Part shown: one piece after another, positions 1-64,000 of the stretch
How positions within the stretch are numbered: the first letter of the stretch is position 1
How the letters are laid out: the number at the start of each line of letters is the position of its first letter
DNA from: Reichenbachiella carrageenanivorans
Lineage (GTDB): Bacteria > Bacteroidota > Bacteroidia > Cytophagales > Cyclobacteriaceae
Assembly: GCF_025639805.1 (NCBI RefSeq)
Contig: NZ_CP106735.1
Location: 2,637,501-2,701,500 of the forward strand
Reading direction: 5' to 3'
Length of the DNA stretch: 64,000 nt
Made by a program: the position numbers and the translations under genes
The notes under the pieces: generated by a model
Seen by the model: only the letters and a program-made list of their open reading frames with translations
What the model was told of the DNA's origin: nothing
Database searches by the model: none

Positions 1-16
1 AAACAAACGAAATTCA

Positions 17-1109
17 ATGACATCAGATCAATTGAAAGAAGCAAGGGCCCGAGTGAGTGATCTCCGGGGCTATCTTTGACTACGATACAAAAGTAAGAGA
101 GGTTGAAGAGGAAGAATCCATAACTACACAAGCAGATTTTTGGAATGATCCCAAGCAGGCAGAGGCCATGCTCAAGCAAATCAAAGCCAAGAAAATTTGG
201 ACAGACGGTTTTGAAAGGGTAAACAGCCAGTTGGAAGACCTAGAAACACTCTACGAATTTTATGAAGCCGATGAGGTGGAAATGTCCGAAGTAGATGGAG
301 AGTACAAAGAATTTATAGTAGCGCTAGAAGAACTCGAATTTAAGCGCATGCTCAATGGTGAAGAAGATCAGCTAGGAGCAGTGATGGAAATCAACCCAGG
401 CGCCGGCGGAACAGAGAGCCAGGACTGGGCATCTATTCTGATGCGGATGTATATCATGTGGGGTGAGAAAAATGGCTTCAATGTGAAGCAGCTCAACTAT
501 CAAGCAGGTGAAACCGCAGGTCTCAAATCAGCTACGTTGGAGTTTGATGGGCCGTTTGGTTACGGCTATCTCAAGTCCGAAATAGGCGTGCACCGGTTGG
601 TTAGAATCTCCCCGTTCGATTCGGGAGGGAGAAGACATACATCGTTTGTATCTGTCTATGTGTACCCGATCGTGGACGATACCATCGAAATCGAAATTTC
701 TCCAGGAGACATCGAATGGCAGACTTCTAGGTCTGGCGGTGCTGGCGGGCAGAATGTAAACAAGGTGGAAACGAAAGTGCAGCTTACTCACAAGCCTTCA
801 GGGATTGTGATTGTGTGTTCGATCGAACGTTCGCAGCTTGCCAACAAAGAGCACGCCATGAAAATGCTGAAGTCTCGTCTATATCAGATTGAAGTAGACA
901 AGCGCAACGAAAAGCGAGATGAGATAGAAAGCAGTAAAATGAAAATCGACTTTGGAAGTCAAATTAGAAATTACGTATTACACCCCTATAAATTGATCAA
1001 GGATGCTCGCACAGGTGTGGAGCGGACAGATGTGCAGAATGTGTTGGATGGTGATTTGGAGGATTACATCAAGGCTTTTTTAATGGGTCAGGGATTAGAA
1101 ACCGATTAA
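17..1109 (+). CDS. prfB: Peptide chain release factor 2 (programmed +1 frameshift)
   Basis: Class I release factor that reads UGA and UAA and triggers peptidyl-tRNA hydrolysis on the ribosome. The gene starts with ATG at 17. Twenty codons in that frame lead to CTT TGA C at 74-80, where the frame ends at a UGA. Coding resumes in the +1 frame from GAC at 78 and runs to TAA at 1107-1109, so the full product is about 363 residues, the usual RF2 length. The catalytic GGQ lies near residues 243-245 and the RF2-type recognition tripeptide SPF near 198-200; SPF separates RF2 from RF1. A naive open reading frame call would start at the out-of-frame GTG at 57 and give a false N-terminus. The next gene begins immediately after the stop, so the two are probably co-transcribed. 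Very sure. Confidence 0.97.
64..80 (+). promoter_or_regulatory. prfB autoregulatory frameshift site
   Basis: CGGGGC, a Shine-Dalgarno-like G-run, sits 4 bases before CTTTGAC, the classic RF2 slippage site where P-site tRNA-Leu moves from CUU to UUU while UGA waits in the A site. When RF2 is scarce the UGA is read slowly and ribosomes shift +1, making more RF2. The CTT TGA C core is identical to the well-studied enterobacterial site; the upstream purine run is weaker (CGGGGC instead of AGGGGG). Confidence 0.93.
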
Positions 1110-1991
1110 ATGATATTAGCAGCCATTGATATTGGTTCGAATGCCGTCAGGCTTCAAATCAATCGACCAATCACCTACAATGGGGTGACCATCTTCAAGA
1201 AACTTCAATACATCCGTTTCCCGTTGAGACTGGGATCGGATGTATTTGAAAATAATCAAATTGGGGATCAAAAATTCAGAGAATTCATCACACTCATGCG
1301 CGCATTTAAGGCCATGATAGACCTGTATAAGGTGGATGAATACTATGCCTGTGCTACTTCAGCGATGCGTGAAGCCGAAAATGGTAATGCTCTAATACAA
1401 GCCGTAAAAGCGGCTTGTGATTTGGATATCAATATCATTAGTGGAGACCTAGAGGCCGAGTTGATCAATCGAGTAATTGCCTTCAATTTGGTCGAAGATC
1501 AGCAATATCTGCATATTGATGTAGGGGGAGGTAGTACAGAGCTTACGCTCTACAGAGGAGAAGTCAAAAATGTATCTAAATCTTTTCCGATCGGAACGGT
1601 CCGGCTACTTAAGCATTCTGAGCGCGTAGGTACTTGGGATGAAATGCTCCAATGGATCATCGATCACAAAGGCAAGGTGGGACATTTGATAGCTATAGGT
1701 ACTGGAGGTAACATTCGTAAGCTTTACGAATTGACCAACAAAGAGAAGGGTAAATACATTGGGATACAGAAGCTGGAAGAGGAACTCGAAATATTGAAAA
1801 ACATGCCTTATGAAGAGCGTGTGGTCAATCTACAGCTCAACGAAGACCGTGCCGACGTAATTATCCCCGCCTCAGAAATTTATATTTCTATTATGAAAAA
1901 GGCTGGTGCACGCAAGATCATGGTGCCCGATGTAGGGCTCAAAGATGGTATTATCAGCTATCTTTATGACAAGAACCAAGTGTCCTCATAA
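1110..1991 (+). CDS. Ppx/GppA family phosphatase
   Basis: Member of the exopolyphosphatase / guanosine-pentaphosphate phosphatase family (ASKHA ATPase fold), which hydrolyses polyphosphate or pppGpp. The phosphate-1 loop DIGSNAVRLQI is at residues 6-16 and the phosphate-2 loop HIDVGGGSTEL at 135-145. The 293-residue length equals the two-domain catalytic core; the C-terminal HD-like domain of E. coli Ppx is absent, as in other short Ppx/GppA proteins. The ATG abuts the prfB stop codon, which suggests one transcript. Whether polyphosphate or pppGpp is the substrate cannot be told from the sequence. Confidence 0.88.
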   Translation: MILAAIDIGSNAVRLQINRPITYNGVTIFKKLQYIRFPLRLGSDVFENNQIGDQKFREFITLMRAFKAMIDLYKVDEYYACATSAMREAENGNALIQAVKAACDLDINIISGDLEAELINRVIAFNLVEDQQYLHIDVGGGSTELTLYRGEVKNVSKSFPIGTVRLLKHSERVGTWDEMLQWIIDHKGKVGHLIAIGTGGNIRKLYELTNKEKGKYIGIQKLEEELEILKNMPYEERVVNLQLNEDRADVIIPASEIYISIMKKAGARKIMVPDVGLKDGIISYLYDKNQVSS

Positions 1992-2011
1992 AGCAATCTT
2001 CAGTTTTCCTC

Positions 2012-3340
2012 ATGGATATTTCTACCAAGATCAAAGCCGTTTCTGAATTTATCAAAATAGACATCTGGCGCAGTACAGATCGTACCGGATGGAAGGGGTT
2101 CAGGTTGCGTGTGCTTAAAATCTTGGTTATTACCGCTCAGGAGTTCAAAAAAGACAAAATTGTACTCCAAGCCTCAGCGCTTACCTACCTTACCATTCTG
2201 TCGATCGTGCCCGTAGTGGCCATGCTTATTGGGATATCCAAAGGCTTTGGGATCGAAAAATTGATCCGATCGGAGTTAGACAAGATTTTCTTTGGGCAGG
2301 AAGTGGTCAGAGAAACCATCTTTGAGTTTGCACAAAACATGCTCAACAATAACAAAGGGGATTTGATCATTGGGATCTCCATAGTGGTGTTGTTTTTTAC
2401 TGTGATGAAACTGCTCAACAACATAGAGGAGGTATTCAATAGCATCTGGGGCAAGCTCAAAGGGAGAAATATCATTCGAAAATTCACGGATTATCTAGCC
2501 ATCATCGTGATCTCTCCAGTACTGATCATACTATCTAGTGGCGTGACGATATTCGTACAAAACCAATTGCAACTCATTGGTAGAGGGGTGCAGATGGAGT
2601 CGGTAGTTTCCCCTTTGGCGGCCTTCTTTGTGCAGTTGTCTTCTTACGTGCTGATTTGGCTGCTGTTTACGATGATTTACGTGATCATGCCCAATACCAA
2701 AGTGAAAATAGGGTATGGACTGATCGCTGGGGTGATCGCTGGTACACTCTTTCAGTTGCTGCAGAAGGGCTTCATTACCTTTTCATTTTTGATGGGCAAT
2801 TATGGAGCGGTATATGGTGGATTGGCTGTACTGCCTTTGTTCTTTATTTTCTGTCAGTTGAGCTGGGTGATCGTCTGTATAGGAGGGGAGCTGTCTTATG
2901 CAATTCAAAAGGTGGATGAGTACATTCCAGATGAGAAAGAGGTAAAATTTAGCATGTCCGAAAAAAATAAGATCGCACTAGTGATCGTACATACCATCGT
3001 AAAAGCTTTTGAAAACGATGAAGAACCATGGACGAAAAAGCGTCTGGCTATTTGTTTAGAAATCCCACATCGATTTGTCAGCAATACGGTAAATAGACTG
3101 GTGAGTGCGGGAATTTTGTCGAGAAGTCTGAGTGTACATGGAGGAAACTATATGTACTTGCCCGCCCTTGATATTAATAAAATTGACATCAATTTGGTGT
3201 TGAGGAAACTAGAAGAAGATGGAGAACGCAACCTACACCGCTCCAAAGTCAAAACCCTTCCTGTCATAGAAGAGTCCCTCAAGGCACTGTATGCGGATTT
3301 GTCGAAGTCCAAAGACAATAAATGCCTAAAAGACATTTGA
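2012..3340 (+). CDS. YihY/BrkB family inner-membrane protein
   Basis: A 442-residue membrane protein with about six hydrophobic helices between residues 45 and 300, in the pattern of the YihY/BrkB family (the family was once wrongly called ribonuclease BN). An early motif KIVLQASALTYLTILSIVP matches the conserved first helix region. The C-terminal 130 residues are soluble and contain a winged-helix-like stretch around 335-375, a common extension in Bacteroidota members. It follows the Ppx gene by 20 bases on the same strand. The family's role is unsettled; transport or envelope functions have been suggested. Confidence 0.88.
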   Translation: MDISTKIKAVSEFIKIDIWRSTDRTGWKGFRLRVLKILVITAQEFKKDKIVLQASALTYLTILSIVPVVAMLIGISKGFGIEKLIRSELDKIFFGQEVVRETIFEFAQNMLNNNKGDLIIGISIVVLFFTVMKLLNNIEEVFNSIWGKLKGRNIIRKFTDYLAIIVISPVLIILSSGVTIFVQNQLQLIGRGVQMESVVSPLAAFFVQLSSYVLIWLLFTMIYVIMPNTKVKIGYGLIAGVIAGTLFQLLQKGFITFSFLMGNYGAVYGGLAVLPLFFIFCQLSWVIVCIGGELSYAIQKVDEYIPDEKEVKFSMSEKNKIALVIVHTIVKAFENDEEPWTKKRLAICLEIPHRFVSNTVNRLVSAGILSRSLSVHGGNYMYLPALDINKIDINLVLRKLEEDGERNLHRSKVKTLPVIEESLKALYADLSKSKDNKCLKDI

Positions 3341-3376
3341 TGACATTGATATTTTAAAATTCATTGTTGAAATAGT

Positions 3377-3384
3377 TATATTTG
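3377..3384 (+). promoter_or_regulatory. Putative Bacteroidota -7 element
   Basis: TATATTTG matches the TAnnTTTG element read by the primary sigma factor of Bacteroidota. It lies 33 bases before the ATG of the lipoprotein gene at 3418. No convincing -33 TTTG is present at the expected distance, so this is only a candidate. Confidence 0.4.
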
Positions 3385-3417
3385 CTAGCCAGCAGCAGAT
3401 TTTAAAACTAAGGAACA

Positions 3418-4737
3418 ATGAAGCACTCCTCTAAACTCTCTCTGCGAAGAAGCATATATATTATATGCTTGTCGCTAATTGTACAATCATGTTTTTTTCA
3501 AAAAGATGAAGAGCCTCCCGATGATGACGGTGATGGAATCGAAAATGCAGTAGACAATTGCCCTGGACTACCCAATCCCGATCAGGCTGATGCCAATGAA
3601 GATGGTATCGGAGATGCTTGTGAAGGTGACATGGACGAAGATGGGGTGTTGGACTATCTGGACAATTGCCCTGAAACCGCCAATGAAGACCAGGCCGATT
3701 TTGATGGAGACGGTATCGGAGATCTCTGTGATGAGACTACGGTCACCGAAGACCAAGTCAATATCCAAAGCGCGCTAGATATTACTTTCAACAACATCAG
3801 GAATCTCAAAAATGGAGATGGTTTGGATGTGGTATTAGAAGATCTGATGGGATTTTCTAATGGAGAAATGGATGAAGAATTATGGGTAGATGCTTTGACG
3901 GCCAAACTAGGTGAGGCCCTAGGTTTAGACGAAGAAGGTGAGCAGGGTATCGACCTGAACCAAATGGGAGGGGTTTATACGTTCAAAAAGTCGGATAGTA
4001 CCTGGATCAAAAACAGCTCCTCTACGAGTGTACTCGAATTGAAATTTCCGACGGCACAGAACAAGACAACAGCCAATGGGCAATTGCTACTCGAAAACTA
4101 CAAGGATCAGACGCAGAGCCAAGCGGTAGGGGAGGAAAGTTATAAACTGCCTACGACTTTAGATCTGAGCCTGAGTGTGGATGGGGAGAAGGCTGTAGGT
4201 ATTTCCCTAAAGGAGATAGTCTATGGATCGGGGAGCTGGCCGATACCCCGTAAAGCAGATGTGGAGTTATTCATAGCACCCCATTCCCTGCATTTGGTGA
4301 TCGATAGCGAATCGGATACGAAGTACGATGTGGATCTGGATATATCTACCGAGGATGGTGATTCTTTTGGTGTCGGCATAGAGGTGGAGCTGGCTCACAA
4401 TGATTTTGAAAATATCGTGTTCGAAGAGGATATCAAAAAGCTTAAGGCTGAGATACGTTTGCAACACCTCACCATCGTGTCGGTGTCGGATCTAGCAGCT
4501 TTGATTGCTTTAGAAGACCCTACAGAAGCGCAAATCAATGAATTATTGGATTTGGATATTTTGATCAACGATATGAAAGTAGCAGATGTGAAGTTTAGCG
4601 AAAGCGAAGAGATCTTGTATCTCGTATTCAAAGACGATAGTAGCGAAGATGCATTCAATTATTTCGAGGACTTCTTCAACGATGTGCTCGCCATGGTAGA
4701 GGACTATACAGGAGATCTTTTTGCCGAAGAAGAATAA
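3418..4737 (+). CDS. Lipoprotein with thrombospondin type 3 Ca-binding repeats
   Basis: A 439-residue secreted lipoprotein. A basic N-terminus and hydrophobic stretch end in the lipobox IVQSC, making Cys25 the lipidated residue. Residues 33-105 carry aspartate-rich type 3 repeats (DDDGDGIENAVDNCP and DEDGVLDYLDNCP are examples), which bind Ca2+ and stiffen surface proteins. The remaining 330 residues are acidic, rich in beta-strand-like sequence and match no family I recognise. No type IX sorting domain is visible at the C-terminus, so it is more likely anchored by its lipid. It has its own likely promoter and a strong terminator, so it appears to be a single-gene unit. Function unknown. Confidence 0.8.
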   Translation: MKHSSKLSLRRSIYIICLSLIVQSCFFQKDEEPPDDDGDGIENAVDNCPGLPNPDQADANEDGIGDACEGDMDEDGVLDYLDNCPETANEDQADFDGDGIGDLCDETTVTEDQVNIQSALDITFNNIRNLKNGDGLDVVLEDLMGFSNGEMDEELWVDALTAKLGEALGLDEEGEQGIDLNQMGGVYTFKKSDSTWIKNSSSTSVLELKFPTAQNKTTANGQLLLENYKDQTQSQAVGEESYKLPTTLDLSLSVDGEKAVGISLKEIVYGSGSWPIPRKADVELFIAPHSLHLVIDSESDTKYDVDLDISTEDGDSFGVGIEVELAHNDFENIVFEEDIKKLKAEIRLQHLTIVSVSDLAALIALEDPTEAQINELLDLDILINDMKVADVKFSESEEILYLVFKDDSSEDAFNYFEDFFNDVLAMVEDYTGDLFAEEE

Positions 4738-4760
4738 TTTCTTTTCCTGACTAGGAAGAG

Positions 4761-4800
4761 CGGTGGCTATGACTGAAAAGACATAGTCACCGTTTTTTTT
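4761..4800 (+). terminator. Rho-independent terminator
   Basis: CGGTGGCTATG (4761-4771) pairs with CATAGTCACCG (4782-4792) with one G-T wobble, followed by eight T residues. It ends the lipoprotein transcript just before the convergent DUF4442 gene. Confidence 0.88.
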
Positions 4801-4819
4801 ATACTCTATAAGTATAGGT

Positions 4820-5317
4820 TTATTTCTGCTTGCGTTGTTTAAACGACCATGTGAAGTGAAATACAGCCACTACGGTGCCGTCGGCTGTTTTGCCTTCGGT
4901 TCTTAATTTTACCGTTTCTGATTCGCCAGAGGAAAGGCACTTGGCCACGGCATCAAATACTTTTTGCCCTTCGCTGCAGGTAAAGTCTACCCTAGAATTG
5001 GCCCGCTTGATAAACTCCCCATCCATGCCTACGATGATCAGCGCCACGCTGGGTTTGATGCCTTCTATAGCCATCAGTGCCAAGGCGCCAGTGGATAGTT
5101 CGGCAGTCATGGCCATCACCGCAAAATACATGGATCGAAAGGGATTTTGATTGAGCCAGCGATGGGCTACTGTGGTGGTGGCGTGATCGGCAGTAAGGGC
5201 GATGGCTTTCATGCCAGCGATCCACCCCATGGGGAGTTTGGTCAGTAAGAATAACCTGAAAAGCCAGACGTTGAGCATACGCTTTTTGAAGCGCTCTTGT
5301 AGGGGAGATAAGTTCAT
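4820..5317 (-). CDS. DUF4442 family hotdog-fold protein (thioesterase-like)
   Basis: About 165 residues, the usual length of DUF4442 proteins, which share the hotdog fold of acyl-CoA thioesterases. The region RWLNQNPFRSMYFAVMAM matches the family's helix motif (typically N-x-x-G/S-x-x-F/Y-x-x-A/S). The reading frame extends to a TTG at 5338, but ATG at 5317 gives a natural N-terminus and is preferred. It converges on the terminator of the upstream lipoprotein gene. A fatty-acyl thioesterase activity is inferred from the fold only. Confidence 0.75.
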   Translation of the reverse strand: MNLSPLQERFKKRMLNVWLFRLFLLTKLPMGWIAGMKAIALTADHATTTVAHRWLNQNPFRSMYFAVMAMTAELSTGALALMAIEGIKPSVALIIVGMDGEFIKRANSRVDFTCSEGQKVFDAVAKCLSSGESETVKLRTEGKTADGTVVAVFHFTWSFKQRKQK

Positions 5318-5338
5318 CGTATATGGGGTAAATGTCAA

Positions 5339-5640
5339 TGGTATGTTTTTGTGAATCTAATCATTTTCAATCAGGATGGCCAATGGGATCGGTGAGGTCT
5401 CATCGCTGGTGCCTTGTCCTCAAGTCTCAGAATCTCATAAAATTTTTATTAAAACGTTGATTCGTTGGTTTTGCTGCGTGCCAGGGCTCGTTGTAGTATA
5501 GCTGATATTTGGAACTCAAATGACATGAGCTATTCTTGTTTAGCTGCTATTAGGTTATGAATAGCCAGATAGTTATTCTAATATTAATCTTTAATAAAAA
5601 CATAAGGGATATATCAACCACTGGTGTGTTATATTCGGAT
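5339..5640. other. Intergenic stretch without a gene
   Basis: About 300 bases with no supported reading frame on either strand. It contains a short inverted repeat, GCTATTC (5529-5535) with GAATAGC (5559-5565), and becomes AT-rich toward its right end, where the accessory region starts. I see no complete left partner for the cassette-type end at 5641, so if an attC-like site once preceded it, it is not recognisable. Confidence 0.6.
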
Positions 5641-5648
5641 GTTAGAGT
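5641..5648 (+). repeat. Cassette-type left end (R'-like box)
   Basis: GTTAGAGT here is the perfect reverse complement of ACTCTAAC at 6451-6458. The two boxes bracket the gene at 5667-6446 with only 18 and 4 bases of slack. This is the layout expected for an integron cassette, where the R' remnant precedes the gene and the complementary R'' follows it. Confidence 0.5.
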
Positions 5649-5666
5649 TAACTAGATTATATTAAT

Positions 5667-6446
5667 TTGTCTTTTTCCACCAAAATTTCGAAAGTAATTG
5701 AATCAGCGAAAATAGAGCTTATTCATCCCGTAATGGACTACATCAATGATGAGAATGAATATCGGAAATTTGTTTTCACCATTCTATTTAAGGTTACAAA
5801 CGGATTGGAAACTGTAAATACTCTTTATAGTCAACTCAACAATAAACCACAATTTTCCGATACGATTTTCATCTCTTTAAGAGCACTCTTGGCAGATAAG
5901 ATTACAATGGACTACCTACTCTTTAAATCTGATTTCAAGAACGAAAACGTACATGATAAGCTTGAGTGGTTAAAATATGACCACATTAAGTACACTCTAA
6001 ATAATTTGAAGATTTTTAAATCTATATACGAAACTGATGACAAGAAAATACAAGAGAAGAGAGATGATTTAAAATCAGCGTTTCCAAATTATTTTGATTC
6101 AGGTGGCAATCTGAAAAAACAATATGACAAACTGCCAACTATTGGACATATGGCAAAAGAAATTATTGCGGGTACACCCAATAATTCAAAATTTCAATCA
6201 CACCTAATCTTATCCTTTGAACATTATGATATTTATTCTAAATACGAACATCTAGGTCAGTTAACTCCATATCTAGTTTTTAGAGGGTATAAAGATCAAG
6301 AACAAGACTCCATATCAACTGAAATACAGAACTGCATAAAAATATTAGTAGATTTTATAGCAGACCTAATAACGGAATTCCATGAACCTGAATTTATTGA
6401 GCGTACTGACTACTGGACTAACATTAAAAAACTGACCTCAGATTAA
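5667..6446 (+). CDS. Hypothetical protein, weakly DUF5677-like
   Basis: A 259-residue, charged, AT-rich-coded protein with no signal peptide or membrane helix. It is predicted mostly helical. The segment IYSKYEHLGQLTPYL around residue 195 resembles the Y-K-x-L-S/E-x-x-H type motif of DUF5677 and related proteins of mobile regions, but I cannot confirm the family. The start is TTG at 5667: an in-frame TAG at 5652 lies just upstream and the next in-frame ATG is 22 codons in. It sits alone between complementary GTTAGAGT and ACTCTAAC boxes, so it looks like the first cargo gene of the cassette-like array. Confidence 0.7.
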   Translation: MSFSTKISKVIESAKIELIHPVMDYINDENEYRKFVFTILFKVTNGLETVNTLYSQLNNKPQFSDTIFISLRALLADKITMDYLLFKSDFKNENVHDKLEWLKYDHIKYTLNNLKIFKSIYETDDKKIQEKRDDLKSAFPNYFDSGGNLKKQYDKLPTIGHMAKEIIAGTPNNSKFQSHLILSFEHYDIYSKYEHLGQLTPYLVFRGYKDQEQDSISTEIQNCIKILVDFIADLITEFHEPEFIERTDYWTNIKKLTSD

Positions 6447-6450
6447 AATA

Positions 6451-6642
6451 ACTCTAACATGCTGTGATCAAATCATGGCGGTTCGGAGGTGAATGAAAGT
6501 TCTCTGTATTCTGGAAGCCCCGCATATCTCAGATTAGCTCTATGGAATCAAAAAGGAATAGCGCAAATCAGAGATTTGGCTATTTTGTTAAGGAAACATT
6601 ATCTTCACCAAAAGCCACGATTGATACAGTGGCGATAGCAAG
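6451..6642 (+). repeat. attC-like element E1
   Basis: About 190 bases between the gene ends. The outer left box is CTCTAAC (6452-6458). The left arm CTGTGATCAAATCATGGC (6462-6479) pairs with the right arm GCCACGATTGATACAGT (6614-6630) with a few bulges. The right end is GATAGCAAG (6634-6642). Inside is a perfect small hairpin CAAATC-AGA-GATTTG (6564-6578). It shares roughly 80% identity with E4 at 10264-10458, including the order of all inner motifs. The arm geometry is like an integron attC site, though longer than most. Confidence 0.6.
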
Positions 6643-6648
6643 AATACG

Positions 6649-7623
6649 ATGTACAATCCTGATAATAAGTACGAAATTGGAACTGAGTTTTTCTTGCTTT
6701 CATTTTTAGATCCATTTCAGATATTACATTCTGGTGATATCAAAGGATATATTGAAGAGCTAAAAGAAAACAACTCAAAAGATCAGAGCAATATTTATTT
6801 TATCCTTCGAAGACCAAAGATTTGCCTAATTCCTGAAAGTTTTAAAACACAAGGAACTTTGGTTTCAATGGATTTCGAAGTTTGGAATAAGCGAGATAGG
6901 CTAATTCTCACATCTCAGATGAACTTTCCAATGATGCAAGGTAAAATAAGTATGGAAAGTGAATATCCATTTACCAAATTCAAACTAGTAGACACTCAAG
7001 GAAATTCTATCTCGAGTAGACCCACTTCAATTATTGGCAACTCCAATCAAGAAATAGGGGAATTTCAATTCCTTTTGGATTATGAGATACTGTACATTGG
7101 TAAATCATATGGAACGGATGGGAATAGAAATTCCCTAGACAGACTAGTAAATCATGAAACCTATCAGCAGATTTTAACAGATTCTATGAACGACCACCCA
7201 GACAAAGAAGTCTTCGTTTTAATAGGAAACTTTGCTCAAAAGTATTTCATGGTGTCTTTGCCCTATGAACAATACCCAGAGAATGATAACGAAGAAATGC
7301 AGCAACATTTTTTCAATAATTCGGGGTTAAACATATCCGAAAGTCAACTTATCTCGGTTACAGAAGGGATGCTAATAAGGTATTTCAGCCCTGAGTACAA
7401 TGAAAAATTCAAAGAAATTTTCCCTTCAAAATCTCATGTTTCTTATTCGAAGCTATTTGATATGAACGTAAGGGCTCTCGCCTTAGAAGTTATCACTGGT
7501 CATGAGCAAACTAATTTCTTCACCAATAAGACTGGGCGATTAAAAAAACACTTCCAGAACTTTGAATTAGTGAAAACTGATGGGCGATTCAATATTTTCG
7601 AAATAGACAATTACTCTTGCTAA
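6649..7623 (+). CDS. GIY-YIG-like domain protein, function unknown
   Basis: A 324-residue soluble protein. Around residues 147-170 it has LYIGKSYGTDGNRNSLDRL followed by VNH, which resembles the YIG half of a GIY-YIG nuclease with its conserved R and H. Near residues 236-252 it has TEGMLIRYFSPEYNEKF, where E and N could be the family's metal-binding Glu and Asn. The N-terminal 140 residues match nothing I know. This would be a divergent GIY-YIG protein; activity is unproved. It sits between element E1 and E2, and its stop codon TAA lies inside the right-hand CTTGCTAAC box (7616-7624). That box is complementary at 8 of 9 positions to GATAGCAAG just before the gene. Confidence 0.65.
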   Translation: MYNPDNKYEIGTEFFLLSFLDPFQILHSGDIKGYIEELKENNSKDQSNIYFILRRPKICLIPESFKTQGTLVSMDFEVWNKRDRLILTSQMNFPMMQGKISMESEYPFTKFKLVDTQGNSISSRPTSIIGNSNQEIGEFQFLLDYEILYIGKSYGTDGNRNSLDRLVNHETYQQILTDSMNDHPDKEVFVLIGNFAQKYFMVSLPYEQYPENDNEEMQQHFFNNSGLNISESQLISVTEGMLIRYFSPEYNEKFKEIFPSKSHVSYSKLFDMNVRALALEVITGHEQTNFFTNKTGRLKKHFQNFELVKTDGRFNIFEIDNYSC

Positions 7624-7782
7624 CATATGCTATGAATGAATGGGGTTTCATGGGTCAGGATATTTTCGTGGGGATTGTGAAGTCCGCCACAAGTTTTAAA
7701 TTTAAATCAAGGTGTGGCTATGTGCGAGACGAGAGGTTAGTGCTTTCTAATCCCCACTCATTATAGCCGGGCGATATCTATG
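7616..7782 (+). repeat. attC-like element E2
   Basis: The left box CTTGCTAAC overlaps the end of the preceding gene. The left arm GCTATGAATGAATGGGG (7629-7645) pairs with CCCCACTCATTATAGC (7752-7767) with one bulge and a mismatch. A second left-arm candidate, GTGGGGATT, pairs perfectly with AATCCCCAC at 7748-7756, so alternative folds exist. The right end GATATCTATG (7773-7782) is complementary at 7 of 10 positions to CACAGCTAAC after the next gene. Confidence 0.55.
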
Positions 7783-7807
7783 ATTTTAAAAAGACGACCG
7801 TAAAAGA

Positions 7808-9037
7808 ATGAAGATAGCGATATTGACACTTGGAACTCGTGGAGACGTTCAACCTTATGCGGTTTTGGGACAGGCACTCAAACAACATGGACATCAAGTA
7901 ACTTTATCAACTGCCAAAAACTTTGAGCAACTTGTAAAATCTTATGACATTGACTTCGCCCCAGTAGAAGCAGACTTTCAAGAAATCTTAAACTCTGACG
8001 AAGGTAAAAAGATGATGAAAGGAAATCCTTTTGCTGTTAAGAGAAATCTAAATACTTGGGTTTATCCACTGATTACAAACTCGTTGACAGAGTTCTACAA
8101 ATTAGCAACGGAAAGCGACATTGTCCTTTATCACGTAAAGACATTGGCGGACAGTTTTGCCGACCAATTTCCGCACAAAATGATTAGAGCTAATGTTTTG
8201 CCTATCGTTGAGCCGACAAGTGAATTTGCAAATCCTGCATTTAGTGGTTTGCCAATACCAAGTTTTCTGAACAAACTGACATACAAATTTTCCAACCTGA
8301 GCATTAAACTTTTATCAAAGCCCATCGGACAATTTAGAGCAAAGTTTGATTTACCTAAAAAGTTTTCAGTTCCGACAGTGAAGAATATTTACGGAATAAG
8401 TTCTCATTTTTTATCAGTTCCGCAAGACTTTCCAGCTCATCCAAAATTCAAGGGATTTTGGTTTGGGACTTCATCAACTGAACTTACAACAGACCTGACA
8501 GACTTCATCAATACAGGAGAACCACCATTGCTATTGACATTTGGAAGTATGCCTTTTAAGAGCAAATTTGATTTGCAGACAGCCATTGTTAAGCTAACAG
8601 AACAATTTGACATAAGAATAATTGTAGTTAAAGGTTGGGGACTTGACCAAACCGAACGACTTGAAAACAATCCCAAGATTAAAGTAATTTCTTCTGCACC
8701 TTATGAAAAGTTATTTCCATTGACAAAGGCAATTATTCATCACGGTGGTATTGGGACAACCGCAGAATGTTTGAGAGCAGGAAAACCATTTCTAATTTGC
8801 CCAATTCTTTACCCTATTGGCGACCAACAATTTTGGGGACAACACGCTTACAAAAAAGGACTTGCAGTTAAACCGACATCCATCAGTAAAATGACAGAAA
8901 AGATATTTTTGCAAAGTATAAATGACCTTTTGACAAACAAGCAACTTTATGACAATGCAAAACAGATACAAAAATCAATTAACAACGAAAACGGACTTGA
9001 AAAAGCGATTAACGAAATAGAAAAAAACCACAGCTAA
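7808..9037 (+). CDS. GT1-family (UDP-glycosyltransferase / MGT type) glycosyltransferase
   Basis: A 409-residue GT-B enzyme that would move a sugar from an activated nucleotide donor to a lipid, sterol-like or small-molecule acceptor. The N-terminal motif MKIAILTLGTRGDVQPY is the hallmark of sterol glucosyltransferases and macrolide-type transferases. The donor-site signature HHGGIGTTAECLRAGKP lies near residues 312-330, followed by a D-Q pair (GDQQFWG). No membrane helices are present. It is a single-gene unit between repeats E2 and E3, and is AT-richer than core genes, consistent with recent acquisition. The acceptor cannot be told from the sequence. Confidence 0.85.
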   Translation: MKIAILTLGTRGDVQPYAVLGQALKQHGHQVTLSTAKNFEQLVKSYDIDFAPVEADFQEILNSDEGKKMMKGNPFAVKRNLNTWVYPLITNSLTEFYKLATESDIVLYHVKTLADSFADQFPHKMIRANVLPIVEPTSEFANPAFSGLPIPSFLNKLTYKFSNLSIKLLSKPIGQFRAKFDLPKKFSVPTVKNIYGISSHFLSVPQDFPAHPKFKGFWFGTSSTELTTDLTDFINTGEPPLLLTFGSMPFKSKFDLQTAIVKLTEQFDIRIIVVKGWGLDQTERLENNPKIKVISSAPYEKLFPLTKAIIHHGGIGTTAECLRAGKPFLICPILYPIGDQQFWGQHAYKKGLAVKPTSISKMTEKIFLQSINDLLTNKQLYDNAKQIQKSINNENGLEKAINEIEKNHS

Positions 9038-9166
9038 CAGCACCTACAAGAAATTGGCGATTCAGTGGTTAAATGAAGTTTTGTGCTTCGTATCAAGTGT
9101 AGTGCTGGCAGACAGTTTTGTGCTCCGAAATCGCCAACTTCTTGTAGGTGCAAAACGTTATATCAG
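9029..9166 (+). repeat. attC-like element E3 (best preserved)
   Basis: The left box AGCTAAC is at 9032-9038. The left arm (9040-9062) begins GCACCTACAAGAA and pairs with the right arm (9129-9151), which ends TTCTTGTAGGTGC. 22 of 23 positions match, with an A where the complement needs G. The right box GTTATAT follows at 9157-9163. The total length of about 130 bases and the order box-arm-loop-arm-box are those of large attC sites such as Vibrio cholerae repeats. The loop of about 66 bases holds two copies of TTTTGTGCT (9079-9087 and 9115-9123). Confidence 0.7.
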
Positions 9167-9193
9167 AAAGTCAGACTTTGAGTCAAATATCAG

Positions 9194-9664
9194 ATGAATA
9201 AAATCAATATAAAAAAGAAGCAAATCCTGCAAAGGAAAGGTAGCCTGCATAGTCAGGCATATATTGTAGAGTCTGGTTTACTCAGAAGTTATACCATTGA
9301 TAAAAATGGGAAAGAACATATTTTTATGTTCGGCCCTGAGGGTTGGATAGTTACCGACTATGCTGCCGCAGATGAACCTTGCGATTTGTACATTGATGCC
9401 TTAGAAGATTCCGTGGTTATACAAATAAAAAAAAACACTGAGTTAGAAATCGATCACAAAAAAATCATCAAGCGAATAAGGGTGTTGCAAAGAAGAGTTA
9501 TTATGCTCATGAGCGCATCTGCCATTGAACGCTACAACCACTTTGTTTCAACCTACCCTACTATTGTTCAAAGAGTACCTCAATACATGATTGCATCCTA
9601 TCTGGGGATTACCCCCGAAGCATTGAGTGCGGCTAAAAGTCAGCACCTTAAGCATCTAAAATAG
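9194..9664 (+). CDS. Crp/Fnr-family regulator, N-terminally truncated
   Basis: A 156-residue protein with the cyclic-nucleotide-binding beta-roll (region LRSYTIDKNGKEHIFMF) and a C-terminal helix-turn-helix around RVPQYMIASYLGITPEAL. Family members in Bacteroidota are about 190 residues; this one starts at the equivalent of residue 30 and lacks the first helix. An in-frame TGA lies just upstream of the ATG. In another frame, the bases before it encode TLSQISDE, which looks like the missing piece after a frameshift or deletion. The C-terminus (SAAKSQHLK) also departs from the usual S-R-I-R ending of the recognition helix. It is likely a decaying gene. It precedes DoxX and a pirin remnant, a common redox-stress trio. 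Confidence 0.7.
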   Translation: MNKINIKKKQILQRKGSLHSQAYIVESGLLRSYTIDKNGKEHIFMFGPEGWIVTDYAAADEPCDLYIDALEDSVVIQIKKNTELEIDHKKIIKRIRVLQRRVIMLMSASAIERYNHFVSTYPTIVQRVPQYMIASYLGITPEALSAAKSQHLKHLK

Positions 9665-9761
9665 TACAATCCGCTTTTCTTAATCTACATTAATGCACAG
9701 GCATTTTTTTCCACTGATCTTTGTATCGTAAATAAATTATTAACGATTAAAATCAGAAGAA

Positions 9762-10139
9762 ATGAATGTAATACTGTGGATAGTTCAAGGTCTATTGGCT
9801 CTCATGTTTTTAATGGCCGGAGCAATGAAGCTCAGCAAACCCAAAAAAGAGCTTCGCGAAAAACTAGGAGACTGGGTAGACCAATATTCCGACATAAGCA
9901 TCAAGTTAATAGGCCTTGCAGAATTACTAGGAGCTATAGGGCTCATCCTGCCCATGGCTATGGGTTTCTTTCCAATACTAACCCCTCTAGCTGCAATTGG
10001 GCTGGCTATGACCATGGTTGGGGCTATGAAAGTTCACTATCAACGAAAAGAAAAAAGCAAGGTGATAACAAACATAGTTTTGATGTTGCTCGCCTTATTT
10101 GTGGTGATTGGAAGGCTATACCTAGTGCCAATTATATAG
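9762..10139 (+). CDS. DoxX family membrane protein
   Basis: A 125-residue protein with four hydrophobic helices, the size and layout of the DoxX family. The first helix VQGLLALMFLMAGAMKL with the following K-P-K and the E-L-L-G-A-I-G-L motif in helix 2 are typical. DoxX proteins in Bacteroidota are often linked to redox and thiol stress and are commonly next to Crp-type regulators and pirins, as here. It is intact, unlike its two neighbours. The exact reaction is not known. Confidence 0.85.
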   Translation: MNVILWIVQGLLALMFLMAGAMKLSKPKKELREKLGDWVDQYSDISIKLIGLAELLGAIGLILPMAMGFFPILTPLAAIGLAMTMVGAMKVHYQRKEKSKVITNIVLMLLALFVVIGRLYLVPII

Positions 10140-10175
10140 ATAAATCTTAGAATTTGAACTCATAATCGGAAAATT

Positions 10176-10298
10176 ATGAAAGATAAAATTTTAGCAATAG
10201 AAGCGCTGCAAATGCCTTGGCGTACAGAAGATCCCTTTTTGTTTGCTGTACATCATTTGGATTCTGTAATCAAATCATGGCTGTTTAGTGGTAGATGA
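10176..10298 (+). pseudogene. Pirin gene fragment (5' end only)
   Basis: The first 30 codons (MKDKILAIEALQMPWRTEDP, then FLFAVHHLDS) are the N-terminus of a pirin-family cupin of about 290 residues. At about base 10264 the homology stops and the sequence becomes the interior of repeat E4, which adds ten foreign codons before TGA at 10296-10298. No pirin sequence is found after the repeat or beyond the helicase gene. The 3' nine-tenths of the gene has therefore been lost by a deletion or recombination ending inside the repeat. Too short to encode a working pirin. Confidence 0.85.
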
Positions 10299-10458
10299 AA
10301 GTTCTCTGCATTCTGGAAGCCACGCCATATCTCAGGTTAGCTCTACGGAATTGAAAAAGGGATAGGCTACGTGCCTCGGCACAAATCAGAGATTTGGCTA
10401 TCTTGTAGCCGAAACTTAAACTGAATCACACGCCACGGATGATATGGAGGTTAGCGGT
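10264..10458 (+). repeat. attC-like element E4, left end lost
   Basis: About 80% identical to E1 from CTGT(A/G)ATCAAATCATGGC onward. The left arm AATCAAATCATGGC (10268-10281) pairs imperfectly with GCCACGGATGATAT (10432-10445). Inside are CAAATC-AGA-GATTTG (10382-10396), a GTGCC-TC-GGCAC hairpin and a GGCTAC/GTAGCC pair. The right box GTTAGCGGT (10450-10458) is a perfect reverse complement of ACCGCTAAC at 13068-13076 after the helicase gene. The expected left R''-type box is missing, because the element is fused directly to the pirin fragment. Confidence 0.6.
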
Positions 10459-10505
10459 CACTTTAGAGGGTTTTCAGAGAAATCAGCAAAAATCATTATC
10501 GAAAA

Positions 10506-13067
10506 ATGTCGCTTAAAAGAGAACTGATATACATTGACGAAAAAGACGAAACTGATAGAATTGCTGAGTATTCGTATCAAGGCGACAAAATAAGAATCGT
10601 TTTCAAAAACACGACCAAGGAGTTCTTATATGGCAGGGAGAGAGCAAGAATCGTGAGAACGGCTGTTAGCAGTGACAAAGCATTTAATGTTTTCAATTAC
10701 CTAAAAGAAATCGCTGAAACAGTTGGTCTAAAAACAGAAGAAGGCAACAATATACTCGCAAGAAGTTATGACAGCATTGCTGCAATTCCCGAGGATTGTG
10801 TGCTTGAGGTTTTTTTAAACCATTCTTTATCTGCACCAAAAGGAAAAAGTACAAATCCGGGTTTTTTCCCTTTTGGCTTCAATCTAAGCCAACGAAAGGC
10901 CGTGAATACTGCCTTTTCCAATAAGCTAAGTGTAATTGAAGGCCCTCCAGGGACAGGCAAAACACAAACCATTTTGAACATCATTGCTAATGCCATTTTG
11001 AATGAGCAAAGTGTAGCAGTAGTTTCAAGTAATAACTCAGCTACCAAGAATGTTTATGAAAAGCTTGAGAAGAACGGGGTTGAATTTATTGCAGCACTTC
11101 TTGGAAATTCTCGAAACAAAAAGGAGTTCATTGATTCTCAAAAGGCAATTCCTGATTTGTCGGAATTCCATTTGGGTGATGAAGAAAAAACTAACTTGAA
11201 AGAAAAGGCAACAACGCTTATTGCTGAGCTCTCTGGAAATCTTCATAAGAAAAATGAGTTGGCTTTATTAAGACTTCAACTTGAAAATTTTGAAACAGAA
11301 TACGAGCATTTCAAAGAAACTTATAAAGACAAAGCCAAGAAAGTAGTAGCCTTTAAAAGGGCAATTACAGTAGACAATATTCTTCAGCTTTGGATAAAAC
11401 TTGAAGCCTTCGGTAATAGAAAAAGGAAAATCGGATTCATCAAAAGATTAATTTTTCGCTTGAAATACGGAATTAAGGATAAATCATTCTATACCAATTC
11501 ACTTGGTGAAATGATTTACATCTGTCAGTCCAAGTATTATCCAACCAAGATTAGTGAACTGATAGAGAAAATAGGATCATTGGAAATCTCTTTAAGGTAT
11601 TTTTCATTTAATAACAAAATGAAAGAATACACAGAAACGTCAATGCAACTTCTTAAAGCGGAGTTGTGTGAGCGATACAATAATCAAAAACGTGAACCAT
11701 ACACAATTCAAGAGCTTCGCATTAAGTCAGACAAATTCATCAAAGATTACCCTATCATAATGAGTACAACTTACTCATTACGACAAAGTTTATCAGACAA
11801 TATTTCTTACGATTATGTAATCATTGACGAATCTTCACAAGTAGATTTAGCGACAGGCGCACTGGCTTTTTCATGCGCAAAACGAGCGGTAATTGTTGGC
11901 GATACTAAGCAACTGCCAAACGTCGTGGATGCTGACATGCAGGAGAAAACTAATATGGTTTTCAATTCATACGAACTGCAAGAACCTTATCGCTATTCAA
12001 ATCACAGTTTGCTATCATCTCTCATTGAATTGTTTCCCAATGTTCCTAAGACACTATTAAGAGAACATTATAGGTGTCACCCCAAAATCATAGAATTCTG
12101 TAACAAGAAATTCTATGATAATCAACTTATTGTTCACACAAAATACTCAGAAAAACGCCAACCTCTTGTCGTTTATAAAACGGTTCAGGGAAATCACGCA
12201 AGAGAGCGAATGAATCAACGGCAAATAGACATTATAAAAAATGAAATCATTCCAAAAGAGGGACTTGAAAATGTGGATTTAGGTATTGTTACTCCATATC
12301 GCAATCAAACCAATGCATTGCAGATGGCATTTCAAGGAACTTCAATTAAGTCTGATACAGTAGATAAGTTTCAAGGCAGAGAAAATGAAGTCATAATACT
12401 TTCAACTGTTGATAATAATATTTCAGAATTTACGGATAATCCTAATCGCTTAAATGTAGCAGTTTCCAGAGCTATTGATCAATTGATCGTAGTTGTCAAT
12501 GGAAATGACAATGAAAGCGACAACAACATTTCTGATTTAATAAAATACATTGAGTATAATAACTTCTCTATTGTTCAAAGTGAGTTAAGTTCAATTTTCG
12601 ATTTGCTCTATAGAGGCTATGAAGAAGAACGATCAAAGATTCTTAGAAAATCAGGTAAGATTTCGGAGTTTGACAGTGAGAATTTAATGTTTGGTTTGAT
12701 CAAACAAGTTTTAGCCGAAGACCAATTTCTGAAGTACGACACACTCCCACACTTTCCCTTAAGACAACTCTTTATGGATTTCTCGAGATTGAACGAACAA
12801 GAAGCAAAATACGCTTCAAACCCACTGACGCACTTAGACTTTTTGATATACAACAAGCTTAGTAAAGTTCCTGTACTCGGAATAGAAGTTGATGGCTTTA
12901 AATTTCATAAACGAGGAACTAAGCAAGCCGAAAGAGACAAACTGAAAGACCAAATATTGAAAGAGTACAACTTCCCAATCTTGCGCTTTAGAACAAATGA
13001 AAGCAACGAAAAGGAAAGATTGAGAAATAAAATAATTGAACTACAAACCCAGAAGGAATTGTGGTAA
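10506..13067 (+). CDS. SF1 DNA2/NAM7-like helicase with C-terminal DUF2726/REase-like nuclease domain
   Basis: An 853-residue protein. Motif I GPPGTGKTQTILNIIANAI lies near residue 150, preceded by the Q-motif-like FNLSQRKAV. Motif II is DYVIIDESSQVDL near 437, motif III VGDTKQLPNVV near 462, and motifs V-VI DKFQGRENEVIILS and NRLNVAVSRA near 620-655. About 170 residues separate motif Ia from motif II and carry the helical insert. The C-terminal 90 residues contain LDFLIYNKLSKVPVLGIEVDG and an ILRFRT strand, the D...ExD/K pattern of DUF2726 or Vsr-like PD-(D/E)XK nucleases. Such helicase-nuclease fusions are frequent in defence islands. It is bounded by a perfect 9-base inverted repeat (10450-10458, 13068-13076), so it looks like one cassette. 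Its role in defence is an inference. Confidence 0.88.
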   Translation: MSLKRELIYIDEKDETDRIAEYSYQGDKIRIVFKNTTKEFLYGRERARIVRTAVSSDKAFNVFNYLKEIAETVGLKTEEGNNILARSYDSIAAIPEDCVLEVFLNHSLSAPKGKSTNPGFFPFGFNLSQRKAVNTAFSNKLSVIEGPPGTGKTQTILNIIANAILNEQSVAVVSSNNSATKNVYEKLEKNGVEFIAALLGNSRNKKEFIDSQKAIPDLSEFHLGDEEKTNLKEKATTLIAELSGNLHKKNELALLRLQLENFETEYEHFKETYKDKAKKVVAFKRAITVDNILQLWIKLEAFGNRKRKIGFIKRLIFRLKYGIKDKSFYTNSLGEMIYICQSKYYPTKISELIEKIGSLEISLRYFSFNNKMKEYTETSMQLLKAELCERYNNQKREPYTIQELRIKSDKFIKDYPIIMSTTYSLRQSLSDNISYDYVIIDESSQVDLATGALAFSCAKRAVIVGDTKQLPNVVDADMQEKTNMVFNSYELQEPYRYSNHSLLSSLIELFPNVPKTLLREHYRCHPKIIEFCNKKFYDNQLIVHTKYSEKRQPLVVYKTVQGNHARERMNQRQIDIIKNEIIPKEGLENVDLGIVTPYRNQTNALQMAFQGTSIKSDTVDKFQGRENEVIILSTVDNNISEFTDNPNRLNVAVSRAIDQLIVVVNGNDNESDNNISDLIKYIEYNNFSIVQSELSSIFDLLYRGYEEERSKILRKSGKISEFDSENLMFGLIKQVLAEDQFLKYDTLPHFPLRQLFMDFSRLNEQEAKYASNPLTHLDFLIYNKLSKVPVLGIEVDGFKFHKRGTKQAERDKLKDQILKEYNFPILRFRTNESNEKERLRNKIIELQTQKELW

Positions 13068-13115
13068 ACCGCTAACAAATAATATAGCACATACCTCTAT
13101 TGAGCTACTTGTAAC
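13068..13115 (+). repeat. Truncated attC-like end (E5)
   Basis: ACCGCTAAC starts right at the helicase stop and is followed by AAATAATATAGCACATACC, which would be the left arm of an attC-like site. I find no matching right arm or GTTAG box before the next gene at 13168. The array appears to end in a broken site here. Confidence 0.4.
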
Positions 13116-13167
13116 TGAAATGCAAAACAGATAATCAATAGATAATCAGATTTAAAAACATAAGCCA

Positions 13168-13677
13168 ATGGAAATTTTAAAAGTCGCCCAAGAGTGGGCC
13201 AAAGCGGAGGTTTTCTCTACACGATTCTTTATCATATTCGCTATTTTATTTTTAGCTGCAAGTGTAGGTTTTTGGCAACTCGGCAAAACCGAATTAGCCA
13301 AGGCTTATATTATCCCGATGCTGGTAGCAGGTTTATTACTTATGACAATAGGACTTGGTTTGTTTTTCACCAACAAGTCAAGAATCACCCAATTTGAAAA
13401 AGCGTACCATCAGGATGCTGCTGCTTTTGCAGACTCAGAAATCACTCGTGCCGAAGGTACTTTGAAAGAATACACGGTGGTTTTCAAGGTAGTCCCAACC
13501 ATTATCGTTGTAGCGGCCTTATTGATTATTTTCATCAACACGCCAACTTGGCGAGCTATTGGTATCACTACGATTGCCATGATGATTATAATTTTATTGG
13601 TTGATGGTACGGCTCATGCCAGAATTGAAGCTTATTATAAGCAGTTGATCACTGTAGTAAGGCAAGGTGGCAACTAA
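13168..13677 (+). CDS. Hypothetical four-helix membrane protein
   Basis: A 169-residue protein with four predicted membrane helices at about 21-41, 48-68, 107-125 and 130-147, and charged termini. The loop after helix 2 is rich in A, D and E. Proteins like this are common in Bacteroidota, but I know no function. It lies immediately after the cassette-like array, with base composition closer to the core genome, so it is probably the first resident gene on the right flank. The next gene starts 192 bases later; that gap holds no recognised feature. Confidence 0.75.
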   Translation: MEILKVAQEWAKAEVFSTRFFIIFAILFLAASVGFWQLGKTELAKAYIIPMLVAGLLLMTIGLGLFFTNKSRITQFEKAYHQDAAAFADSEITRAEGTLKEYTVVFKVVPTIIVVAALLIIFINTPTWRAIGITTIAMMIIILLVDGTAHARIEAYYKQLITVVRQGGN

Positions 13678-13869
13678 TGACTGTGAGTAAAATACAAATA
13701 ACACGGTCTATATCCCATAGCGATTCAGTAGTAGACTCGGCCTTTTTTGCTTTCTGGTAGCACCGAAAAAAAACTCCATTTTTTTACATGAGATAAAAAA
13801 GGTATGATGAAAATCGGAGATTTTCCCTACTTTGAGTCACTTTAAACCGAGATAGTACTTTCAGTCCTT

Positions 13870-16389
13870 TTGAACAACTCTATTACCAAAATATGGATCA
13901 TTATAGTCGTGCTTGCCCTTACCTATGGGTCGCTGATTTTTTGGGGGGCTAAGAGCTATAGGGATTCATCAGCGTCTATAGAGAGTATTATCAGACCTGA
14001 TGAAGAGTCTAATGCGATCAATTTTTTGTACCGGTTTATAGTCCAGTCAGATCTTCATTTTAATAATTTTATTCTCACGGGCGACAGCTTACAGTGGCAT
14101 TATTCGTTGGGGTATACCCAAGAGGTAGATAGCCTGCTGCTGCAGATGGAGCAGCATACAGGGGAGTATGTCCGAAACCACGAAAGCTTCGACACGCTAA
14201 AAGCCATCATTGCTAAAAAATCAAGGATCAATGCCATCTTGATCGAGCTTAAACAAAAGGAGAATTCTCATTTTTTCACAGAACAGGCGCTGATTAGAAT
14301 CAAACGACAACTTTCAGATTCTGTATATGTAGATAAAGCGATTACCCGTAAAGGAGATCTAGTGGCGAAAAGGGATACCCTAGAGCATGTAGACGTAGTA
14401 AAAAATCCGGACAGCTACAAAGGGCTGAGTGGACTCTTTCGTAAGGTGTTTGGTAAGGAGCGCATTGAAATCGATACCATCATCACCTGGCAAGAGCAGA
14501 TCAACTATGGTCTGGAGGTGTCGATAGACAGTAGCATCGTGAGAGACTACTATGTGGATACTACGCTGGCGTTGGTGAAGACCATACTGATAGATGTGCT
14601 AGATGAAGAAGTGCGTTTGCAAACCAAACTACATGCGACCGAGCTGGAACTCATTACCTACAATGAACTGCTTTTGAGGAATATTCGATCCTTGCTCAAC
14701 GATATCGCGTTGGCCAATGAAAACAGAGTTCGTACGGAGCAGATACTGGCCAAGCAAAAGATAGAAAAGGCAAATACCCAATTTCTGATTATTGCTGGCG
14801 TCGGTATATGTATGGGGTTTGTATTGCTCTTTATCCTAAGCCGGGACATTACTCGAACTAATCTGTATCGAGGAAGGTTGGAAAAAGAAAAGGAGCGAGC
14901 CGAACAGTTGGCTGCCGCCAAAGAAATATTCTTGTCGAAAATGAGCCATGAAATTCGTACTCCGCTGCATAGTATTTCTGGGTTTACCCATCTGTTGGAC
15001 AAAGAGATTATCAACGGAAAACAGCGAAAGTTTCTAAGTGGAATCAGCCACGCCAATCACTATCTCAATGAATTGATTAGCAATATTTTGGAACAGGCCA
15101 AGATCAATGCAGGTATATTCAAACAGGAAATGTCGAGTGTGTACATTCCGGATTTGTGCCATGAGATCAAGCTCCTTTTTAAACTCAGGATGGAGGAACA
15201 ACTCAACCTGTTTGAATTGAACTATTCCCGAAATCTGAGTGCATACAGTGTATTGGTTGATGGTATAAAACTCAAGCAAGTGTTGATTAATTTGCTGAGC
15301 AATGCTTTCAAGTATACTACAGCGGGCAAAGTTTCATTGGAGTTTGAGCTTCTGCCATTGGAAGAAAATTATGAATTGAAGGTAGTGGTGGCAGATACAG
15401 GTATGGGTATTGCCCCTGAGGATCGCGAGACAATTTTTCAGCCTTTCAATCAAATATCTAATTTGCGCCCCGACAATGTGAGTGGTACTGGGCTTGGTCT
15501 TTCGATAAGCAAGCATATCGTGGAGCAGTTTGGGGGACATATGCACTTGGAGTCCGAAGTGGGCAAGGGTAGTGTTTTTACCCTTACTATCCCAGTCACC
15601 AGTAAGCGGTACGAAAAGCACACGGAAACGGTTGAAAGTAATGAAGGGGTATATTACCCCATCCGTGTGCTGGCTGTAGAAGATGACAAATGGAATGCGT
15701 ATCTGTTGGAAAATTACCTTTCAGCACATCTCAATGAAATAAAATGGTGTAGTACGGCGCTAGATGCTTTGCAAATACTAAAAAGTACCTCCCATCACTA
15801 TGACCTCATTCTGACCGATCTCAACTTGCCACAGATGGATGGTAGAACTTTCTTTCGCCAGATTTCAGACGATATTTCTATCCCTGTGATCGCTTTGTCT
15901 GCCAGCCTGGGTAAGGAAGATTATGATGCATTGATCCAGCTTGGATTTGCTCATGCGCTTGGCAAGCCATTCGATCAGAAAGATTTGCTAGATGCCATTG
16001 ATGGGTTGTTTGAAAGTCAGCCGAGGCCAGAAAAACACAATCGGCAAGAAGGTCTAGAGATCGATTGGAGTGGTGTGGTTGGTTTTTTGGAGCATTCTTC
16101 AGTAGAGATACAAGTGTATTGTAGGGAGTTTACGTCCTCGTTTGAAAGCAAGGTAAAAACCTTTGAACAAGCGATTGATTCTGATTTGAAAGAGCTTGGG
16201 CGCATGGCACATCAGTTGAAATCTAATTGTGAGCAAATAGGTATCATGGAATTCAGCGAGGAGTTACACTCTATAGAGTTGTTTTCAGAAATGCGGAATA
16301 AATCTCGAGCTTACGAAGAAGCTAAAAACCTATTGCCTAAACTCACATCTATCCTTGCCAAGCTACAAAGTGACCTCATGTCAGATTGA
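13870..16389 (+). CDS. Hybrid sensor histidine kinase (HK-REC-HPt)
   Basis: An 839-residue phosphorelay kinase. One membrane helix at 8-26 and another at 305-324 enclose a periplasmic sensor region of about 280 mostly helical residues with no known domain name. HisKA follows with SHEIRTPLHSISGF (phospho-accepting His360). The ATPase has N (LINLLSNAFKY), G1 (DTGMGIAPED) and G2 (GTGLGLSIS) boxes. The receiver has ED at 604-605, Asp650 in LILTDLNLPQMDGR, and Lys699. An HPt domain carries His781 in AHQLKSN. This is a full His-Asp-His relay in one chain, like ArcB or BvgS. The start is TTG at 13870. It precedes a polysaccharide synthase and faces an NtrC-type regulator, a plausible target for its phosphate. 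Confidence 0.93.
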   Translation: MNNSITKIWIIIVVLALTYGSLIFWGAKSYRDSSASIESIIRPDEESNAINFLYRFIVQSDLHFNNFILTGDSLQWHYSLGYTQEVDSLLLQMEQHTGEYVRNHESFDTLKAIIAKKSRINAILIELKQKENSHFFTEQALIRIKRQLSDSVYVDKAITRKGDLVAKRDTLEHVDVVKNPDSYKGLSGLFRKVFGKERIEIDTIITWQEQINYGLEVSIDSSIVRDYYVDTTLALVKTILIDVLDEEVRLQTKLHATELELITYNELLLRNIRSLLNDIALANENRVRTEQILAKQKIEKANTQFLIIAGVGICMGFVLLFILSRDITRTNLYRGRLEKEKERAEQLAAAKEIFLSKMSHEIRTPLHSISGFTHLLDKEIINGKQRKFLSGISHANHYLNELISNILEQAKINAGIFKQEMSSVYIPDLCHEIKLLFKLRMEEQLNLFELNYSRNLSAYSVLVDGIKLKQVLINLLSNAFKYTTAGKVSLEFELLPLEENYELKVVVADTGMGIAPEDRETIFQPFNQISNLRPDNVSGTGLGLSISKHIVEQFGGHMHLESEVGKGSVFTLTIPVTSKRYEKHTETVESNEGVYYPIRVLAVEDDKWNAYLLENYLSAHLNEIKWCSTALDALQILKSTSHHYDLILTDLNLPQMDGRTFFRQISDDISIPVIALSASLGKEDYDALIQLGFAHALGKPFDQKDLLDAIDGLFESQPRPEKHNRQEGLEIDWSGVVGFLEHSSVEIQVYCREFTSSFESKVKTFEQAIDSDLKELGRMAHQLKSNCEQIGIMEFSEELHSIELFSEMRNKSRAYEEAKNLLPKLTSILAKLQSDLMSD

Positions 16390-16484
16390 TTTACATGTAA
16401 ATATTTCCCTCATACTGTGGTAAAATCCAACAGTTTGTAGGAAGGCTTTTGCCTAAAAAGGGGCTTTTCTGCATGCTGGGCGCA

Positions 16485-16500
16485 TGGCATAGTAGTTGGC
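16485..16500 (+). promoter_or_regulatory. Possible sigma-54 (-24/-12) promoter
   Basis: TGGCATAGTAGTTGGC resembles the sigma-54 consensus TGGCAYRnnnnTTGCW: the -24 GG and the TTG of the -12 box are in register, but the invariant C of TTGC is G. It lies about 40 bases before the glycosyltransferase ATG at 16540, whose neighbour is a sigma-54 activator. The mismatch at a key position keeps confidence low. Confidence 0.35.
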
Positions 16501-16539
16501 TATCACTTCCCAACTCTGTCACAAAACTTATTGTAGCTT

Positions 16540-17988
16540 ATGAAAATCACACAATTACTCAATACCCCAGTAGGAATATTGAGCAGAAAAAATTTGATAC
16601 AAAACACTGGCTTTCAGAAACAACACAATCTCTCCACTCCCAAAAGCCTGCTTCAAAAAATTGCAGGAGTGGTACTGACTCCATTAGATTATTTGGTCTT
16701 GTTCAGTACTTTTTTCCTCTTGTTTGGTGCTGTTTTTTTGGTGCACGAGTTTCAACCATATTTTGAACAAATCCATCTAGATAGGATGAATAGTGCATGG
16801 GGCAAGTCTTTTATCATGGTTTCGCTGGCCTTGTTGTCTTTTAGGCTGTTTTACATCATGTATATTTTCATCTTGCATAAGAAATACAAACCAGTGCCAT
16901 CAGTTTCGGATGATGAGTTGCCCAAATGTACAGTGATTGTGCCTGCTTACAATGAAGGAAAATTGGTATGGAAAACCTTGAAAAGCCTAGCCGAAAGTGA
17001 TTACCCAGAAGATCACTTGCAGCTGATTTGTATAGACGATGGCAGCAAAGATGACACTTGGGAATGGATGAAAAAAGCTAAAGAAGAGCTGGGTGATCGA
17101 GTGAGCATCTATCAACAACCCAAAAATATGGGCAAGCGCCATGCTTTGTATCGAGGGTTTAATCTGGCCACAGGGGAAGTGTTTATTACAGTGGATAGTG
17201 ATTCGATTGTCAAAAAAAACACACTTAGAAATATGGTGAGCCCTTTGGTCGTCAATGAAAAATGTGGCGCAGTAGCGGGTAACGTGAGGGTGCTCAACAA
17301 CAAGAGAGCCATGATACCCAAAATGTTAAATGTGAGTTTTGTGTTCAGTTTTGAGTTCGTTAGATCCGCTCAGAGTGTGTTGGGGTCTGTCCTCTGTACG
17401 CCAGGTGCATTGTCTGCTTATCGTAAGGAAGCTGTGATGAACTGCCTGCCAGATTGGATCAATCAGACTTTTATGGGACAACCCTCGGATATAGGGGAAG
17501 ATAGAGCCATGACCAATATGATTTTGAAGCAGGGTTATGAAGTTCGATTCCAAAGTAATGCCTACGTATTGACAGACACGCCAGAAAAATACAACAGCCT
17601 CTACAAAATGTTTATCCGCTGGGAGCGCAGCAACGTGCGAGAAAACATCATGATGAGCAAATATGCTTTCAAAAATTTCCGAAAAGGACCAAAGGCAGGC
17701 ACCAGGCTATTGCTTGTCGATCAATGGATCAAGGTCATTACGGCGTATCCCTTTCTGCTGTTGATGCTGTGTTTGATCATCATGCAGCCATTGCTATTTG
17801 TCTGCTCTACTTTGATGGGTATTTTGATTTTTTCATCTATTCCTGCCTTATTTTTTGCCAGACGACATTCTAAGTCGGAAGCGGTTTGGGCATACTCATA
17901 TGGTATTTTTCATACGTTTGCCCTGTTTTGGATTACGCCATATGCGATCGCTACAGCCAGCAAAAAAGGTTGGCTGACCAGAGGATAG
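16540..17988 (+). CDS. Processive GT2 glycosyltransferase (hyaluronan/chitin synthase-like)
   Basis: A 482-residue membrane glycosyltransferase. Two helices precede the catalytic domain (about 48-70 and 92-112) and two or three follow it (about 393-470). The GT-A domain has CTVIVPAYNEG, IDDGSKDD (165-172), the DxD-type VDSDS (218-222), GEDRAMT (319-325) in place of the usual GDDR, and FIRWERS (358-364) as the R-x-W acceptor-channel motif. This set is that of synthases that polymerise and extrude beta-linked polysaccharides such as hyaluronan or poly-GlcNAc. It has no partner genes for modification or export nearby. Its position between a hybrid kinase and an NtrC regulator suggests regulated capsule or matrix synthesis. 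The product sugar is not determined. Confidence 0.88.
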   Translation: MKITQLLNTPVGILSRKNLIQNTGFQKQHNLSTPKSLLQKIAGVVLTPLDYLVLFSTFFLLFGAVFLVHEFQPYFEQIHLDRMNSAWGKSFIMVSLALLSFRLFYIMYIFILHKKYKPVPSVSDDELPKCTVIVPAYNEGKLVWKTLKSLAESDYPEDHLQLICIDDGSKDDTWEWMKKAKEELGDRVSIYQQPKNMGKRHALYRGFNLATGEVFITVDSDSIVKKNTLRNMVSPLVVNEKCGAVAGNVRVLNNKRAMIPKMLNVSFVFSFEFVRSAQSVLGSVLCTPGALSAYRKEAVMNCLPDWINQTFMGQPSDIGEDRAMTNMILKQGYEVRFQSNAYVLTDTPEKYNSLYKMFIRWERSNVRENIMMSKYAFKNFRKGPKAGTRLLLVDQWIKVITAYPFLLLMLCLIIMQPLLFVCSTLMGILIFSSIPALFFARRHSKSEAVWAYSYGIFHTFALFWITPYAIATASKKGWLTRG

Positions 17989-17999
17989 ATAGATTTTCT

Positions 18000-18028
18000 G
18001 TAGGTGGTGGGATGACCTTGTCACCTAC
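18000..18028. terminator. Hairpin between convergent genes
   Basis: GTAGGTG (18000-18006) pairs with CACCTAC (18022-18028). There is no clear T-run on either side, so it may slow or protect transcript ends rather than act as a classic terminator. Confidence 0.35.
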
Positions 18029-18041
18029 GGAATAGATAAGC

Positions 18042-19412
18042 CTAGCAGTCTATGCTATATTGTTTGATTTTGTAATACAGTGTAGAACGGTCGATGCTCA
18101 GGGCATTGGCTGCTTTGGTTTTATTGTATTTGTACTTTTCTAACGCATTTTCGATGAGTTGTTTTTCCTGTACTTGGCTGTGGTTTTTTATATTTAGTTC
18201 CTCTTGTAGTACCAAGTCGTTTGCTGGAGCGAGAGGCGTAGCTTGTTTTTTGCGGTGATCTTCCATCAGGCCTGTTGGCAAAGACTCAATAGTTATTTGA
18301 TCACCTGTGGCGAGTAAAACGGCTCGCCGGATTATATTTTTCAATTCTCTCAAATTGCCAGGCCAGTGATAGGTTTGGAAAATGTCCCTAACCTCGGTTG
18401 AGATAGGTAATGGTGTTTTTTCGAGTTCGATACAGGCCTGTTTGATGAAAAACTGACAGAATTCATCCAAGTCATCTAGTCGGTCTTTCAATGGTGGTAC
18501 GTTTAATTCAAACTCATTGAGACGGTGGTAGAGATCGTTTCTAAAAGTGTTCTCCTCTGTAGCACTGTCTAAATCTTCATTGGTGGCAGCGATCAGTCTG
18601 ACATCAACTTTGATCTCTTGATTGTTACCCACCTTTTTTATGATGCCTTCTTGTATTGCTCTTAGTAGCAAGACTTGTACTTCATAAGGGAGGTTGCCCA
18701 CTTCATCTAGAAACAGTGTGCCTCCATGCGCTTCTTCAAACAATCCCTTTTTGTCGATATGGGCACCAGTAAAAGCACCTTTGACATGGCCGAAAAGCTC
18801 ACTGCCAGCCAGATCTACGGAGAGTGCGCCGCAGTCTACCGCTACGAATGGGCTGTTGTTTCTTCTGCTTAGTTTATGAATAGTCCTGGCAATATGTTCT
18901 TTTCCAGTGCCACTTTCACCAATCATCAATACACACATTTTGGTAGGAGCTACCATCGTTACATGTTTCCACAGCTGATTGGTATGGGTATTTTGTCCGA
19001 TTATATATTCGCTTGAATCTATACTTTTCTGTAGGCTCCTTTCTTCCTGGGTGCCAGATTTGGCCATGGCTTGCTTGATGACTTTCAAGAGTTCATCCGG
19101 GTTGACAGGCTTGGTTACAAATTCATAAGCACCCAATTTGATAGAATCTACAGCTATCCGTATGTCGGCATAATTGGTGATCAAGATGACAGGCAATCCA
19201 GCGTAGCTGGATTTTATCTTTTTTATCAAGGCCAACCCGTCTAAGTCGGGGAGCTTGTAGTCGGCCAGTACCAGATCAAATTTGTCTTTGCTCAATTCTT
19301 CGAGGCCGCCTTTCGAGCTGTGTCTGGAGGTTATCATGAAGCCCTGTCGCTGGAGGTAATTGCTCACCAATTGATTGAAAGCAGGGTCATCATCTACCAC
19401 TAATATTCTCAT
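18042..19412 (-). CDS. NtrC-type sigma-54-dependent response regulator
   Basis: A 456-residue regulator. The receiver domain has DDD at 7-9, phospho-acceptor Asp51 in [14 protein letters not shown] and Lys101. The AAA+ domain has Walker A GESGTGKE (165-172), the sigma-54-contact loop GAFTGA (212-217) and Walker B LFLDEVG. A Fis-type helix-turn-helix ends the protein ([20 protein letters not shown]). Full domain set, so likely functional. It would activate sigma-54 promoters after phosphorylation, perhaps by the hybrid kinase upstream. It converges with the glycosyltransferase gene, which has a possible sigma-54 promoter. Confidence 0.94.
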
Positions 19413-19634
19413 AACTTATATTAAATAATTTAATATTATTAAGCGCTTCGATCATTCAAAATTAGGCACAAATACTTTAGTAAAACAAAGATTGTCTGCT
19501 GTATAGCTATTTCTCCTGTTTAGGAAACGATACAAGAATAATAATGGTCTAAACTGATAAAGGAAGTTTGCGTTTTTTTCAATGACAGTAATAACTATCA
19601 TTACGCGAAGTAGTTGTCTATTCGTTATTCTTTT

Positions 19635-21650
19635 TTACTCCTCAAACTGGCTTTCAATGTCTTGCTCTTTTTGAATGGCAGGTCGATAGATTTCAAACTC
19701 TACTCTGCGGTTTAGTTTTCGGTCTTCTACAGTCACTTCTTCTACGATGGGTTGGGTGCTACCATAGCCTTCGTTTTCTACACGGTTGGAGGCTACACCT
19801 CCAAAGATCACGATATAGTCGCGAATGGTCTGTGCTCGATCCTTGGATAGCTGAAGGTTGAGCTGATCCGAGCCATATTTATCTGTATGCCCCGAGATGC
19901 GTAGATAGAAATCTGGGTTGTCATACATAAAATTGATGATCTTATTGAGGTCTCCATACATCTCCACTTTCAGGTTGGCCTGTCCCGCATCAAATTCAAT
20001 CGATTCAAATTTCACTTTACTAGCAATAGGCTCTGTCACTTCGTCAAACTGTGCAGGTCCATCGAGATAAAACATTTCCTCTATTCTAAAAAATTCATCT
20101 CCTTGTATGATCAAAAGGTAGTTTCTATGGTTGATCAAATCAAACTCAAAACTACCGTCGGGTTTGAGATACTTGGGTGCTACTGCTGTGCCTTCGTCTA
20201 AGTCTATCACCGACACGATACCCGTAAAAGGCTTACCCGTGAGAGAGTCTGTAAGTGATCCAGTGATTTTGGTAAGTGCTTCTGGTTGTGCTTCCATCGG
20301 GAGGGGAAAGGAGTAGAGGTCCAGTAGGTTAAGGTCTTGTGTTGCCGATCGGGCATAAAAAAGGTCTTTAGAGTCTGAGTCTATCGAGAAGTAAAATTCA
20401 CTGCCTCTCCCGTTGACCAACGGACCGATGTTGATGGGTTCGCTCCACTGGTTGTCGTTGTGATATGACTTATAGATATCGAATTCTCCAAATTTAAACA
20501 GCTGCCCATTCGAGCTAAAAAATAAGACTTGATAATTGGGGTGGTAGAAGGGACTTACTTCATTTTGTCGGGTGTTGATCACAGGGCCTAGGTTTTGTGC
20601 AGGCATCCATTCTCCCTTGCCGTTTCGGTAAGTGAAATAAATATCAGATAGGCCGAATCCTCCAATCCGATCCGAGGCAAAGTACAGGGTGTCTTCTGTG
20701 TGAGACAAACTTGGATGAGAATCCCAGCTCACACTATTCACTGTAAAACCTAAATTTTCTATATCAGTCCACACGCTGTCTTCCCCGAGTTTAGCCATAA
20801 ATAGATCGCAATTGCCCATAGACCCAGGCGATTCGCACCGAGAGAAGAAAAGTGTTTGGCCATCTTTCGAGATACAGGCCGATCCTTCGTTGTATCTTGT
20901 GTTGATTTCCCTCATTTCGGTGCTTAGATCCCAGTACCCGTCTACCTTTCGGGAAATGAACAAGTCCTCATTTTTTCGGTAACTCAGGTTTTGCAGCTGC
21001 TCATTACGCTTAGAGGTAAAGATCAGTGCTTGATTGTTCATGCCTAGCGTAGGAGCATAGTCTGCTTGGCGTGAATTGATTTTTCTTCCCATATTCAGCA
21101 AGACACCACGAGGTGGGCGGATGGTGTCTATGGCTTTGCGGTGTTCTACCAGTTTGTAGTAGTAGTCTAGCGGTACGAAATTATCCACCTCTTGTGTGTT
21201 GAGTGAGTCATAGTACAGCTCAATCTCTCGTATATCTATACGCTGGTGGTGGTGGCGAAGGGCGAGTTTGTAGAGCGAGCGAGCTTCTCCTTCTGTGCCA
21301 TAGACTTCTGTCAATTTGGCTAGTCGCCAAATCCAGTATGTGTCTACATAAAAATTTCTAATGCCAAATTGCATCACATAATCTTGCAAAAGAGGATAGA
21401 GCTGAGCCCAGTTTTTCTCTTGCTCCAATTTCTGTATTCGATGCATCTTGCCCTTGTCGTAATATTCATTGACGACATTGATATTCTTGAAATTGTAAAT
21501 GCTAAAATTTCCTTCTGTACCGAGGGTGTCTATCTGCAATAACGCATGGCTATCCTTCTTTTTCCCCAAAAACTGGGCGTGAGACGATGCCTGTGTTAGC
21601 ACCAAAAGCGATAGCAAAAAGAAGATATTTTGGGATAAAAATTTAATCAA
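19635..21650 (-). CDS. OmpA family protein with PD40 repeats
   Basis: A 671-residue envelope protein. A signal peptide covers about the first 25 residues (cleavage near SSHAQ). Residues 190-460 hold several WD40-like beta-propeller (PD40) blades such as GSACISKDGQTLFFSRCE and DTLYFASDRIGGFGLSDIY. A carboxypeptidase-regulatory-like beta domain follows (near 470-540). The C-terminal OmpA domain binds peptidoglycan (IEFDAGQANL and RISGHTDKYGSDQLNLQLS). The architecture is common in Bacteroidota and similar to the type IX accessory protein PorE, but I cannot assign that role. The 222-base gap to the NtrC-type gene holds no recognised feature. Confidence 0.9.
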   Translation of the reverse strand: MIKFLSQNIFFLLSLLVLTQASSHAQFLGKKKDSHALLQIDTLGTEGNFSIYNFKNINVVNEYYDKGKMHRIQKLEQEKNWAQLYPLLQDYVMQFGIRNFYVDTYWIWRLAKLTEVYGTEGEARSLYKLALRHHHQRIDIREIELYYDSLNTQEVDNFVPLDYYYKLVEHRKAIDTIRPPRGVLLNMGRKINSRQADYAPTLGMNNQALIFTSKRNEQLQNLSYRKNEDLFISRKVDGYWDLSTEMREINTRYNEGSACISKDGQTLFFSRCESPGSMGNCDLFMAKLGEDSVWTDIENLGFTVNSVSWDSHPSLSHTEDTLYFASDRIGGFGLSDIYFTYRNGKGEWMPAQNLGPVINTRQNEVSPFYHPNYQVLFFSSNGQLFKFGEFDIYKSYHNDNQWSEPINIGPLVNGRGSEFYFSIDSDSKDLFYARSATQDLNLLDLYSFPLPMEAQPEALTKITGSLTDSLTGKPFTGIVSVIDLDEGTAVAPKYLKPDGSFEFDLINHRNYLLIIQGDEFFRIEEMFYLDGPAQFDEVTEPIASKVKFESIEFDAGQANLKVEMYGDLNKIINFMYDNPDFYLRISGHTDKYGSDQLNLQLSKDRAQTIRDYIVIFGGVASNRVENEGYGSTQPIVEEVTVEDRKLNRRVEFEIYRPAIQKEQDIESQFEE

Positions 21651-21870
21651 TGAAAATTCCTTTTTTCGTTACATGCACATCAGCTATCTTAAGTTGTCAT
21701 AGGATCGCGTCGCGTTTTTCAAATTTAGTGCAGACAACCGTGATAACGAATGAAAGCTGAAATTAAATATACTTACTTTGGCATACCGATTGTAATTAAT
21801 GTAGCACTAAAGAATAGATCAGCTGTCTGCGTGCAATTGTGCCAATATGACAGCTTTGGATGAATAGTTT

Positions 21871-24345
21871 ATGGAGTTGAATAATTTTTATAATTCTTAT
21901 CTTTTTTCAGAATTGGGCGACGAAGAGGCAGAGGAGCTTATTCCTTTGGATTTGACAGGAGAGGATGACGAATTAGAAGCTGGCGAACTGCCAGATGACT
22001 TGCCAATTTTGCCTTTAAAAAATGCCGTATTGTTTCCTGGTGTTGTGATTCCGATCACAGTGGGTAGACAAAAATCTATCCGGCTGGTCAAAAAAGCCTA
22101 TCGTACCAATAAAATTATCGGAGTAGCTGCACAGCTTAATTCTTCTGCGGAAGATCCAGGGGAAAAAGAAATATATAAAATAGGTACTGTTGCTAAGATT
22201 TTGAAAATGCTGGTATTGCCTGATGGTAATACTACGATCATTATCCAAGGCAAAAGCAGAATGGAAATTCAGCAAGTGGTGCAGGAGAATCCATACCTTA
22301 CAGCCAAGGTAGATTTATTGACGGAGAATTTTGTAGAAGAGGAGACCAAAGAAACTGTAGCCATCATCTACTCGCTCAAAGATGCGGCGAAGAAGATATT
22401 GAAGCTTAACCCTGAGATTCCCAAAGAAGCGCAAGCCGCACTAGAAAATATCAACAGCTTTAAATTTTTGACTCACTTTCTGTGCTCTAATATCAACTCA
22501 GAGGTAAAAGACAAGCAGAAGTTGCTCGAAATCAACGATGGCAGCAAGCGTGCAGAGGCACTCTTGAAGTATATGTTGAAAGATATACAGGTGCTAGAGC
22601 TCAAGCATGAGATTCACGATAAAGTGAATACCGACATCGATCAGCAGCAACGTGATTATTATTTGCGTCAGCAAATGAAGGTATTGCAAGACGAACTGGG
22701 ACAAGGAGGAGTAGAGCATGAGGTAGAAGAACTGCGAGTCAGAGGACTAAACAAGAAATGGTCTAAGGAAGTCGCCGAGCATTTTGAAAAAGAACTGACC
22801 AAAATAGAGCGCATGAATCCCATGGCAGCAGAATATCCTGTTGCGATGAATTATGCGGAGTTATTGGTAGATCTACCTTGGAACGAAATCTCTGAGGATA
22901 ATTTCGATCTGAAAAGAGCTAAAAAAATACTAGACCAAGACCATTTTGGCTTGGAGAAAGTAAAGGATCGTATCATCGAGTATCTAGCGGTTCGTAAATT
23001 AAAGAACGATCTTAAAGGACCTATTTTGTGTTTGTTTGGCCCTCCTGGAGTAGGAAAAACCTCTCTAGGCAAGTCTATCGCCAAAGCACTAAACCGTGAA
23101 TACGTACGTATGTCGCTGGGTGGCGTGCACGACGAGGCGGAGATCCGTGGGCATAGAAAAACCTACATTGGCGCCATGCCAGGCAAGGTGATTCAAAACA
23201 TCAATAAGGCCAAATATTCAAATCCAGTTTTTGTGCTGGATGAGATAGATAAGGTGTCGTCTGACTTCAGAGGAGATCCTTCGTCTGCTTTGCTAGAGGT
23301 ACTAGACCCAGAGCAAAATGAGACTTTCAAGGACAACTTCCTTGAGGTGGAATATGATTTATCTAAGGTGCTTTTTATCGCTACTGCCAATTCGTTGGAC
23401 ACGATCCAGCCAGCCTTGCGAGACAGAATGGAGATCATAGAGATCACAGGCTATACACTAGAGGAAAAGATTCAGATTGCTAAAAAGCACTTGCTACCTA
23501 AGCAGCTCAAAGAGCACGGCATGAAGTCTAGTCAGTTGTCTATGGATCAGAAGGCTTTCGCCAAGCTGGTGGATGATTACACCCGAGAGTCAGGGGTGAG
23601 AAATCTTGAACGTAAGGTGGGGGCTGTAGTGCGTGATGCAGCCAAATCTATTGCCATGGAAGACGATTATCAGAAAAAAGTAACACCAGACGAAATTCGT
23701 AGAATTTTGGGTGCGGAGGTTTTCGATAAAGAACTGTATCAAGACAACAAACATGCAGGGGTAGTGACAGGTTTGGCCTGGACATCTGTGGGTGGAGAGA
23801 TCCTGTTTATAGAATCTAGTCTGAGCAGGGGCAAGGGTAAGTTGACCCTGTCTGGTCAGCTGGGTGATGTAATGAAAGAGTCTGCCATGACAGCACTTTC
23901 ATATCTCAAGTCTAATGCGGATTCTCTTGGTTTGGATTATAGAGTGTTTGATAATTATGATCTGCACATTCACGTGCCAGCTGGTGCAGTGCCTAAGGAT
24001 GGGCCTTCGGCAGGTATTACGATGCTCACATCGTTGGCTTCGGTTTTCACACAGCGCAAGGTGAAGCAGAAGCTAGCCATGACTGGCGAAATCACCCTTC
24101 GTGGGAAAGTGCTGCCCGTAGGTGGTATCAAGGAGAAAATTTTGGCAGCGAAGAGAGCCGGTATCAAGGAAATTATTCTTTGTCAGAAAAATAAGCGAGA
24201 TATTGACGAAATAGATGAACGATATGTCAAGGATTTGAAGTTCCATTTTGCAGAGACCGTAGAGGAAGTATTGGCGGTGGCCTTGCTGCCACAAAAGGTG
24301 CAAAATGCCATCAAACTGGTGACTACAGAGCAGAAACCAGCTTAA
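21871..24345 (+). CDS. lon: ATP-dependent protease Lon
   Basis: An 824-residue AAA+ serine protease that degrades misfolded and regulatory proteins in the cytoplasm. The N-terminal substrate-binding domain begins near [19 protein letters not shown]. Walker A GPPGVGKT is at 390-397 and Walker [12 protein letters not shown] at about 450. The catalytic Ser713 is in PKDGPSAG and Lys756 in VGGIKEK. The length is typical of Bacteroidota Lon. ATG at 21871 was chosen as the only start before the conserved N-terminus. No hairpin follows, and porQ starts 27 bases on, so they may share a transcript. Confidence 0.97.
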
Positions 24346-24371
24346 TCCACTTATCGAATAGGCCATATATT

Positions 24372-25391
24372 ATGAATATGAAAAAACCTGCTTTTATCTT
24401 TTTGTTTTGGATTCAAGCAGGTTTTTTGTTTGCGCAGCTCAACGATTCCTATCATTTTTTGGATTTGCCTGTGGGAGCCAGAGTGGCTGGCCTTGGGGGA
24501 GTGATTGCTTCGTCCACGGATCAGGATGTTAATTTGTTTTTGTCTAACCCTGCCTTGTTGGATTCTGCCGATGACAATCACGTGTCGTGGAGCCATCTGG
24601 GCTACTATGCTGATGTGAAATACAATACTTTGGCATATGCCAAAACTTTTGAGCGAGCGGGTACTTTTGGAATAGGCATACAGCACTTGGGGTATGGGAC
24701 TATCGATAGCTATGATCCTGCGGGCAATTCGGTAGGTACTTTCGATGCTAGTGAGACAGCTGTGGTGATTTCTCATAGTCATCAGTTGGGTTTATTCAAG
24801 TTGGGAGCCAATTTGAAATATGCCTATTCTGGCATTTATACTTATCATTCTTCGGCCTTAGCTATGGATATTGGAGGGTCATTTATTCATCCTGAAAAGG
24901 AATTAGTAGTATCCATTCTTTTTAAAAATTTGGGTTTTGTGATGTCTGATTATTCGGATACCTCCGACTCGTCGTTGCCCACAGATTTGCAGGTGGGGCT
25001 TACATTCAAGCCAGAGCATATGCCATTCCGTTTTTCGTTTACAGGACATAATTTATTGCACCCCAGTGAAAATTATTTTGACGAAAGTATGAACGATGGT
25101 ACGGAAGAACCAGGTGTGGTAGATCGATTTTTCAGACATGTGAATATCGGAACGGAAATCTTGTTTAGTCCAAACTTTAATGTCCGGTTAGGTTATAATC
25201 ATCAGGTAAGAAAAGAATTGAGTCTAAGCGAAAAATCAGGCTTGTCGGGCATGTCTCTCGGCGTGATGGCGAGAGTCAAAGCCTTTGAACTGAGTTATAC
25301 CTTTACTACGTATCATGTAGATGGCGGACGGAGCTACTTCACGATTACGAGTAATTTGAATAGAGTATTTAAGAAAAAGTCAATTATATAA
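24372..25391 (+). CDS. porQ: Type IX secretion system protein PorQ
   Basis: A 339-residue outer-membrane beta-barrel protein with a signal peptide of about 21 residues (ending FLFAQ). The N-terminal motif LDLPVGARVAGLGGVIAS and the following NLFLSNPALL are diagnostic of the PorQ/PorV-like family. PorQ holds the attachment complex for type IX substrates together with PorU, PorV and PorZ. Its presence says that this organism exports proteins by the type IX route. Its stop overlaps the start of hslU by one base (TAATG). I see no sortase or C-terminal-domain cargo in the window. Confidence 0.9.
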   Translation: MNMKKPAFIFLFWIQAGFLFAQLNDSYHFLDLPVGARVAGLGGVIASSTDQDVNLFLSNPALLDSADDNHVSWSHLGYYADVKYNTLAYAKTFERAGTFGIGIQHLGYGTIDSYDPAGNSVGTFDASETAVVISHSHQLGLFKLGANLKYAYSGIYTYHSSALAMDIGGSFIHPEKELVVSILFKNLGFVMSDYSDTSDSSLPTDLQVGLTFKPEHMPFRFSFTGHNLLHPSENYFDESMNDGTEEPGVVDRFFRHVNIGTEILFSPNFNVRLGYNHQVRKELSLSEKSGLSGMSLGVMARVKAFELSYTFTTYHVDGGRSYFTITSNLNRVFKKKSII

Positions 25392-26785
25392 TGTTATCAA
25401 AAGATCAATACCTCACCCCTAAGCAGATAGTCGCGGAGTTGGACAAGTACATCATCGGTCAGCATGATGCCAAGCGCAATGTGGCCATTGCCCTACGAAA
25501 CCGCTGGAGAAGGATGAATGTGAAGTCTGAAATCCAAGGAGAAATAGTCCCCAACAATATTTTGATGATAGGAGCGACAGGTGTAGGCAAAACAGAGATT
25601 GCTCGCCGACTGGCCAAGGTAGCAGATGCACCGTTTGTGAAGGTAGAAGCCTCTAAGTTTACCGAGGTGGGTTATGTGGGGCGAGATGTAGAAAGTATGG
25701 TGCGAGACTTGGTGGAGCAATCCGTTAATCTTGTAAAGTTGGCACAAAAAGAAAAAATAAAGGAGAAGGTAGAAGACATAGTAGAAAACATCATTCTTGA
25801 TGCTTTGATTCCTCCAGTCAAAAAAGCACCAAGCACGATAGCTACAAGCACTGATGGGATACAGTCGATCCCTGTGGATGATGCTGATCTCAATGAAAAA
25901 ACAAGAGAGCGATTCAGAGAGAAGATTCGTAATGGCGAACTGGAAGATCGCAAAATAGACATCAGTGTACAGCAAAATTCTTCTGGCGGCATAGGGATGA
26001 TCGGTGGCGGTGCAATGGACGAAGCTTCTATGATGAATATTCAGGATATGATCGGACAGATGATGCCAAAGAAATCTAAGAAAAGAAAAGTAACGATTGC
26101 CGATGCTCGCAAGCTATTGATGGAGGAGGAATCTTCTCGACTGATCGATATGGACGAAGTGAAAGAAGAAGCGATTGCGAAGGCTGAAAATACAGGTATT
26201 ATCTTCATCGATGAGATAGATAAAATAGCCGTTGGGGCATCAAAAAAGGGCGGGCCAGATGTGAGTAGGGAAGGCGTGCAGCGAGACTTGCTCCCTATTG
26301 TAGAAGGCAGTGCCGTCAATACCAAATATGGAGTGATCAATACTGATCATGTACTGTTTATAGCTGCTGGTGCTTTCCACTTTGCTAAGCCTTCGGATTT
26401 GATCCCTGAGTTGCAAGGTAGGTTCCCAATCAGAGTAGAATTAGAAAATCTAACCAAGGCCGATTTTGTTAGGATTCTGAATGAGCCTAAAAATGCGCTG
26501 ACTAAGCAGTACACTGCATTGATTGGGTCTGAGGATGTAGAGATCAGTTTTAGCGAAGAAGCGATTGATGAGATCGCATCGATTGCGTTTAATATCAATG
26601 CTGAGATAGAAAACATAGGCGCGAGAAGATTGCATACCGTGATGAGCAGGTTGCTCAACGATATTTTGTTTGATATACCTGATGTGATCGAGGCCAACTC
26701 TAAGATCGTGATCGATAAAGCTAAGGTGCAAGAAAAACTGGATGGTATGGTTGAAAATAGGGATCTTAGCCAGTTTATTTTGTAA
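25391..26785 (+). CDS. hslU: HslUV protease ATPase subunit HslU
   Basis: A 464-residue AAA+ unfoldase that feeds substrates to the HslV peptidase. The N-terminal LTPKQIVAELDKYIIGQ, Walker A GATGVGKT at 61-68, the ASKFTEVGYVGRDVESMVRD pore-loop region and the Walker B GIIFIDEIDKIA are all present. The central I-domain (about 110-240) is also there. The gene overlaps porQ by one base, and the translations may be coupled. hslV, which usually sits beside hslU, is not in this window, so it must be elsewhere or absent. Confidence 0.96.
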   Translation: MLSKDQYLTPKQIVAELDKYIIGQHDAKRNVAIALRNRWRRMNVKSEIQGEIVPNNILMIGATGVGKTEIARRLAKVADAPFVKVEASKFTEVGYVGRDVESMVRDLVEQSVNLVKLAQKEKIKEKVEDIVENIILDALIPPVKKAPSTIATSTDGIQSIPVDDADLNEKTRERFREKIRNGELEDRKIDISVQQNSSGGIGMIGGGAMDEASMMNIQDMIGQMMPKKSKKRKVTIADARKLLMEEESSRLIDMDEVKEEAIAKAENTGIIFIDEIDKIAVGASKKGGPDVSREGVQRDLLPIVEGSAVNTKYGVINTDHVLFIAAGAFHFAKPSDLIPELQGRFPIRVELENLTKADFVRILNEPKNALTKQYTALIGSEDVEISFSEEAIDEIASIAFNINAEIENIGARRLHTVMSRLLNDILFDIPDVIEANSKIVIDKAKVQEKLDGMVENRDLSQFIL

Positions 26786-26793
26786 ATTAGAAA

Positions 26794-27681
26794 ATGCTCA
26801 TAACCACAAAAATTCCCCTTAAATATATCTTCAAAAGCACATTTAGAGATTTGTTTTTTGTGCTTTGTGTGGCGCTTGTTTCCGTGGGTGCTTATCGCTA
26901 TGGAGATATAGCGGATATTCCTCCCAACATTACAGGTCTGGTAGGTACGTCTATTTCGTTAGTGCTTGCTTTTAAGTTGGGGCAATCCTACGATCGGTGG
27001 TGGGAGGCTCGTAAAATCTGGGGTGCGATTGTGAATGATTCTCGGACGTTAGTCATACAGATACGAAGTTTTACGCAAGGCCAGAGTGTGGAAGTGGTAG
27101 AGAGAATGGCTGACAGGCAAATTGCTTGGTGTTATTCTTTGGGTCAAGCTTTGCGAAAAAAGTCGCCCATTGCGGGGATAGCTGATTTTTTATCGAAAGA
27201 GGAGTTTGAAACGATCAGCAAGCACAAAAATGTACCTTTGGCGATGTTGGATTTTCATTCAGCAGATTTGACCAAACTACGAAATGCTGATGTTATCAAT
27301 GACTTTCAACAGGTTCAATTAGACAGGACCATTGTCCGACTTTGCGAATCTATGGGACAAGCAGAGCGAATCAAAAATACAGTGTTTCCGACTACTTATC
27401 GATTGTTTCTTAAGTGGTTTATTTATCTGTTTGTAGTGCTGCTATCCATTACGTTGGCCGAGACCGAAGGCTATGGGGACGTGCCTTTGTTGCTTTTAAT
27501 TACAACACCTTTCTTTCTGCTGGAGAAAACGGCCTTTTTCTTACAGGATCCATTTGAAAATAGGCCAACAGATATCCCGATAACACAAATAGCAAAGACC
27601 ATCCATCTGAATATCAGACAATTGATAGGGAGTGATGATCTGCCAGAAGCACACGAGAATGGTGAGTTTTACGTCATGTAG
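26794..27681 (+). CDS. Bestrophin-family anion channel
   Basis: A 295-residue membrane protein of the bacterial bestrophin / UPF0187 (YneE) family. Such proteins form pentameric chloride or cation channels. The family motif FKLGQSYDRWWEARKIWG at about 60-77 and the PFENRPTDIPIT segment near the C-terminus are clear. Four membrane helices are predicted. The ATG is 8 bases after the hslU stop, so it is likely in the same transcript, which ends at the hairpins just downstream. Confidence 0.9.
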   Translation: MLITTKIPLKYIFKSTFRDLFFVLCVALVSVGAYRYGDIADIPPNITGLVGTSISLVLAFKLGQSYDRWWEARKIWGAIVNDSRTLVIQIRSFTQGQSVEVVERMADRQIAWCYSLGQALRKKSPIAGIADFLSKEEFETISKHKNVPLAMLDFHSADLTKLRNADVINDFQQVQLDRTIVRLCESMGQAERIKNTVFPTTYRLFLKWFIYLFVVLLSITLAETEGYGDVPLLLLITTPFFLLEKTAFFLQDPFENRPTDIPITQIAKTIHLNIRQLIGSDDLPEAHENGEFYVM

Positions 27682-27682
27682 A

Positions 27683-27765
27683 CTTCCTTTTATTGCATAA
27701 AAGGAAGCAGATCGCTTCGATAGTCCCGAACAAGGAGATATCGAAGCGATTTAGTTCTATTTTTC
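27683..27765. terminator. Double-hairpin terminator between convergent genes
   Basis: The first hairpin is CTTCCTTTTA (27683-27692) with TAAAAGGAAG (27698-27707), a perfect 10-base stem. The second is ATCGCTTCGATA (27711-27722) with TATCGAAGCGAT (27739-27750), a perfect 12-base stem followed by a T-rich stretch. They separate the plus-strand bestrophin gene from the minus-strand DUF4494 gene. Confidence 0.8.
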
Positions 27766-28341
27766 GTCTTCTTCTTCGCTATCTACTTCCTCGTCGTGCT
27801 CATCTTCTTCGTCGATGCCATCTTCGAATTCCTCGTCTATATCTTCTTCATATTCTTCGACTTCTTCTTCGTTTGCCACATCAGCTAGTGGTTTCAAGTT
27901 GGCAGGGATCTCGTCGTCCATTTCTGGGAATACTTCTACTATATTAGTTTTCGAGATGCTCGAAATTTCAAAAGGGACAAGCATATTGTCTAGGCTTTGC
28001 TCTGTCCGTTCGTAGGCCTGTTTTAGGTTGTCAGCACTGGTTAGTATGTAGGTGGTTATTTTTACTTCTTTTTCAGAATCACCATCTACAGTAGCGTATT
28101 GTACTTTACACTTGTACCAGTAGTCTGTGTCTTCAAAATTGATCACTTCTCCAATGTTGGTTTTGGAAATGGTCATGATCTGAAATTCGCCACTCACTGT
28201 GCGTTCCATCGCGCCGTAGATTCTAGCCTCAGCATCAGTATAAGATACCGCATCTACCAAGTGTAACTCGGATGTTTGTTTGAGGATACCTTCATCGTTT
28301 TCTTTTGCATATTTTGCTTTGCACTGATACCAGATTTTCAT
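27757..28341 (-). CDS. DUF4494 family protein with acidic tail
   Basis: A 194-residue cytoplasmic protein of DUF4494, a family found almost only in Bacteroidota. The conserved N-terminus KIWYQCKAKYAKENDEG and the repeated pattern ISKTNIGEV / ISKTNIVEV suggest two similar half-domains. The last 45 residues are nearly all Glu and Asp, a low-complexity tail. The frame could extend to TTG at 28389, but ATG at 28341 matches the family N-terminus. Function unknown. It converges with the bestrophin gene, which ends 75 bases away. Confidence 0.85.
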   Translation of the reverse strand: MKIWYQCKAKYAKENDEGILKQTSELHLVDAVSYTDAEARIYGAMERTVSGEFQIMTISKTNIGEVINFEDTDYWYKCKVQYATVDGDSEKEVKITTYILTSADNLKQAYERTEQSLDNMLVPFEISSISKTNIVEVFPEMDDEIPANLKPLADVANEEEVEEYEEDIDEEFEDGIDEEDEHDEEVDSEEEDEK

Positions 28342-28584
28342 AAGTGGTTGCTTTTTAGTTTGTAAATAATTGTAAAATGAGGGCGGCAAAAATAGAACTA
28401 ATCAGTCCTGCTTTCCAACCCATTTAGCTAATGATATTGTAATAAAAAAGGTTTCTACATATTTTCGAATTGCACTATATATTCAATAGTTTTCAAAGGC
28501 ATATTTGTAGCAGCGAAAGCGCTCATTTCTTGCGGACAGAGAAGACGCTCAGGGAGTATCTGGTGAAATGATTAATTTAACGAT

Positions 28585-29478
28585 ATGAATTTTTTAGAGC
28601 AGTCCCTGGACGGGCGAAACCAAGCGGGTAAATATGCCTTGGTCATTATTTTTGGTTTTATTGGAGGACAAATCCTGGGTGCTTTGCCTTTGTTGAAATA
28701 TGTCAATCAAAGTGGCCAGACTACGATGGATTTTGGGACAATGGGTTTAGACCTTAATTTCGGTATGATTTTGATGCTGTTGCCTTTTATCGTATCGTTG
28801 ATTCTCTGTGTGCTATTGGTAAAGGTCTTGCACAAGCGCAGTTTTTCGCAAACGGTCAATGGTACTGCCAAGATCAGGTGGGCAAGAGTCGGATACGCCG
28901 CAGGTCTCTGGGCGGTGTTGATGGTTGTCTATATTCTCTTCGAGCTGGCCGTCGATCCAGACAATATTGCTTTTCAGTTGAATTGGAGTGCTTTTCTTCC
29001 ATTAGTCGTGGTGGCTGTTTTGTTGATTCCTCTTCAGACCACATGTGAAGAATATTTACTAAGAGGCTATTTTACACAGGGTGTAGCAGGGCTTACTAAA
29101 AGTCGGTGGTTGGCAGTGCTGGTGCCAGGGTTGATTTTCGCACTGATGCACGCTTTTAATCCAGAAGTACAAGCACATGGTTTTTGGATTGTTATGCCGC
29201 AGTACCTCACCTTTGGAGTGGTCTTTGGACTTCTTTCTGTGCTCGACGATGGTATAGAGCTGGCCATGGGTGCGCACGCGGTCAACAATGTTTTTCTTTG
29301 TCTCTTTCTTACTAATAAAGATTCGGTACTTCAGACTGCTGCGGTTTTTGAGCAGCTCGAAATGAACCCAGTTAGAGATACGATAAGTTTGATGGTGTTG
29401 AGTGTTGTATTCTTCATTATACTTTACAAAAAGTTTCATTGGGACTTGAGCCTTTTGGGAAGACGGGTGCAGAAGTAA
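28585..29478 (+). CDS. CPBP family intramembrane glutamic endopeptidase
   Basis: A 297-residue membrane protein of the CAAX/Abi protease family, with about eight hydrophobic helices. The catalytic EE pair is E155-E156 in TTCEEYLLRGYF, a second motif with His is FALMHAFNPE near 191, and the third is AMGAHAVNN near 233. These residues match active members. In bacteria such enzymes are often linked to self-immunity or membrane-protein processing. It has no operon partner. Confidence 0.88.
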   Translation: MNFLEQSLDGRNQAGKYALVIIFGFIGGQILGALPLLKYVNQSGQTTMDFGTMGLDLNFGMILMLLPFIVSLILCVLLVKVLHKRSFSQTVNGTAKIRWARVGYAAGLWAVLMVVYILFELAVDPDNIAFQLNWSAFLPLVVVAVLLIPLQTTCEEYLLRGYFTQGVAGLTKSRWLAVLVPGLIFALMHAFNPEVQAHGFWIVMPQYLTFGVVFGLLSVLDDGIELAMGAHAVNNVFLCLFLTNKDSVLQTAAVFEQLEMNPVRDTISLMVLSVVFFIILYKKFHWDLSLLGRRVQK

Positions 29479-29585
29479 ATGCATATTTTCCGTTGACTAT
29501 ACCATACCCACCACTCTCAAAATAAACTTGCATTTCTCTACAGATATGGCCTAATTGTGTACTCGTTCATTAACCATATACGACT

Positions 29586-30875
29586 ATGAGAATTGCTATT
29601 TTATCTATCCTTACCTCCGTTGTCCTATTAGCTACTTGCCAGCCCAAAAAAGAAAAGAAAAGCCTGAATAATCTCGCCACAGACTATGTGCGATTAGGTC
29701 TAGAAATTGGTGCATACGACCCCGTATTTGTAGATGCCTATTATGGTCCAGATTCATTGAAATTCACTGGATTGGTTGCGGATTCGTTTCCTGCGGCTAT
29801 TTTTCGTGAAAGGGTAGCGGCATTGAAGACAGACCTAGAAGAACTAGCTATCTCTTCCGAGGCCACGGAGGAACAAATCATGAGAGCTACTTGGATTTCG
29901 TCGCAATTGACAGCTTTTGATCGACGCATTAGAATTGTAGCTGAAGACTACGGTACGTTTGATGAGGAAGCAGAAGATCTTTTTGGCGTTGAAATACCCA
30001 GTTATGATTCTACTCATTTTATTGCCTTGATCGCTGAACTCAATGCGGCATTGCCTGGAGAAGGTACCTTGCAGGAAAGAAAAAATGCCTTAGCCGATAA
30101 GTTTGCCATTCCACAAGATAAGATGGATACGATTTTTCAAGTGGCGATCGAAACGGCTAGAAAAATCACGCAAGAGAAGTTCGATTTACCCATAGAGGAA
30201 ACATTCACGTTAGAGTATGTACAAGACAAAACGTGGAGTGGATATAATTGGTATCAGGGTGGTTATAAAAGTTTGATCCAGATCAATACAGACCATGCTA
30301 TATTGGTGGATCGTGTGATTGATCTCGCTTGTCATGAAGGCTACCCTGGGCATCATGTGTACAACATGATGTTGGAGAAAAATCTGTTTGTAGATAAAGG
30401 CTGGGTAGAAATATCGCTTTATCCATTGTTTAGTCCACAGTCATTGATCGCCGAGGGGAGTGCAAACTTTGGTATTGATATGGCATTTCCAGGTAAAAAA
30501 TATGATGAGTTTGCCACTGAAGTTTTGATGCCATTGGCAGGCTTGGACACTACAGGGGCAGCAGCTTATTTCAAATATATTCGAATTAAGCAAAAGCTAA
30601 ACTACGCTCGCAATGAAGCTGCTCGTGGGATCATAAATGGCACCATGACTGAGGAACAAGTAGACAGATGGCTGGGTGAGTATGCATTGATTACCACTTC
30701 GGTGCCTTTTATCAAACGATACAGGAGTTATGTAGTGAATTATAACTACGGCAAAGATTTGGTAAAAAACTATATTGAGTCACAATCAGAGACTTTGGAC
30801 GATCGCTGGGTGCCATTAGGTCAGCTGCTGAGTAATCCTGTTTTGCCCAAAGAAATGTTGCCTGAAATGGAATAA
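29586..30875 (+). CDS. DUF885 lipoprotein (peptidase-like)
   Basis: A 429-residue protein with a lipoprotein signal: the N-terminus MRIAILSILTSVVLLATC has the lipobox LLATC with the lipidated Cys at 18. The HEGYPGHH motif at residues 250-257 is the family's H-E-x-x-x-H-type metal-site signature, suggesting a zinc-dependent carboxypeptidase-like activity. DUF885 proteins are usually longer (about 550-600), so this is a short member, but the core motif and flanks are present. The promoter is not obvious. A terminator follows. Confidence 0.82.
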   Translation: MRIAILSILTSVVLLATCQPKKEKKSLNNLATDYVRLGLEIGAYDPVFVDAYYGPDSLKFTGLVADSFPAAIFRERVAALKTDLEELAISSEATEEQIMRATWISSQLTAFDRRIRIVAEDYGTFDEEAEDLFGVEIPSYDSTHFIALIAELNAALPGEGTLQERKNALADKFAIPQDKMDTIFQVAIETARKITQEKFDLPIEETFTLEYVQDKTWSGYNWYQGGYKSLIQINTDHAILVDRVIDLACHEGYPGHHVYNMMLEKNLFVDKGWVEISLYPLFSPQSLIAEGSANFGIDMAFPGKKYDEFATEVLMPLAGLDTTGAAAYFKYIRIKQKLNYARNEAARGIINGTMTEEQVDRWLGEYALITTSVPFIKRYRSYVVNYNYGKDLVKNYIESQSETLDDRWVPLGQLLSNPVLPKEMLPEME

Positions 30876-30900
30876 TAGAGGATAATTGATATATTACGAA

Positions 30901-30933
30901 TCAGACCTGTATCTGTCGGGTCTGACTTTTTTT
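30901..30933 (+). terminator. Rho-independent terminator
   Basis: TCAGACC (30901-30907) pairs with GGTCTGA (30919-30925), followed by C and seven T residues. It ends the DUF885 gene and lies just before the SDR gene. Confidence 0.85.
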
Positions 30934-30952
30934 AGACAAATATTGAAGAGGG

Positions 30953-31561
30953 ATGAAAATAATCATAGTAGGAGGACACGGGTCTATAGGACGAAGAGTA
31001 GTACATGTATTAGCCAAAAAACACGATATCGTAACAGCCAGTAGATCCAAAGGAAATGTGAATGTAGATCTGGTGGATATAGAATCTATTCGAGAATTGT
31101 ATGAAACGGTAGGAGAATTTGATGCCGTTATTTGTATTGCAGGAGAAGCTAAGTGGGGTGCTATGACAGAAATGAAAGAGGGGGATTATTATGTAGGGAT
31201 TCGGAGCAAGCTTATGGGGCAGGTCAATCTCGTACGTATAGGCATGGAGTACATCAAGCCCAACGGTTCTTTTACGCTTACTACAGGTATTCTTGGAGAT
31301 CACCCTGTCGATCAGACCACAAGTGCAGCTATGGTCAATGGCGGTATTCACAGCTTTGTGAAAGCGGCTGCTTTGGAAATGACCAATGGCATTCGTATCA
31401 ATGCCGTATCGTCTGGGCTAGTAGAAGATGCCGTAGAAAAATATCAGGATAATTTCCCAGGTCACAATGCGATTCCTATGCGTAAGGTGGTAAATGGCTA
31501 TATCAAAAGCCTTGAAGGTAAAGGCAATGGAGAAATCATCAAAATGTACGACAACAGCTGA
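30953..31561 (+). CDS. Short-chain dehydrogenase-like protein lacking YxxxK
   Basis: A 202-residue Rossmann-fold protein. The N-terminal nucleotide-binding motif is IIIVGGHGSIGRRV (a G-x-G-x-x-G variant), followed by ASRSKG, suited to NADP(H). The CIAGEAKWG segment corresponds to the NAG region. The usual catalytic YxxxK is absent: that position reads AAMVNGGIHSFVKAA, with no Tyr four residues before a Lys. Short members of this type are widespread, and an oxidoreductase role is uncertain. Confidence 0.8.
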   Translation: MKIIIVGGHGSIGRRVVHVLAKKHDIVTASRSKGNVNVDLVDIESIRELYETVGEFDAVICIAGEAKWGAMTEMKEGDYYVGIRSKLMGQVNLVRIGMEYIKPNGSFTLTTGILGDHPVDQTTSAAMVNGGIHSFVKAAALEMTNGIRINAVSSGLVEDAVEKYQDNFPGHNAIPMRKVVNGYIKSLEGKGNGEIIKMYDNS

Positions 31562-31604
31562 AAATAAGGTTGGAATGGTATTTGGATAAACGAGTAGTAT
31601 AATC

Positions 31605-32042
31605 ATGTTTTATCTAAACCCCATGGTCATGAAAACTTCCATATTCCGACTTGTGTTTTTATCTGTATTGCTAACTACTTTTTTTGCGAGAGCAGAGGGC
31701 AATACACTCAAAAGAAACTCACTCTTATTTTTTGACCTAGATGATTGGGTAGAGATATATGTAGATGGTAAAAAAGTTGGTCGAAAAGCTGCTCATTATG
31801 GGCAATTGCACGAAGAATTTGAATTTGATCTCAACCCATATCTTATAGAAGGTAAAGATCAAATTGTAGAAGTGAAATTGTTTAACTCATACTGTCCTTC
31901 TTGTGATGGAAACGAATGGCGCCTAGGTTTTGAAGTTTTTCAGGATGGAGAGTCTGTCGATTATGTCTATGAGGAGGGGAACGAAAAGGCAGATCGACCT
32001 AAGATGACATTTAGTATCAAATACGAGTGGGGTTATATCTAA
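31605..32042 (+). CDS. Small secreted hypothetical protein
   Basis: A 145-residue protein with a signal peptide (hydrophobic FRLVFLSVLLTTFF, cleavage near ARAEG). The start could be ATG at 31605 or, for a tighter signal peptide, ATG at 31629 (MKTSIFRLV). The mature part is a beta-rich domain with one Cys pair (YCPSCDG), a possible disulfide or metal site. The C-terminus abuts the minus-strand rsmG gene. No family recognised. Confidence 0.65.
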   Translation: MFYLNPMVMKTSIFRLVFLSVLLTTFFARAEGNTLKRNSLLFFDLDDWVEIYVDGKKVGRKAAHYGQLHEEFEFDLNPYLIEGKDQIVEVKLFNSYCPSCDGNEWRLGFEVFQDGESVDYVYEEGNEKADRPKMTFSIKYEWGYI

Positions 32043-32675
32043 TCATTGTCGTGGCACATAGACGACTTTTTTAGTATCGAAAAAGTCTTCTGCAAAATAA
32101 GAAGGTAGCTCGTAGATCTTGTAGCGGAGTTTAGATTCCAAAAGCTCTTCAGTCAAGTCACCGCCTTTGAGATACAAAATGCCATTAGGGAGTTCATGAT
32201 TGGACTCCTTTTTTATTTTTCCTTTGGTCCAGCCATAAAAGGGTTTCATGCGAGTGACGGCTCTACTCACCACAAAATCAAATTGGCTGTCGATGTCTTC
32301 TGCTCTGGCGTGTACACCTTGTACATTGGACAGGCCTAAAGCTTTTGCTACTTCGTTTACCACTTTTATTTTTTTGCCAATACTATCCACCAGCAAAAAC
32401 GATGTTTCGGGAAATAAAATAGCCAAAGGAATACCAGGAAAACCACCGCCAGTACCGATATCAAGTACTTGAGCACCAGGTAAAAAGGCTTGTACTTTGG
32501 CAATGGCTAAAGAGTGTAGCACATGCCGAACGTACAGTTCTTCAACATCTTTTCGGGAAATGACATTGATCTGAGCATTCCATTCCAAGTATAAGGGCAT
32601 CAACTGAATGATTTGCTCCTGCTGTTTCGCTGTTAGGTCTGGAAAGTACTTGAATATTACGTCCTGATGTATCAT
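32043..32675 (-). CDS. rsmG: 16S rRNA (guanine527-N7)-methyltransferase RsmG
   Basis: A 210-residue SAM-dependent methyltransferase that modifies G527 in the 530 loop of 16S rRNA. The SAM-binding motif is VLDIGTGGGFPGIPLAI, followed by the family's SRAVT signature after the acidic loop (DFVVSRAVTRM). The length is standard. It is the last gene of a minus-strand run GT2, ECF sigma, rsmG, with 36 bases from the sigma stop. It converges tail-to-tail with the small secreted protein gene. Confidence 0.95.
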   Translation of the reverse strand: MIHQDVIFKYFPDLTAKQQEQIIQLMPLYLEWNAQINVISRKDVEELYVRHVLHSLAIAKVQAFLPGAQVLDIGTGGGFPGIPLAILFPETSFLLVDSIGKKIKVVNEVAKALGLSNVQGVHARAEDIDSQFDFVVSRAVTRMKPFYGWTKGKIKKESNHELPNGILYLKGGDLTEELLESKLRYKIYELPSYFAEDFFDTKKVVYVPRQ

Positions 32676-32711
32676 ACCGCAAAGCTACTCACATCCCACT
32701 TTGGATTTGAA

Positions 32712-33323
32712 CTAGATGTGTTTCTTTTTGTCTTTGACCAAATCGTACATCAACTCTCGCGCTCTGTGTAGTTGGGCTTTTACCGTGCCTAGTGGTGCTT
32801 CGAGTGTCTTGGCTATTTCATCGTACGACAATTCATCAAAGTATCGGAGTCTGACTAGTCGTTGATACTTGGGAGGTAGTTTAGATACAAACATCTGAAC
32901 AAGCTCCTTTTTTTGGGTATTGATGGCTTCGTCTTGCGGGTTTCTGTTTTTGTCCTCTACATCGATAGTGACTGCTTCGCCACCATCATCTGTAAACGAA
33001 GTATTCAAACTGAAAGTGTTCAGTTTTTTCTTTCTAATAAAATCGATGGTGTTGTTGGTCGCAATACGGAAGAGCCACGTACTAAACGTGTAGTCTTTTT
33101 TGAACTTGTGAAGGTTTTTGAAGGCTTTAGCGAAGGCTTCGATGGTCAAATCTTCAGCGTCATCTGTGTTTCTGATCATCTTCAAAATCATATGATAAAC
33201 TGGCCTTTTGTATCGTTCCATAAGCTCAGCAAAAGCCTGCTCATCCCCAACGCCCACGGCTTTGTCTATGAGTTTGAAATCTTTTAACGCCTTATCAGAG
33301 AATTGTTTTTTTATTTCTTCCAT
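32712..33323 (-). CDS. ECF-type RNA polymerase sigma factor
   Basis: A 203-residue group IV sigma factor. Region 2 includes AEDLTIEAFAKAF and TFSTWLFRIATNNTIDFIR; region 4 has RLVRLRYFDELSYDEIAKTL and the HTH recognition helix GTVKAQLHRARE. No anti-sigma gene is adjacent. It overlaps the preceding glycosyltransferase by 13 bases, pointing to co-transcription and coupled translation. The regulon is unknown. Confidence 0.94.
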   Translation of the reverse strand: MEEIKKQFSDKALKDFKLIDKAVGVGDEQAFAELMERYKRPVYHMILKMIRNTDDAEDLTIEAFAKAFKNLHKFKKDYTFSTWLFRIATNNTIDFIRKKKLNTFSLNTSFTDDGGEAVTIDVEDKNRNPQDEAINTQKKELVQMFVSKLPPKYQRLVRLRYFDELSYDEIAKTLEAPLGTVKAQLHRARELMYDLVKDKKKHI

Positions 33324-34405
33324 CTAACCTTCTTAGTGAATAACGCAATCGTGCCAAAAATAGAGGCATATCCTACGTGCATAATGTCCATCACGGGTAC
33401 AAGCCAAATGTTCATACGGTAGCCGAACTTTTTGGATGTCGAATTCACTAAAATGACTACAAAAACCATTCTAAAAATTAACAGTCCAGCAGGAATGAGG
33501 TAGTTATCGGTTTGTATGGCTAAAATAAGCAAAGCCAACCAAAAAACTAGGCTTGATAAATTTTGAAGGCCAAGTAGTATTTTGTCTTTGAGGCGGTAGT
33601 GTTTGCCGACTGACCAGTGTCGTATTTTTTGATCTATATAATCCCCCCAAGTGGTTTTAGGAATAGAGTAGGTGAGCGATTGTGCGCCGAGTACAATTTG
33701 CGTATTGTTTTTGGAGGCTCTGTCGTTGATCAGAAGATCATCGTCTCCTCCAGTAATGTGCTGGATCTTATTGAAGCCTTTTTGCTCTAAGAAACTAGAT
33801 TTTCTATAGGCCATGTTTCTACCTACGCCCATGTATGGGTTTCCTGCGAGTGCAAACCCTATGTAGTTCATGGCGGTCCATTGCGTTTCGAATTGGATGA
33901 AATTACCCAAAAAGCCTGCGCGTTGTTCGTAAGGAGCCACGCCAAGTACGTATGCTGTTTGCTCGTTGAAAGCACCAGACATTTCGCTGATCCATTGAGG
34001 GGAAGCGGGTGTGCAGTCGGCATCGATCAATAGCACAACATCGTGTGTCGCTGCTTTGATGCCCATGGTGAGGGCGAATTTCTTGGCGTTGATGTGATCA
34101 TGTACTTGATCTACTCGTACGAATTTGAGTTGTTTGGTCTGTGCACCTAGTAGGTAGTCGTAGGTACCATCATCGGATCTGTCGTCTACCAATATGATTT
34201 CAAAATGGGGATGCTCTTGTGCCAGCAGCAGCGGGATCAGTCTTTTGAGATTGGCGAGTTCGTTGTGTGCGCAAACAATCACAGATACGGGGTGTTCTTT
34301 TTTTTCTTTTGGCTTATAGCTTACGATATTTGCCAATAATACAGTTCCATAGACTGTCCATATACTCAAGGCGGTTGCCGCCAACACCACTATAATTCCT
34401 TCCAT
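33311..34405 (-). CDS. GT2 family glycosyltransferase, membrane-associated
   Basis: A 364-residue protein with an N-terminal helix and three C-terminal helices around a GT-A catalytic domain. Motifs include VSVIVCAHNELANLKRL, the DDRSDD nucleotide site, and DADCTP (DxD) near residue 125, then TGGDDDLLI as the ED-type acceptor motif. This resembles beta-glycosyltransferases of surface-polysaccharide pathways. It is the first gene of the minus-strand unit and lies divergent to tgt, 83 bases away. Product unknown. Confidence 0.88.
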   Translation of the reverse strand: MEGIIVVLAATALSIWTVYGTVLLANIVSYKPKEKKEHPVSVIVCAHNELANLKRLIPLLLAQEHPHFEIILVDDRSDDGTYDYLLGAQTKQLKFVRVDQVHDHINAKKFALTMGIKAATHDVVLLIDADCTPASPQWISEMSGAFNEQTAYVLGVAPYEQRAGFLGNFIQFETQWTAMNYIGFALAGNPYMGVGRNMAYRKSSFLEQKGFNKIQHITGGDDDLLINDRASKNNTQIVLGAQSLTYSIPKTTWGDYIDQKIRHWSVGKHYRLKDKILLGLQNLSSLVFWLALLILAIQTDNYLIPAGLLIFRMVFVVILVNSTSKKFGYRMNIWLVPVMDIMHVGYASIFGTIALFTKKVRWKK

Positions 34406-34488
34406 TCAATCTCTTTCTTATAACGATGGCAAAGATATGCGTCTCAGCGAAAGATTATTTTATAAATCAACCTATTTTTGCCCGCAAC

Positions 34489-35619
34489 ATGAATTTCGAA
34501 TTACTCAAGAAGGATCCCAAATCAAAAGCCCGTGCGGGCAAAATCACTACTGATCATGGTGAGATAGAAACGCCCATATTTATGCCAGTAGGTACTGCTG
34601 GTACAGTCAAGGCAGTACATCAGCGTGAGCTCAAAGAAGAGGTGAAAGCTGAGATTATTTTGGGAAATACCTATCACTTGTATCTGCGACCAGGTTTGGA
34701 CGTGATCGAGTCGGCTGGTGGATTGCATAAATTCAATGGATGGGATCGTCCCATGCTGACGGATAGTGGAGGGTATCAGGTGTATTCGTTAAAAGACAGA
34801 AGAAAAATCACGGAAGAAGGTGTACGGTTTCAGTCGCATCTCGACGGATCCAAACATAATTTTACTCCAGAAAATGTGATGGATATTCAGCGCACGATCG
34901 GTGCGGATATCATGATGGCTTTCGATGAGTGTACCCCGTACCCATGCGATAAAAAGTACGCCAAAGACTCTATGGAGATGACGCACCGCTGGCTCAAACG
35001 CTGCTGCGATCGATTCGACGCAACAGCACCAAAGTATGGGTATGATCAGACGTTGTTTCCCATTGTGCAAGGCAGTACGTATCACGATTTGAGAACCCAG
35101 TCAGCGGAGACGATCGCTTCTTTTGGTCGCGAAGGTAATGCCATTGGAGGCTTGTCGGTAGGTGAGCCAGCCGAGATGATGTACGAATCCACAGACTTGG
35201 TTTGCAGTATTTTGCCAGAGGATAAGCCCAGATACTTGATGGGGGTGGGTACGCCTAGTAACCTCATCGAATGTATTGCCTTGGGTGTAGACATGTTTGA
35301 TTGTGTGCTGCCTACGAGAAATGCCCGACATGGCATGATATATACCTCAGAAGGTATCATCAATATTAAGAATGAGAAGTGGGAAAAGGATTTTTCTCCC
35401 ATAGACCCTAACCTCGCTGGTCATGTCGATATGAATTATTCGAAGGCCTATTTGAGACACTTGATCCGCACAGGTGAAATGCTGGGTGCTCAGATCGCAA
35501 GTATTCACAATTTGTCGTTCTATTTGTGGCTGGTCAAAGAGGCACGGGCACATATTTTGCAAGGAGACTTTGCCTCTTGGAAAAACACTATATTGCCCAA
35601 ACTTTCCACTCGATTATAA
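34489..35619 (+). CDS. tgt: Queuine tRNA-ribosyltransferase
   Basis: A 376-residue TIM-barrel enzyme that swaps guanine-34 for preQ1 in tRNAs with GUN anticodons. The start ATG at 34489 (MNFELLKKDPKSKARAG) matches the family; the frame is open upstream to 34426 but this is not needed. Substrate-binding motif MLTDSGGYQV and the catalytic MFDCVLPTRNARHG are present. The usual CxCxxC zinc ligands before NYSKAYLRHL are replaced by LAGHVDM, which I recall as normal for Bacteroidota TGT; His in SIHNLSFY remains. It leads a likely operon with the LptF/G permease and EamA. Confidence 0.95.
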   Translation: MNFELLKKDPKSKARAGKITTDHGEIETPIFMPVGTAGTVKAVHQRELKEEVKAEIILGNTYHLYLRPGLDVIESAGGLHKFNGWDRPMLTDSGGYQVYSLKDRRKITEEGVRFQSHLDGSKHNFTPENVMDIQRTIGADIMMAFDECTPYPCDKKYAKDSMEMTHRWLKRCCDRFDATAPKYGYDQTLFPIVQGSTYHDLRTQSAETIASFGREGNAIGGLSVGEPAEMMYESTDLVCSILPEDKPRYLMGVGTPSNLIECIALGVDMFDCVLPTRNARHGMIYTSEGIINIKNEKWEKDFSPIDPNLAGHVDMNYSKAYLRHLIRTGEMLGAQIASIHNLSFYLWLVKEARAHILQGDFASWKNTILPKLSTRL

Positions 35620-35629
35620 GATTTGACAG

Positions 35630-36706
35630 TTGAAACTACTAGATAAGTACATACTCTCTAAATTTCTAAAAACCTACGTTTTTGTGGTTGGACTATTGGT
35701 CATTGTGATCATGGTGATTGACTTTACAGAGAAAAATGAAAAGTACATTAAAAATGATGTGCCTGCCGATGCCATTATTCAGTACTATCTGGCATTTGCA
35801 CCTTGGATAGCCAATTTGATATCTCCGATTACGGTATTTATCACTACGGTATTGGTGACTTCTGGTATGGCGGTCAAGACCGAAATTGTGGCTATTCTTT
35901 CGGGAGGAGTGAGCTTTCGTAGAATGCTCGTGCCGTATCTGATGGGGGCGTGTATGATTGCGGTGCTTAGTTTTTATGTCAATGGCTGGCTGATTCCAGA
36001 TTCCAATAAGTATAGAATTGGTTTTGAAATTGAATACTTAAAAAAGCCTTTCTATTTTAATGAGAGAGATATTCATCTCAAAATAGCTGATGATGATTAT
36101 ATCTACATACAACGCTACAACAATCGAACAGAGTCAGCTTATCGAGTGACACTGGAGAAGATTGTAGACAATGAATTGAAAGCTAAGCTTTTTGCTAAAA
36201 AAATGACTTGGGATGATTCGTTGAGCACTTGGCGTTTTCGGGATTGGGAGCTGAGAAACATCAATAAGTTTGGTGAAGTCATCACCAGGGGAGAAGATCT
36301 CGATTCGGCGGTTAATATTTCTCCTAGCGATTTTGATACCAAGTATCAGCTCAACGCTACTATGAACATGGGTGAACTGGAAGACTATATTGCGTTGTTG
36401 AAATCACGGGGATCGAGCGAAGTGGGGCTCTACGAGATCGAAAAATACATCAGATACATGTTGCCATTTACGGCGATCATACTCACCCTCATGGGGGTGT
36501 CTGTGTCGGCAGAAAAGTCCACAAGAGGAGGAGCAGGTTTCAAAATTGCCTTGGGATTTGTTATTGCATTTGTGTTCATCTTACTATTTGTACTGGTCAA
36601 AGCCATTGCCGAGGCAGGGTCTATGCACCCTATTTTGGCGATTTGGATTCCTAATATAGTTGGACTGATTGCTGCATTAGTGATGTACCGATTTGTGCCC
36701 AAATAA
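35630..36706 (+). CDS. LptF/LptG family permease
   Basis: A 358-residue inner-membrane protein of the YjgP/YjgQ family, which forms the transmembrane part of the lipopolysaccharide transporter LptB2FG. Three helices precede a periplasmic domain (about 125-270) and three follow it. The N-terminal KLLDKYILSKFLKTYVFVV is typical. The start is TTG at 35630, only 10 bases after the tgt stop. A second family member begins at 63347, so this genome has at least two, as expected for LptF plus LptG. Which one this is cannot be told. Confidence 0.92.
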   Translation: MKLLDKYILSKFLKTYVFVVGLLVIVIMVIDFTEKNEKYIKNDVPADAIIQYYLAFAPWIANLISPITVFITTVLVTSGMAVKTEIVAILSGGVSFRRMLVPYLMGACMIAVLSFYVNGWLIPDSNKYRIGFEIEYLKKPFYFNERDIHLKIADDDYIYIQRYNNRTESAYRVTLEKIVDNELKAKLFAKKMTWDDSLSTWRFRDWELRNINKFGEVITRGEDLDSAVNISPSDFDTKYQLNATMNMGELEDYIALLKSRGSSEVGLYEIEKYIRYMLPFTAIILTLMGVSVSAEKSTRGGAGFKIALGFVIAFVFILLFVLVKAIAEAGSMHPILAIWIPNIVGLIAALVMYRFVPK

Positions 36707-36718
36707 ACTTCAAATTCT

Positions 36719-37642
36719 ATGTCGGATAAATCACCCTCGATGCTCAATGCCTATCTTCAGTTGCACTTCATCGTGTTTATCTGGGGATTTACGGCCATAC
36801 TTGGTAAGCTCATAGAGATACCTCCAGTTGAGATGGTTTTTTATCGTACTTTGATTGCTAGTGCGGGATTGTATCTTTTACTCAAATGGAAGAAGATACC
36901 ATTCGAAGTGCCAAAAAAACAACTTTTAACGATTTTAGGTACGGGGGTGCTCATTGCTATACATTGGATATTGTTCTTCTTGGCGGCTCGGATTTCCAAT
37001 GTCTCTGTATGCCTTTCTGGTATTGCTACCGTATCGTTGTGGACTAGTTTTATAGATCCAATTGTAAACAAAAGGAAACTAAAATTTTACGAACCCATAG
37101 TGGCGATTATATCTGTAATAGGAATCGTGGTTGTTTTTCAATCTACGCTTGACGAGGCTTTAGGGTTTACTATTGCCATTGTGTCAGCGATCTTGGCGGC
37201 TATTTTTACAGTGATCAATGGCAAGTTGGTAGCCAAACAAAATCATTATACCATCACTTTCTATGAGATGGTGGGGGCTTGTGCTACGATCATTCTTTTC
37301 TTTCCTATATATAGCTATTGGTTTACCGAAGACGGTTTGGCTTTGTCTTTGACCACTCACGATTTTCTTTATTTACTTCTTTTGGGTTTGGTCTGTACAG
37401 TCTATACTTATTCTATTGCAGTGAAATTGATGCAGCGCTTGACAGCCTTTGTGATTAACTTAACAGTGAACCTAGAGCCTGTATATGGGATCACAGTGGC
37501 TGTGTTTTTGTTTGGTAGCGAGGAGCAAATGGATGGTAATTTCTACTGGGGTACGATGATAATCGTTTTGTCCGTTGTCATGTATCCTTTTCTCCGAAAG
37601 TATTTTGAAGGAAAAAACATCCAACAAGATATTGTGCGTTAA
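36719..37642 (+). CDS. EamA/DMT-family transporter
   Basis: A 307-residue protein with ten hydrophobic helices arranged as two EamA repeats, the drug/metabolite transporter fold. It includes HFIVFIWGFTAILGKLIEI at the N-terminus and a conserved proline- and glutamate-bearing NLEPVYG near helix 9. It starts 12 bases after the permease gene. The substrate is unknown; family members export amino acids, nucleosides or other metabolites. Confidence 0.9.
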   Translation: MSDKSPSMLNAYLQLHFIVFIWGFTAILGKLIEIPPVEMVFYRTLIASAGLYLLLKWKKIPFEVPKKQLLTILGTGVLIAIHWILFFLAARISNVSVCLSGIATVSLWTSFIDPIVNKRKLKFYEPIVAIISVIGIVVVFQSTLDEALGFTIAIVSAILAAIFTVINGKLVAKQNHYTITFYEMVGACATIILFFPIYSYWFTEDGLALSLTTHDFLYLLLLGLVCTVYTYSIAVKLMQRLTAFVINLTVNLEPVYGITVAVFLFGSEEQMDGNFYWGTMIIVLSVVMYPFLRKYFEGKNIQQDIVR

Positions 37643-37792
37643 GCACATCATTTGAAAGAGGTTTGAGAAGTGAAATTTCATTTATCGAAGAAAATAGCTA
37701 ATTCATCGATGAGAAAATTTGATTCCTATGAAAAAAATGATAATTTAGGATCACAAAATTCCAAAAATCAGACTGACTAAATTCAGTTTATG

Positions 37793-37821
37793 AAACCATC
37801 CCACCCAGGATGGTTTTATTT
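37793..37821 (+). terminator. Terminator hairpin
   Basis: AAACCATCC (37793-37801) pairs perfectly with GGATGGTTT (37808-37816), followed by TTATTTTT. It lies 150 bases after EamA and ends at the minus-strand CocE stop codon, so it may serve both directions. Confidence 0.65.
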
Positions 37822-39720
37822 TTCCTCCTTTTCCTGCAATATCCCCAATTCTATATAAGAAGGATTCAGTCCTGATCTACCAATGTAGTGCTGTGCTTTC
37901 ACAAAATCTTCAGGCTCTGCTTCGAAGATGTTTTCGACATAGGTCTGAGGGTTGATATCTACGAGTGGGAACCAGCTGCTCTGTACTTGTACCATGATGC
38001 GATGGCCTTTTTTGAAAGTATGCAGCACGTCTAAAAGTGGCAGGTCGATAGTCTCAGATTTTTTGGGTTCAAATGGTTTGGGGTATTGGTAGCTTTCTCT
38101 GAATCGGCCTCTGATAGCCTCACTGCGTACCATTTGATGATACCTACCCATGTCACGCTTAGGCTGGTGGGGAAACGGAGGGTGCTGCATTGGGTATACA
38201 TCTATGAGTTTGACGATCCAGTCGGCTGCTGTTTGGTTGGTTTTGGCAATGAGGTGTGCGAGTATCGGCCCAGCAATTGTGAGGTCTTCTTCCATCGGTT
38301 CAGATAGGTAGTATAGCACGTCAGGCCTATCTAGTAAAAAGCCTTGGTCGTCTGTCATATAAGTCTTAGGCATGCCAGTGTCTTCATAGTCTATAAAGGG
38401 GACAGGATTTGCAGGATCGCTTTCAAAAATATCCGTACCGTATTCGTTTTCTTTGGCTGGAGTTCGAGACAAACCTTTTTTGACTTTGAAATAGTACTTC
38501 ACTTTTTCTATGTTTTTTGGCGGCCATTCCTCAAATTTCTTCCATTCGTTGGTGCCCGTTTGAAACATATAAGCTTCAGGTAGTTTCTCCTCTTCTTTAC
38601 CTTTGAGGTGGTAAGCAAAGAAGGGGGTAATGATCTGGTCGTTGTAAAAATTTGAGGTTTTAGATCCGAAATGAACATTACCCAGATGGTCACCTGCTGT
38701 TCGACGCCACCCGCCATGACTCCAAGGCCCCATGACTATGGTATTGGAGATGTCGGGATTGTTTTGTTCTATGGTTTCATAGATTTTGAGTGGGCCGTAG
38801 AGGTCTTCTGCGTCGAACCAACCGCCTACAGTAAGCACTGCGCAGTGGATGTTTTTGAGGTGCGGTAGGAGGTTTCTGTCTTGCCAGAAGCTATCATAGT
38901 TAGGGTGAGCGACTATTTCATTCCAAAATGCTATACTGTCGCCTAAATAATATTCTTTAGCCAGAGACAAGGGAGTCATTTCTTTAAAAAAGGCATACCC
39001 GTCGTTAGTCCCATGTTGGAATCTAGGGTTTCTTATTTTGGTAGGGCCTTTTTTAGGCTGGCCAAAACTGGCGAAGAAATTGAAAGTGTGTGGCAAGAAG
39101 AATGCGCCATGGTGATGAAAGTCATCGAAAAACCAATCTGCGATAGGGGCTTGTGGAGATGCAGCTACCAAGGATGGGTGAGAATTGATCATACCTGCAG
39201 CTGTATAAAAGCCTGGGTATGAGATGCCCCATTGGCCTACTTTTCCATTGTGATTTTTTACGTTGGTCAATAGCCATTCTATTGTGTCAAAGGTGTCTGT
39301 GCTTTCGTTGATGCGTCGGTTTTGAGGTGTCATGTTTACGAAATGGCCTTCAGACATGTAGGCACCTCTTACATCTTGATAGATAAATATATACTTGTCG
39401 CGTGTCATGCGCATATTAGGTCCCAGATCAATTTTATAATTATCCTCTCCATATGGTTGGACAGAGTAAGGCGTGCGATACATGATGATGGGGTATTGTT
39501 CTCTCTGATCTTTTGGCGTGTAGATCGCAGTGAAGAGTTTGGTTCCATCTCGCATAGGGATATAGACTTCTTGCTTGGTATAATTTTGATATACAAAAGT
39601 GGAGTCTTCTGCTTTCGAAAATGGTACGTAAGCTTCTTTTTCAGAACTGCAACTGGCTGTGATGAAAAATAAAGTAGCCCAAATGGCGAAGTGTTTTTTA
39701 AATAAATGGATCATAATCAT
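37816..39720 (-). CDS. CocE/NonD family hydrolase, lipoprotein
   Basis: A 634-residue alpha/beta hydrolase of the cocaine-esterase / X-Pro dipeptidyl peptidase S15 type. The N-terminal signal ends in the lipobox ITASC, so it is a lipoprotein. The nucleophile elbow is GQWGISYPGFY with the catalytic Ser, and the His is in GPWSHGGWRR. A C-terminal jelly-roll domain (about 440-634) is typical of the family. The substrate (peptides or acyl esters, such as glutaryl-7-aminocephalosporanate in relatives) is uncertain. The stop of crcB overlaps its first base, so they may be co-transcribed. Confidence 0.92.
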   Translation of the reverse strand: MIMIHLFKKHFAIWATLFFITASCSSEKEAYVPFSKAEDSTFVYQNYTKQEVYIPMRDGTKLFTAIYTPKDQREQYPIIMYRTPYSVQPYGEDNYKIDLGPNMRMTRDKYIFIYQDVRGAYMSEGHFVNMTPQNRRINESTDTFDTIEWLLTNVKNHNGKVGQWGISYPGFYTAAGMINSHPSLVAASPQAPIADWFFDDFHHHGAFFLPHTFNFFASFGQPKKGPTKIRNPRFQHGTNDGYAFFKEMTPLSLAKEYYLGDSIAFWNEIVAHPNYDSFWQDRNLLPHLKNIHCAVLTVGGWFDAEDLYGPLKIYETIEQNNPDISNTIVMGPWSHGGWRRTAGDHLGNVHFGSKTSNFYNDQIITPFFAYHLKGKEEEKLPEAYMFQTGTNEWKKFEEWPPKNIEKVKYYFKVKKGLSRTPAKENEYGTDIFESDPANPVPFIDYEDTGMPKTYMTDDQGFLLDRPDVLYYLSEPMEEDLTIAGPILAHLIAKTNQTAADWIVKLIDVYPMQHPPFPHQPKRDMGRYHQMVRSEAIRGRFRESYQYPKPFEPKKSETIDLPLLDVLHTFKKGHRIMVQVQSSWFPLVDINPQTYVENIFEAEPEDFVKAQHYIGRSGLNPSYIELGILQEKEEK

Positions 39721-40094
39721 TAGGCTAAATATATTTTACCGAGATACCAGCCTAAGCCTGCTGCGGCTAAACCTAGTACTAAACTGAGTGATATGTACAG
39801 TATGGCGGATGAAAAATTGTTGGTTAGAATAAGGTTGATGTTTTCTACACTGAAAGTAGAGAAGGTGGTAAAACCACCACAAAACCCAGAGGTAATGAAT
39901 ACATAGTATGAGCGATCCATTTTACCAACGGAGTGAAAGAGAAACCCTAGTAAAAATGAGCCCACGATATTAACAAAGAGTGTGCCCAGAGGGGCAATGC
40001 CAGGTGTGATTTTGAGTAACCATTGTGAAAGTAAAAACCTCAATATACTGCCTATCATGCCTCCCATTCCTACAAAAAGCGCAAGTCGAATCAT
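39720..40094 (-). CDS. crcB: Fluoride-specific ion channel CrcB/Fluc
   Basis: A 124-residue, four-helix protein of the CrcB/Fluc family, which forms dual-topology homodimer channels that expel fluoride. The conserved GGMIGSILRFLLS and GFCGGFTTFSTFSVE motifs are present, the latter holding the central Na+ and fluoride-contacting phenylalanines. It overlaps the next upstream gene (hypothetical 40091-40528) by four bases. No fluoride riboswitch hairpin is recognised upstream. Confidence 0.95.
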   Translation of the reverse strand: MIRLALFVGMGGMIGSILRFLLSQWLLKITPGIAPLGTLFVNIVGSFLLGFLFHSVGKMDRSYYVFITSGFCGGFTTFSTFSVENINLILTNNFSSAILYISLSLVLGLAAAGLGWYLGKIYLA

Positions 40095-40528
40095 TTCTGT
40101 AGTCGTTTAAATTTCTTTTTCATGTAGTTGAGCATTTTATCATACTCGGTGTTTTCTTGTTTGCTGAGTGCCAACTGCTTGCCAGAAGTGAGCTTGATAG
40201 TGAGTTCTTCGTACAGTCCACCGTAAGTTTTTATAGAGGTGTGAAACCAGTGGTCGATCTCTTTTCCTCCGAAAGCATATCTGGAGAGTTTGAAGGGAAA
40301 TTTCACCTCAAATTTTTCTTTAGATACTTTTACTGTTTTGATAGAGAAAAGAATTTTGACCAAGACGACAAACCCGATGGGGCCAGAGGTGTATACAAGT
40401 AGATACCACCAAGAGCGATCTGTGGCTGATTGGATTTGGGTAAGGCCGTAAATGAATGCGGCAAAGGCTATAGTGATAAAAAGCCCGACAGAAAACAGTG
40501 TGCCTATTTTGGGTTTGGAAACGATCAT
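40091..40528 (-). CDS. Hypothetical membrane protein with PH-like tail
   Basis: A 145-residue protein with two N-terminal membrane helices (about 10-28 and 40-60) and a soluble beta-rich C-terminus (KVSKEKFEVKFPFKLSRYAF and following) reminiscent of small PH-like membrane domains. No named family. It is directly downstream of the ACP phosphodiesterase gene with no gap and overlaps crcB by 4 bases, so it lies in the same minus-strand operon. Confidence 0.75.
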   Translation of the reverse strand: MIVSKPKIGTLFSVGLFITIAFAAFIYGLTQIQSATDRSWWYLLVYTSGPIGFVVLVKILFSIKTVKVSKEKFEVKFPFKLSRYAFGGKEIDHWFHTSIKTYGGLYEELTIKLTSGKQLALSKQENTEYDKMLNYMKKKFKRLQK

Positions 40529-41119
40529 TTACTTTTTGATTTGAGCCGTAAAATTATGGATATGACTCAATATTTCTTTAAAAAACAGCTGAAATTCCCT
40601 TTCAAATCTTTCATAGTCGTCTGTGAGGTTTTTGACGGCTCTTTCCATACCAGAGGTAAAGGATGTGCGACGTGACATACCACTTAGGGCAAACTGGATT
40701 CCTTCTATAAATTGATAATTGTAGAGCCAATCTCCAGATTCCATGTATCCAAGGAGATAATTGCACTTGTCGGGTAGTAGGGTTTGATGTCTGTGGAGTA
40801 GCTGGTATTGCCTGTTGCAGAAATCTTTAAGGTTCTCATTTGAATAGTCAGACCAGTTTTTTGCTAAAAAATGGTCATAGTAGATGTCCATAATGACGCC
40901 AGCATAATGCCTGTAATCTACTGCCAGTCTTCTTTTTCCATCAAGGAAAATGGGGTGATTGTCTGCGTAATGGTCTATCTCACGATGAATCAAAATGCCC
41001 TGTTGTACACCTTCAGGGTAGTCGAGATATTTCTTGCCTTTTACGAAATCAGCAATGAAATTTCCAATGGTAATGGGTTCGTTTTCAAACGATAGAAATA
41101 AGTGAGATAGATAGTTCAT
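40529..41119 (-). CDS. acpH: Acyl carrier protein phosphodiesterase
   Basis: A 196-residue HD-like enzyme that removes the 4'-phosphopantetheine group from acyl carrier protein. The family N-terminus MNYLSHLFLS, followed by GNFIADFVKG, and the HREIDHYADNHP motif with metal-binding His and Asp are clear. It heads the minus-strand run acpH, hypothetical, crcB, CocE. It diverges from the TerB-like gene at 41185. Confidence 0.92.
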   Translation of the reverse strand: MNYLSHLFLSFENEPITIGNFIADFVKGKKYLDYPEGVQQGILIHREIDHYADNHPIFLDGKRRLAVDYRHYAGVIMDIYYDHFLAKNWSDYSNENLKDFCNRQYQLLHRHQTLLPDKCNYLLGYMESGDWLYNYQFIEGIQFALSGMSRRTSFTSGMERAVKNLTDDYERFEREFQLFFKEILSHIHNFTAQIKK

Positions 41120-41154
41120 CTAGGGAATAAGATAGGGCTTTTCTTCTGATTTCT

Positions 41155-41162
41155 TATATTTG
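41155..41162 (+). promoter_or_regulatory. Putative Bacteroidota -7 element
   Basis: TATATTTG matches TAnnTTTG and lies 22 bases before the ATG at 41185. A -33 TTG is not evident at the usual distance. Confidence 0.4.
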
Positions 41163-41184
41163 TTAAAATCAAAACCAGCTAATC

Positions 41185-41580
41185 ATGTCAAAGTCTCATC
41201 TTAATATTCTTGTTCAGCTTGCAAAGGTTGACGGTATGGTAGTTCAAGAAGAATTGGATCTGATCCAAGAAGTAGGAAAAGCCAATGGCATGACGGAAGA
41301 AGAAATTGCCTCTTGTTTTGAGGAAGAATTTCCCATTGGAGATTTGACCAATCTGACAGCCGACCAAAAGTATGATTTGATTTATTCGATAGTGCAGTTG
41401 ATGAAAATCGATGGCAAACTTTACAATGAAGAGATCAAGTTTTGTGCAAAAATGTCTGCCAAGCTAGGGTATGAAGAAGATGTGCTTTTTGAGCTTATGC
41501 TCAAAATCTACGCAGATCCAGATTTGTGTGCCGATAAAGAAACTTTAAAACAGCATATCCAAGAATTTCTTATTCCCTGA
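41185..41580 (+). CDS. TerB-like protein
   Basis: A 131-residue helical protein of the TerB-like (tellurite resistance / co-chaperone DjlA N-terminal) family. Two repeats, LVQLAKVDGMVVQEELDLI and IVQLMKIDGKLYNEEIKFC, have the D-G-x-x-x-x-E metal-binding pattern. No other ter genes are nearby. Its last 36 bases overlap the 3' end of the convergent comEC gene. Confidence 0.85.
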   Translation: MSKSHLNILVQLAKVDGMVVQEELDLIQEVGKANGMTEEEIASCFEEEFPIGDLTNLTADQKYDLIYSIVQLMKIDGKLYNEEIKFCAKMSAKLGYEEDVLFELMLKIYADPDLCADKETLKQHIQEFLIP

Positions 41581-43650
41581 TAGGGAAATCATATGTGCCT
41601 GTTGGTTGAGGTCGATTACGTCCATGTCTAGCTGATTGGCTTCCTTTTTTATTCTGCTTGTATATTTATGGCTGTTGGTATTATCTAGTATCACCTGTTG
41701 GCAGTCCACGATTTGATCTAAAATACGCAGTGAGTCAATAGACTGATTTGAAACCACCACTATATCGGCTTTTAATCTGAGTTGAATTTCGTTTGGGTCA
41801 AATGGTTTTGTAAGGAAAAGTACTTTCGTATTGTTGAATGTCTGTAAGAGAGCAAAGTCGGTGAGGAGGGTGTTTATCTTTTTTATACTATTTGGAGGAG
41901 GAAGTAGATGGTGTATTCGGTATGGAGCAATGTGATAGTTGATTTTTTCTTGAGATAGAAGGCTATCTAATGTATACAATTGAGCATTAAAACGATTGAT
42001 CTGATCCATGGTTCTGCTATGGTTGATTGCATAAAACACCATTTTATGATTGTTGGATTGAGAGATGACTTGGTGAGTTTGATCAATACTGAAACCAACA
42101 ACCGCCAGACAGGTCAGCCATAGATAGGACGTCTTTTTGAAATGAAAAAGAGCAATGCATCCGGCCATGGCTATGTAGATAAAAAGGGTTTGACTTTCTG
42201 AAAGATGAATCCAATCTATCACGCTGCTGTCTGTTTGCTGTACCCAGCTCACAAAAATATTGAGATAATATACCAGCTGTTCTAAAAGCCATCCAATCCA
42301 GTTTGTCAGTGAGCCAAAGATCAACATGGTGATGCCAAGAATCATGACGCCATAAGCAGCTGGTATCACAAAGAGATTTGTCAATAAAAAGTAGGATGGA
42401 AACTGATGAAAGTAGTATAGACTAAGTGGGAACGTAGCAATTTGTGCAGCCACTGATACGCAGGTGAGCTGCCAGATTTTATTGCCGATCCAGGTGGGTA
42501 TAGTTATGTGCTGGTAGCACCGGGGGTATAGGTAGACGATACCAGCTACGGCTAAAAAGGAAAGTTGAAACCCGATATCAAATAGAAAAGAAGGATCGTA
42601 CAGGAGTAAGATGAAGGCAGAAAAGGCTAGCGAGTTGAAAATGTGACTTTTTCGATCTAGTATTTTAGCAAAAATGATAATAGAGAACATAGAAACTGCC
42701 CTGAGAATCGAAGGAGAAAAACCTGTCAATAAAGCGAAAGCCCAGAGAGCTATTATACTAATGGTAGGTACGATCAGTCGTTTAAAATCACCAGCGGGGA
42801 TAGTTTTGAAAGCCCATGTGAGTATGAAATAAATGATTGAAACGTGTAGCCCAGAGACTGCCAGTACATGCATGGCTCCTGCAGCAGCATAGGCCGATTT
42901 GATCTCAGGGTCAAGCTGACCTTTGATGCCGAGTAAGAGCGCAGAGACAATGGCTTGTTCGTTTTTGCCATGTATTTGAGTGGTGATCAGTGTATTGAAG
43001 TAATCGCGAATGCGATAAATGGCACTCATTAATCCATTGGCCTGATGCTGTGCGAGTCGTTCGATTTGATCAGGTTCGGCAAACAGCTGTATGTAGATAT
43101 CTTGCTCGGCCATGTATCGACTGTAATCAAATTCGTGTGGATTTTTTGCGGATGAGATAGCTGTAGGAGTACCTGTGATTCTTATTTTGTCGCCATAGTT
43201 TAAAGTAGAGGTGTGATAGGGTGCCTTTTTTTCGTAAAGCAACAGTAGCGCTTTGGTATGGATAGTAGTTGAATCTTGTAGGCCAGTACTTAGCGTTACT
43301 TGGTGAATGATGTGTTTTTCTTTTTCTATAGGAAATGAAGTGATGGTACCAATGCTTACTTGACAGTTAGTCCACGCTGTTTTGATCAGATGACTTTGGT
43401 ACTCTAGATTAGACGATGTATATCGATAAGCGCCTAGCAGGCATACGGCCGCTAGAAGCAGATTGCCCCAAATGGCATGTGGCAATTTTTTGAAGATACT
43501 TTTGCCTAAAAGGGCAAAAAGAAAAATGCCAACTGCTCCAAGTAAACTGGCATGGAGTATTGCCTCGGAATGCGTGTGCCGTGCGATGAATATACCTAGC
43601 ACGAAGGTTAGAATAATTCTTAAAAAAGGGTAGTTGGTCCAATGAGACAT
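41545..43650 (-). CDS. comEC: ComEC/Rec2 competence channel
   Basis: A 701-residue membrane protein that carries single-stranded DNA across the inner membrane in transformation. An N-terminal DUF4131/OB region (about 100-180) is followed by the competence domain (about 215-500) with AVSGLHVSIIYFILTW and ALLTGFSPSILRAVSMFSI. The C-terminal 170 residues look unlike a metallo-beta-lactamase domain: the H-x-H-x-D-H motif is missing, as in the short ComEC type of Bacteroidota. Other competence genes are not in the window. The 3' end overlaps the TerB-like gene by 36 bases in opposite orientation. Confidence 0.9.
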   Translation of the reverse strand: MSHWTNYPFLRIILTFVLGIFIARHTHSEAILHASLLGAVGIFLFALLGKSIFKKLPHAIWGNLLLAAVCLLGAYRYTSSNLEYQSHLIKTAWTNCQVSIGTITSFPIEKEKHIIHQVTLSTGLQDSTTIHTKALLLLYEKKAPYHTSTLNYGDKIRITGTPTAISSAKNPHEFDYSRYMAEQDIYIQLFAEPDQIERLAQHQANGLMSAIYRIRDYFNTLITTQIHGKNEQAIVSALLLGIKGQLDPEIKSAYAAAGAMHVLAVSGLHVSIIYFILTWAFKTIPAGDFKRLIVPTISIIALWAFALLTGFSPSILRAVSMFSIIIFAKILDRKSHIFNSLAFSAFILLLYDPSFLFDIGFQLSFLAVAGIVYLYPRCYQHITIPTWIGNKIWQLTCVSVAAQIATFPLSLYYFHQFPSYFLLTNLFVIPAAYGVMILGITMLIFGSLTNWIGWLLEQLVYYLNIFVSWVQQTDSSVIDWIHLSESQTLFIYIAMAGCIALFHFKKTSYLWLTCLAVVGFSIDQTHQVISQSNNHKMVFYAINHSRTMDQINRFNAQLYTLDSLLSQEKINYHIAPYRIHHLLPPPNSIKKINTLLTDFALLQTFNNTKVLFLTKPFDPNEIQLRLKADIVVVSNQSIDSLRILDQIVDCQQVILDNTNSHKYTSRIKKEANQLDMDVIDLNQQAHMISLSGNKKFLDMLF

Positions 43651-43717
43651 TCCTGTGATAAACTAGAAATGCTGCTGGGATAAATCTAATTAAATAGTAT
43701 AAAAATTATGTTACTAA

Positions 43718-44659
43718 TCAACTGTTTTCTTCCTTGTCGTAAGCTTCTATGATTGAGCGAACGAGCTTGTGACGGATTACATCTTTCCCATCTAGTTCGA
43801 TAAAGCCAATGCCTTTGACGTCTTTTAGGATTTTTAGAGATTCAGCCAATCCCGATTTCTGTTTGGTAGGCAAATCTATTTGCGACATATCTCCTGTTAC
43901 GATCACCTTAGAATGTGGCCCCATTCGAGTCAAAAACATTTTGATCTGCATAGGAGTGGTGTTTTGTGCCTCGTCGAGTAGAATAAAGGCTTCGTTGAGT
44001 GTTCGTCCTCTCATATAGGCCAGTGGGGCTATTTCGATAACGCCATTTTCCATATAATACCGAAGTTTTTCGCTAGGTACCATGTCGTGTAGCGCATCGT
44101 AGATGGGTCTTAGATAAGGGTCAATCTTCTCCTTGAGATCTCCAGGTAAAAAACCTAAATTTTCCCCTGCTTCTACGGCTGGGCGTGTAATGATTATTTT
44201 TTCGACATCGCGATCTTTGAGTGCTTTTACAGCCAAGGCTACAGAGATATAGGTCTTGCCTGTACCTGCTGGCCCGATGGCGAATACCAAATCTTTTTTA
44301 GCGACAGCTTCTACTAGCCTTTTCTGATTCTTGGATTTGGGACTTATTTTGTGGCCTCTGGTGCCGTAGACTAAGACGTCGCTTTCGTTGTTCAGAAATT
44401 TATCTTCTTCTTTATCGAGATAGGTTTTGACATGCTCACTGGTGATAGCACCAAACTTATGATAGTGATCTACCAGCGCATTTAGAATTTCATTGATTTT
44501 TATAATCTCAGGAGAGGTGCCTTGGATTCTAATTTCGTTGCCGCGTGAGATGACTTTCGACTTAGGGAAAGCCGAAGCAATTTCGTTGATATTCTGGTTT
44601 TCTACACCCAAAAATTCAATGAGTGGAATGTTCTCTAGGGTAATAATTTTTTCTACCAA
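43718..44659 (-). CDS. phoH: PhoH family ATPase
   Basis: A 313-residue P-loop protein, PhoH/YbeZ-type. An N-terminal KH-like stretch (residues 25-70) is followed by the ATPase domain with Walker A GPAGTGKT near 133-140, AGENLGFLPGDLKEKIDPYL and Walker B FILLDEAQNT. Such proteins are RNA-linked ATPases/helicases that act with YbeY in ribosome maturation. It diverges from the SAM hydroxide adenosyltransferase gene, 70 bases away. Confidence 0.94.
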   Translation of the reverse strand: MVEKIITLENIPLIEFLGVENQNINEIASAFPKSKVISRGNEIRIQGTSPEIIKINEILNALVDHYHKFGAITSEHVKTYLDKEEDKFLNNESDVLVYGTRGHKISPKSKNQKRLVEAVAKKDLVFAIGPAGTGKTYISVALAVKALKDRDVEKIIITRPAVEAGENLGFLPGDLKEKIDPYLRPIYDALHDMVPSEKLRYYMENGVIEIAPLAYMRGRTLNEAFILLDEAQNTTPMQIKMFLTRMGPHSKVIVTGDMSQIDLPTKQKSGLAESLKILKDVKGIGFIELDGKDVIRHKLVRSIIEAYDKEENS

Positions 44660-44729
44660 ATGAAGTATCTAATTTGCGGTCAAATTATATTTTTGCTAGA
44701 CAAAATAAACAGATTTTTCAATAGCTTGT

Positions 44730-45518
44730 ATGGCCATCGTTACATTTCTTTCTGATTTTGGACAATCCGATCATTACGTGGCTGCGGTGAAAGCAAGCAT
44801 CTTGAAAGAAAACCCTAATATCAAGATTGTTGACCTTTCTCATCAGATTTCGGTGGGAGATATAGGGCATGCTGCCTATGTGTTGGGAGCCGTTTTTCGT
44901 GATTTCCCAGAAGGTACTGTGCATGTTTTTGCTGTATCCAATACGACGAAACGCATTGTTAAAAATGTGGCGGTCAAACTGGAGAATCATATATTTATAG
45001 GAGAGGACTCGGGATTGATCTCGCTGCTAAGTGAAGATCGCCCTGCAGCTGTAGTAGATATCAATGGGGTGAAGCCAGTACGATCGCCATTTATAGCTAA
45101 AACTTTATTTGGCCCCTTGGCAGGAAAAATAGCTAGTGGCAAGGATATTCAGGATTTTGGGAAGCGTTTAGATGACATCGAGCGTTTGATGCCTTCACGA
45201 GCTAAAGCAACCAAGAAACAAATCGCAGGCAATGTGATTCGAATAGATCATTATGGGAATTTGATTACCAATATTTTGAAAACGGACTTTGATGCCATAT
45301 GGAAAATCAACGATCATTTCCCGTATGTGATTAATTTTAGACGGGAGAAAGTATTGCAATTGCATAATCATTATTCGGATGTGACTTCGGGCGAATGTTT
45401 TGTCTTATTCAACTCTATGGGACGATTACAAATTGGTATCAATCAAGGTAGGGGAGCAGAGTTGCTAGGATTGATGATAGGAGATCAGGTATTTATTGAC
45501 TTTACTATAGACTCATGA
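44730..45518 (+). CDS. SAM hydroxide adenosyltransferase (DUF62)
   Basis: A 262-residue protein of the DUF62 / fluorinase-like family. It would hydrolyse S-adenosylmethionine to adenosine and L-methionine using a metal-free active site. The N-terminus TFLSDFGQSDHYVAAVKASI with conserved Asp and the C-terminal beta-barrel (RIDHYGNLITNI) match. A TATTTTTG element at 44688-44695 may be the -7 promoter. The next gene overlaps its stop by four bases (ATGA). Confidence 0.92.
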   Translation: MAIVTFLSDFGQSDHYVAAVKASILKENPNIKIVDLSHQISVGDIGHAAYVLGAVFRDFPEGTVHVFAVSNTTKRIVKNVAVKLENHIFIGEDSGLISLLSEDRPAAVVDINGVKPVRSPFIAKTLFGPLAGKIASGKDIQDFGKRLDDIERLMPSRAKATKKQIAGNVIRIDHYGNLITNILKTDFDAIWKINDHFPYVINFRREKVLQLHNHYSDVTSGECFVLFNSMGRLQIGINQGRGAELLGLMIGDQVFIDFTIDS

Positions 45519-45811
45519 TCATACGCATCGTCAGGATGACATTTGAGGATCAATACGTAGATCGATTTCTAGAGATTTTTGACATGAGCAAAGAGAAAAT
45601 TAGATCGTTTCCTGGGTGTCGGCATTTAGAGCTCTTGGTAGACGTTCAACATCCAAATATTTTTAGCACTTACAGTATGTGGGAAAATGAATCTGATTTG
45701 AATAAATATCGTGATTCTGAGCTTTTTGGGCAGGTATGGCCAGATACTAAGAAGCTTTTTGCTGCACCTGCTGTAGCAAATTCATACTATCAGAAAATAA
45801 AATTAGGCTGA
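45515..45811 (+). CDS. ABM-domain (antibiotic biosynthesis monooxygenase) protein
   Basis: A 98-residue dimeric alpha/beta-barrel protein. The pattern VRMTFEDQYVDRFLEIFD, then FPGCRHLELLVD and TYSMWENESDLNKYRDSE is that of ABM proteins, which include quinol monooxygenases and haem-degrading enzymes; the active residues cannot be assigned. It overlaps the preceding gene by 4 bases and is likely translated with it. Confidence 0.88.
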   Translation: MIIRIVRMTFEDQYVDRFLEIFDMSKEKIRSFPGCRHLELLVDVQHPNIFSTYSMWENESDLNKYRDSELFGQVWPDTKKLFAAPAVANSYYQKIKLG

Positions 45812-45919
45812 TTTCATTCGAGCTATTGACTTCTTGAAATTCTTTAGATATGTTTGCATCCCTTTTGAAAGAGAGGATACCAGAGTGCAACTTTTATAAT
45901 ACTAAAAGTGCCGTATAAT

Positions 45920-46001
45920 GCCCAGGTGGCGGAACTGGTAGACGCGCTAGACTCAAACTCTAGTGGCTTCGGCCGTGCCGGTTCGATTCCGGCCCTGGGT
46001 A
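45920..46001 (+). tRNA. tRNA-Leu (CAA anticodon)
   Basis: A type II tRNA of 82 bases. The acceptor stem is GCCCAGG with CCTGGGT (closing G-T pair) and discriminator A. The anticodon stem CTAGA/TCTAG encloses the loop CTCAAAC, with anticodon CAA at 45954-45956, which reads UUG. A variable arm (TGGCTTCGGCCG) and T-arm GGTTCGATTCC follow. No CCA is encoded. A strong terminator follows immediately. Confidence 0.97.
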
Positions 46002-46003
46002 CT

Positions 46004-46046
46004 AAAACCCCTGATAATCCATTGATTGTCAGGGGTTTTGTTTTTT
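46004..46046 (+). terminator. Rho-independent terminator of tRNA-Leu
   Basis: AAAACCCCTGA (46004-46014) pairs perfectly with TCAGGGGTTTT (46029-46039) and runs into TTTTGTTTTTT. Confidence 0.93.
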
Positions 46047-46049
46047 AAT

Positions 46050-46069
46050 GGTGGCAAGTTTGGTGGCAA
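46050..46069. repeat. Tandem GGTGGCAA repeat beside tRNA-Leu
   Basis: GGTGGCAA occurs at 46050-46057 and 46062-46069, spaced 12 bases start to start, just after the tRNA terminator. Such short repeats next to a tRNA may be arm-type or core sites left by an integrated element; no integrase is present. Confidence 0.35.
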
Positions 46070-46221
46070 CAATTTTTGAAATATTTGTTTTTTGCTTTTA
46101 AATGGCTCAGAATTCATTCGAATAACACACCTTCGTGATCATTTTTTCATCAGATTGGATTCAGTTAAATCCTTTAAAGTCGTATTTATGATATTGTACA
46201 AATCGATTATTTTTGTGAGCT

Positions 46222-47076
46222 ATGAAGTTGGTCCTAAAGGAAGAAGACAATTTTTTAAATGATAGATTAAACATCGTCAAGAAGGAAATCCCTTGTTTAG
46301 ATTCTTCATGGCATTATCATTCACAGTATGAGCTGCTGTACATCTCAAAAAGCTCGGGTATTCGTTTTGTAGGAGATAGTGTGTCTCAGTTTTCTGCTGG
46401 AGATTTGGTGTTGGTAGGGCCATATTTGCCGCACTTGTGGCGAAACGATGCGACCTACTATCAAGACAAGACCAATAAGGTGAATACCATCATTTTTAAG
46501 TTTACTAAAAATTTCTTGGGAGAGGGCACCTTTGAGCAGCCAGAATTTTCCGACATCAATTCCATCTTGGAACAGTCCAAATTCGGTGTCTGTTTCGATG
46601 CCTCTATCAGCTCAGTGTTGCACGACGAGTTGATTAATATAGTTGATTTATCACCAGTAGAGAAGTCTATAAAATTGCTCAATATCCTGCATCGATTATC
46701 TATATCGGATAAGAAAATCGTATTGTCCTCTTCGGATATGCGTCAATATACGTCCGAAAACTCAGATCGTCTGGACTCGGTATTGAAGCATATATCCGAT
46801 CACTATGCAAGCAATATTACACTCAACGATGTCGCAGATATTGCCTGTATGACGACCAATTCTTTTTGTAGGTTTTTTAAGAAAATGACTAATAAGTCGT
46901 TTACCCAATTTTTGAATGAAGTAAGAATAAGAAACGCTTCGCGTATTCTTGTGCAAGAGGATCAGGCCGTGACCGAAATTTGCTACATGGTAGGGTACAA
47001 TTCAGTTACTAATTTTAATAAGCAGTTTAAGCAAATCATGGGGACTACCCCTCAGAATTACCGAAAAACACTATAA
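46222..47076 (+). CDS. AraC family regulator of the sugar-acid cluster
   Basis: A 284-residue regulator. The N-terminal cupin-type sensor has SWHYHSQYELLYISKSSG and the C-terminal AraC domain (about 190-284) has two HTHs (LNDVADIACMTTNSFCRFFK and VTEICYMVGYNSVTNFNKQF), ending in GTTPQNYRK. A TATTTTTG box at 46208-46215 may be its -7 promoter. It lies upstream of, and in the same direction as, the transporter and enzyme genes, so it probably controls them. Its ligand is unknown but is likely a pathway sugar. Confidence 0.92.
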   Translation: MKLVLKEEDNFLNDRLNIVKKEIPCLDSSWHYHSQYELLYISKSSGIRFVGDSVSQFSAGDLVLVGPYLPHLWRNDATYYQDKTNKVNTIIFKFTKNFLGEGTFEQPEFSDINSILEQSKFGVCFDASISSVLHDELINIVDLSPVEKSIKLLNILHRLSISDKKIVLSSSDMRQYTSENSDRLDSVLKHISDHYASNITLNDVADIACMTTNSFCRFFKKMTNKSFTQFLNEVRIRNASRILVQEDQAVTEICYMVGYNSVTNFNKQFKQIMGTTPQNYRKTL

Positions 47077-47259
47077 GTAAGCTTCAATAGAAGTATGATA
47101 AGCTTTAAAACAGCTGGCTTTGAGCTGGTTAACGAGTTTGTTGTGAATGGTGGAGGATAATTAAGGGAAGGTTTAGGGGTAAAATAGGGCAGACAACGGG
47201 TAAATTAAACCAACCTCTTTGCCTCCTGATTCAGTTTTTTTGTAAAAAAGAAAATTGAA

Positions 47260-48264
47260 ATGGAATTTGTTTTACCCTTTATCCTCGTCTTGTTCGCCAG
47301 TTTCTTCCAAGGTACATTTGGCCTAGGTATGAAGCATATCGCTCCTCTGAAATGGGAGGCATGGTGGCTCCTTCACTCATTTGTCGCTATGATCTTCGTG
47401 CCCATGGTATGGGCGTCTATCGTAGTGCCAGACCTATTTGATGTCATAGCACAGACGGACAATGCTGCGCTTTCATCTGCCATGCTCTATGGTTTTTTGT
47501 GGGGTATTGGGGGTATCCTTTTTGGAGTCAGTGTAGAGTATACAGGTATTTCCATTACATACGGTATCGTGATGGGGCTAGCAGCCTCTATGGGTTGTGT
47601 CATTCCATTGATTCAGATCGATGGAGCCATGAATCAACCAGCTTTCCCTATTATACTTATTGGTGTTACACTCTTGTTAGTAGGTGTTGCCATTACAGCT
47701 ATAGCAGGTGTACAGCGAGATAAAAAGCAAACAGATGTAGATCAAACAGGGAAGTCGATCAAAGTAGGTATCCTGATCGCAGTTGCTAGTGGAGTCTTGT
47801 CTGCATTTCTAAATGTAGGTTTTTCTAATGCAGCACCTGTAGCAGACATAGCAATTAACCAATTTGGAGCAGGCCCTCGGGATGCTAGTTTGGCGGCTTG
47901 GGTAGTTGTACTCATCGGAGCGTTTGCTATGAATGGCGGTTACGCTTTATTCTTATTGGTTAAAAATAATTCGTGGAGTTCTTACCGAGTATCCAATAGT
48001 GGCAAGGCTTATAAGTGGGCTATTCTTGCAGGTGTATTTTGGTTTGCCGCGCTTGGCGTATATGGACAAGGAGCTGCCCTTATGGGGAGTCTAGGTCCTG
48101 TGATCGGTTGGCCTATTCTTCTAGGGCTGGCACTAGTCATTAGTAATATATGGGCGTACAGAGGGGGAGAATGGCAGAATGCCCAAAAGCCATTCAAAAT
48201 TTTATTAGCAGGACTAATAGTGTTGATCATTGCTATTTGTATTCTGGGATACGCCAATTATTAA
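47260..48264 (+). CDS. RhaT-family sugar/H+ symporter
   Basis: A 334-residue protein with ten hydrophobic helices, of the L-rhamnose/H+ symporter RhaT family (DMT superfamily). The N-terminal FASFFQGTFGLGMKHIAPLKWEAW is family-specific, where K and W lie in the sugar path. Rhamnose genes are absent here; the neighbours point to another 6-carbon sugar, such as 3,6-anhydrogalactose, as substrate. It is followed after 13 bases by the enolase-superfamily gene. Confidence 0.87.
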   Translation: MEFVLPFILVLFASFFQGTFGLGMKHIAPLKWEAWWLLHSFVAMIFVPMVWASIVVPDLFDVIAQTDNAALSSAMLYGFLWGIGGILFGVSVEYTGISITYGIVMGLAASMGCVIPLIQIDGAMNQPAFPIILIGVTLLLVGVAITAIAGVQRDKKQTDVDQTGKSIKVGILIAVASGVLSAFLNVGFSNAAPVADIAINQFGAGPRDASLAAWVVVLIGAFAMNGGYALFLLVKNNSWSSYRVSNSGKAYKWAILAGVFWFAALGVYGQGAALMGSLGPVIGWPILLGLALVISNIWAYRGGEWQNAQKPFKILLAGLIVLIIAICILGYANY

Positions 48265-48277
48265 GAAAGATAGTACC

Positions 48278-49447
48278 ATGAAAATAGCTAAAATTGAACC
48301 ATTCGTCATTTTTCATCAACTAGATACGCCGTTCTATTTTTCTCAATGGCAATACGATACACGTAAAATTTGCATCGTCAAGATTACCTTAGAAGATGGA
48401 ACCTACGGCTGGGGGGAAGGGTATGGGCCTGCTAGTGTGATCAAGTCAGGGGTAGAGTTTTTCTCCTCATTTATCATAGGTATGTCGGCACTTGAACACG
48501 AAAATGTGTGGCAAGAGATGTATCTACGATCGATGGATTATGCCAGAAGTGGCATCTTGCAAGCGGCCATCAGTGCCATCGATATCGCATTGTGGGATAT
48601 CAAAGGTAAGCTGCTGGATCAGCCAGTATCTGTTTTGCTAGGAGGCGTAAAAAACCCAAAAATAGAGCCCTATGCTACGGGATTGTATTTCGAGAGAGTA
48701 GCAGATTTAGAAAAAAAATTGGTAGACGAAGCTTTGCTATACAAGCGGCAGGGATTCAAAGCCACTAAAATGAAAGTGGGTTTGAGTATCGAGGAGGACT
48801 TGAGGTACATCAAAGCCATTCGAGAAGCGATAGGGCCAGAGATGAGGTTGATGATAGACGCGAACCATGCATATTCATACCAAGAGGCACTCAAACTTTC
48901 GCTTGCGGCAGAACAGTACGACATCAGCTGGTTCGAAGAGCCAGTGTCTCCTGAGGATTACGAAGGCTATCGAAAGCTCAGAGAAAAAACAAAAATCCCG
49001 ATTGCAGGAGGGGAATGTGAATATCTTAAATTTGGTTTTAAGCGCTTGTTGGAAAATGAATGTGTGGATATCGTACAGCCTGATATATGCGCGGCTGGTG
49101 GACTGACAGAAGCCAAGCGTATCGCCACGCTGGCACAGGTATATAGCAAGGATGTGGTGCCGCACTCATGGGGCACATGGATTGCGATCAGTGCTGCGGC
49201 ACATTTTGTGGCCAATTTGGACAAAAACCCTGGCAGGATGTATGGAGACCTACCAACAATGGAACTAGACCGCACAGAAAACGCACTCAGAGACGAAGTA
49301 ACGAAACATGAATTGCTGATCGAAAAAGGAATTTTGCACGTGCCTAATACACCTGGTTTAGGCGTGGAAGTGTGTGATCAAGCATTAGAGAAATATTTAT
49401 TTAAAGAAGAAATTAAAGATGAATCAGTCGTTGAAATTCGGGAATAA
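48278..49447 (+). CDS. Enolase-superfamily enzyme, likely 3,6-anhydrogalactonate cycloisomerase
   Basis: A 389-residue mandelate racemase / muconate lactonizing type enzyme. The start is ATG at 48278 (MKIAKIEPFVIF); an upstream open frame is not needed. The KMKVG motif supplies the base Lys, the metal ligands are Asp in MIDANHAY, Glu in WFEEPVSPED and Glu in AGGECEY, and the second base is His in VVPHSWGT. By family alone it might be a sugar-acid dehydratase (galactonate-type). Next to an aldehyde dehydrogenase and KDGal kinase, 3,6-anhydrogalactonate cycloisomerase is more likely. Its last 29 bases overlap the start of the aldehyde dehydrogenase gene. Confidence 0.82.
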   Translation: MKIAKIEPFVIFHQLDTPFYFSQWQYDTRKICIVKITLEDGTYGWGEGYGPASVIKSGVEFFSSFIIGMSALEHENVWQEMYLRSMDYARSGILQAAISAIDIALWDIKGKLLDQPVSVLLGGVKNPKIEPYATGLYFERVADLEKKLVDEALLYKRQGFKATKMKVGLSIEEDLRYIKAIREAIGPEMRLMIDANHAYSYQEALKLSLAAEQYDISWFEEPVSPEDYEGYRKLREKTKIPIAGGECEYLKFGFKRLLENECVDIVQPDICAAGGLTEAKRIATLAQVYSKDVVPHSWGTWIAISAAAHFVANLDKNPGRMYGDLPTMELDRTENALRDEVTKHELLIEKGILHVPNTPGLGVEVCDQALEKYLFKEEIKDESVVEIRE

Positions 49448-50864
49448 AAAACTTTACATAAACGGAGAATTGAGAGATGCTTCTAATGGAAAAACCTTTG
49501 AAGTAATCTGCCCTGCGGACGAAACAGCTATCGCCACCATCGCATGGGCGAGCAAAGAAGATACTGAATTGGCACTGAAAAGTGCAAAGCAAGGATTTGA
49601 CTATTGGTCAAAACTGCCTTTGGCTGAGCGCCAGGAATGGATTGGCAAACTCAGAGATAAGTTATTAGAAAACAGTGATTTGCTTCGTGAAAGTATCATG
49701 TACGAAATGGGCAAAACTTGGGAAGGGTCTGAAGAGGATTTGACCAGTATTACCAATTCGCTACAGTACTATTCGGACGAGATGAATAATCGTCAGGATA
49801 TTCCGATTGCAGACAAAGAAGGAACCCATGAGCACCGTATTGTGCAGCAGCCTTTGGGAGTGTCGGTTGCCTTTTTGGCATACAATTTCCCTCTGCTCAA
49901 CTTAGGATTCAAATTAGGTCCAGCACTCGCAGCGGGATGTAGTGTGATCTTAAAACCTTCAGAATTTTCGCCAGTATCAGCCTATATCATAGGCGAAATT
50001 TGTGCGGAAATCGGTTTCCCGAAAGGGGTAATCACCGTGATATGTGGGGACCTGCCAAACGTAGGGATACCGCTTTGTGAAAGCAAAATACCTAGCCTGA
50101 TCACCATGATCGGGTCTACAGAGACGGCACAAAAGCTGATCGAGCAGAGCAGTAAAACATCGATCAAGCGCTATAGCATGGAGTGCGGTGGCAATGCCCC
50201 TTTCATCGTGTTTGATGATGCGGACTTGGACTTGGCGATCACCCATGGTGCGGCCTTGAAAATGGGTAACTCAGGTCAAATCTGCGTGGCACCTAATCGC
50301 TTTTTCATTCACGAGTCGGTAATCGATGCTTTTACAGCTGGTGTGGCTGAGAAATTCGAAAACGCAAAAGTGGGATTTGGTAGAGAAAATAAGCCAGATA
50401 TGGGGCCGCTGACCAACCAACGGTCTGTGGAGAAAGTATCACACATCGTGAAAGAAGCTCAGAATCAAGGGGGAAAACTAGTGACTGGCGGCAAGCCGAA
50501 AGAAGGTCCAGGTTATTACTTTGAACCCACAGCGATCCGCTTGGACAACCAAGAGGCAGCGATTTTGCAAGAAGAAATTTTCGGGCCAGTAGCCATCATT
50601 GTGCCTTTCAAAACCAAGGAAGAAGTGATCGAGTTGGCCAACAACACAGATGCAGGATTGGCGTCTTATGTGTATTCTAAAAAGGAAGAGAATTTGAACT
50701 ATTTCATCGAACATTTGGCTTTTGGTGAAGTCCACCTCAATGGCTTGAAATTCGATATTTATTTGCCACACGGCGGAATCAAAAACAGTGGTATTGGTGT
50801 AGATTGCTCAAACTATGCACTTGATGATTACCTAATCAGAAAGCGAGTAACCAAAGCACTATAA
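49419..50864 (+). CDS. NAD(P)-dependent aldehyde dehydrogenase, likely 3,6-anhydrogalactose dehydrogenase
   Basis: A 481-residue ALDH. Catalytic Glu255 is in MECGGNAPF and the nucleophile Cys289 in NSGQICVAPNRF. NAD(P)-binding motif LKPSEFSPVSA is near residues 185-195. Full-length. The sequence is closest in feel to succinate-semialdehyde or alpha-ketoglutaric-semialdehyde types, so the substrate is inferred from neighbours: oxidation of 3,6-anhydrogalactose to 3,6-anhydrogalactonate. It overlaps the cycloisomerase gene by 29 bases and the kinase starts 4 bases after its stop. Confidence 0.85.
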   Translation: MNQSLKFGNKKLYINGELRDASNGKTFEVICPADETAIATIAWASKEDTELALKSAKQGFDYWSKLPLAERQEWIGKLRDKLLENSDLLRESIMYEMGKTWEGSEEDLTSITNSLQYYSDEMNNRQDIPIADKEGTHEHRIVQQPLGVSVAFLAYNFPLLNLGFKLGPALAAGCSVILKPSEFSPVSAYIIGEICAEIGFPKGVITVICGDLPNVGIPLCESKIPSLITMIGSTETAQKLIEQSSKTSIKRYSMECGGNAPFIVFDDADLDLAITHGAALKMGNSGQICVAPNRFFIHESVIDAFTAGVAEKFENAKVGFGRENKPDMGPLTNQRSVEKVSHIVKEAQNQGGKLVTGGKPKEGPGYYFEPTAIRLDNQEAAILQEEIFGPVAIIVPFKTKEEVIELANNTDAGLASYVYSKKEENLNYFIEHLAFGEVHLNGLKFDIYLPHGGIKNSGIGVDCSNYALDDYLIRKRVTKAL

Positions 50865-50868
50865 ACGC

Positions 50869-51813
50869 ATGAGCGTATCAGAATACTTTATCAGCTGTGA
50901 CTGGGGTACTTCCAATTTTAGACTTAGATTGGTAGAGAGCCAAACTTTAAAGGTTTGTTATGAACATCGTACGTCTGTAGGAGTGAAGTCGCTTCATGAG
51001 CAATATATAGCACAAGGAGGAGGAGACCAATTGCAGTTTTTTGCTGATTATCTAAGTAGGGAATTGACTCATTTTCCAGAAGGAAGTCGAGCATATCAAA
51101 TCGTAGCATGTGGTATGGCATCGGCAAACATTGGACTCAAAAATTTAGCGTACGCTTCTTTGCCTATAACGGCTGACGGGCAGAGCCTTTTGGCAGAGTC
51201 CTTAACTTTGAATGGTTTACAGATATTGTTGGTGTCTGGTGTGAAAGCTCAAGACAGCATGATGCGGGGGGAGGAAATTCAAGCCGTTGGGTTAGCGGGT
51301 CATTTGCAGCATTATGAACAAGCTATCTTGCTGCTGCCTGGTACGCATAGCAAACATATTCACTACGCGGATGGAGCGTACCATGCGTTTAGTACCTATA
51401 TGACTGGCGAATTATTTGACATCCTGACTAAGCAGAGTTTGCTGGCCAGTTCGGTAGCGGCCAGTGTATGGACTGCCGACCGTCAAGGAGCCTTTGAAGA
51501 AGGCGTGAAGTTGGGACTACAAGGTCAGATGAATAGTAGTTTGTTTAAGATCAGAGCCAAGGAAATACTTGATGGACAAGACAAAAAAGACAATTATTAT
51601 CTACTTAGCGGCCTGCTGATTGGAGACGAATTGGCTTCGCTGCAAGGTACGAACCAGCAGGTGGTCATGGCTGCGGCTAGTCCTATATTCGACTTGTATC
51701 GTCTAGCTTTGAATACTTTTTTACCGTCGGGTCAATTGGTTTTGCTCGGAGAAAAAGTGCAGGAAGAAGCCTTATTGGCAGGACAAAGGAAAATATTGAC
51801 ATATCATGAATAG
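50869..51813 (+). CDS. dgoK: 2-dehydro-3-deoxygalactonokinase (DgoK family)
   Basis: A 314-residue ASKHA-fold sugar kinase of the DgoK family. It phosphorylates 2-keto-3-deoxygalactonate (KDGal) to KDPGal with ATP. The family N-terminus ISCDWGTSNFRLRLVES contains the phosphate-1 loop with Asp. LLPGTHSKHIH at about 157-168 is the phosphate-2-region signature. The C-terminus overlaps the aldolase start by 8 bases, a sign of translational coupling. Confidence 0.9.
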   Translation: MSVSEYFISCDWGTSNFRLRLVESQTLKVCYEHRTSVGVKSLHEQYIAQGGGDQLQFFADYLSRELTHFPEGSRAYQIVACGMASANIGLKNLAYASLPITADGQSLLAESLTLNGLQILLVSGVKAQDSMMRGEEIQAVGLAGHLQHYEQAILLLPGTHSKHIHYADGAYHAFSTYMTGELFDILTKQSLLASSVAASVWTADRQGAFEEGVKLGLQGQMNSSLFKIRAKEILDGQDKKDNYYLLSGLLIGDELASLQGTNQQVVMAAASPIFDLYRLALNTFLPSGQLVLLGEKVQEEALLAGQRKILTYHE

Positions 51814-52456
51814 TAAGGATGAATTTTCGTGGGAAGCTTTCCACAAAGCACCTATTGTAGGGATTATACGTGGAATGGATATAGATTCGGTGAGAGGGAT
51901 CGCGCAGGCGTATCTGGATGCTGGTCTATATACCTTGGAAGTGACTATGAATACTGCAGGGGCAAGTGAAATCATCGCAGCGATTCGTAGTGAGTTTCCT
52001 GCGCTCAATGTAGGTGCTGGTACAGTTTGCACCGTTTCAGATTTTAAAAAAGCCATCGATGCGGGTTCGCAGTTTATCGTGACGCCGATCATCGATGAAG
52101 AGGTGATCAAAAGTGCCGTTGCGCAGCAAATACCCATATTTCCAGGGGCGTATTCACCCACAGAGATATATAAGGCTTGGTCGTTGGGTGCTTCGGCAGT
52201 CAAGGTATTTCCAGCCACGCAATTGGGTGTCCAGTATATCAAGGATGTATCGGCTCCACTCAACGACATTAAGTTATTGCCTACGGGCGGTGTGTCTCAA
52301 GACAATATCAAATCATTTTTTGAGGCAGGCGCTGTAGGTGTGGGTATGGGCAGTTCTTTGCTTCACAAGGAACTGATCAAAGCCAAAGACTTCGAAGGGT
52401 TGGCAGCACATTTCTCAAGTATTAAAGCCGAGATACAGCTTTTTATTTCCAACTAA
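51806..52456 (+). CDS. KDPG/KDPGal aldolase
   Basis: A 216-residue class I aldolase of the Eda/DgoA family. It cleaves 6-phospho-2-keto-3-deoxy sugar acids into pyruvate and glyceraldehyde-3-phosphate. GIIRGMDIDS opens the barrel; catalytic Glu is in YTLEVTMN and the Schiff-base Lys in ASAVKVFPATQLG; the phosphate site is LLPTGGVSQDN. Whether it favours KDPG or KDPGal cannot be told by eye, but the adjacent dgoK suggests KDPGal. Confidence 0.9.
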   Translation: MNSKDEFSWEAFHKAPIVGIIRGMDIDSVRGIAQAYLDAGLYTLEVTMNTAGASEIIAAIRSEFPALNVGAGTVCTVSDFKKAIDAGSQFIVTPIIDEEVIKSAVAQQIPIFPGAYSPTEIYKAWSLGASAVKVFPATQLGVQYIKDVSAPLNDIKLLPTGGVSQDNIKSFFEAGAVGVGMGSSLLHKELIKAKDFEGLAAHFSSIKAEIQLFISN

Positions 52457-52713
52457 AGTCCAATTCTACAGCAACAGTTGAAAAGTCTCTATAGCTACTG
52501 TGGTGTTTTTTAAAACCACTCTTTGTTGCTTCTAACTCTGTAGTTTAAAATGTTTTCAGGTGTTTCGTGTCGGCTTCTACCAACTCAGTGACCAGCCAAA
52601 TTTTTAATGACTTTAAACCTTGATTTTTTAGCTTCGGATTCTTTTGTAATTGACATTTCGTTTCTTAGTTACTTACATTAACGTGGAGTTGGGTGGTGAT
52701 TTGATAGGGTGAT
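52457..52713. other. Gap between sugar cluster and nhaC
   Basis: About 257 bases. A possible minus-strand 23-codon reading frame (starting MSITKESEAKKSRFKVIKN) is too short to support as a gene. No hairpin terminator or repeat is evident. Confidence 0.5.
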
Positions 52714-54192
52714 TTATATCAAAAAACCTAAGATTAGATATAGTACAAAGGTCGCACCACCGGCAGTAAGGGCGTAGGGCAGTTGGGTGTTGACATGGTC
52801 TACATGGTCGCTGGCTGAAGCCATAGATGAGATGATAGTGGTGTCTGATATGGGCGAACAGTGATCGCCAAATACCCCACCGCCTATAGCGGCTGCTATG
52901 GCCAAATGAGGGTCGGTGCCCATCGACTGTGCCATGGGCACAGCGATAGAGATCATGATCGCAAAAGTGCCCCAAGAGGTACCTGTACTAAAGGCAATAA
53001 AGCAGCTCACCAAAAATACGATGGCAGGCACAAGGTTTGGCGAAAGCCAAGCCTTAGAAATTTCAGCTACGTACAAGCCCGTTTTCAGCTCTTTGCACAG
53101 ACTTCCTAATGCAAACGCGAATACCATCAGAATGGCCAATGAGACCATGCCCGACATGCCTTTGAGAGAGAGATCTACCATTTCTTTGATGCCCAATAGT
53201 CCTTGCGCCTTGTATATGCCCATGGCTACCAAGATTGCCGTAGCGACGGAGGTAAGCACAGAGGTAGAACCCGAGCCCTGACCCATGGCGCGCAAGGCCA
53301 GGTTGAGGAAATCGCCTTGGTTAGTGTCTAGCTCACTCCATCCCGTATAGATCAGCATGAGGGGCATCATTACGATCATGGTCGTGATGGGCAAGATCAT
53401 ATTGATGCTGCGGTGTGCGATGTTTGCCTTGGCATCGAGCATAGACACTTCGTCTGAGATCATAGGAGTAGCGCCATCAGCGATCAGCTTGCCCTCTTCT
53501 TTGGCACGGCATTCGGCTTTTTTCATGGGGCCGTAGTCCTTACCTGTGAAGATTACATAGGCTACGAGACTCAAGGCGAGAAAGGGGTAGAAATTATAGG
53601 GCAAGGCACGCATCATTGTGGCAAATGGCTTGTCAAATCCTTGCATCACGAGTAGCCCCATGATGTAGGCGCCCCAGGCGTTGAACGGGAAGATGATGCA
53701 GGAAGGAGCCGAACTAGAATCTGCCAAGTAGGCGAGTTTTTCTCTAGGTATTTTGAGGTTGTCGAATATCGGACGATAGAGCGTGCCTACGGTGAGGATA
53801 GAGATGTTGGATTCTACAAAAATGATGATGCCCGTGAGTGAGGCAAAAATCTGTACCAGTCGGCGGTTGCTTTGGTGTTTGGTTTCTTGGTGTTCGAGCT
53901 TACTTTTGACTACTTCGATAAATCCTGCCACACCACCAGATCGTTGGATCAGAGCGATGAGTGCACCTATGAGCAGGGTGAAAATAATGGTGCGGGTGTT
54001 GCCAGCGTCTTCGAATACAGCTACGAAGGCATTGAGTGTAGCAAAGGAACCAGAGAGTGGATTGCCACCATTGATGATAACCCAGCCGATCCAAATGCCT
54101 AGGGTGAGGGATAGAAATACCTGCTTGGTGCGTAGAGCCAGGCCTATGGCTACCAGAGGAGGAACTAACGACCAAAATCCGTATTCGCTCAT
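52714..54192 (-). CDS. NhaC-family Na+/H+ antiporter
   Basis: A 492-residue protein with about 12 hydrophobic helices, of the NhaC / Na+:H+ antiporter family. Signatures include the conserved LADSSSAPSCIIFPFNAWGAY near 170-190 and GTSWGTFAIMISIAVPMAQS and GGGVFGDHCSPISDTTIISS in the C-terminal half. It would export Na+ in exchange for H+ (or move organic acids), fitting a marine cell. It follows the TlpA gene by one base on the same strand. Confidence 0.92.
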   Translation of the reverse strand: MSEYGFWSLVPPLVAIGLALRTKQVFLSLTLGIWIGWVIINGGNPLSGSFATLNAFVAVFEDAGNTRTIIFTLLIGALIALIQRSGGVAGFIEVVKSKLEHQETKHQSNRRLVQIFASLTGIIIFVESNISILTVGTLYRPIFDNLKIPREKLAYLADSSSAPSCIIFPFNAWGAYIMGLLVMQGFDKPFATMMRALPYNFYPFLALSLVAYVIFTGKDYGPMKKAECRAKEEGKLIADGATPMISDEVSMLDAKANIAHRSINMILPITTMIVMMPLMLIYTGWSELDTNQGDFLNLALRAMGQGSGSTSVLTSVATAILVAMGIYKAQGLLGIKEMVDLSLKGMSGMVSLAILMVFAFALGSLCKELKTGLYVAEISKAWLSPNLVPAIVFLVSCFIAFSTGTSWGTFAIMISIAVPMAQSMGTDPHLAIAAAIGGGVFGDHCSPISDTTIISSMASASDHVDHVNTQLPYALTAGGATFVLYLILGFLI

Positions 54193-54193
54193 G

Positions 54194-54697
54194 TTATTGT
54201 ACGTCTCTTAAACTGGTCAACATGTCCTCGCTGTCCCACTTCACTGCGCCAGTGATTTTGCGAATTTGTTCGCCCTTGGTGTTGTAGATCATAGTAGTGG
54301 GTAGCGATTGGATACCGAGGTCTTGGATTTTTCCATTGAGTTTAGCAAAAGTTAGGTTGAAACCTCTTTCTTTTTCAAAGGTTTTGATCTTGTCTATGTC
54401 TTGGTCTGAGACCAAAAAGAAAACGTAGTTTTCGTCCTTGAGTCTATCGGCTGCTACTTGTATGTCAGGCATTTCGGCGATGCATGGCTTGCACCAAGTC
54501 GCCCAGTAGTTGATAAATACACGCTTGCCTATTAGGTCAGCCAGTTGGTAATAAGTGCCATCTGTGGCTTGGAAAAAGTGCTCGGGTTGCGGGGCGGTTG
54601 TTTCTATGGCTTCAGTATTGATTTCTCCGTTGGATTTGGGTGAAGAGCAACCAAAAACAAGGAAGGATAGCAGGCAAACGTATAGAGTTGTTTTCAT
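54194..54697 (-). CDS. TlpA-like thioredoxin lipoprotein
   Basis: A 167-residue periplasmic or outer-surface thiol-disulfide oxidoreductase. ATG at 54697 gives MKTTLYVCLLSFLVFGC, a lipoprotein signal with Cys17. The redox centre WCKPC in FINYWATWCKPC and the cis-Pro region SLPTTMIYN are present. It may act in cytochrome c or envelope thiol maintenance. It lies upstream of nhaC in the same direction with a single base between; the operon link may be accidental. Confidence 0.9.
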   Translation of the reverse strand: MKTTLYVCLLSFLVFGCSSPKSNGEINTEAIETTAPQPEHFFQATDGTYYQLADLIGKRVFINYWATWCKPCIAEMPDIQVAADRLKDENYVFFLVSDQDIDKIKTFEKERGFNLTFAKLNGKIQDLGIQSLPTTMIYNTKGEQIRKITGAVKWDSEDMLTSLRDVQ

Positions 54698-54793
54698 GTG
54701 GGAGTCGTATTTATCAAATTCCAAACATAGCATATTTTTCATAGGATATGTTTTTAAAAATGATTATATTCAGACAAACAACTCTACGTCAAA

Positions 54794-55372
54794 ATGAAAA
54801 ATACTTTAGCACTCCTGTTCTCTGTTTTTATAGTGAGTTCTGCACAGGCACAAACTCGCTGGAAAGCAGACCCTGCACACTCCTCTATACAGTTCGAAGT
54901 TTCACATTTAGCTATATCTACCGTGTCAGGTAAGTTTACGGAATTTAGTTGTGAGCTACAATCTAAAAAGCACTCATTCGAAGGTGCGAAAATCGATGCC
55001 AAAGTCGAAGTAGGGAGTGTGACCACCGACAACCTGACGAGAGACAAGCACCTGAAAGAAGATGATTTTTTCAATGCTTCCAAATATCCACAGATGACTT
55101 TTGTAAGTGAGTCGTTTAAAAAAATGGAGAATGATCAGTATGAAATATCAGGCACACTCACGATCCGAGATGTGAGTAAAAAAATAACATTTCCAGCTAC
55201 CTATAGTGGTATGATCAATATGGGTAATCGGACGATTAGCGCATTCAAAGCCAATTTTAAGATCAATAGATTTGATTACAAATTGACGTGGGATGATACT
55301 TTGGATACAGGCAGCCTCGTAGTGGGTGAGGACGTAAATGTTCAGCTGAATTTAGAACTCGTAAAGATTTAA
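54794..55372 (+). CDS. YceI family periplasmic protein
   Basis: A 192-residue lipocalin-like protein. A signal peptide of about 20 residues (cleaved after AQAQ) is followed by the YceI beta-barrel, with WKADPAHSSIQFEVSHLAI at the N-terminus and DDFFNASKYPQMTF as the family signature. Such proteins bind isoprenoid quinones or fatty acids. It has its own terminator at 55396-55428. Confidence 0.93.
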   Translation: MKNTLALLFSVFIVSSAQAQTRWKADPAHSSIQFEVSHLAISTVSGKFTEFSCELQSKKHSFEGAKIDAKVEVGSVTTDNLTRDKHLKEDDFFNASKYPQMTFVSESFKKMENDQYEISGTLTIRDVSKKITFPATYSGMINMGNRTISAFKANFKINRFDYKLTWDDTLDTGSLVVGEDVNVQLNLELVKI

Positions 55373-55395
55373 CGAGTAAATTAATTATATAAATG

Positions 55396-55428
55396 GGAAG
55401 AGGTTTTCGAAAGGAGACCTCTTTTTTT
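55396..55428 (+). terminator. Rho-independent terminator
   Basis: AGAGGT (55399-55404) pairs with ACCTCT (55417-55422) around a T/A-rich loop, extended by flanking A-T pairs, then seven T residues. It closes the YceI transcript. Confidence 0.85.
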
Positions 55429-55561
55429 GATGCGATTTAGATCCATCTGCCGCAGATATAACTATTCTTTTTTCCTGTCAATTTTTTCCATAATATTGAC
55501 GGGCGTTACAAAAAACAACGGCATAGCGTCGGTTGGTCTGTAGCGCAACAACAACCAAAAT

Positions 55562-57061
55562 ATGAGTCAGACAGATACAGATCAGTTTAGTAGTCGATGG
55601 GGAATCATTTTAGCGTCGCTAGGAATGGCCATTGGTGCGGGCAACCTTTGGCGCTTCCCCAGATTAGCTGGGCAATACGGCGGCACCTTCATCCTCTTAT
55701 GGATTTTATTTTTGTTTATCTGGTCGATACCACTGCTTTTGGCAGAATTCGCCATTGGCAAGAAATTTAAAAAAGGAGTGATAGGCTCTTACGCCCAGCT
55801 GGCAGGCAAAAAGTATACGTGGATGGGTTTTTTCATTACCATCTGTACTTTGGGGATTGCTTTTTATTACTCAATCGTGACTGCGTGGGCTTTGCGCTAT
55901 TTTGGATTTTCACTTGCTAATTTATTTTCAAGTCAATCGCTCAGTGAAAAACTCGTAGAGAATCCAGAGTATCTCAATCAGTTTTGGACCTCCATTTCTA
56001 ATGCCAACTGGATCACTGTAGGGTTATATATCATGAATATATTCCTTGGTGTATTTGTACTATCTAAAGGCATACAAAAAGGTCTGGAAAAAGCCAATCG
56101 TATATTGATTCCCAGCTTGTTCGTTCTATTGCTGATCATAGCTGCGCTGGCGCTCAATATGGATAATGGCATTCGAGGATTGGAGTACATGTTTTCTATC
56201 CATTGGGCGGATTTTTCTAATGCTAAAATCTGGATAGAGGCCTTGACCCAATCGGCCTGGTCTACAGGTGCAGGCTGGGGACTGATGATGACCATATCCT
56301 CATACTCTAGAAAAAATGAAGAGATCACCCTCAATACTTTTATTAGTGCTTTTGGAAACAATACCGCTTCGCTAGTAGCAGGCATGGCGATACTGCCCGC
56401 AGTATTTGCGCTGGCACCGTCTTACGAAGGGGCTGTGTCTTATCTGCAGTCTGGCAATCAGGCCTTGACATTCACGATTATACCCAAATTGTTTGCGACG
56501 TTCCAAGGTGGAGATATCTTGTCGTTGATCTTTTTTGCGGCGTTGTTTTTGGCTGCTTTTAGTTCGCTGTTACCCATGATAGAACTCTTTGCCAGAAACA
56601 TGAATGACTTAGGGTTTACCCGAAAAAAAGCTATGACGCGAGTGGTCATTTTCTTTATCATTTTTGGATTTCCTTCTGCCTATTCTTTGGATTTTTTTTC
56701 CAATCAAGATTGGGTGTGGGGGGTAGGGTTGATCGTTACGGGGTTGTTTATCCTGTTTGCGGTAGTGAAAGCTGGCGCTAAAAAATTTAAAGAAGAGCTG
56801 ATGGATGAAAATTCAGATTTTAAAGTCTCTACACGTTATTTTGTGATTTGTATGAGTGGCAATATGGTCTTGGCTATATTTCTAATCTACTGGTGGCTAT
56901 CGCAAGGTTATAGTGCTTATCCGTGGTTTGATGCGGATGGCCATTGGAATGTATTCGATGTATATAGTAATGCAACCACTTTGACGCAATGGGCCGCGGT
57001 GATGCTTGTTGGGATAGTGATGAATAAATTTTTGTACAACAAATTCGCAGCAAAAAAATGA
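55562..57061 (+). CDS. Sodium-dependent neurotransmitter-symporter (SNF) family transporter
   Basis: A 499-residue LeuT-fold Na+-coupled transporter with about 12 helices. The first-helix motif GMAIGAGNLWRFPRLAGQYG and the helix-6 region SAWSTGAGWGLMMTISSYS hold Na+ and substrate contacts. It is closest to MetP-type amino-acid importers, since its stop codon overlaps (ATGA) the start of a tiny MetS-like gene. Likely substrates are methionine or alanine. Confidence 0.93.
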   Translation: MSQTDTDQFSSRWGIILASLGMAIGAGNLWRFPRLAGQYGGTFILLWILFLFIWSIPLLLAEFAIGKKFKKGVIGSYAQLAGKKYTWMGFFITICTLGIAFYYSIVTAWALRYFGFSLANLFSSQSLSEKLVENPEYLNQFWTSISNANWITVGLYIMNIFLGVFVLSKGIQKGLEKANRILIPSLFVLLLIIAALALNMDNGIRGLEYMFSIHWADFSNAKIWIEALTQSAWSTGAGWGLMMTISSYSRKNEEITLNTFISAFGNNTASLVAGMAILPAVFALAPSYEGAVSYLQSGNQALTFTIIPKLFATFQGGDILSLIFFAALFLAAFSSLLPMIELFARNMNDLGFTRKKAMTRVVIFFIIFGFPSAYSLDFFSNQDWVWGVGLIVTGLFILFAVVKAGAKKFKEELMDENSDFKVSTRYFVICMSGNMVLAIFLIYWWLSQGYSAYPWFDADGHWNVFDVYSNATTLTQWAAVMLVGIVMNKFLYNKFAAKK

Positions 57062-57174
57062 GTGCTTCAGCAATTTTTGGAATGATCTTGATTTTAAGTA
57101 TAGTGATCGGCGGGTTTGTATATTTCCTGTCTATGGCTATTCGCAATGAATCTAAGAAAAAAGAAGATTCGTAA
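57058..57174 (+). CDS. MetS-like small subunit of Na+ amino-acid transporter
   Basis: A 38-residue single-helix protein starting MSASAIFGMILILSIVIGGF and ending in a charged tail (RNESKKKEDS). It overlaps the transporter stop by ATGA, so translation is coupled. Size, position and the S-A/I-S-A-I-x-x-M-I-x-x-x-x-x-I-x-G-G motif match the MetS family, small subunits of the MetPS methionine/alanine importer. Too short for normal ORF calling. Confidence 0.82.
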   Translation: MSASAIFGMILILSIVIGGFVYFLSMAIRNESKKKEDS

Positions 57175-57257
57175 TTTTTAGTGTCCTACATCTTTGTGTT
57201 TTAAAGCCCGAATGAAGAATTTCGAGCTTCCAATTTTCAATTTCAAAAAACAAGTCC

Positions 57258-57728
57258 ATGGAGAAGATCGATTCACTCAATCAGGTTGCCGAATTTCATA
57301 AAACATTCAAACACCCCATAGTGGATACACCAGCGATACCTGATGCTAAGCGTTGTGCCCTTCGGGTAGAGTTGATCTCTGAGGAATTGAAAGAGTTACA
57401 GGAAGCCATCGAAAACAACGACTTGGTGGAAGTAGCCGATGCCTTGTGTGATATTCAGTACGTACTGTCAGGGGCGGTACTAGAGTTTGGACTAGGTAGT
57501 AAGTTCGTGGAGCTATTCAACGAAGTGCAGCGCTCCAATATGAGCAAAGCCTGTAAAACCATGGCAGAAGCGGAAGCAACTGTGAAGCATTACAAAGAAA
57601 ACAAAGGCACCGATAGCTACATCAAAGAAGCGGATGGATTGTATCTCGTATACCGCAAGGAAGATGACAAGACCTTGAAATCTGTGGATTACTCACCAGC
57701 AGACTTGAAGGGGATATTGGGGGAATAA
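57258..57728 (+). CDS. MazG-like NTP pyrophosphohydrolase
   Basis: A 156-residue all-alpha pyrophosphohydrolase. The core has EELKELQEAI (E-E-x-x-E metal motif) and VEVADALCDIQYV (E-x-x-D). The C-terminal 50 residues, predicted to be an extra helical-beta extension, are of unknown role. It resembles PRA-PH/MazG family proteins that hydrolyse NTPs or modified nucleotides. The neighbour on the minus strand converges 8 bases away. Confidence 0.85.
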   Translation: MEKIDSLNQVAEFHKTFKHPIVDTPAIPDAKRCALRVELISEELKELQEAIENNDLVEVADALCDIQYVLSGAVLEFGLGSKFVELFNEVQRSNMSKACKTMAEAEATVKHYKENKGTDSYIKEADGLYLVYRKEDDKTLKSVDYSPADLKGILGE

Positions 57729-57736
57729 AAGTTCAT

Positions 57737-58873
57737 CTATTTCCTTTTCATCACCTCTTCATACACCTCATACACCTGATGGGTGATGTGTTCCCATTCG
57801 TAGGCTTTGGCCTCAGCGATACCCCAGTCCGACATTTCCTTTCGGATATCTTCGTGTAGATATAGCTTTTCTATTTTGTCGGTCAGGGCTTGTAGGTCTC
57901 TAGGTTTGGGGAAGTACTCGTCCCATGGCGATTTGATTACGTTGAGATATCCTTCATTACCAAACCCGGCCACTGGCGTGCCACAGGCCATGGCTTCTAA
58001 TAGTACAATACCGAAACTCTCTCCATAGATGGCTGTCGCCAAAAGTACATCTGCCGTGCGAATCAAGTTGGCTTTGATCTCTTCGTCGATAAAACCCAAA
58101 AAGATCACATCGTCCAAGTTGTTGTCTTTCACAAAATCCAGAGCCTCTTGTTTTTGTTCGCCGTCTCCTGCGATCAACAAGCGGATGTCGGGGTATTTGG
58201 CCTTCAGTGTTCTAAAGGCTTTGAGTGTGTAAAATAGCCCTTTTCGTTCTTCGAATCTGCCTAAAAACAGTAGATTGAATTTACCATCCTTGTACTCAGC
58301 CAAGGGCTCGAATGAGGTGTTGAACTGCTCAGGGTTGATCCCATTGGGGATGATGGTGGGATCTTTGGATAGGAAAGATTTCACGTACTTGGATTGCGAT
58401 TCAGATACCGAAATCATATGATCGGCCACTTTCCATACTAGGCTTGCCGCCAAAGGCATCAGAATAGGGCCTACGAATTTCTGCATCAAAAAAGTGTCTG
58501 CAGGGGTGTCGTGAAACGTGCCCACATGTTTGGCTTTGGAGTAGTACCGCACCTGATAGGTCATAAATGGTGTCCATCCATTGTGAAAATGGAGAAGATC
58601 AAATTGCTCCTCGGCTAAATACTTTTTTAGTTCTTCTACTTCTTCGCCTTTAGCGATGTTGATGTCGATCTCAGTACCACCCCATAGATTGGTGCTGCGG
58701 CCTTTGCCGATGAGTTTTACGTTTGGATCCGTGATGGATTCTGCATTTACGTTTGGGGCTATAATCTTAACCTCGTGCCCCATTTTTCTTAAATAAATAG
58801 CTAGGTTTTCGATATGGGCTTTTACACCACCTGGTCTGGACCAGTCGTACGGACATACTTGAGCTATCTTCAT
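57737..58873 (-). CDS. GT4 glycosyltransferase, PimA-like
   Basis: A 378-residue GT-B enzyme. ATG at 58873 (MKIAQVCPYDWSRPGG) matches the family; the open frame extends to 58927. The N-terminus and GRFEERKGLFYTLKAF and GESFGIVLLEAMACGTPVAG (E-x7-E) resemble mycobacterial phosphatidylinositol mannosyltransferase PimA. In this context (phospholipid-type genes next door) a lipid-linked polyol acceptor is plausible, but a polysaccharide role is also possible. It is divergent to the phospholipase-D gene. Confidence 0.85.
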   Translation of the reverse strand: MKIAQVCPYDWSRPGGVKAHIENLAIYLRKMGHEVKIIAPNVNAESITDPNVKLIGKGRSTNLWGGTEIDINIAKGEEVEELKKYLAEEQFDLLHFHNGWTPFMTYQVRYYSKAKHVGTFHDTPADTFLMQKFVGPILMPLAASLVWKVADHMISVSESQSKYVKSFLSKDPTIIPNGINPEQFNTSFEPLAEYKDGKFNLLFLGRFEERKGLFYTLKAFRTLKAKYPDIRLLIAGDGEQKQEALDFVKDNNLDDVIFLGFIDEEIKANLIRTADVLLATAIYGESFGIVLLEAMACGTPVAGFGNEGYLNVIKSPWDEYFPKPRDLQALTDKIEKLYLHEDIRKEMSDWGIAEAKAYEWEHITHQVYEVYEEVMKRK

Positions 58874-59029
58874 AGAAAGGGATACTTGATTAAAGACGCA
58901 AAAAAACAATATTTTGAAGAGTGTCAAGCATTACTTGTCATTTTTTAGCAATACTGGATGTGTAGCCTTCGGTAATTGCGCTTTTCAACTAATTTTGCTG
59001 TTTTCTTTTTCTAACCCATCAAAAATAAA

Positions 59030-60148
59030 ATGACAGGACAGGTATTGGTAGACTCAGAGGCGTTTAAGATTCGCTTTGAGGCATTAGCCGCTAAGGCGCA
59101 AAAAAGTATATACATCCAAGCCATGTCTTTTGAAGGAGATACCGTGGGTGAGTGGCTCATAGATACCCTGGTGGCTTCTCCCGCAAAGGATATTCAGTTG
59201 TGCCTCGATTCTTATTCTAAGTTTGTGATCAATGACCGTTTTATCTATAGTCTGGGCTATTTCAAAGATGAAGCATTTCGGGAGGAGGTGAAAAACACAG
59301 CGGCTATCATCGCCAAGGCAAGGGCGCACGGTATCCAGGTGAAATACACCAATCCATTAGGCTTTTTGTTTTTGAAATACCCACACCGCAACCATAAAAA
59401 AATGGTAGTGATCGACGAAGAGGTTTCCTTTATTGGTGGGCTCAACTTCTGCGAGCACAATTTTGAATGGCACGACATGATGGTGGAGATGCATAGTGTG
59501 GACATGGTGAAGTCGCTGTCCAACGACTTTCACCGCTCAGTTGCTGAAGACGATCAATCCACGGTAGACGAATTAGGAGATACCAAAATGTACTACCTCG
59601 ATGGCTACAGAAGCAAAGAGATTTATAAAGAAGTCTTTCGTCATATCGACGAAGCGAAGACGTCCATTCAGATTTTTTCTCCCTATGTTTCAGATCCGCT
59701 ACTCAGCTACGCAAGAAATCATAAGCAAGATGGTGTGCAGTTGGATATTGTGTCGCCAGGGATCAATAACAAGAATATATTCAAAGCCATTCTGACCAAT
59801 GAATTGATGAAAGGGTATTTCAATTTCTATGAATATCAGGGTAGAATGTCGCACCTTAAAGCCATTTTGATCGATGGTAAGCAGCTGATTTGTGGAAGTA
59901 GCAATTTTGACTTTATCAGCTATTATTTTGAAGAAGAAGTAGTGATGATTACAACTAATCAGGAAATAGTACAAGATTTTATCAGCAAAATATCAAAGCC
60001 AGACCTTGCAAACAGTATTTTGAAAAAAAGTTTGGGGGATAAACGGAGCATCGTTGTCCCACTATTGTTCGCTGGCATCAGTAGGCTTTGTCATCTAGTG
60101 GCGACAGTTATCAATTTGAAATATATCTTTCAAAAGTCATCACACTAG
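59030..60148 (+). CDS. Phospholipase-D superfamily protein (cardiolipin synthase-like)
   Basis: A 372-residue protein with two HKD motifs: HKKMVVIDEEVSFIGG at about 121-136 and HLKAILIDGKQLICGSSNFD near 277-296. Both catalytic His-Lys-Asp sets are intact. No N-terminal membrane helices as in ClsA; a hydrophobic stretch is present at the C-terminus (VPLLFAGISRLCHLVATVI). It would transfer or hydrolyse a phosphatidyl group. A TAATTTTG box at 58990-58997 may be its -7 element. It leads toward the CDP-alcohol gene. Confidence 0.88.
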   Translation: MTGQVLVDSEAFKIRFEALAAKAQKSIYIQAMSFEGDTVGEWLIDTLVASPAKDIQLCLDSYSKFVINDRFIYSLGYFKDEAFREEVKNTAAIIAKARAHGIQVKYTNPLGFLFLKYPHRNHKKMVVIDEEVSFIGGLNFCEHNFEWHDMMVEMHSVDMVKSLSNDFHRSVAEDDQSTVDELGDTKMYYLDGYRSKEIYKEVFRHIDEAKTSIQIFSPYVSDPLLSYARNHKQDGVQLDIVSPGINNKNIFKAILTNELMKGYFNFYEYQGRMSHLKAILIDGKQLICGSSNFDFISYYFEEEVVMITTNQEIVQDFISKISKPDLANSILKKSLGDKRSIVVPLLFAGISRLCHLVATVINLKYIFQKSSH

Positions 60149-60157
60149 GACGAAAGC

Positions 60158-60185
60158 TTGAAGTGCAATATTTAGTTTAAATTTG
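60158..60185 (+). promoter_or_regulatory. Putative Bacteroidota promoter
   Basis: TTG at 60158-60160 and TAAATTTG at 60178-60185, 17 bases apart, fit the -33/-7 layout of the Bacteroidota primary sigma factor. The start ATG of the CDP-alcohol gene is 58 bases downstream. Confidence 0.5.
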
Positions 60186-60242
60186 CAGCCGCATAAGAGC
60201 TAGCGTTCGATTGACCAAAATTGAAACAATAATACGCATCGC

Positions 60243-61196
60243 ATGTTACGTAGCATAAGAAATCACTTCCATAATCATAATGAAGAAGTAAAGGCCACCA
60301 TCAAATTGATGGATATCGAAGAAAGATTTGATATGGCATTTAGCCGGTTCTTTGGATTGTATTTTGCTAAAATGGGCAAATTCTTTAATATGACGCCTAC
60401 TCAGGTATCCATTATTAGTTTAATTATTGGTGTGGCTGGCGGTTATATGCTCTTTTATCAAGACAGTTGGGTGATTACGGTTTGGGCCTCAGTGCTCATT
60501 ACACTCGCAGGTGTACTGGATAGCGCAGATGGTCAGTTGGCAAGAATGACTGGTCAATCTACGGAATTGGGGAGGTTTATAGATGGTTTTATTGATAGTG
60601 CGATATTTATCGCTTGTTACTTGTCTGCTTGTGCATACTATGTGCAAGGGGAGATGGGATGGTCGATCTTTTTATTAGCGATTCCTGCGGGAATGGTATC
60701 GCATATCTTTGCTTCTCAGGTGTATGATTTTTATAAGAGCGAATTTCTTTACTACATAGCAGGATCTGAAGGATCCAAAGTAAAAAAAGTGGAAGAGCTA
60801 ACAAGTACAGCTGAAGAGACTGGGTTTTGGGATAAGTTTTTTCGAGCGATAGAAATCGATTATACCAAGAGACAATGGATGCTAGTGACTCGTACGGAGG
60901 AAATGAGAGACGTCTACGAAGAAGTGGCATTCAACGACGATACCCGAGAGCAGTTTGTAGAAAGATATAGAGCTACTTTCCATCCAATTATGTTTTGGTG
61001 GGCGCTCGTAGGAGGTACAAATACACACCGTACCTTGATCATGCTATTTAGTGTTATGGGGAGGTTCGATTTGTATTTAATTGTGTGTTTGATCAAATTG
61101 ATTCCTATTGCCATAGTGATGCTAGCGCAAAAATTCCTAGATGAAGACTTCTTGAAACAACTGAAATACCAGTTTGTAACTCAGAAATCTGCCTAA
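60243..61196 (+). CDS. CDP-alcohol phosphatidyltransferase family protein
   Basis: A 317-residue membrane enzyme with the exact catalytic signature D-G-x2-A-R-x8-G-x3-D-x3-D, seen as DGQLARM...GRFIDGFID at about 97-119. It transfers a phospho-alcohol from a CDP-activated donor. It is longer than phosphatidylglycerol-phosphate synthases owing to an insert of about 80 residues at 175-255 (KKVEELTSTAEETGFWDKFF starts it). The next gene is a nucleotidyltransferase that could make its CDP-polyol donor. Confidence 0.9.
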   Translation: MLRSIRNHFHNHNEEVKATIKLMDIEERFDMAFSRFFGLYFAKMGKFFNMTPTQVSIISLIIGVAGGYMLFYQDSWVITVWASVLITLAGVLDSADGQLARMTGQSTELGRFIDGFIDSAIFIACYLSACAYYVQGEMGWSIFLLAIPAGMVSHIFASQVYDFYKSEFLYYIAGSEGSKVKKVEELTSTAEETGFWDKFFRAIEIDYTKRQWMLVTRTEEMRDVYEEVAFNDDTREQFVERYRATFHPIMFWWALVGGTNTHRTLIMLFSVMGRFDLYLIVCLIKLIPIAIVMLAQKFLDEDFLKQLKYQFVTQKSA

Positions 61197-61273
61197 TTTC
61201 ATTATCTATTCGGTAATATATCGTTGATAATTCGCTAACATTGCGCTCCTTATCAACTGATTACAATCTTTAT

Positions 61274-62008
61274 ATGGTCTGTGTAATACTCGCCGCTGGC
61301 AAAAATCTACGTTTGAATTTGGGACTACCGAAATCTGCTTTGACAGTAGGAGGGCAAAGCCTAATGGAACGTCACATTGACCAATTTCAAAAGATAGGTG
61401 TTACAGATTTTGCGGTAATTACTGGTTTTCATAGACCAGCTTTAGAAGAAATTTGTGACGATATTCGCTCAAAGTATAACGCGAACATTACGACGATATA
61501 CAACGACAAATACGAGTTGGAAAACGGCTATTCGTTGTATGCAGCCAAAGATTGGGTGCGAGAGCTGGGAGAAGAAGAATTTTTCTTTACGATGGCTGAT
61601 CATTATTACGAGGAGGCGTTTCTTGAAGATCTCAAAGGCAAGTTAATTTTTGATCAGGGGGCTTATTTGAAGCTGGCTGTGGATGTGCCTGGTGAGCACA
61701 ATGGACACATTGACCTCGAAGATGTGACTAAGGTTGATGCCGATGACTACATTAGCCGTATAGGCAAAGAGATAGAAGGCTACAATTATTATGATACAGG
61801 TTTGTTCTATGTGAAGAAAAATGTATTTGATGTATTGGACCACATTGCCACTAATCAAAAGTTGTCTATTTCTAATTTGGTGACTCATTTGGCGGCTGAG
61901 AAAAAAGCTCGGGTGATCGAAGTGGTTGGCTACTACTGGAACGATATCGATACGCCAGAGGACTTTAAAAGTTCACAAGATCACTTGGCGTTGAGGGCTG
62001 CGAAATAA
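61274..62008 (+). CDS. Sugar/polyol-phosphate nucleotidyltransferase
   Basis: A 244-residue NTP-transferase-fold protein. ATG at 61274 (MVCVILAAGKNLRL) is preferred; the frame also allows TTG at 61241. The AAGKNLRLNLGLPKSALTVG signature holds the substrate Lys in PK. A DHYYE region and DIDTPEDF at the C-terminus place metal ligands. Such proteins beside CDP-alcohol transferases resemble the two halves of inositol-1-phosphate cytidylyltransferase / DIPP synthase. Nucleotide and substrate are inferred. It converges with dinB, 1 base away. Confidence 0.85.
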   Translation: MVCVILAAGKNLRLNLGLPKSALTVGGQSLMERHIDQFQKIGVTDFAVITGFHRPALEEICDDIRSKYNANITTIYNDKYELENGYSLYAAKDWVRELGEEEFFFTMADHYYEEAFLEDLKGKLIFDQGAYLKLAVDVPGEHNGHIDLEDVTKVDADDYISRIGKEIEGYNYYDTGLFYVKKNVFDVLDHIATNQKLSISNLVTHLAAEKKARVIEVVGYYWNDIDTPEDFKSSQDHLALRAAK

Positions 62009-62009
62009 A

Positions 62010-63095
62010 TTAAAACTCAAGGGTTAGTTGCCAGCCTTTGTCTTCCTTATCTTCTGTATTCAAATTAGACAACCCTAACCCAAGTAGGCGAATGGGGCGA
62101 TTCATTAAGTCTTTGTCTTTTGTGATTTCGAGCCAAATGGGAGCGTACTCTTCATGTTTTCCAAGCCATTGTTGGATGGTTTTGCTACGAGTTACTTGTT
62201 CAAAATCGGCATATTTGATTTTGATATTTACCGTTTTTCCTAAGATGGAATTAGTCGAAAGGCGTTTTTCCAGTTCGTGAGATAATACATGCAATTCGGT
62301 ATGCACTTCAGCGATGTCTGTTAGGTCGTGATCGTAGGTGTTTTCAATACTCACAGATTTTCGAATACGGTTAGGGTTTACAGGTCTGTTGTCTATCCCT
62401 CTACAGATATTGAAATAGTAGGCACCACTTTTCCCAAAATTTTTGGTAAGAAACCCAAGTGATTTGCGTTTGAGATCAAGTCCATTGTGAATACCCATAC
62501 GTTTCATTTTTTCAGTAGTCACTTTGCCCACTCCAAAAAAATCTTTGATATTGAGTGTTTCAATAAAAGCTACGGCCTCTTCAGGTTTGATTAGTTTCAT
62601 GCCGTTGGGTTTGTTTATATCGGAGGCGGTTTTAGCTAGAAATTTATTGATTGAAATACCCGCTGAGCAGGTAAGCTGAGTCGCATCGAAAATTTTTTGT
62701 CGGATTTCTTGGGCAATTAGTGTGGCAGAAGGTAGACCTAGTTTGTTGTTGGTCACGTCGAGGTAAGCTTCGTCTAATGAAAGGGGTTCTACCAAATCTG
62801 TATAGTTCAGAAAGATACTTCGAATCACCTGAGAAACTTCTTTGTATACATCAAATCTTGGTTTGACGAAAGTCAATTGAGGGCATTTTCGGTAGGCGAT
62901 TACAGATGGCATTGCAGATCGCACACCATACTTTCGGGCTTCATAAGATGCCGCAGCCACTACTCCTCTCGATCGGCTGCCACCCACGGCTACAGGTTTG
63001 CCTCTGAGTTCGGGGTGATCCCTCTGCTCTACCGAGGCATAAAAGGCATCCATATCGATGTGTATGATTTTCCGTATGGCTAAATTGTCAGACAA
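62010..63095 (-). CDS. dinB: DNA polymerase IV
   Basis: A 361-residue Y-family polymerase for translesion synthesis. The catalytic IDMDAFYASVEQRD (first Asp pair) and SLDEAYLDVT (Asp-Glu) motifs are present. Helix-hairpin-helix FFGVGKVTTEKMKRMGI and the little-finger domain follow. It lacks a C-terminal beta-clamp peptide I can identify with confidence (ends GWQLTLEF, which might serve). It may be under stress control; no operator is recognised upstream. Confidence 0.96.
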   Translation of the reverse strand: MSDNLAIRKIIHIDMDAFYASVEQRDHPELRGKPVAVGGSRSRGVVAAASYEARKYGVRSAMPSVIAYRKCPQLTFVKPRFDVYKEVSQVIRSIFLNYTDLVEPLSLDEAYLDVTNNKLGLPSATLIAQEIRQKIFDATQLTCSAGISINKFLAKTASDINKPNGMKLIKPEEAVAFIETLNIKDFFGVGKVTTEKMKRMGIHNGLDLKRKSLGFLTKNFGKSGAYYFNICRGIDNRPVNPNRIRKSVSIENTYDHDLTDIAEVHTELHVLSHELEKRLSTNSILGKTVNIKIKYADFEQVTRSKTIQQWLGKHEEYAPIWLEITKDKDLMNRPIRLLGLGLSNLNTEDKEDKGWQLTLEF

Positions 63096-63177
63096 TCTTG
63101 ATTTGGCTTTATATTATCATTTATTAATGTGAAATTTGCTCCACTCACTACCGATAGTAATACGAATATAGAGGTCG

Positions 63178-63315
63178 ATGAATAAGTCTAAAAAGATATT
63201 TTTTGTGGCAGTATTTTTGTTTTTGATGCTTTTGTTGTGGATAGTGGTCGATTTTGCCAAACACACCAAGTTTCGTGGCGCTACAAATATGATTAATATT
63301 ATTCAGGTACTTTGA
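63178..63315 (+). CDS. Small single-helix membrane protein
   Basis: 45 residues, with a hydrophobic helix at about 8-24 (FFVAVFLFLMLLLWIVV) and a basic tail. ATG at 63178, TGA at 63313-63315; it lies between dinB and an LptF/G-family gene 31 bases on. Its tight link to the permease suggests that it is a real small gene. No family recognised. It is below usual ORF length. Confidence 0.55.
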   Translation: MNKSKKIFFVAVFLFLMLLLWIVVDFAKHTKFRGATNMINIIQVL

Positions 63316-63346
63316 ACACTCCATTTTCTTATATCAGCAGGCCAGC

Positions 63347-64000
63347 ATGAAAAAACTCGATAAACTTCTTCTCAAATCCTTTATCGGGCCATTTGTGATC
63401 ACCTTTCTCGTAGCAGTATTTATCCTATTGCTAGTCTATATGATGAAATACTTCGACGATTTCATTGGTAAGAATTTAGGTTTTATGGTTTTGGGGGAGT
63501 TGATGGGATATTTCAGTATCAATCAAATGCCCATGGCTTTGCCGTTGGCCGTGCTGATTTCATCTCTGATGACTTATGGTAAATTAGGCGAGCATTTTGA
63601 ACTCACAGCAATCAAAGGGTCGGGTATCTCTTTGCTGCGGATCATTTTGCCCACTTTTGTGTTTTGCGTCCTATTGGCCATTGGTGCATTCTTGCTCAAT
63701 AACTATATTGTGCCTAAGGCCAACCTACGAGCATTTAGCTTACTATATGATATCAAGCAAACCAAGCCATCGATGGACTTGCGCGAAGGTCAGTTTTATA
63801 ATGGGATTCCTAAATACAGTATTAAAATTGAAAAAAAATACCCTGATGGTATCTCTATCAAGAATATTGTGATTTATGATCACACAGAGGGAGATGGAAA
63901 CAAACGCGTGATTATAGCAGATTCTTGTCGAATGTATTCTTTCATGGGAGATCGTTATCTCAAAATGGATTTGTATAATGGCAATCATTATATAGAAGAG
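63347..64000 (+). CDS. LptF/LptG family permease (partial, runs off window)
   Basis: ATG at 63347; 218 codons remain open to the window end. The N-terminus MKKLDKLLLKSFIGPFVITF is typical of YjgP/YjgQ permeases; three helices within about the first 125 residues precede a periplasmic domain. Together with the member at 35630 it would supply the LptF and LptG pair of the LPS export transporter. Confidence 0.92.
   Translation, partial: MKKLDKLLLKSFIGPFVITFLVAVFILLLVYMMKYFDDFIGKNLGFMVLGELMGYFSINQMPMALPLAVLISSLMTYGKLGEHFELTAIKGSGISLLRIILPTFVFCVLLAIGAFLLNNYIVPKANLRAFSLLYDIKQTKPSMDLREGQFYNGIPKYSIKIEKKYPDGISIKNIVIYDHTEGDGNKRVIIADSCRMYSFMGDRYLKMDLYNGNHYIEE

Follow-up and report, generated by a model that had tools for sequence, protein, structure and literature searches.

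The cassette array in the window

The window, a stretch of 64,000 nucleotides from Reichenbachiella carrageenanivorans, carries a cassette array at positions 5566-13076, in which an attI-like site is followed by five units with attC-like hairpins between them (Table 1). The five same-strand units and the four long imperfect inverted repeats all lie where the first-pass annotation had placed them, and the complementary boxes that it described as hugging the genes are found again on recounting. Over ten letters, the pairs match at 10/10 (5641/6458), 9/10 (6634/7624, with GAT instead of GTT), 7/10 (7773/9038) and 9/10 (10450/13076). For the unit at 9157-10450 no box pair can be tested, as E4 lacks its left end, where the R'' box would be.

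Table 1. Features of the cassette array, in window coordinates
Feature	Position	Strand	Content and basis
attI-like site with trace of integrase gene 3' end	5566..5644	+	63/79 identical, 3 gaps, against the last recombinase codons plus attI at L009:7194-7269
Cassette 1	5641..6634	+	gene 5667-6446 (259 aa, family-less) and hairpin E1; box 10/10
E1, attC-like hairpin	6449..6642	+	genome matches; 10-sequence alignment with compensated pairs
Cassette 2	6634..7773	+	gene 6649-7623 (324 aa, family-less); box 9/10 with GAT for GTT
E2, attC-like hairpin	7616..7782	+	4 further places in own genome; similar sites in relatives
Cassette 3	7773..9157	+	gene 7808-9037, glycosyltransferase of macrolide-type family; box 7/10
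E3, attC-like hairpin, arms of 23 nt	9029..9166	+	repeat search, arms 96% complementary; fold z -3.8
Cassette 4, probably a fusion	9157..10450	+	CRP-like regulator 9194-9664; DoxX_2 protein 9762-10139 (Pfam); short open stretch from 10176 into E4
E4, E1-family hairpin without its left end	10261..10458	+	E1 query matches at 75% (genome 2647761-2647944)
Cassette 5	10450..13076	+	gene 10506-13067, superfamily 1 helicase with DUF2726 end (Pfam AAA_11/AAA_12/DUF2726); box 9/10

The genes of cassettes 1 and 2 have no Pfam, NCBIfam or PADLOC match at E ≤ 0.001, and the R'' box of cassette 2 overlaps the stop codon. The glycosyltransferase of cassette 3 matches Pfam PF03033, its score with the NCBIfam MGT model (65.6 of 260 bits) being far under the curated MGT cut-off. 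The R'' box of cassette 5 occupies 13068-13076, with no repeat found 3' of it. An Rfam search gave one chance-level microRNA match at E ≤ 1 within the array, and a tRNA that falls outside it. The array is damaged, since GAT stands in E1 and E2 where GTT is expected, the box of cassette 3 matches at 7/10, the R'' of cassette 4 is absent from the start of E4, and the last hairpin is missing.

Taken alone, the window boxes are weak evidence, because 212 of the 28,925 GTT..AAC pairs across the window match at ≥8/9. In single-sequence folding against shuffles, E3 is the sole repeat to stand out (z -3.8, with -1.6 for E1, -0.6 for E2 and -0.4 for E4). Weak boxes, and repeats such as E2 and E4 that fold no better than shuffles, would suit ordinary accessory genes split by dispersed repeats (REP-like or terminators), with boxes arising by chance. 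Used as a query, E1 has 14 matches across the genome at E ≤ 1e-9 (12 not counting itself and E4), and E2 has five (four not counting itself), with E2-like sites also in Reichenbachiella faecimaris (L038) and in the relative G068; E3 matches only itself in its own genome. Double compensation is seen at 8 of the 34 predicted pairs in the 10-sequence E1 alignment, and at 8/29 hairpin pairs in one alignment. The array stands above chance because of the genome copies of E1 and E2, the covarying stem pairs, and the box rule that holds in the 19- and 23-cassette chains of relatives.

The intact platform and its recombinase

An intact tyrosine recombinase of 392-401 aa is encoded in the same genome at 4.80 Mb, 2.16 Mb from the window. 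Its gene, the 3' end of which matches the window attI at 63/79 bases, runs directly into a chain of six cassettes with hairpin families as in the window. One cassette of this chain has an exact duplicate reaching from G^TT to G^TT. Cassette A is present in the genome in three copies, whose identity begins and ends at GTT. The attI of this platform and that of the window both fail a strict palindrome test. Further short tyrosine recombinases are located at 244 and 1683 kb. The first-pass annotation had described the array as one without integrase. The array indeed has no integrase gene, but its attI-like site retains a trace of the integrase 3' end, and the matching integrase is found at 4.80 Mb. 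The array in the window is very likely the decayed remnant of such a platform, without its integrase, and belongs to an integron-like system for gene capture in Bacteroidota.

The recombinase is not an IntI, because it is without the ~37-residue IntI insert, branches outside the IntI clade and carries an additional domain at its N terminus. The IntI profile TIGR02249 matches it in pieces, leaving model positions 179-239 unmatched, and its scores (105 bits at best in the genome search, 193.4 for the whole protein) are below the cut-off of 265. The IntI search proposed in the first-pass annotation returned no protein of the genome above this cut-off. The recombinase is Xer-like: residues 120-382 score 222.3 with the Xer (XerA-type) model NF040815, over the cut-off of 220. 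The closest folds are 4a8e and 5hxy, and in the comparison with IntI4 (2a3v) 180-244 are unmatched. The insert is absent in 18/18 rows of the recombinase family and present in 11/11 IntI rows. In a tree of 45 rows, the IntI clade (100/99) does not include the recombinase family (95/98); long branches were flagged in other rows. For the N-terminal domain alone, Foldseek gives no match at E ≤ 0.001 and a second look gives a weak XPB-like match, while the fold search with the whole model yields nothing informative on this domain.

Cassette chains in relatives

Relatives of the recombinase stand at the head of arrays in other Bacteroidota. We fetched the best 80 of 565 confirmed loci, 54 of which have at least 1.5 kb downstream and were testable. 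A strict hairpin scan found E3 alone, missing bulged sites, and a gapped scan with shuffles was used instead. Counting complementary GTT/AAC boxes without hairpins gave too much noise (39 pairs over 79 kb of G068, with a mean of 14.0 and at most 22 in shuffles), so a chain rule was used. Among the best 80 of 565, chains of at least two are present in 33 of the 54 testable loci, of at least three in 23 and of at least five in 14, with no chain of two in the other 21; upstream control windows have chains of at least two in 0/72. Locus L163 (G007) has zero chain, and among eight loci of the wider paralog clade three have no chain and one has a single step.

In G068, 19 cassettes are chained from the attI GTT (18 six-of-six and one five-of-six), and not a single chain step follows from 60 starts placed at random within 40 kb of this genome. 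The chain of G028, also from the attI GTT, comprises 23 cassettes, 23/23 six-of-six. Such runs of 19 and 23 successive box matches refute the explanation by dispersed repeats and chance boxes, to which the exact GTT-to-GTT duplications and the attI and recombinase at array starts are likewise opposed; we consider it hardly credible. When the chain rule is applied to the window array with GTT/GAT, two true steps are followed by a spurious one, taken from 7782, and E3 is reached separately.

Downstream of the recombinase genes, hairpins with AAC/GTT ends occur at 6.4 per 10 kb versus 1.9 in shuffles; upstream, the values are 1.6 and 1.6. Boxes are fully complementary in 60/182 consecutive and 11/872 non-consecutive cases. 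A palindrome followed by GTT lies 3' of the recombinase gene in 47/77 cases, compared with 2/225 upstream segments and 0/77 shuffles. Contigs end within 2 kb downstream in 31/80 loci and upstream in 4/80 (best 80 of 565), as repeats would cause; repeats are found downstream in 29/41 loci, but upstream too in 22/75. Several exact cassette duplicates extend from GTT to GTT, and exact duplicates would be traces of site-specific cassette recombination; GTT is not at both ends in three of the ten within-locus duplicates at ≥99%.

A complete platform, as seen in the own genome and in relatives, begins with the gene of an Xer-type tyrosine recombinase, whose 3' end bears an attI-like site, and continues as a same-strand cassette array, each cassette ending in an attC-like hairpin site. 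Each cassette opens with GTT-R-N5 and closes with the complementary letters, followed by AAC. Canonical R boxes follow GTTRRRY / RYYYAAC. Counted by eye, 3 of the 19 cassette starts in G068 fit GTTRRRY, the fourth letter being A or G in all 19.

The cassette array with complementary R'/R'' logic proposed at the outset is supported, but the evidence does not establish attC or CALIN in their strict sense, because the integrase of the genome is not an IntI and the R boxes are mostly not GTTRRRY. A canonical integron remnant (CALIN), having true attC sites with an IntI that acts in trans or has since been lost, would explain why the cassette logic, the hairpins and the attI are those of integrons. 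True IntI is over the cut-off in 84/296 genomes from other classes of the phylum, and PMC8618304 lists Bacteroidota among phyla with integrons. However, the own genome has no protein over the cut-off, canonical IntI occurs in 1 of the 198 genomes sampled from the class, the arrays start where the gene of another recombinase ends, and 16/19 G068 boxes break GTTRRRY. This explanation is disfavored, and we judge it very unlikely.

The relatives examined yielded no empty counterpart of the array site, because the flanks are not syntenic. The flank gene 13168-13677 is present in 4/8 relative genomes, one match being weak; in the three with a clear match no other window gene aligned there, save a histidine kinase match of 25% in G068. 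The flank gene 3418-4737 has weak matches in 3/8 genomes (best E 2.4e-15; in G007, 29% over residues 180-336).

Mode of recombination and known systems

The data are best read as an integron-like system by which Bacteroidota capture genes with an Xer-type integrase, and for which we infer recombination and single-strand use. In this reading, the window holds an old array for gene capture, which resembles the integrons spreading antibiotic resistance and probably functions as they do. The recombinase would excise cassettes as circles and insert them at attI; one strand of the folded hairpin would be read, the longer GTT-side spacer marking the strand, and the two variable boxes of a cassette would stay complementary because both derive from one site. 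Presumably, capture of the window cassettes took the same route and preceded the loss of the integrase gene; if mobile at all, these cassettes may now depend on the intact 4.80 Mb recombinase.

It is also conceivable, albeit rather unlikely, that cassettes recombine as double strands in the Xer/dif style, the hairpins being paired binding sites or transcription stops rather than folded single strands. The Xer-like score of the recombinase, the absent IntI insert and the often near-perfect palindrome of attI, which we take to resemble dif, fit such a scheme. However, compensated pairs extend through the inner stems, beyond the ends, and the spacer is longer on the GTT side in 148/158 sites of many loci (the search bounds allowed 11 there against 9 on the opposite side), both as expected if one folded strand is read. 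In PMC7790495, the I2 region is said to let IntI read folded single strands and is seen as a key step, so that a recombinase without it speaks against single-strand use; the argument is tempered by a tyrosine-recombinase survey, which describes the insertion as not fully conserved even within its integron-like subgroup (PMC8138268). If the recombinase does handle hairpins without I2, the key-step idea put forward in PMC7790495 becomes directly testable in a natural system.

We tentatively suggest, as a proposal that falls a little short of probable, that integron function arose a second time: an I2-less Xer-type recombinase, with an XPB/HARP-like N-terminal domain recognizing distorted DNA, would recombine folded single-stranded hairpins at a palindromic attI, in a platform of the class Bacteroidia that would have been missed since integron software demands the IntI domain, and tet(X3) would have been carried from this platform into Acinetobacter plasmids. 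The two-profile rule of IntegronFinder, as outlined in PMC9668308, seeks integrons via the IntI-specific domain. IntI is nearly absent from the class sample (1/198), yet arrays of the same logic adjoin a different recombinase.

The platform resembles sedentary chromosomal IntI integrons in its integrase gene with adjacent attI, same-strand array, hairpin sites after genes, GTT boundaries, complementary R boxes at cassette ends and duplicated cassettes. It differs in that the integrase, without the IntI-specific insert, outside the IntI clade and extended by an N-terminal domain, is oriented as the array, the attI is often a palindrome at the integrase 3' end, and the variable box consists of GTTR and some five free letters. 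Treponema chromosomal integrons share the transcription of the integrase in the cassette direction but have an intI gene, according to PMC3607928, whereas no IntI is found here. With Xer/XerA the recombinase shares the closest family model and folds; unlike Xer/XerA with dif, it stands at the head of cassette arrays.

In 2/2 plasmid records examined, tet(X3) is immediately preceded by a shortened recombinase from the wider family, together with an attI-like site. The 221-aa fragment from the xerD/TnpF-tet(X3) unit of Acinetobacter plasmids groups (97/85) with the paralogs G082, G085 and G020, which head chains of three steps, one step and none (short contig), respectively. An attI-like palindrome and GTTATGTGCC start before tet(X3) are alike, whereas the recombinase is truncated on its 5' side and the hairpin that follows tet(X3) is cut short. 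The box scan at tet(X3) found no good pair; by eye, an R'' candidate pairs at 7/10. PMC7473080 leaves open the role of the 'xerD' adjoining tet(X) genes, and PMC7494873 proposes this group as the tet(X) source; our data offer a concrete reading for this 'xerD' in the proposed source group.

Among the titles and abstract openings listed from open-access papers, none describes a system of this sort, which may nonetheless have been published already. A phage search returned two records of one phage, with a partial match.

The window array and its counterpart at 4.80 Mb

The window holds a real gene-cassette array, which is part of an integron-like system. Its integrase belongs to another lineage than IntI, and under the IntI definition the system is not an integron. 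The five same-strand units (cassettes 1-5), the four long inverted repeats (E1-E4) and the complementary boxes reported in the first-pass annotation are all present in the sequence. The boxes, R' on the GTT side at the cassette start and R'' before AAC at its end, pair at 10, 9, 7 and 9 of 10 letters; in unit 4 the missing left end of E4 leaves no box pair to compare. Boxes alone are little proof, since the window has 28,925 GTT..AAC pairs, of which 212 agree in at least 8 of 9 letters. Only E3 folds clearly better than its shuffles (z = -3.8; E1 -1.6, E2 -0.6, E4 -0.4). GAT stands for GTT in R' at window 6634 and 7773 and also in E1-family copies at 2785 and 4398 kb of the genome, and the replacement recurs across this genome; such sites may be decayed, locked or tolerated. 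A short open stretch goes directly into the shortened E4, which makes cassette 4 look like the product of a fusion that followed a deletion. The helicase gene of the array matches parts of the defence-system helicases MkoC, MkoA, PDC-S37 and Hhe, and is possibly an anti-phage gene.

The window covers bases 2,637,501-2,701,500 of a single contig 4.81 Mb long. At E<=1e-9, the genome carries 12 copies of E1 besides E1 itself and window E4; E2 recurs at four further places, and a genome-wide search found no further copy of E3. Four E1 and two E2 copies lie in a row 3' of an intact Xer-type, non-IntI tyrosine recombinase gene (locus L009), and a chain of six cassettes, followed stepwise from the attI GTT by matching boxes and hairpins, is traceable there. 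The end of this gene and the nine bases beyond it read GGATATATCAACCACTAGTGTGTGATATCCGGAT, after which comes GTT. A near-identical string stands directly before the first window cassette, and the similarity, 63 of 79 bases with 3 gaps, takes in the last part of the gene. The array in the window thus starts from an attI-like site that has lost its integrase gene. The earlier description as an array without integrase is correct for the window array itself, from which the gene is absent; elsewhere in the genome, L009 provides an intact matching recombinase. The cassette with a 205-aa gene has three copies in the genome, and their common stretch runs from GTT to GTT each time. Another tyrosine recombinase is present as two equally scoring copies 7.6 kb apart.

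Coordinates of recombinase genes, array features and the tet(X3)-adjoining segment
Feature	Position	Locus
Tyrosine recombinase gene, intact	genome 4,798,786-4,799,991	L009:6051-7256
Another tyrosine recombinase, two copies	genome 4736741 and 4744366	L007, L008
Open stretch before shortened E4	window 10176-10262	
Helicase cassette gene	window 10506-13067	
5'-shortened recombinase relative, attI-like palindrome and cassette-type start, directly before tet(X3)	Acinetobacter NZ_CP041297.1	L186:4043-6100; also L187

Arrays beside related recombinases

The association of arrays with the recombinase holds across Bacteroidota. Among the best 80 of at least 565 confirmed relatives, in named genomes, a contig end lies within 2 kb downstream at 31 loci and upstream at 4, and direct repeats occur downstream at 29 of 41 loci of sufficient length and upstream at 22 of 75. 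The 386 kb examined downstream hold 247 hairpins ended by AAC and GTT, or 6.4 per 10 kb where shuffles give 1.9; the 724 kb upstream hold 116, or 1.6 per 10 kb where shuffles also give 1.6. All six variable letters agree in 60 of 182 comparisons of consecutive sites; among non-consecutive sites of the same loci, 11 of 872 do. A palindrome ending at most 14 bases from a GTT was found 3' of the gene at 47 of 77 loci (3 of the 80 being too short), in 2 of 225 upstream segments and in 0 of 77 shuffles; the attI of L009 and that of the window fail this strict test.

At the 54 loci where the sequence extends 1.5 kb or more downstream, chains from the attI GTT comprise at least two cassettes at 33, at least three at 23 and at least five at 14, and none of 72 upstream control windows gave a chain of two. 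The chain of genome G068 runs through 19 cassettes over 19 kb (18 six-of-six, one five-of-six), whereas 60 starts placed at random in 40 kb of that chromosome do not yield even one step. Genome G028 reaches 23 of 23 cassettes, and loci L166, L165 and L163 reach 10, 6 and 0. The search behind the long chains in relatives allowed GTT only. Within-locus duplicates of at least 380 bases and at least 99% identity, counted among the best 45 of 60 by identity, have GTT within nine bases at both ends in 7 of 10 cases; the other three do not.

A recombinase match at E<=1e-40 was obtained in 71 of 98 genomes from the host's family, and one of at least 415 bits in 17; at E<=1e-100, 7 of 198 genomes from its class match. 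IntI exceeds the cut-off in 1 of 198 genomes of the class sample and in 84 of 296 of the phylum sample, all but one of the latter outside the host's class; for Bacteroidetes proper, the IntegronFinder authors name a single complete integron, that of Salinibacter (PMC9024848). Arrays also follow more distant paralogs: among the eight tested, those of G096, G015, G082 and G077 give 9, 5, 3 and 2 cassettes, that of G085 gives one chain step, and those of G020, G091 and G063 give none. The nine-cassette G096 and G020 are nearly identical in sequence 3' of the gene. Genome G085 alone has 18 matches at E<=1e-40, and most of these are 280-aa recombinases that belong to the paralog group. On the Chryseobacterium plasmid NZ_CP041688.1, a distant relative annotated 'integron integrase' is followed by same-strand small genes, and two chain steps were obtained.

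Hairpins and the proposed reaction

Covariation supports the hairpins: both sides changed with pairing kept at 8 of 29 predicted pairs over 13 sites of one array, and at 8 of 34 over 10 E1-family sites of two genomes. The unpaired spacer is longer on the GTT than on the AAC side at 148 of 158 chained sites (8 shorter, 2 equal), under search bounds slightly wider on the GTT side. This asymmetry is a possible strand mark, comparable to the extrahelical bases of attC.

Order, boundaries, boxes, hairpins and exact duplications can be read directly from the DNA, and the system most likely works like an integron. The recombinase would cut cassettes out as circles and put them in at attI, reading a folded single strand of the hairpin. 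A passage of the integron literature ascribes such reading to the I2 helix (PMC7790495), which is absent from the L009-type recombinase; a passage in a survey describes the insertion as not fully conserved in an integron-like subgroup, yet terms it essential (PMC8138268). Either the I2 role would be taken over by another part of the recombinase, perhaps the N-terminal domain, or the reaction would run on double strands. Of these, single-strand use seems to us the rather more probable.

The tet(X3) plasmids

Plasmid records matching the recombinase (24 of 33 from Acinetobacter) include a fragment named TnpF or xerD that adjoins tet(X3) and groups with the paralogs of G082, G085 and G020 (support 97/85). 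It lies about 190 bases before tet(X3) in both records examined, one from Acinetobacter and the other pHH1107. Between fragment and gene stand TATACGCCATTTGGCGTATA and GTTATGTGCCATT, arranged as an attI followed by the start of a cassette would be. On the 3' side of tet(X3), GGCTACTAAC pairs weakly, at 7 of 10 letters by eye; the remainder of the hairpin is broken off, and no pair came out of a box scan at tet(X3) that asked for 5 leading letters or 8 of 9. Given this layout, the weak pairing and the cut-off hairpin, tet(X3) is only likely to be a cassette. The stretch between the fragment and tet(X3) recurs at 99% identity or more in 50 plasmid records, 49 of them from Acinetobacter.
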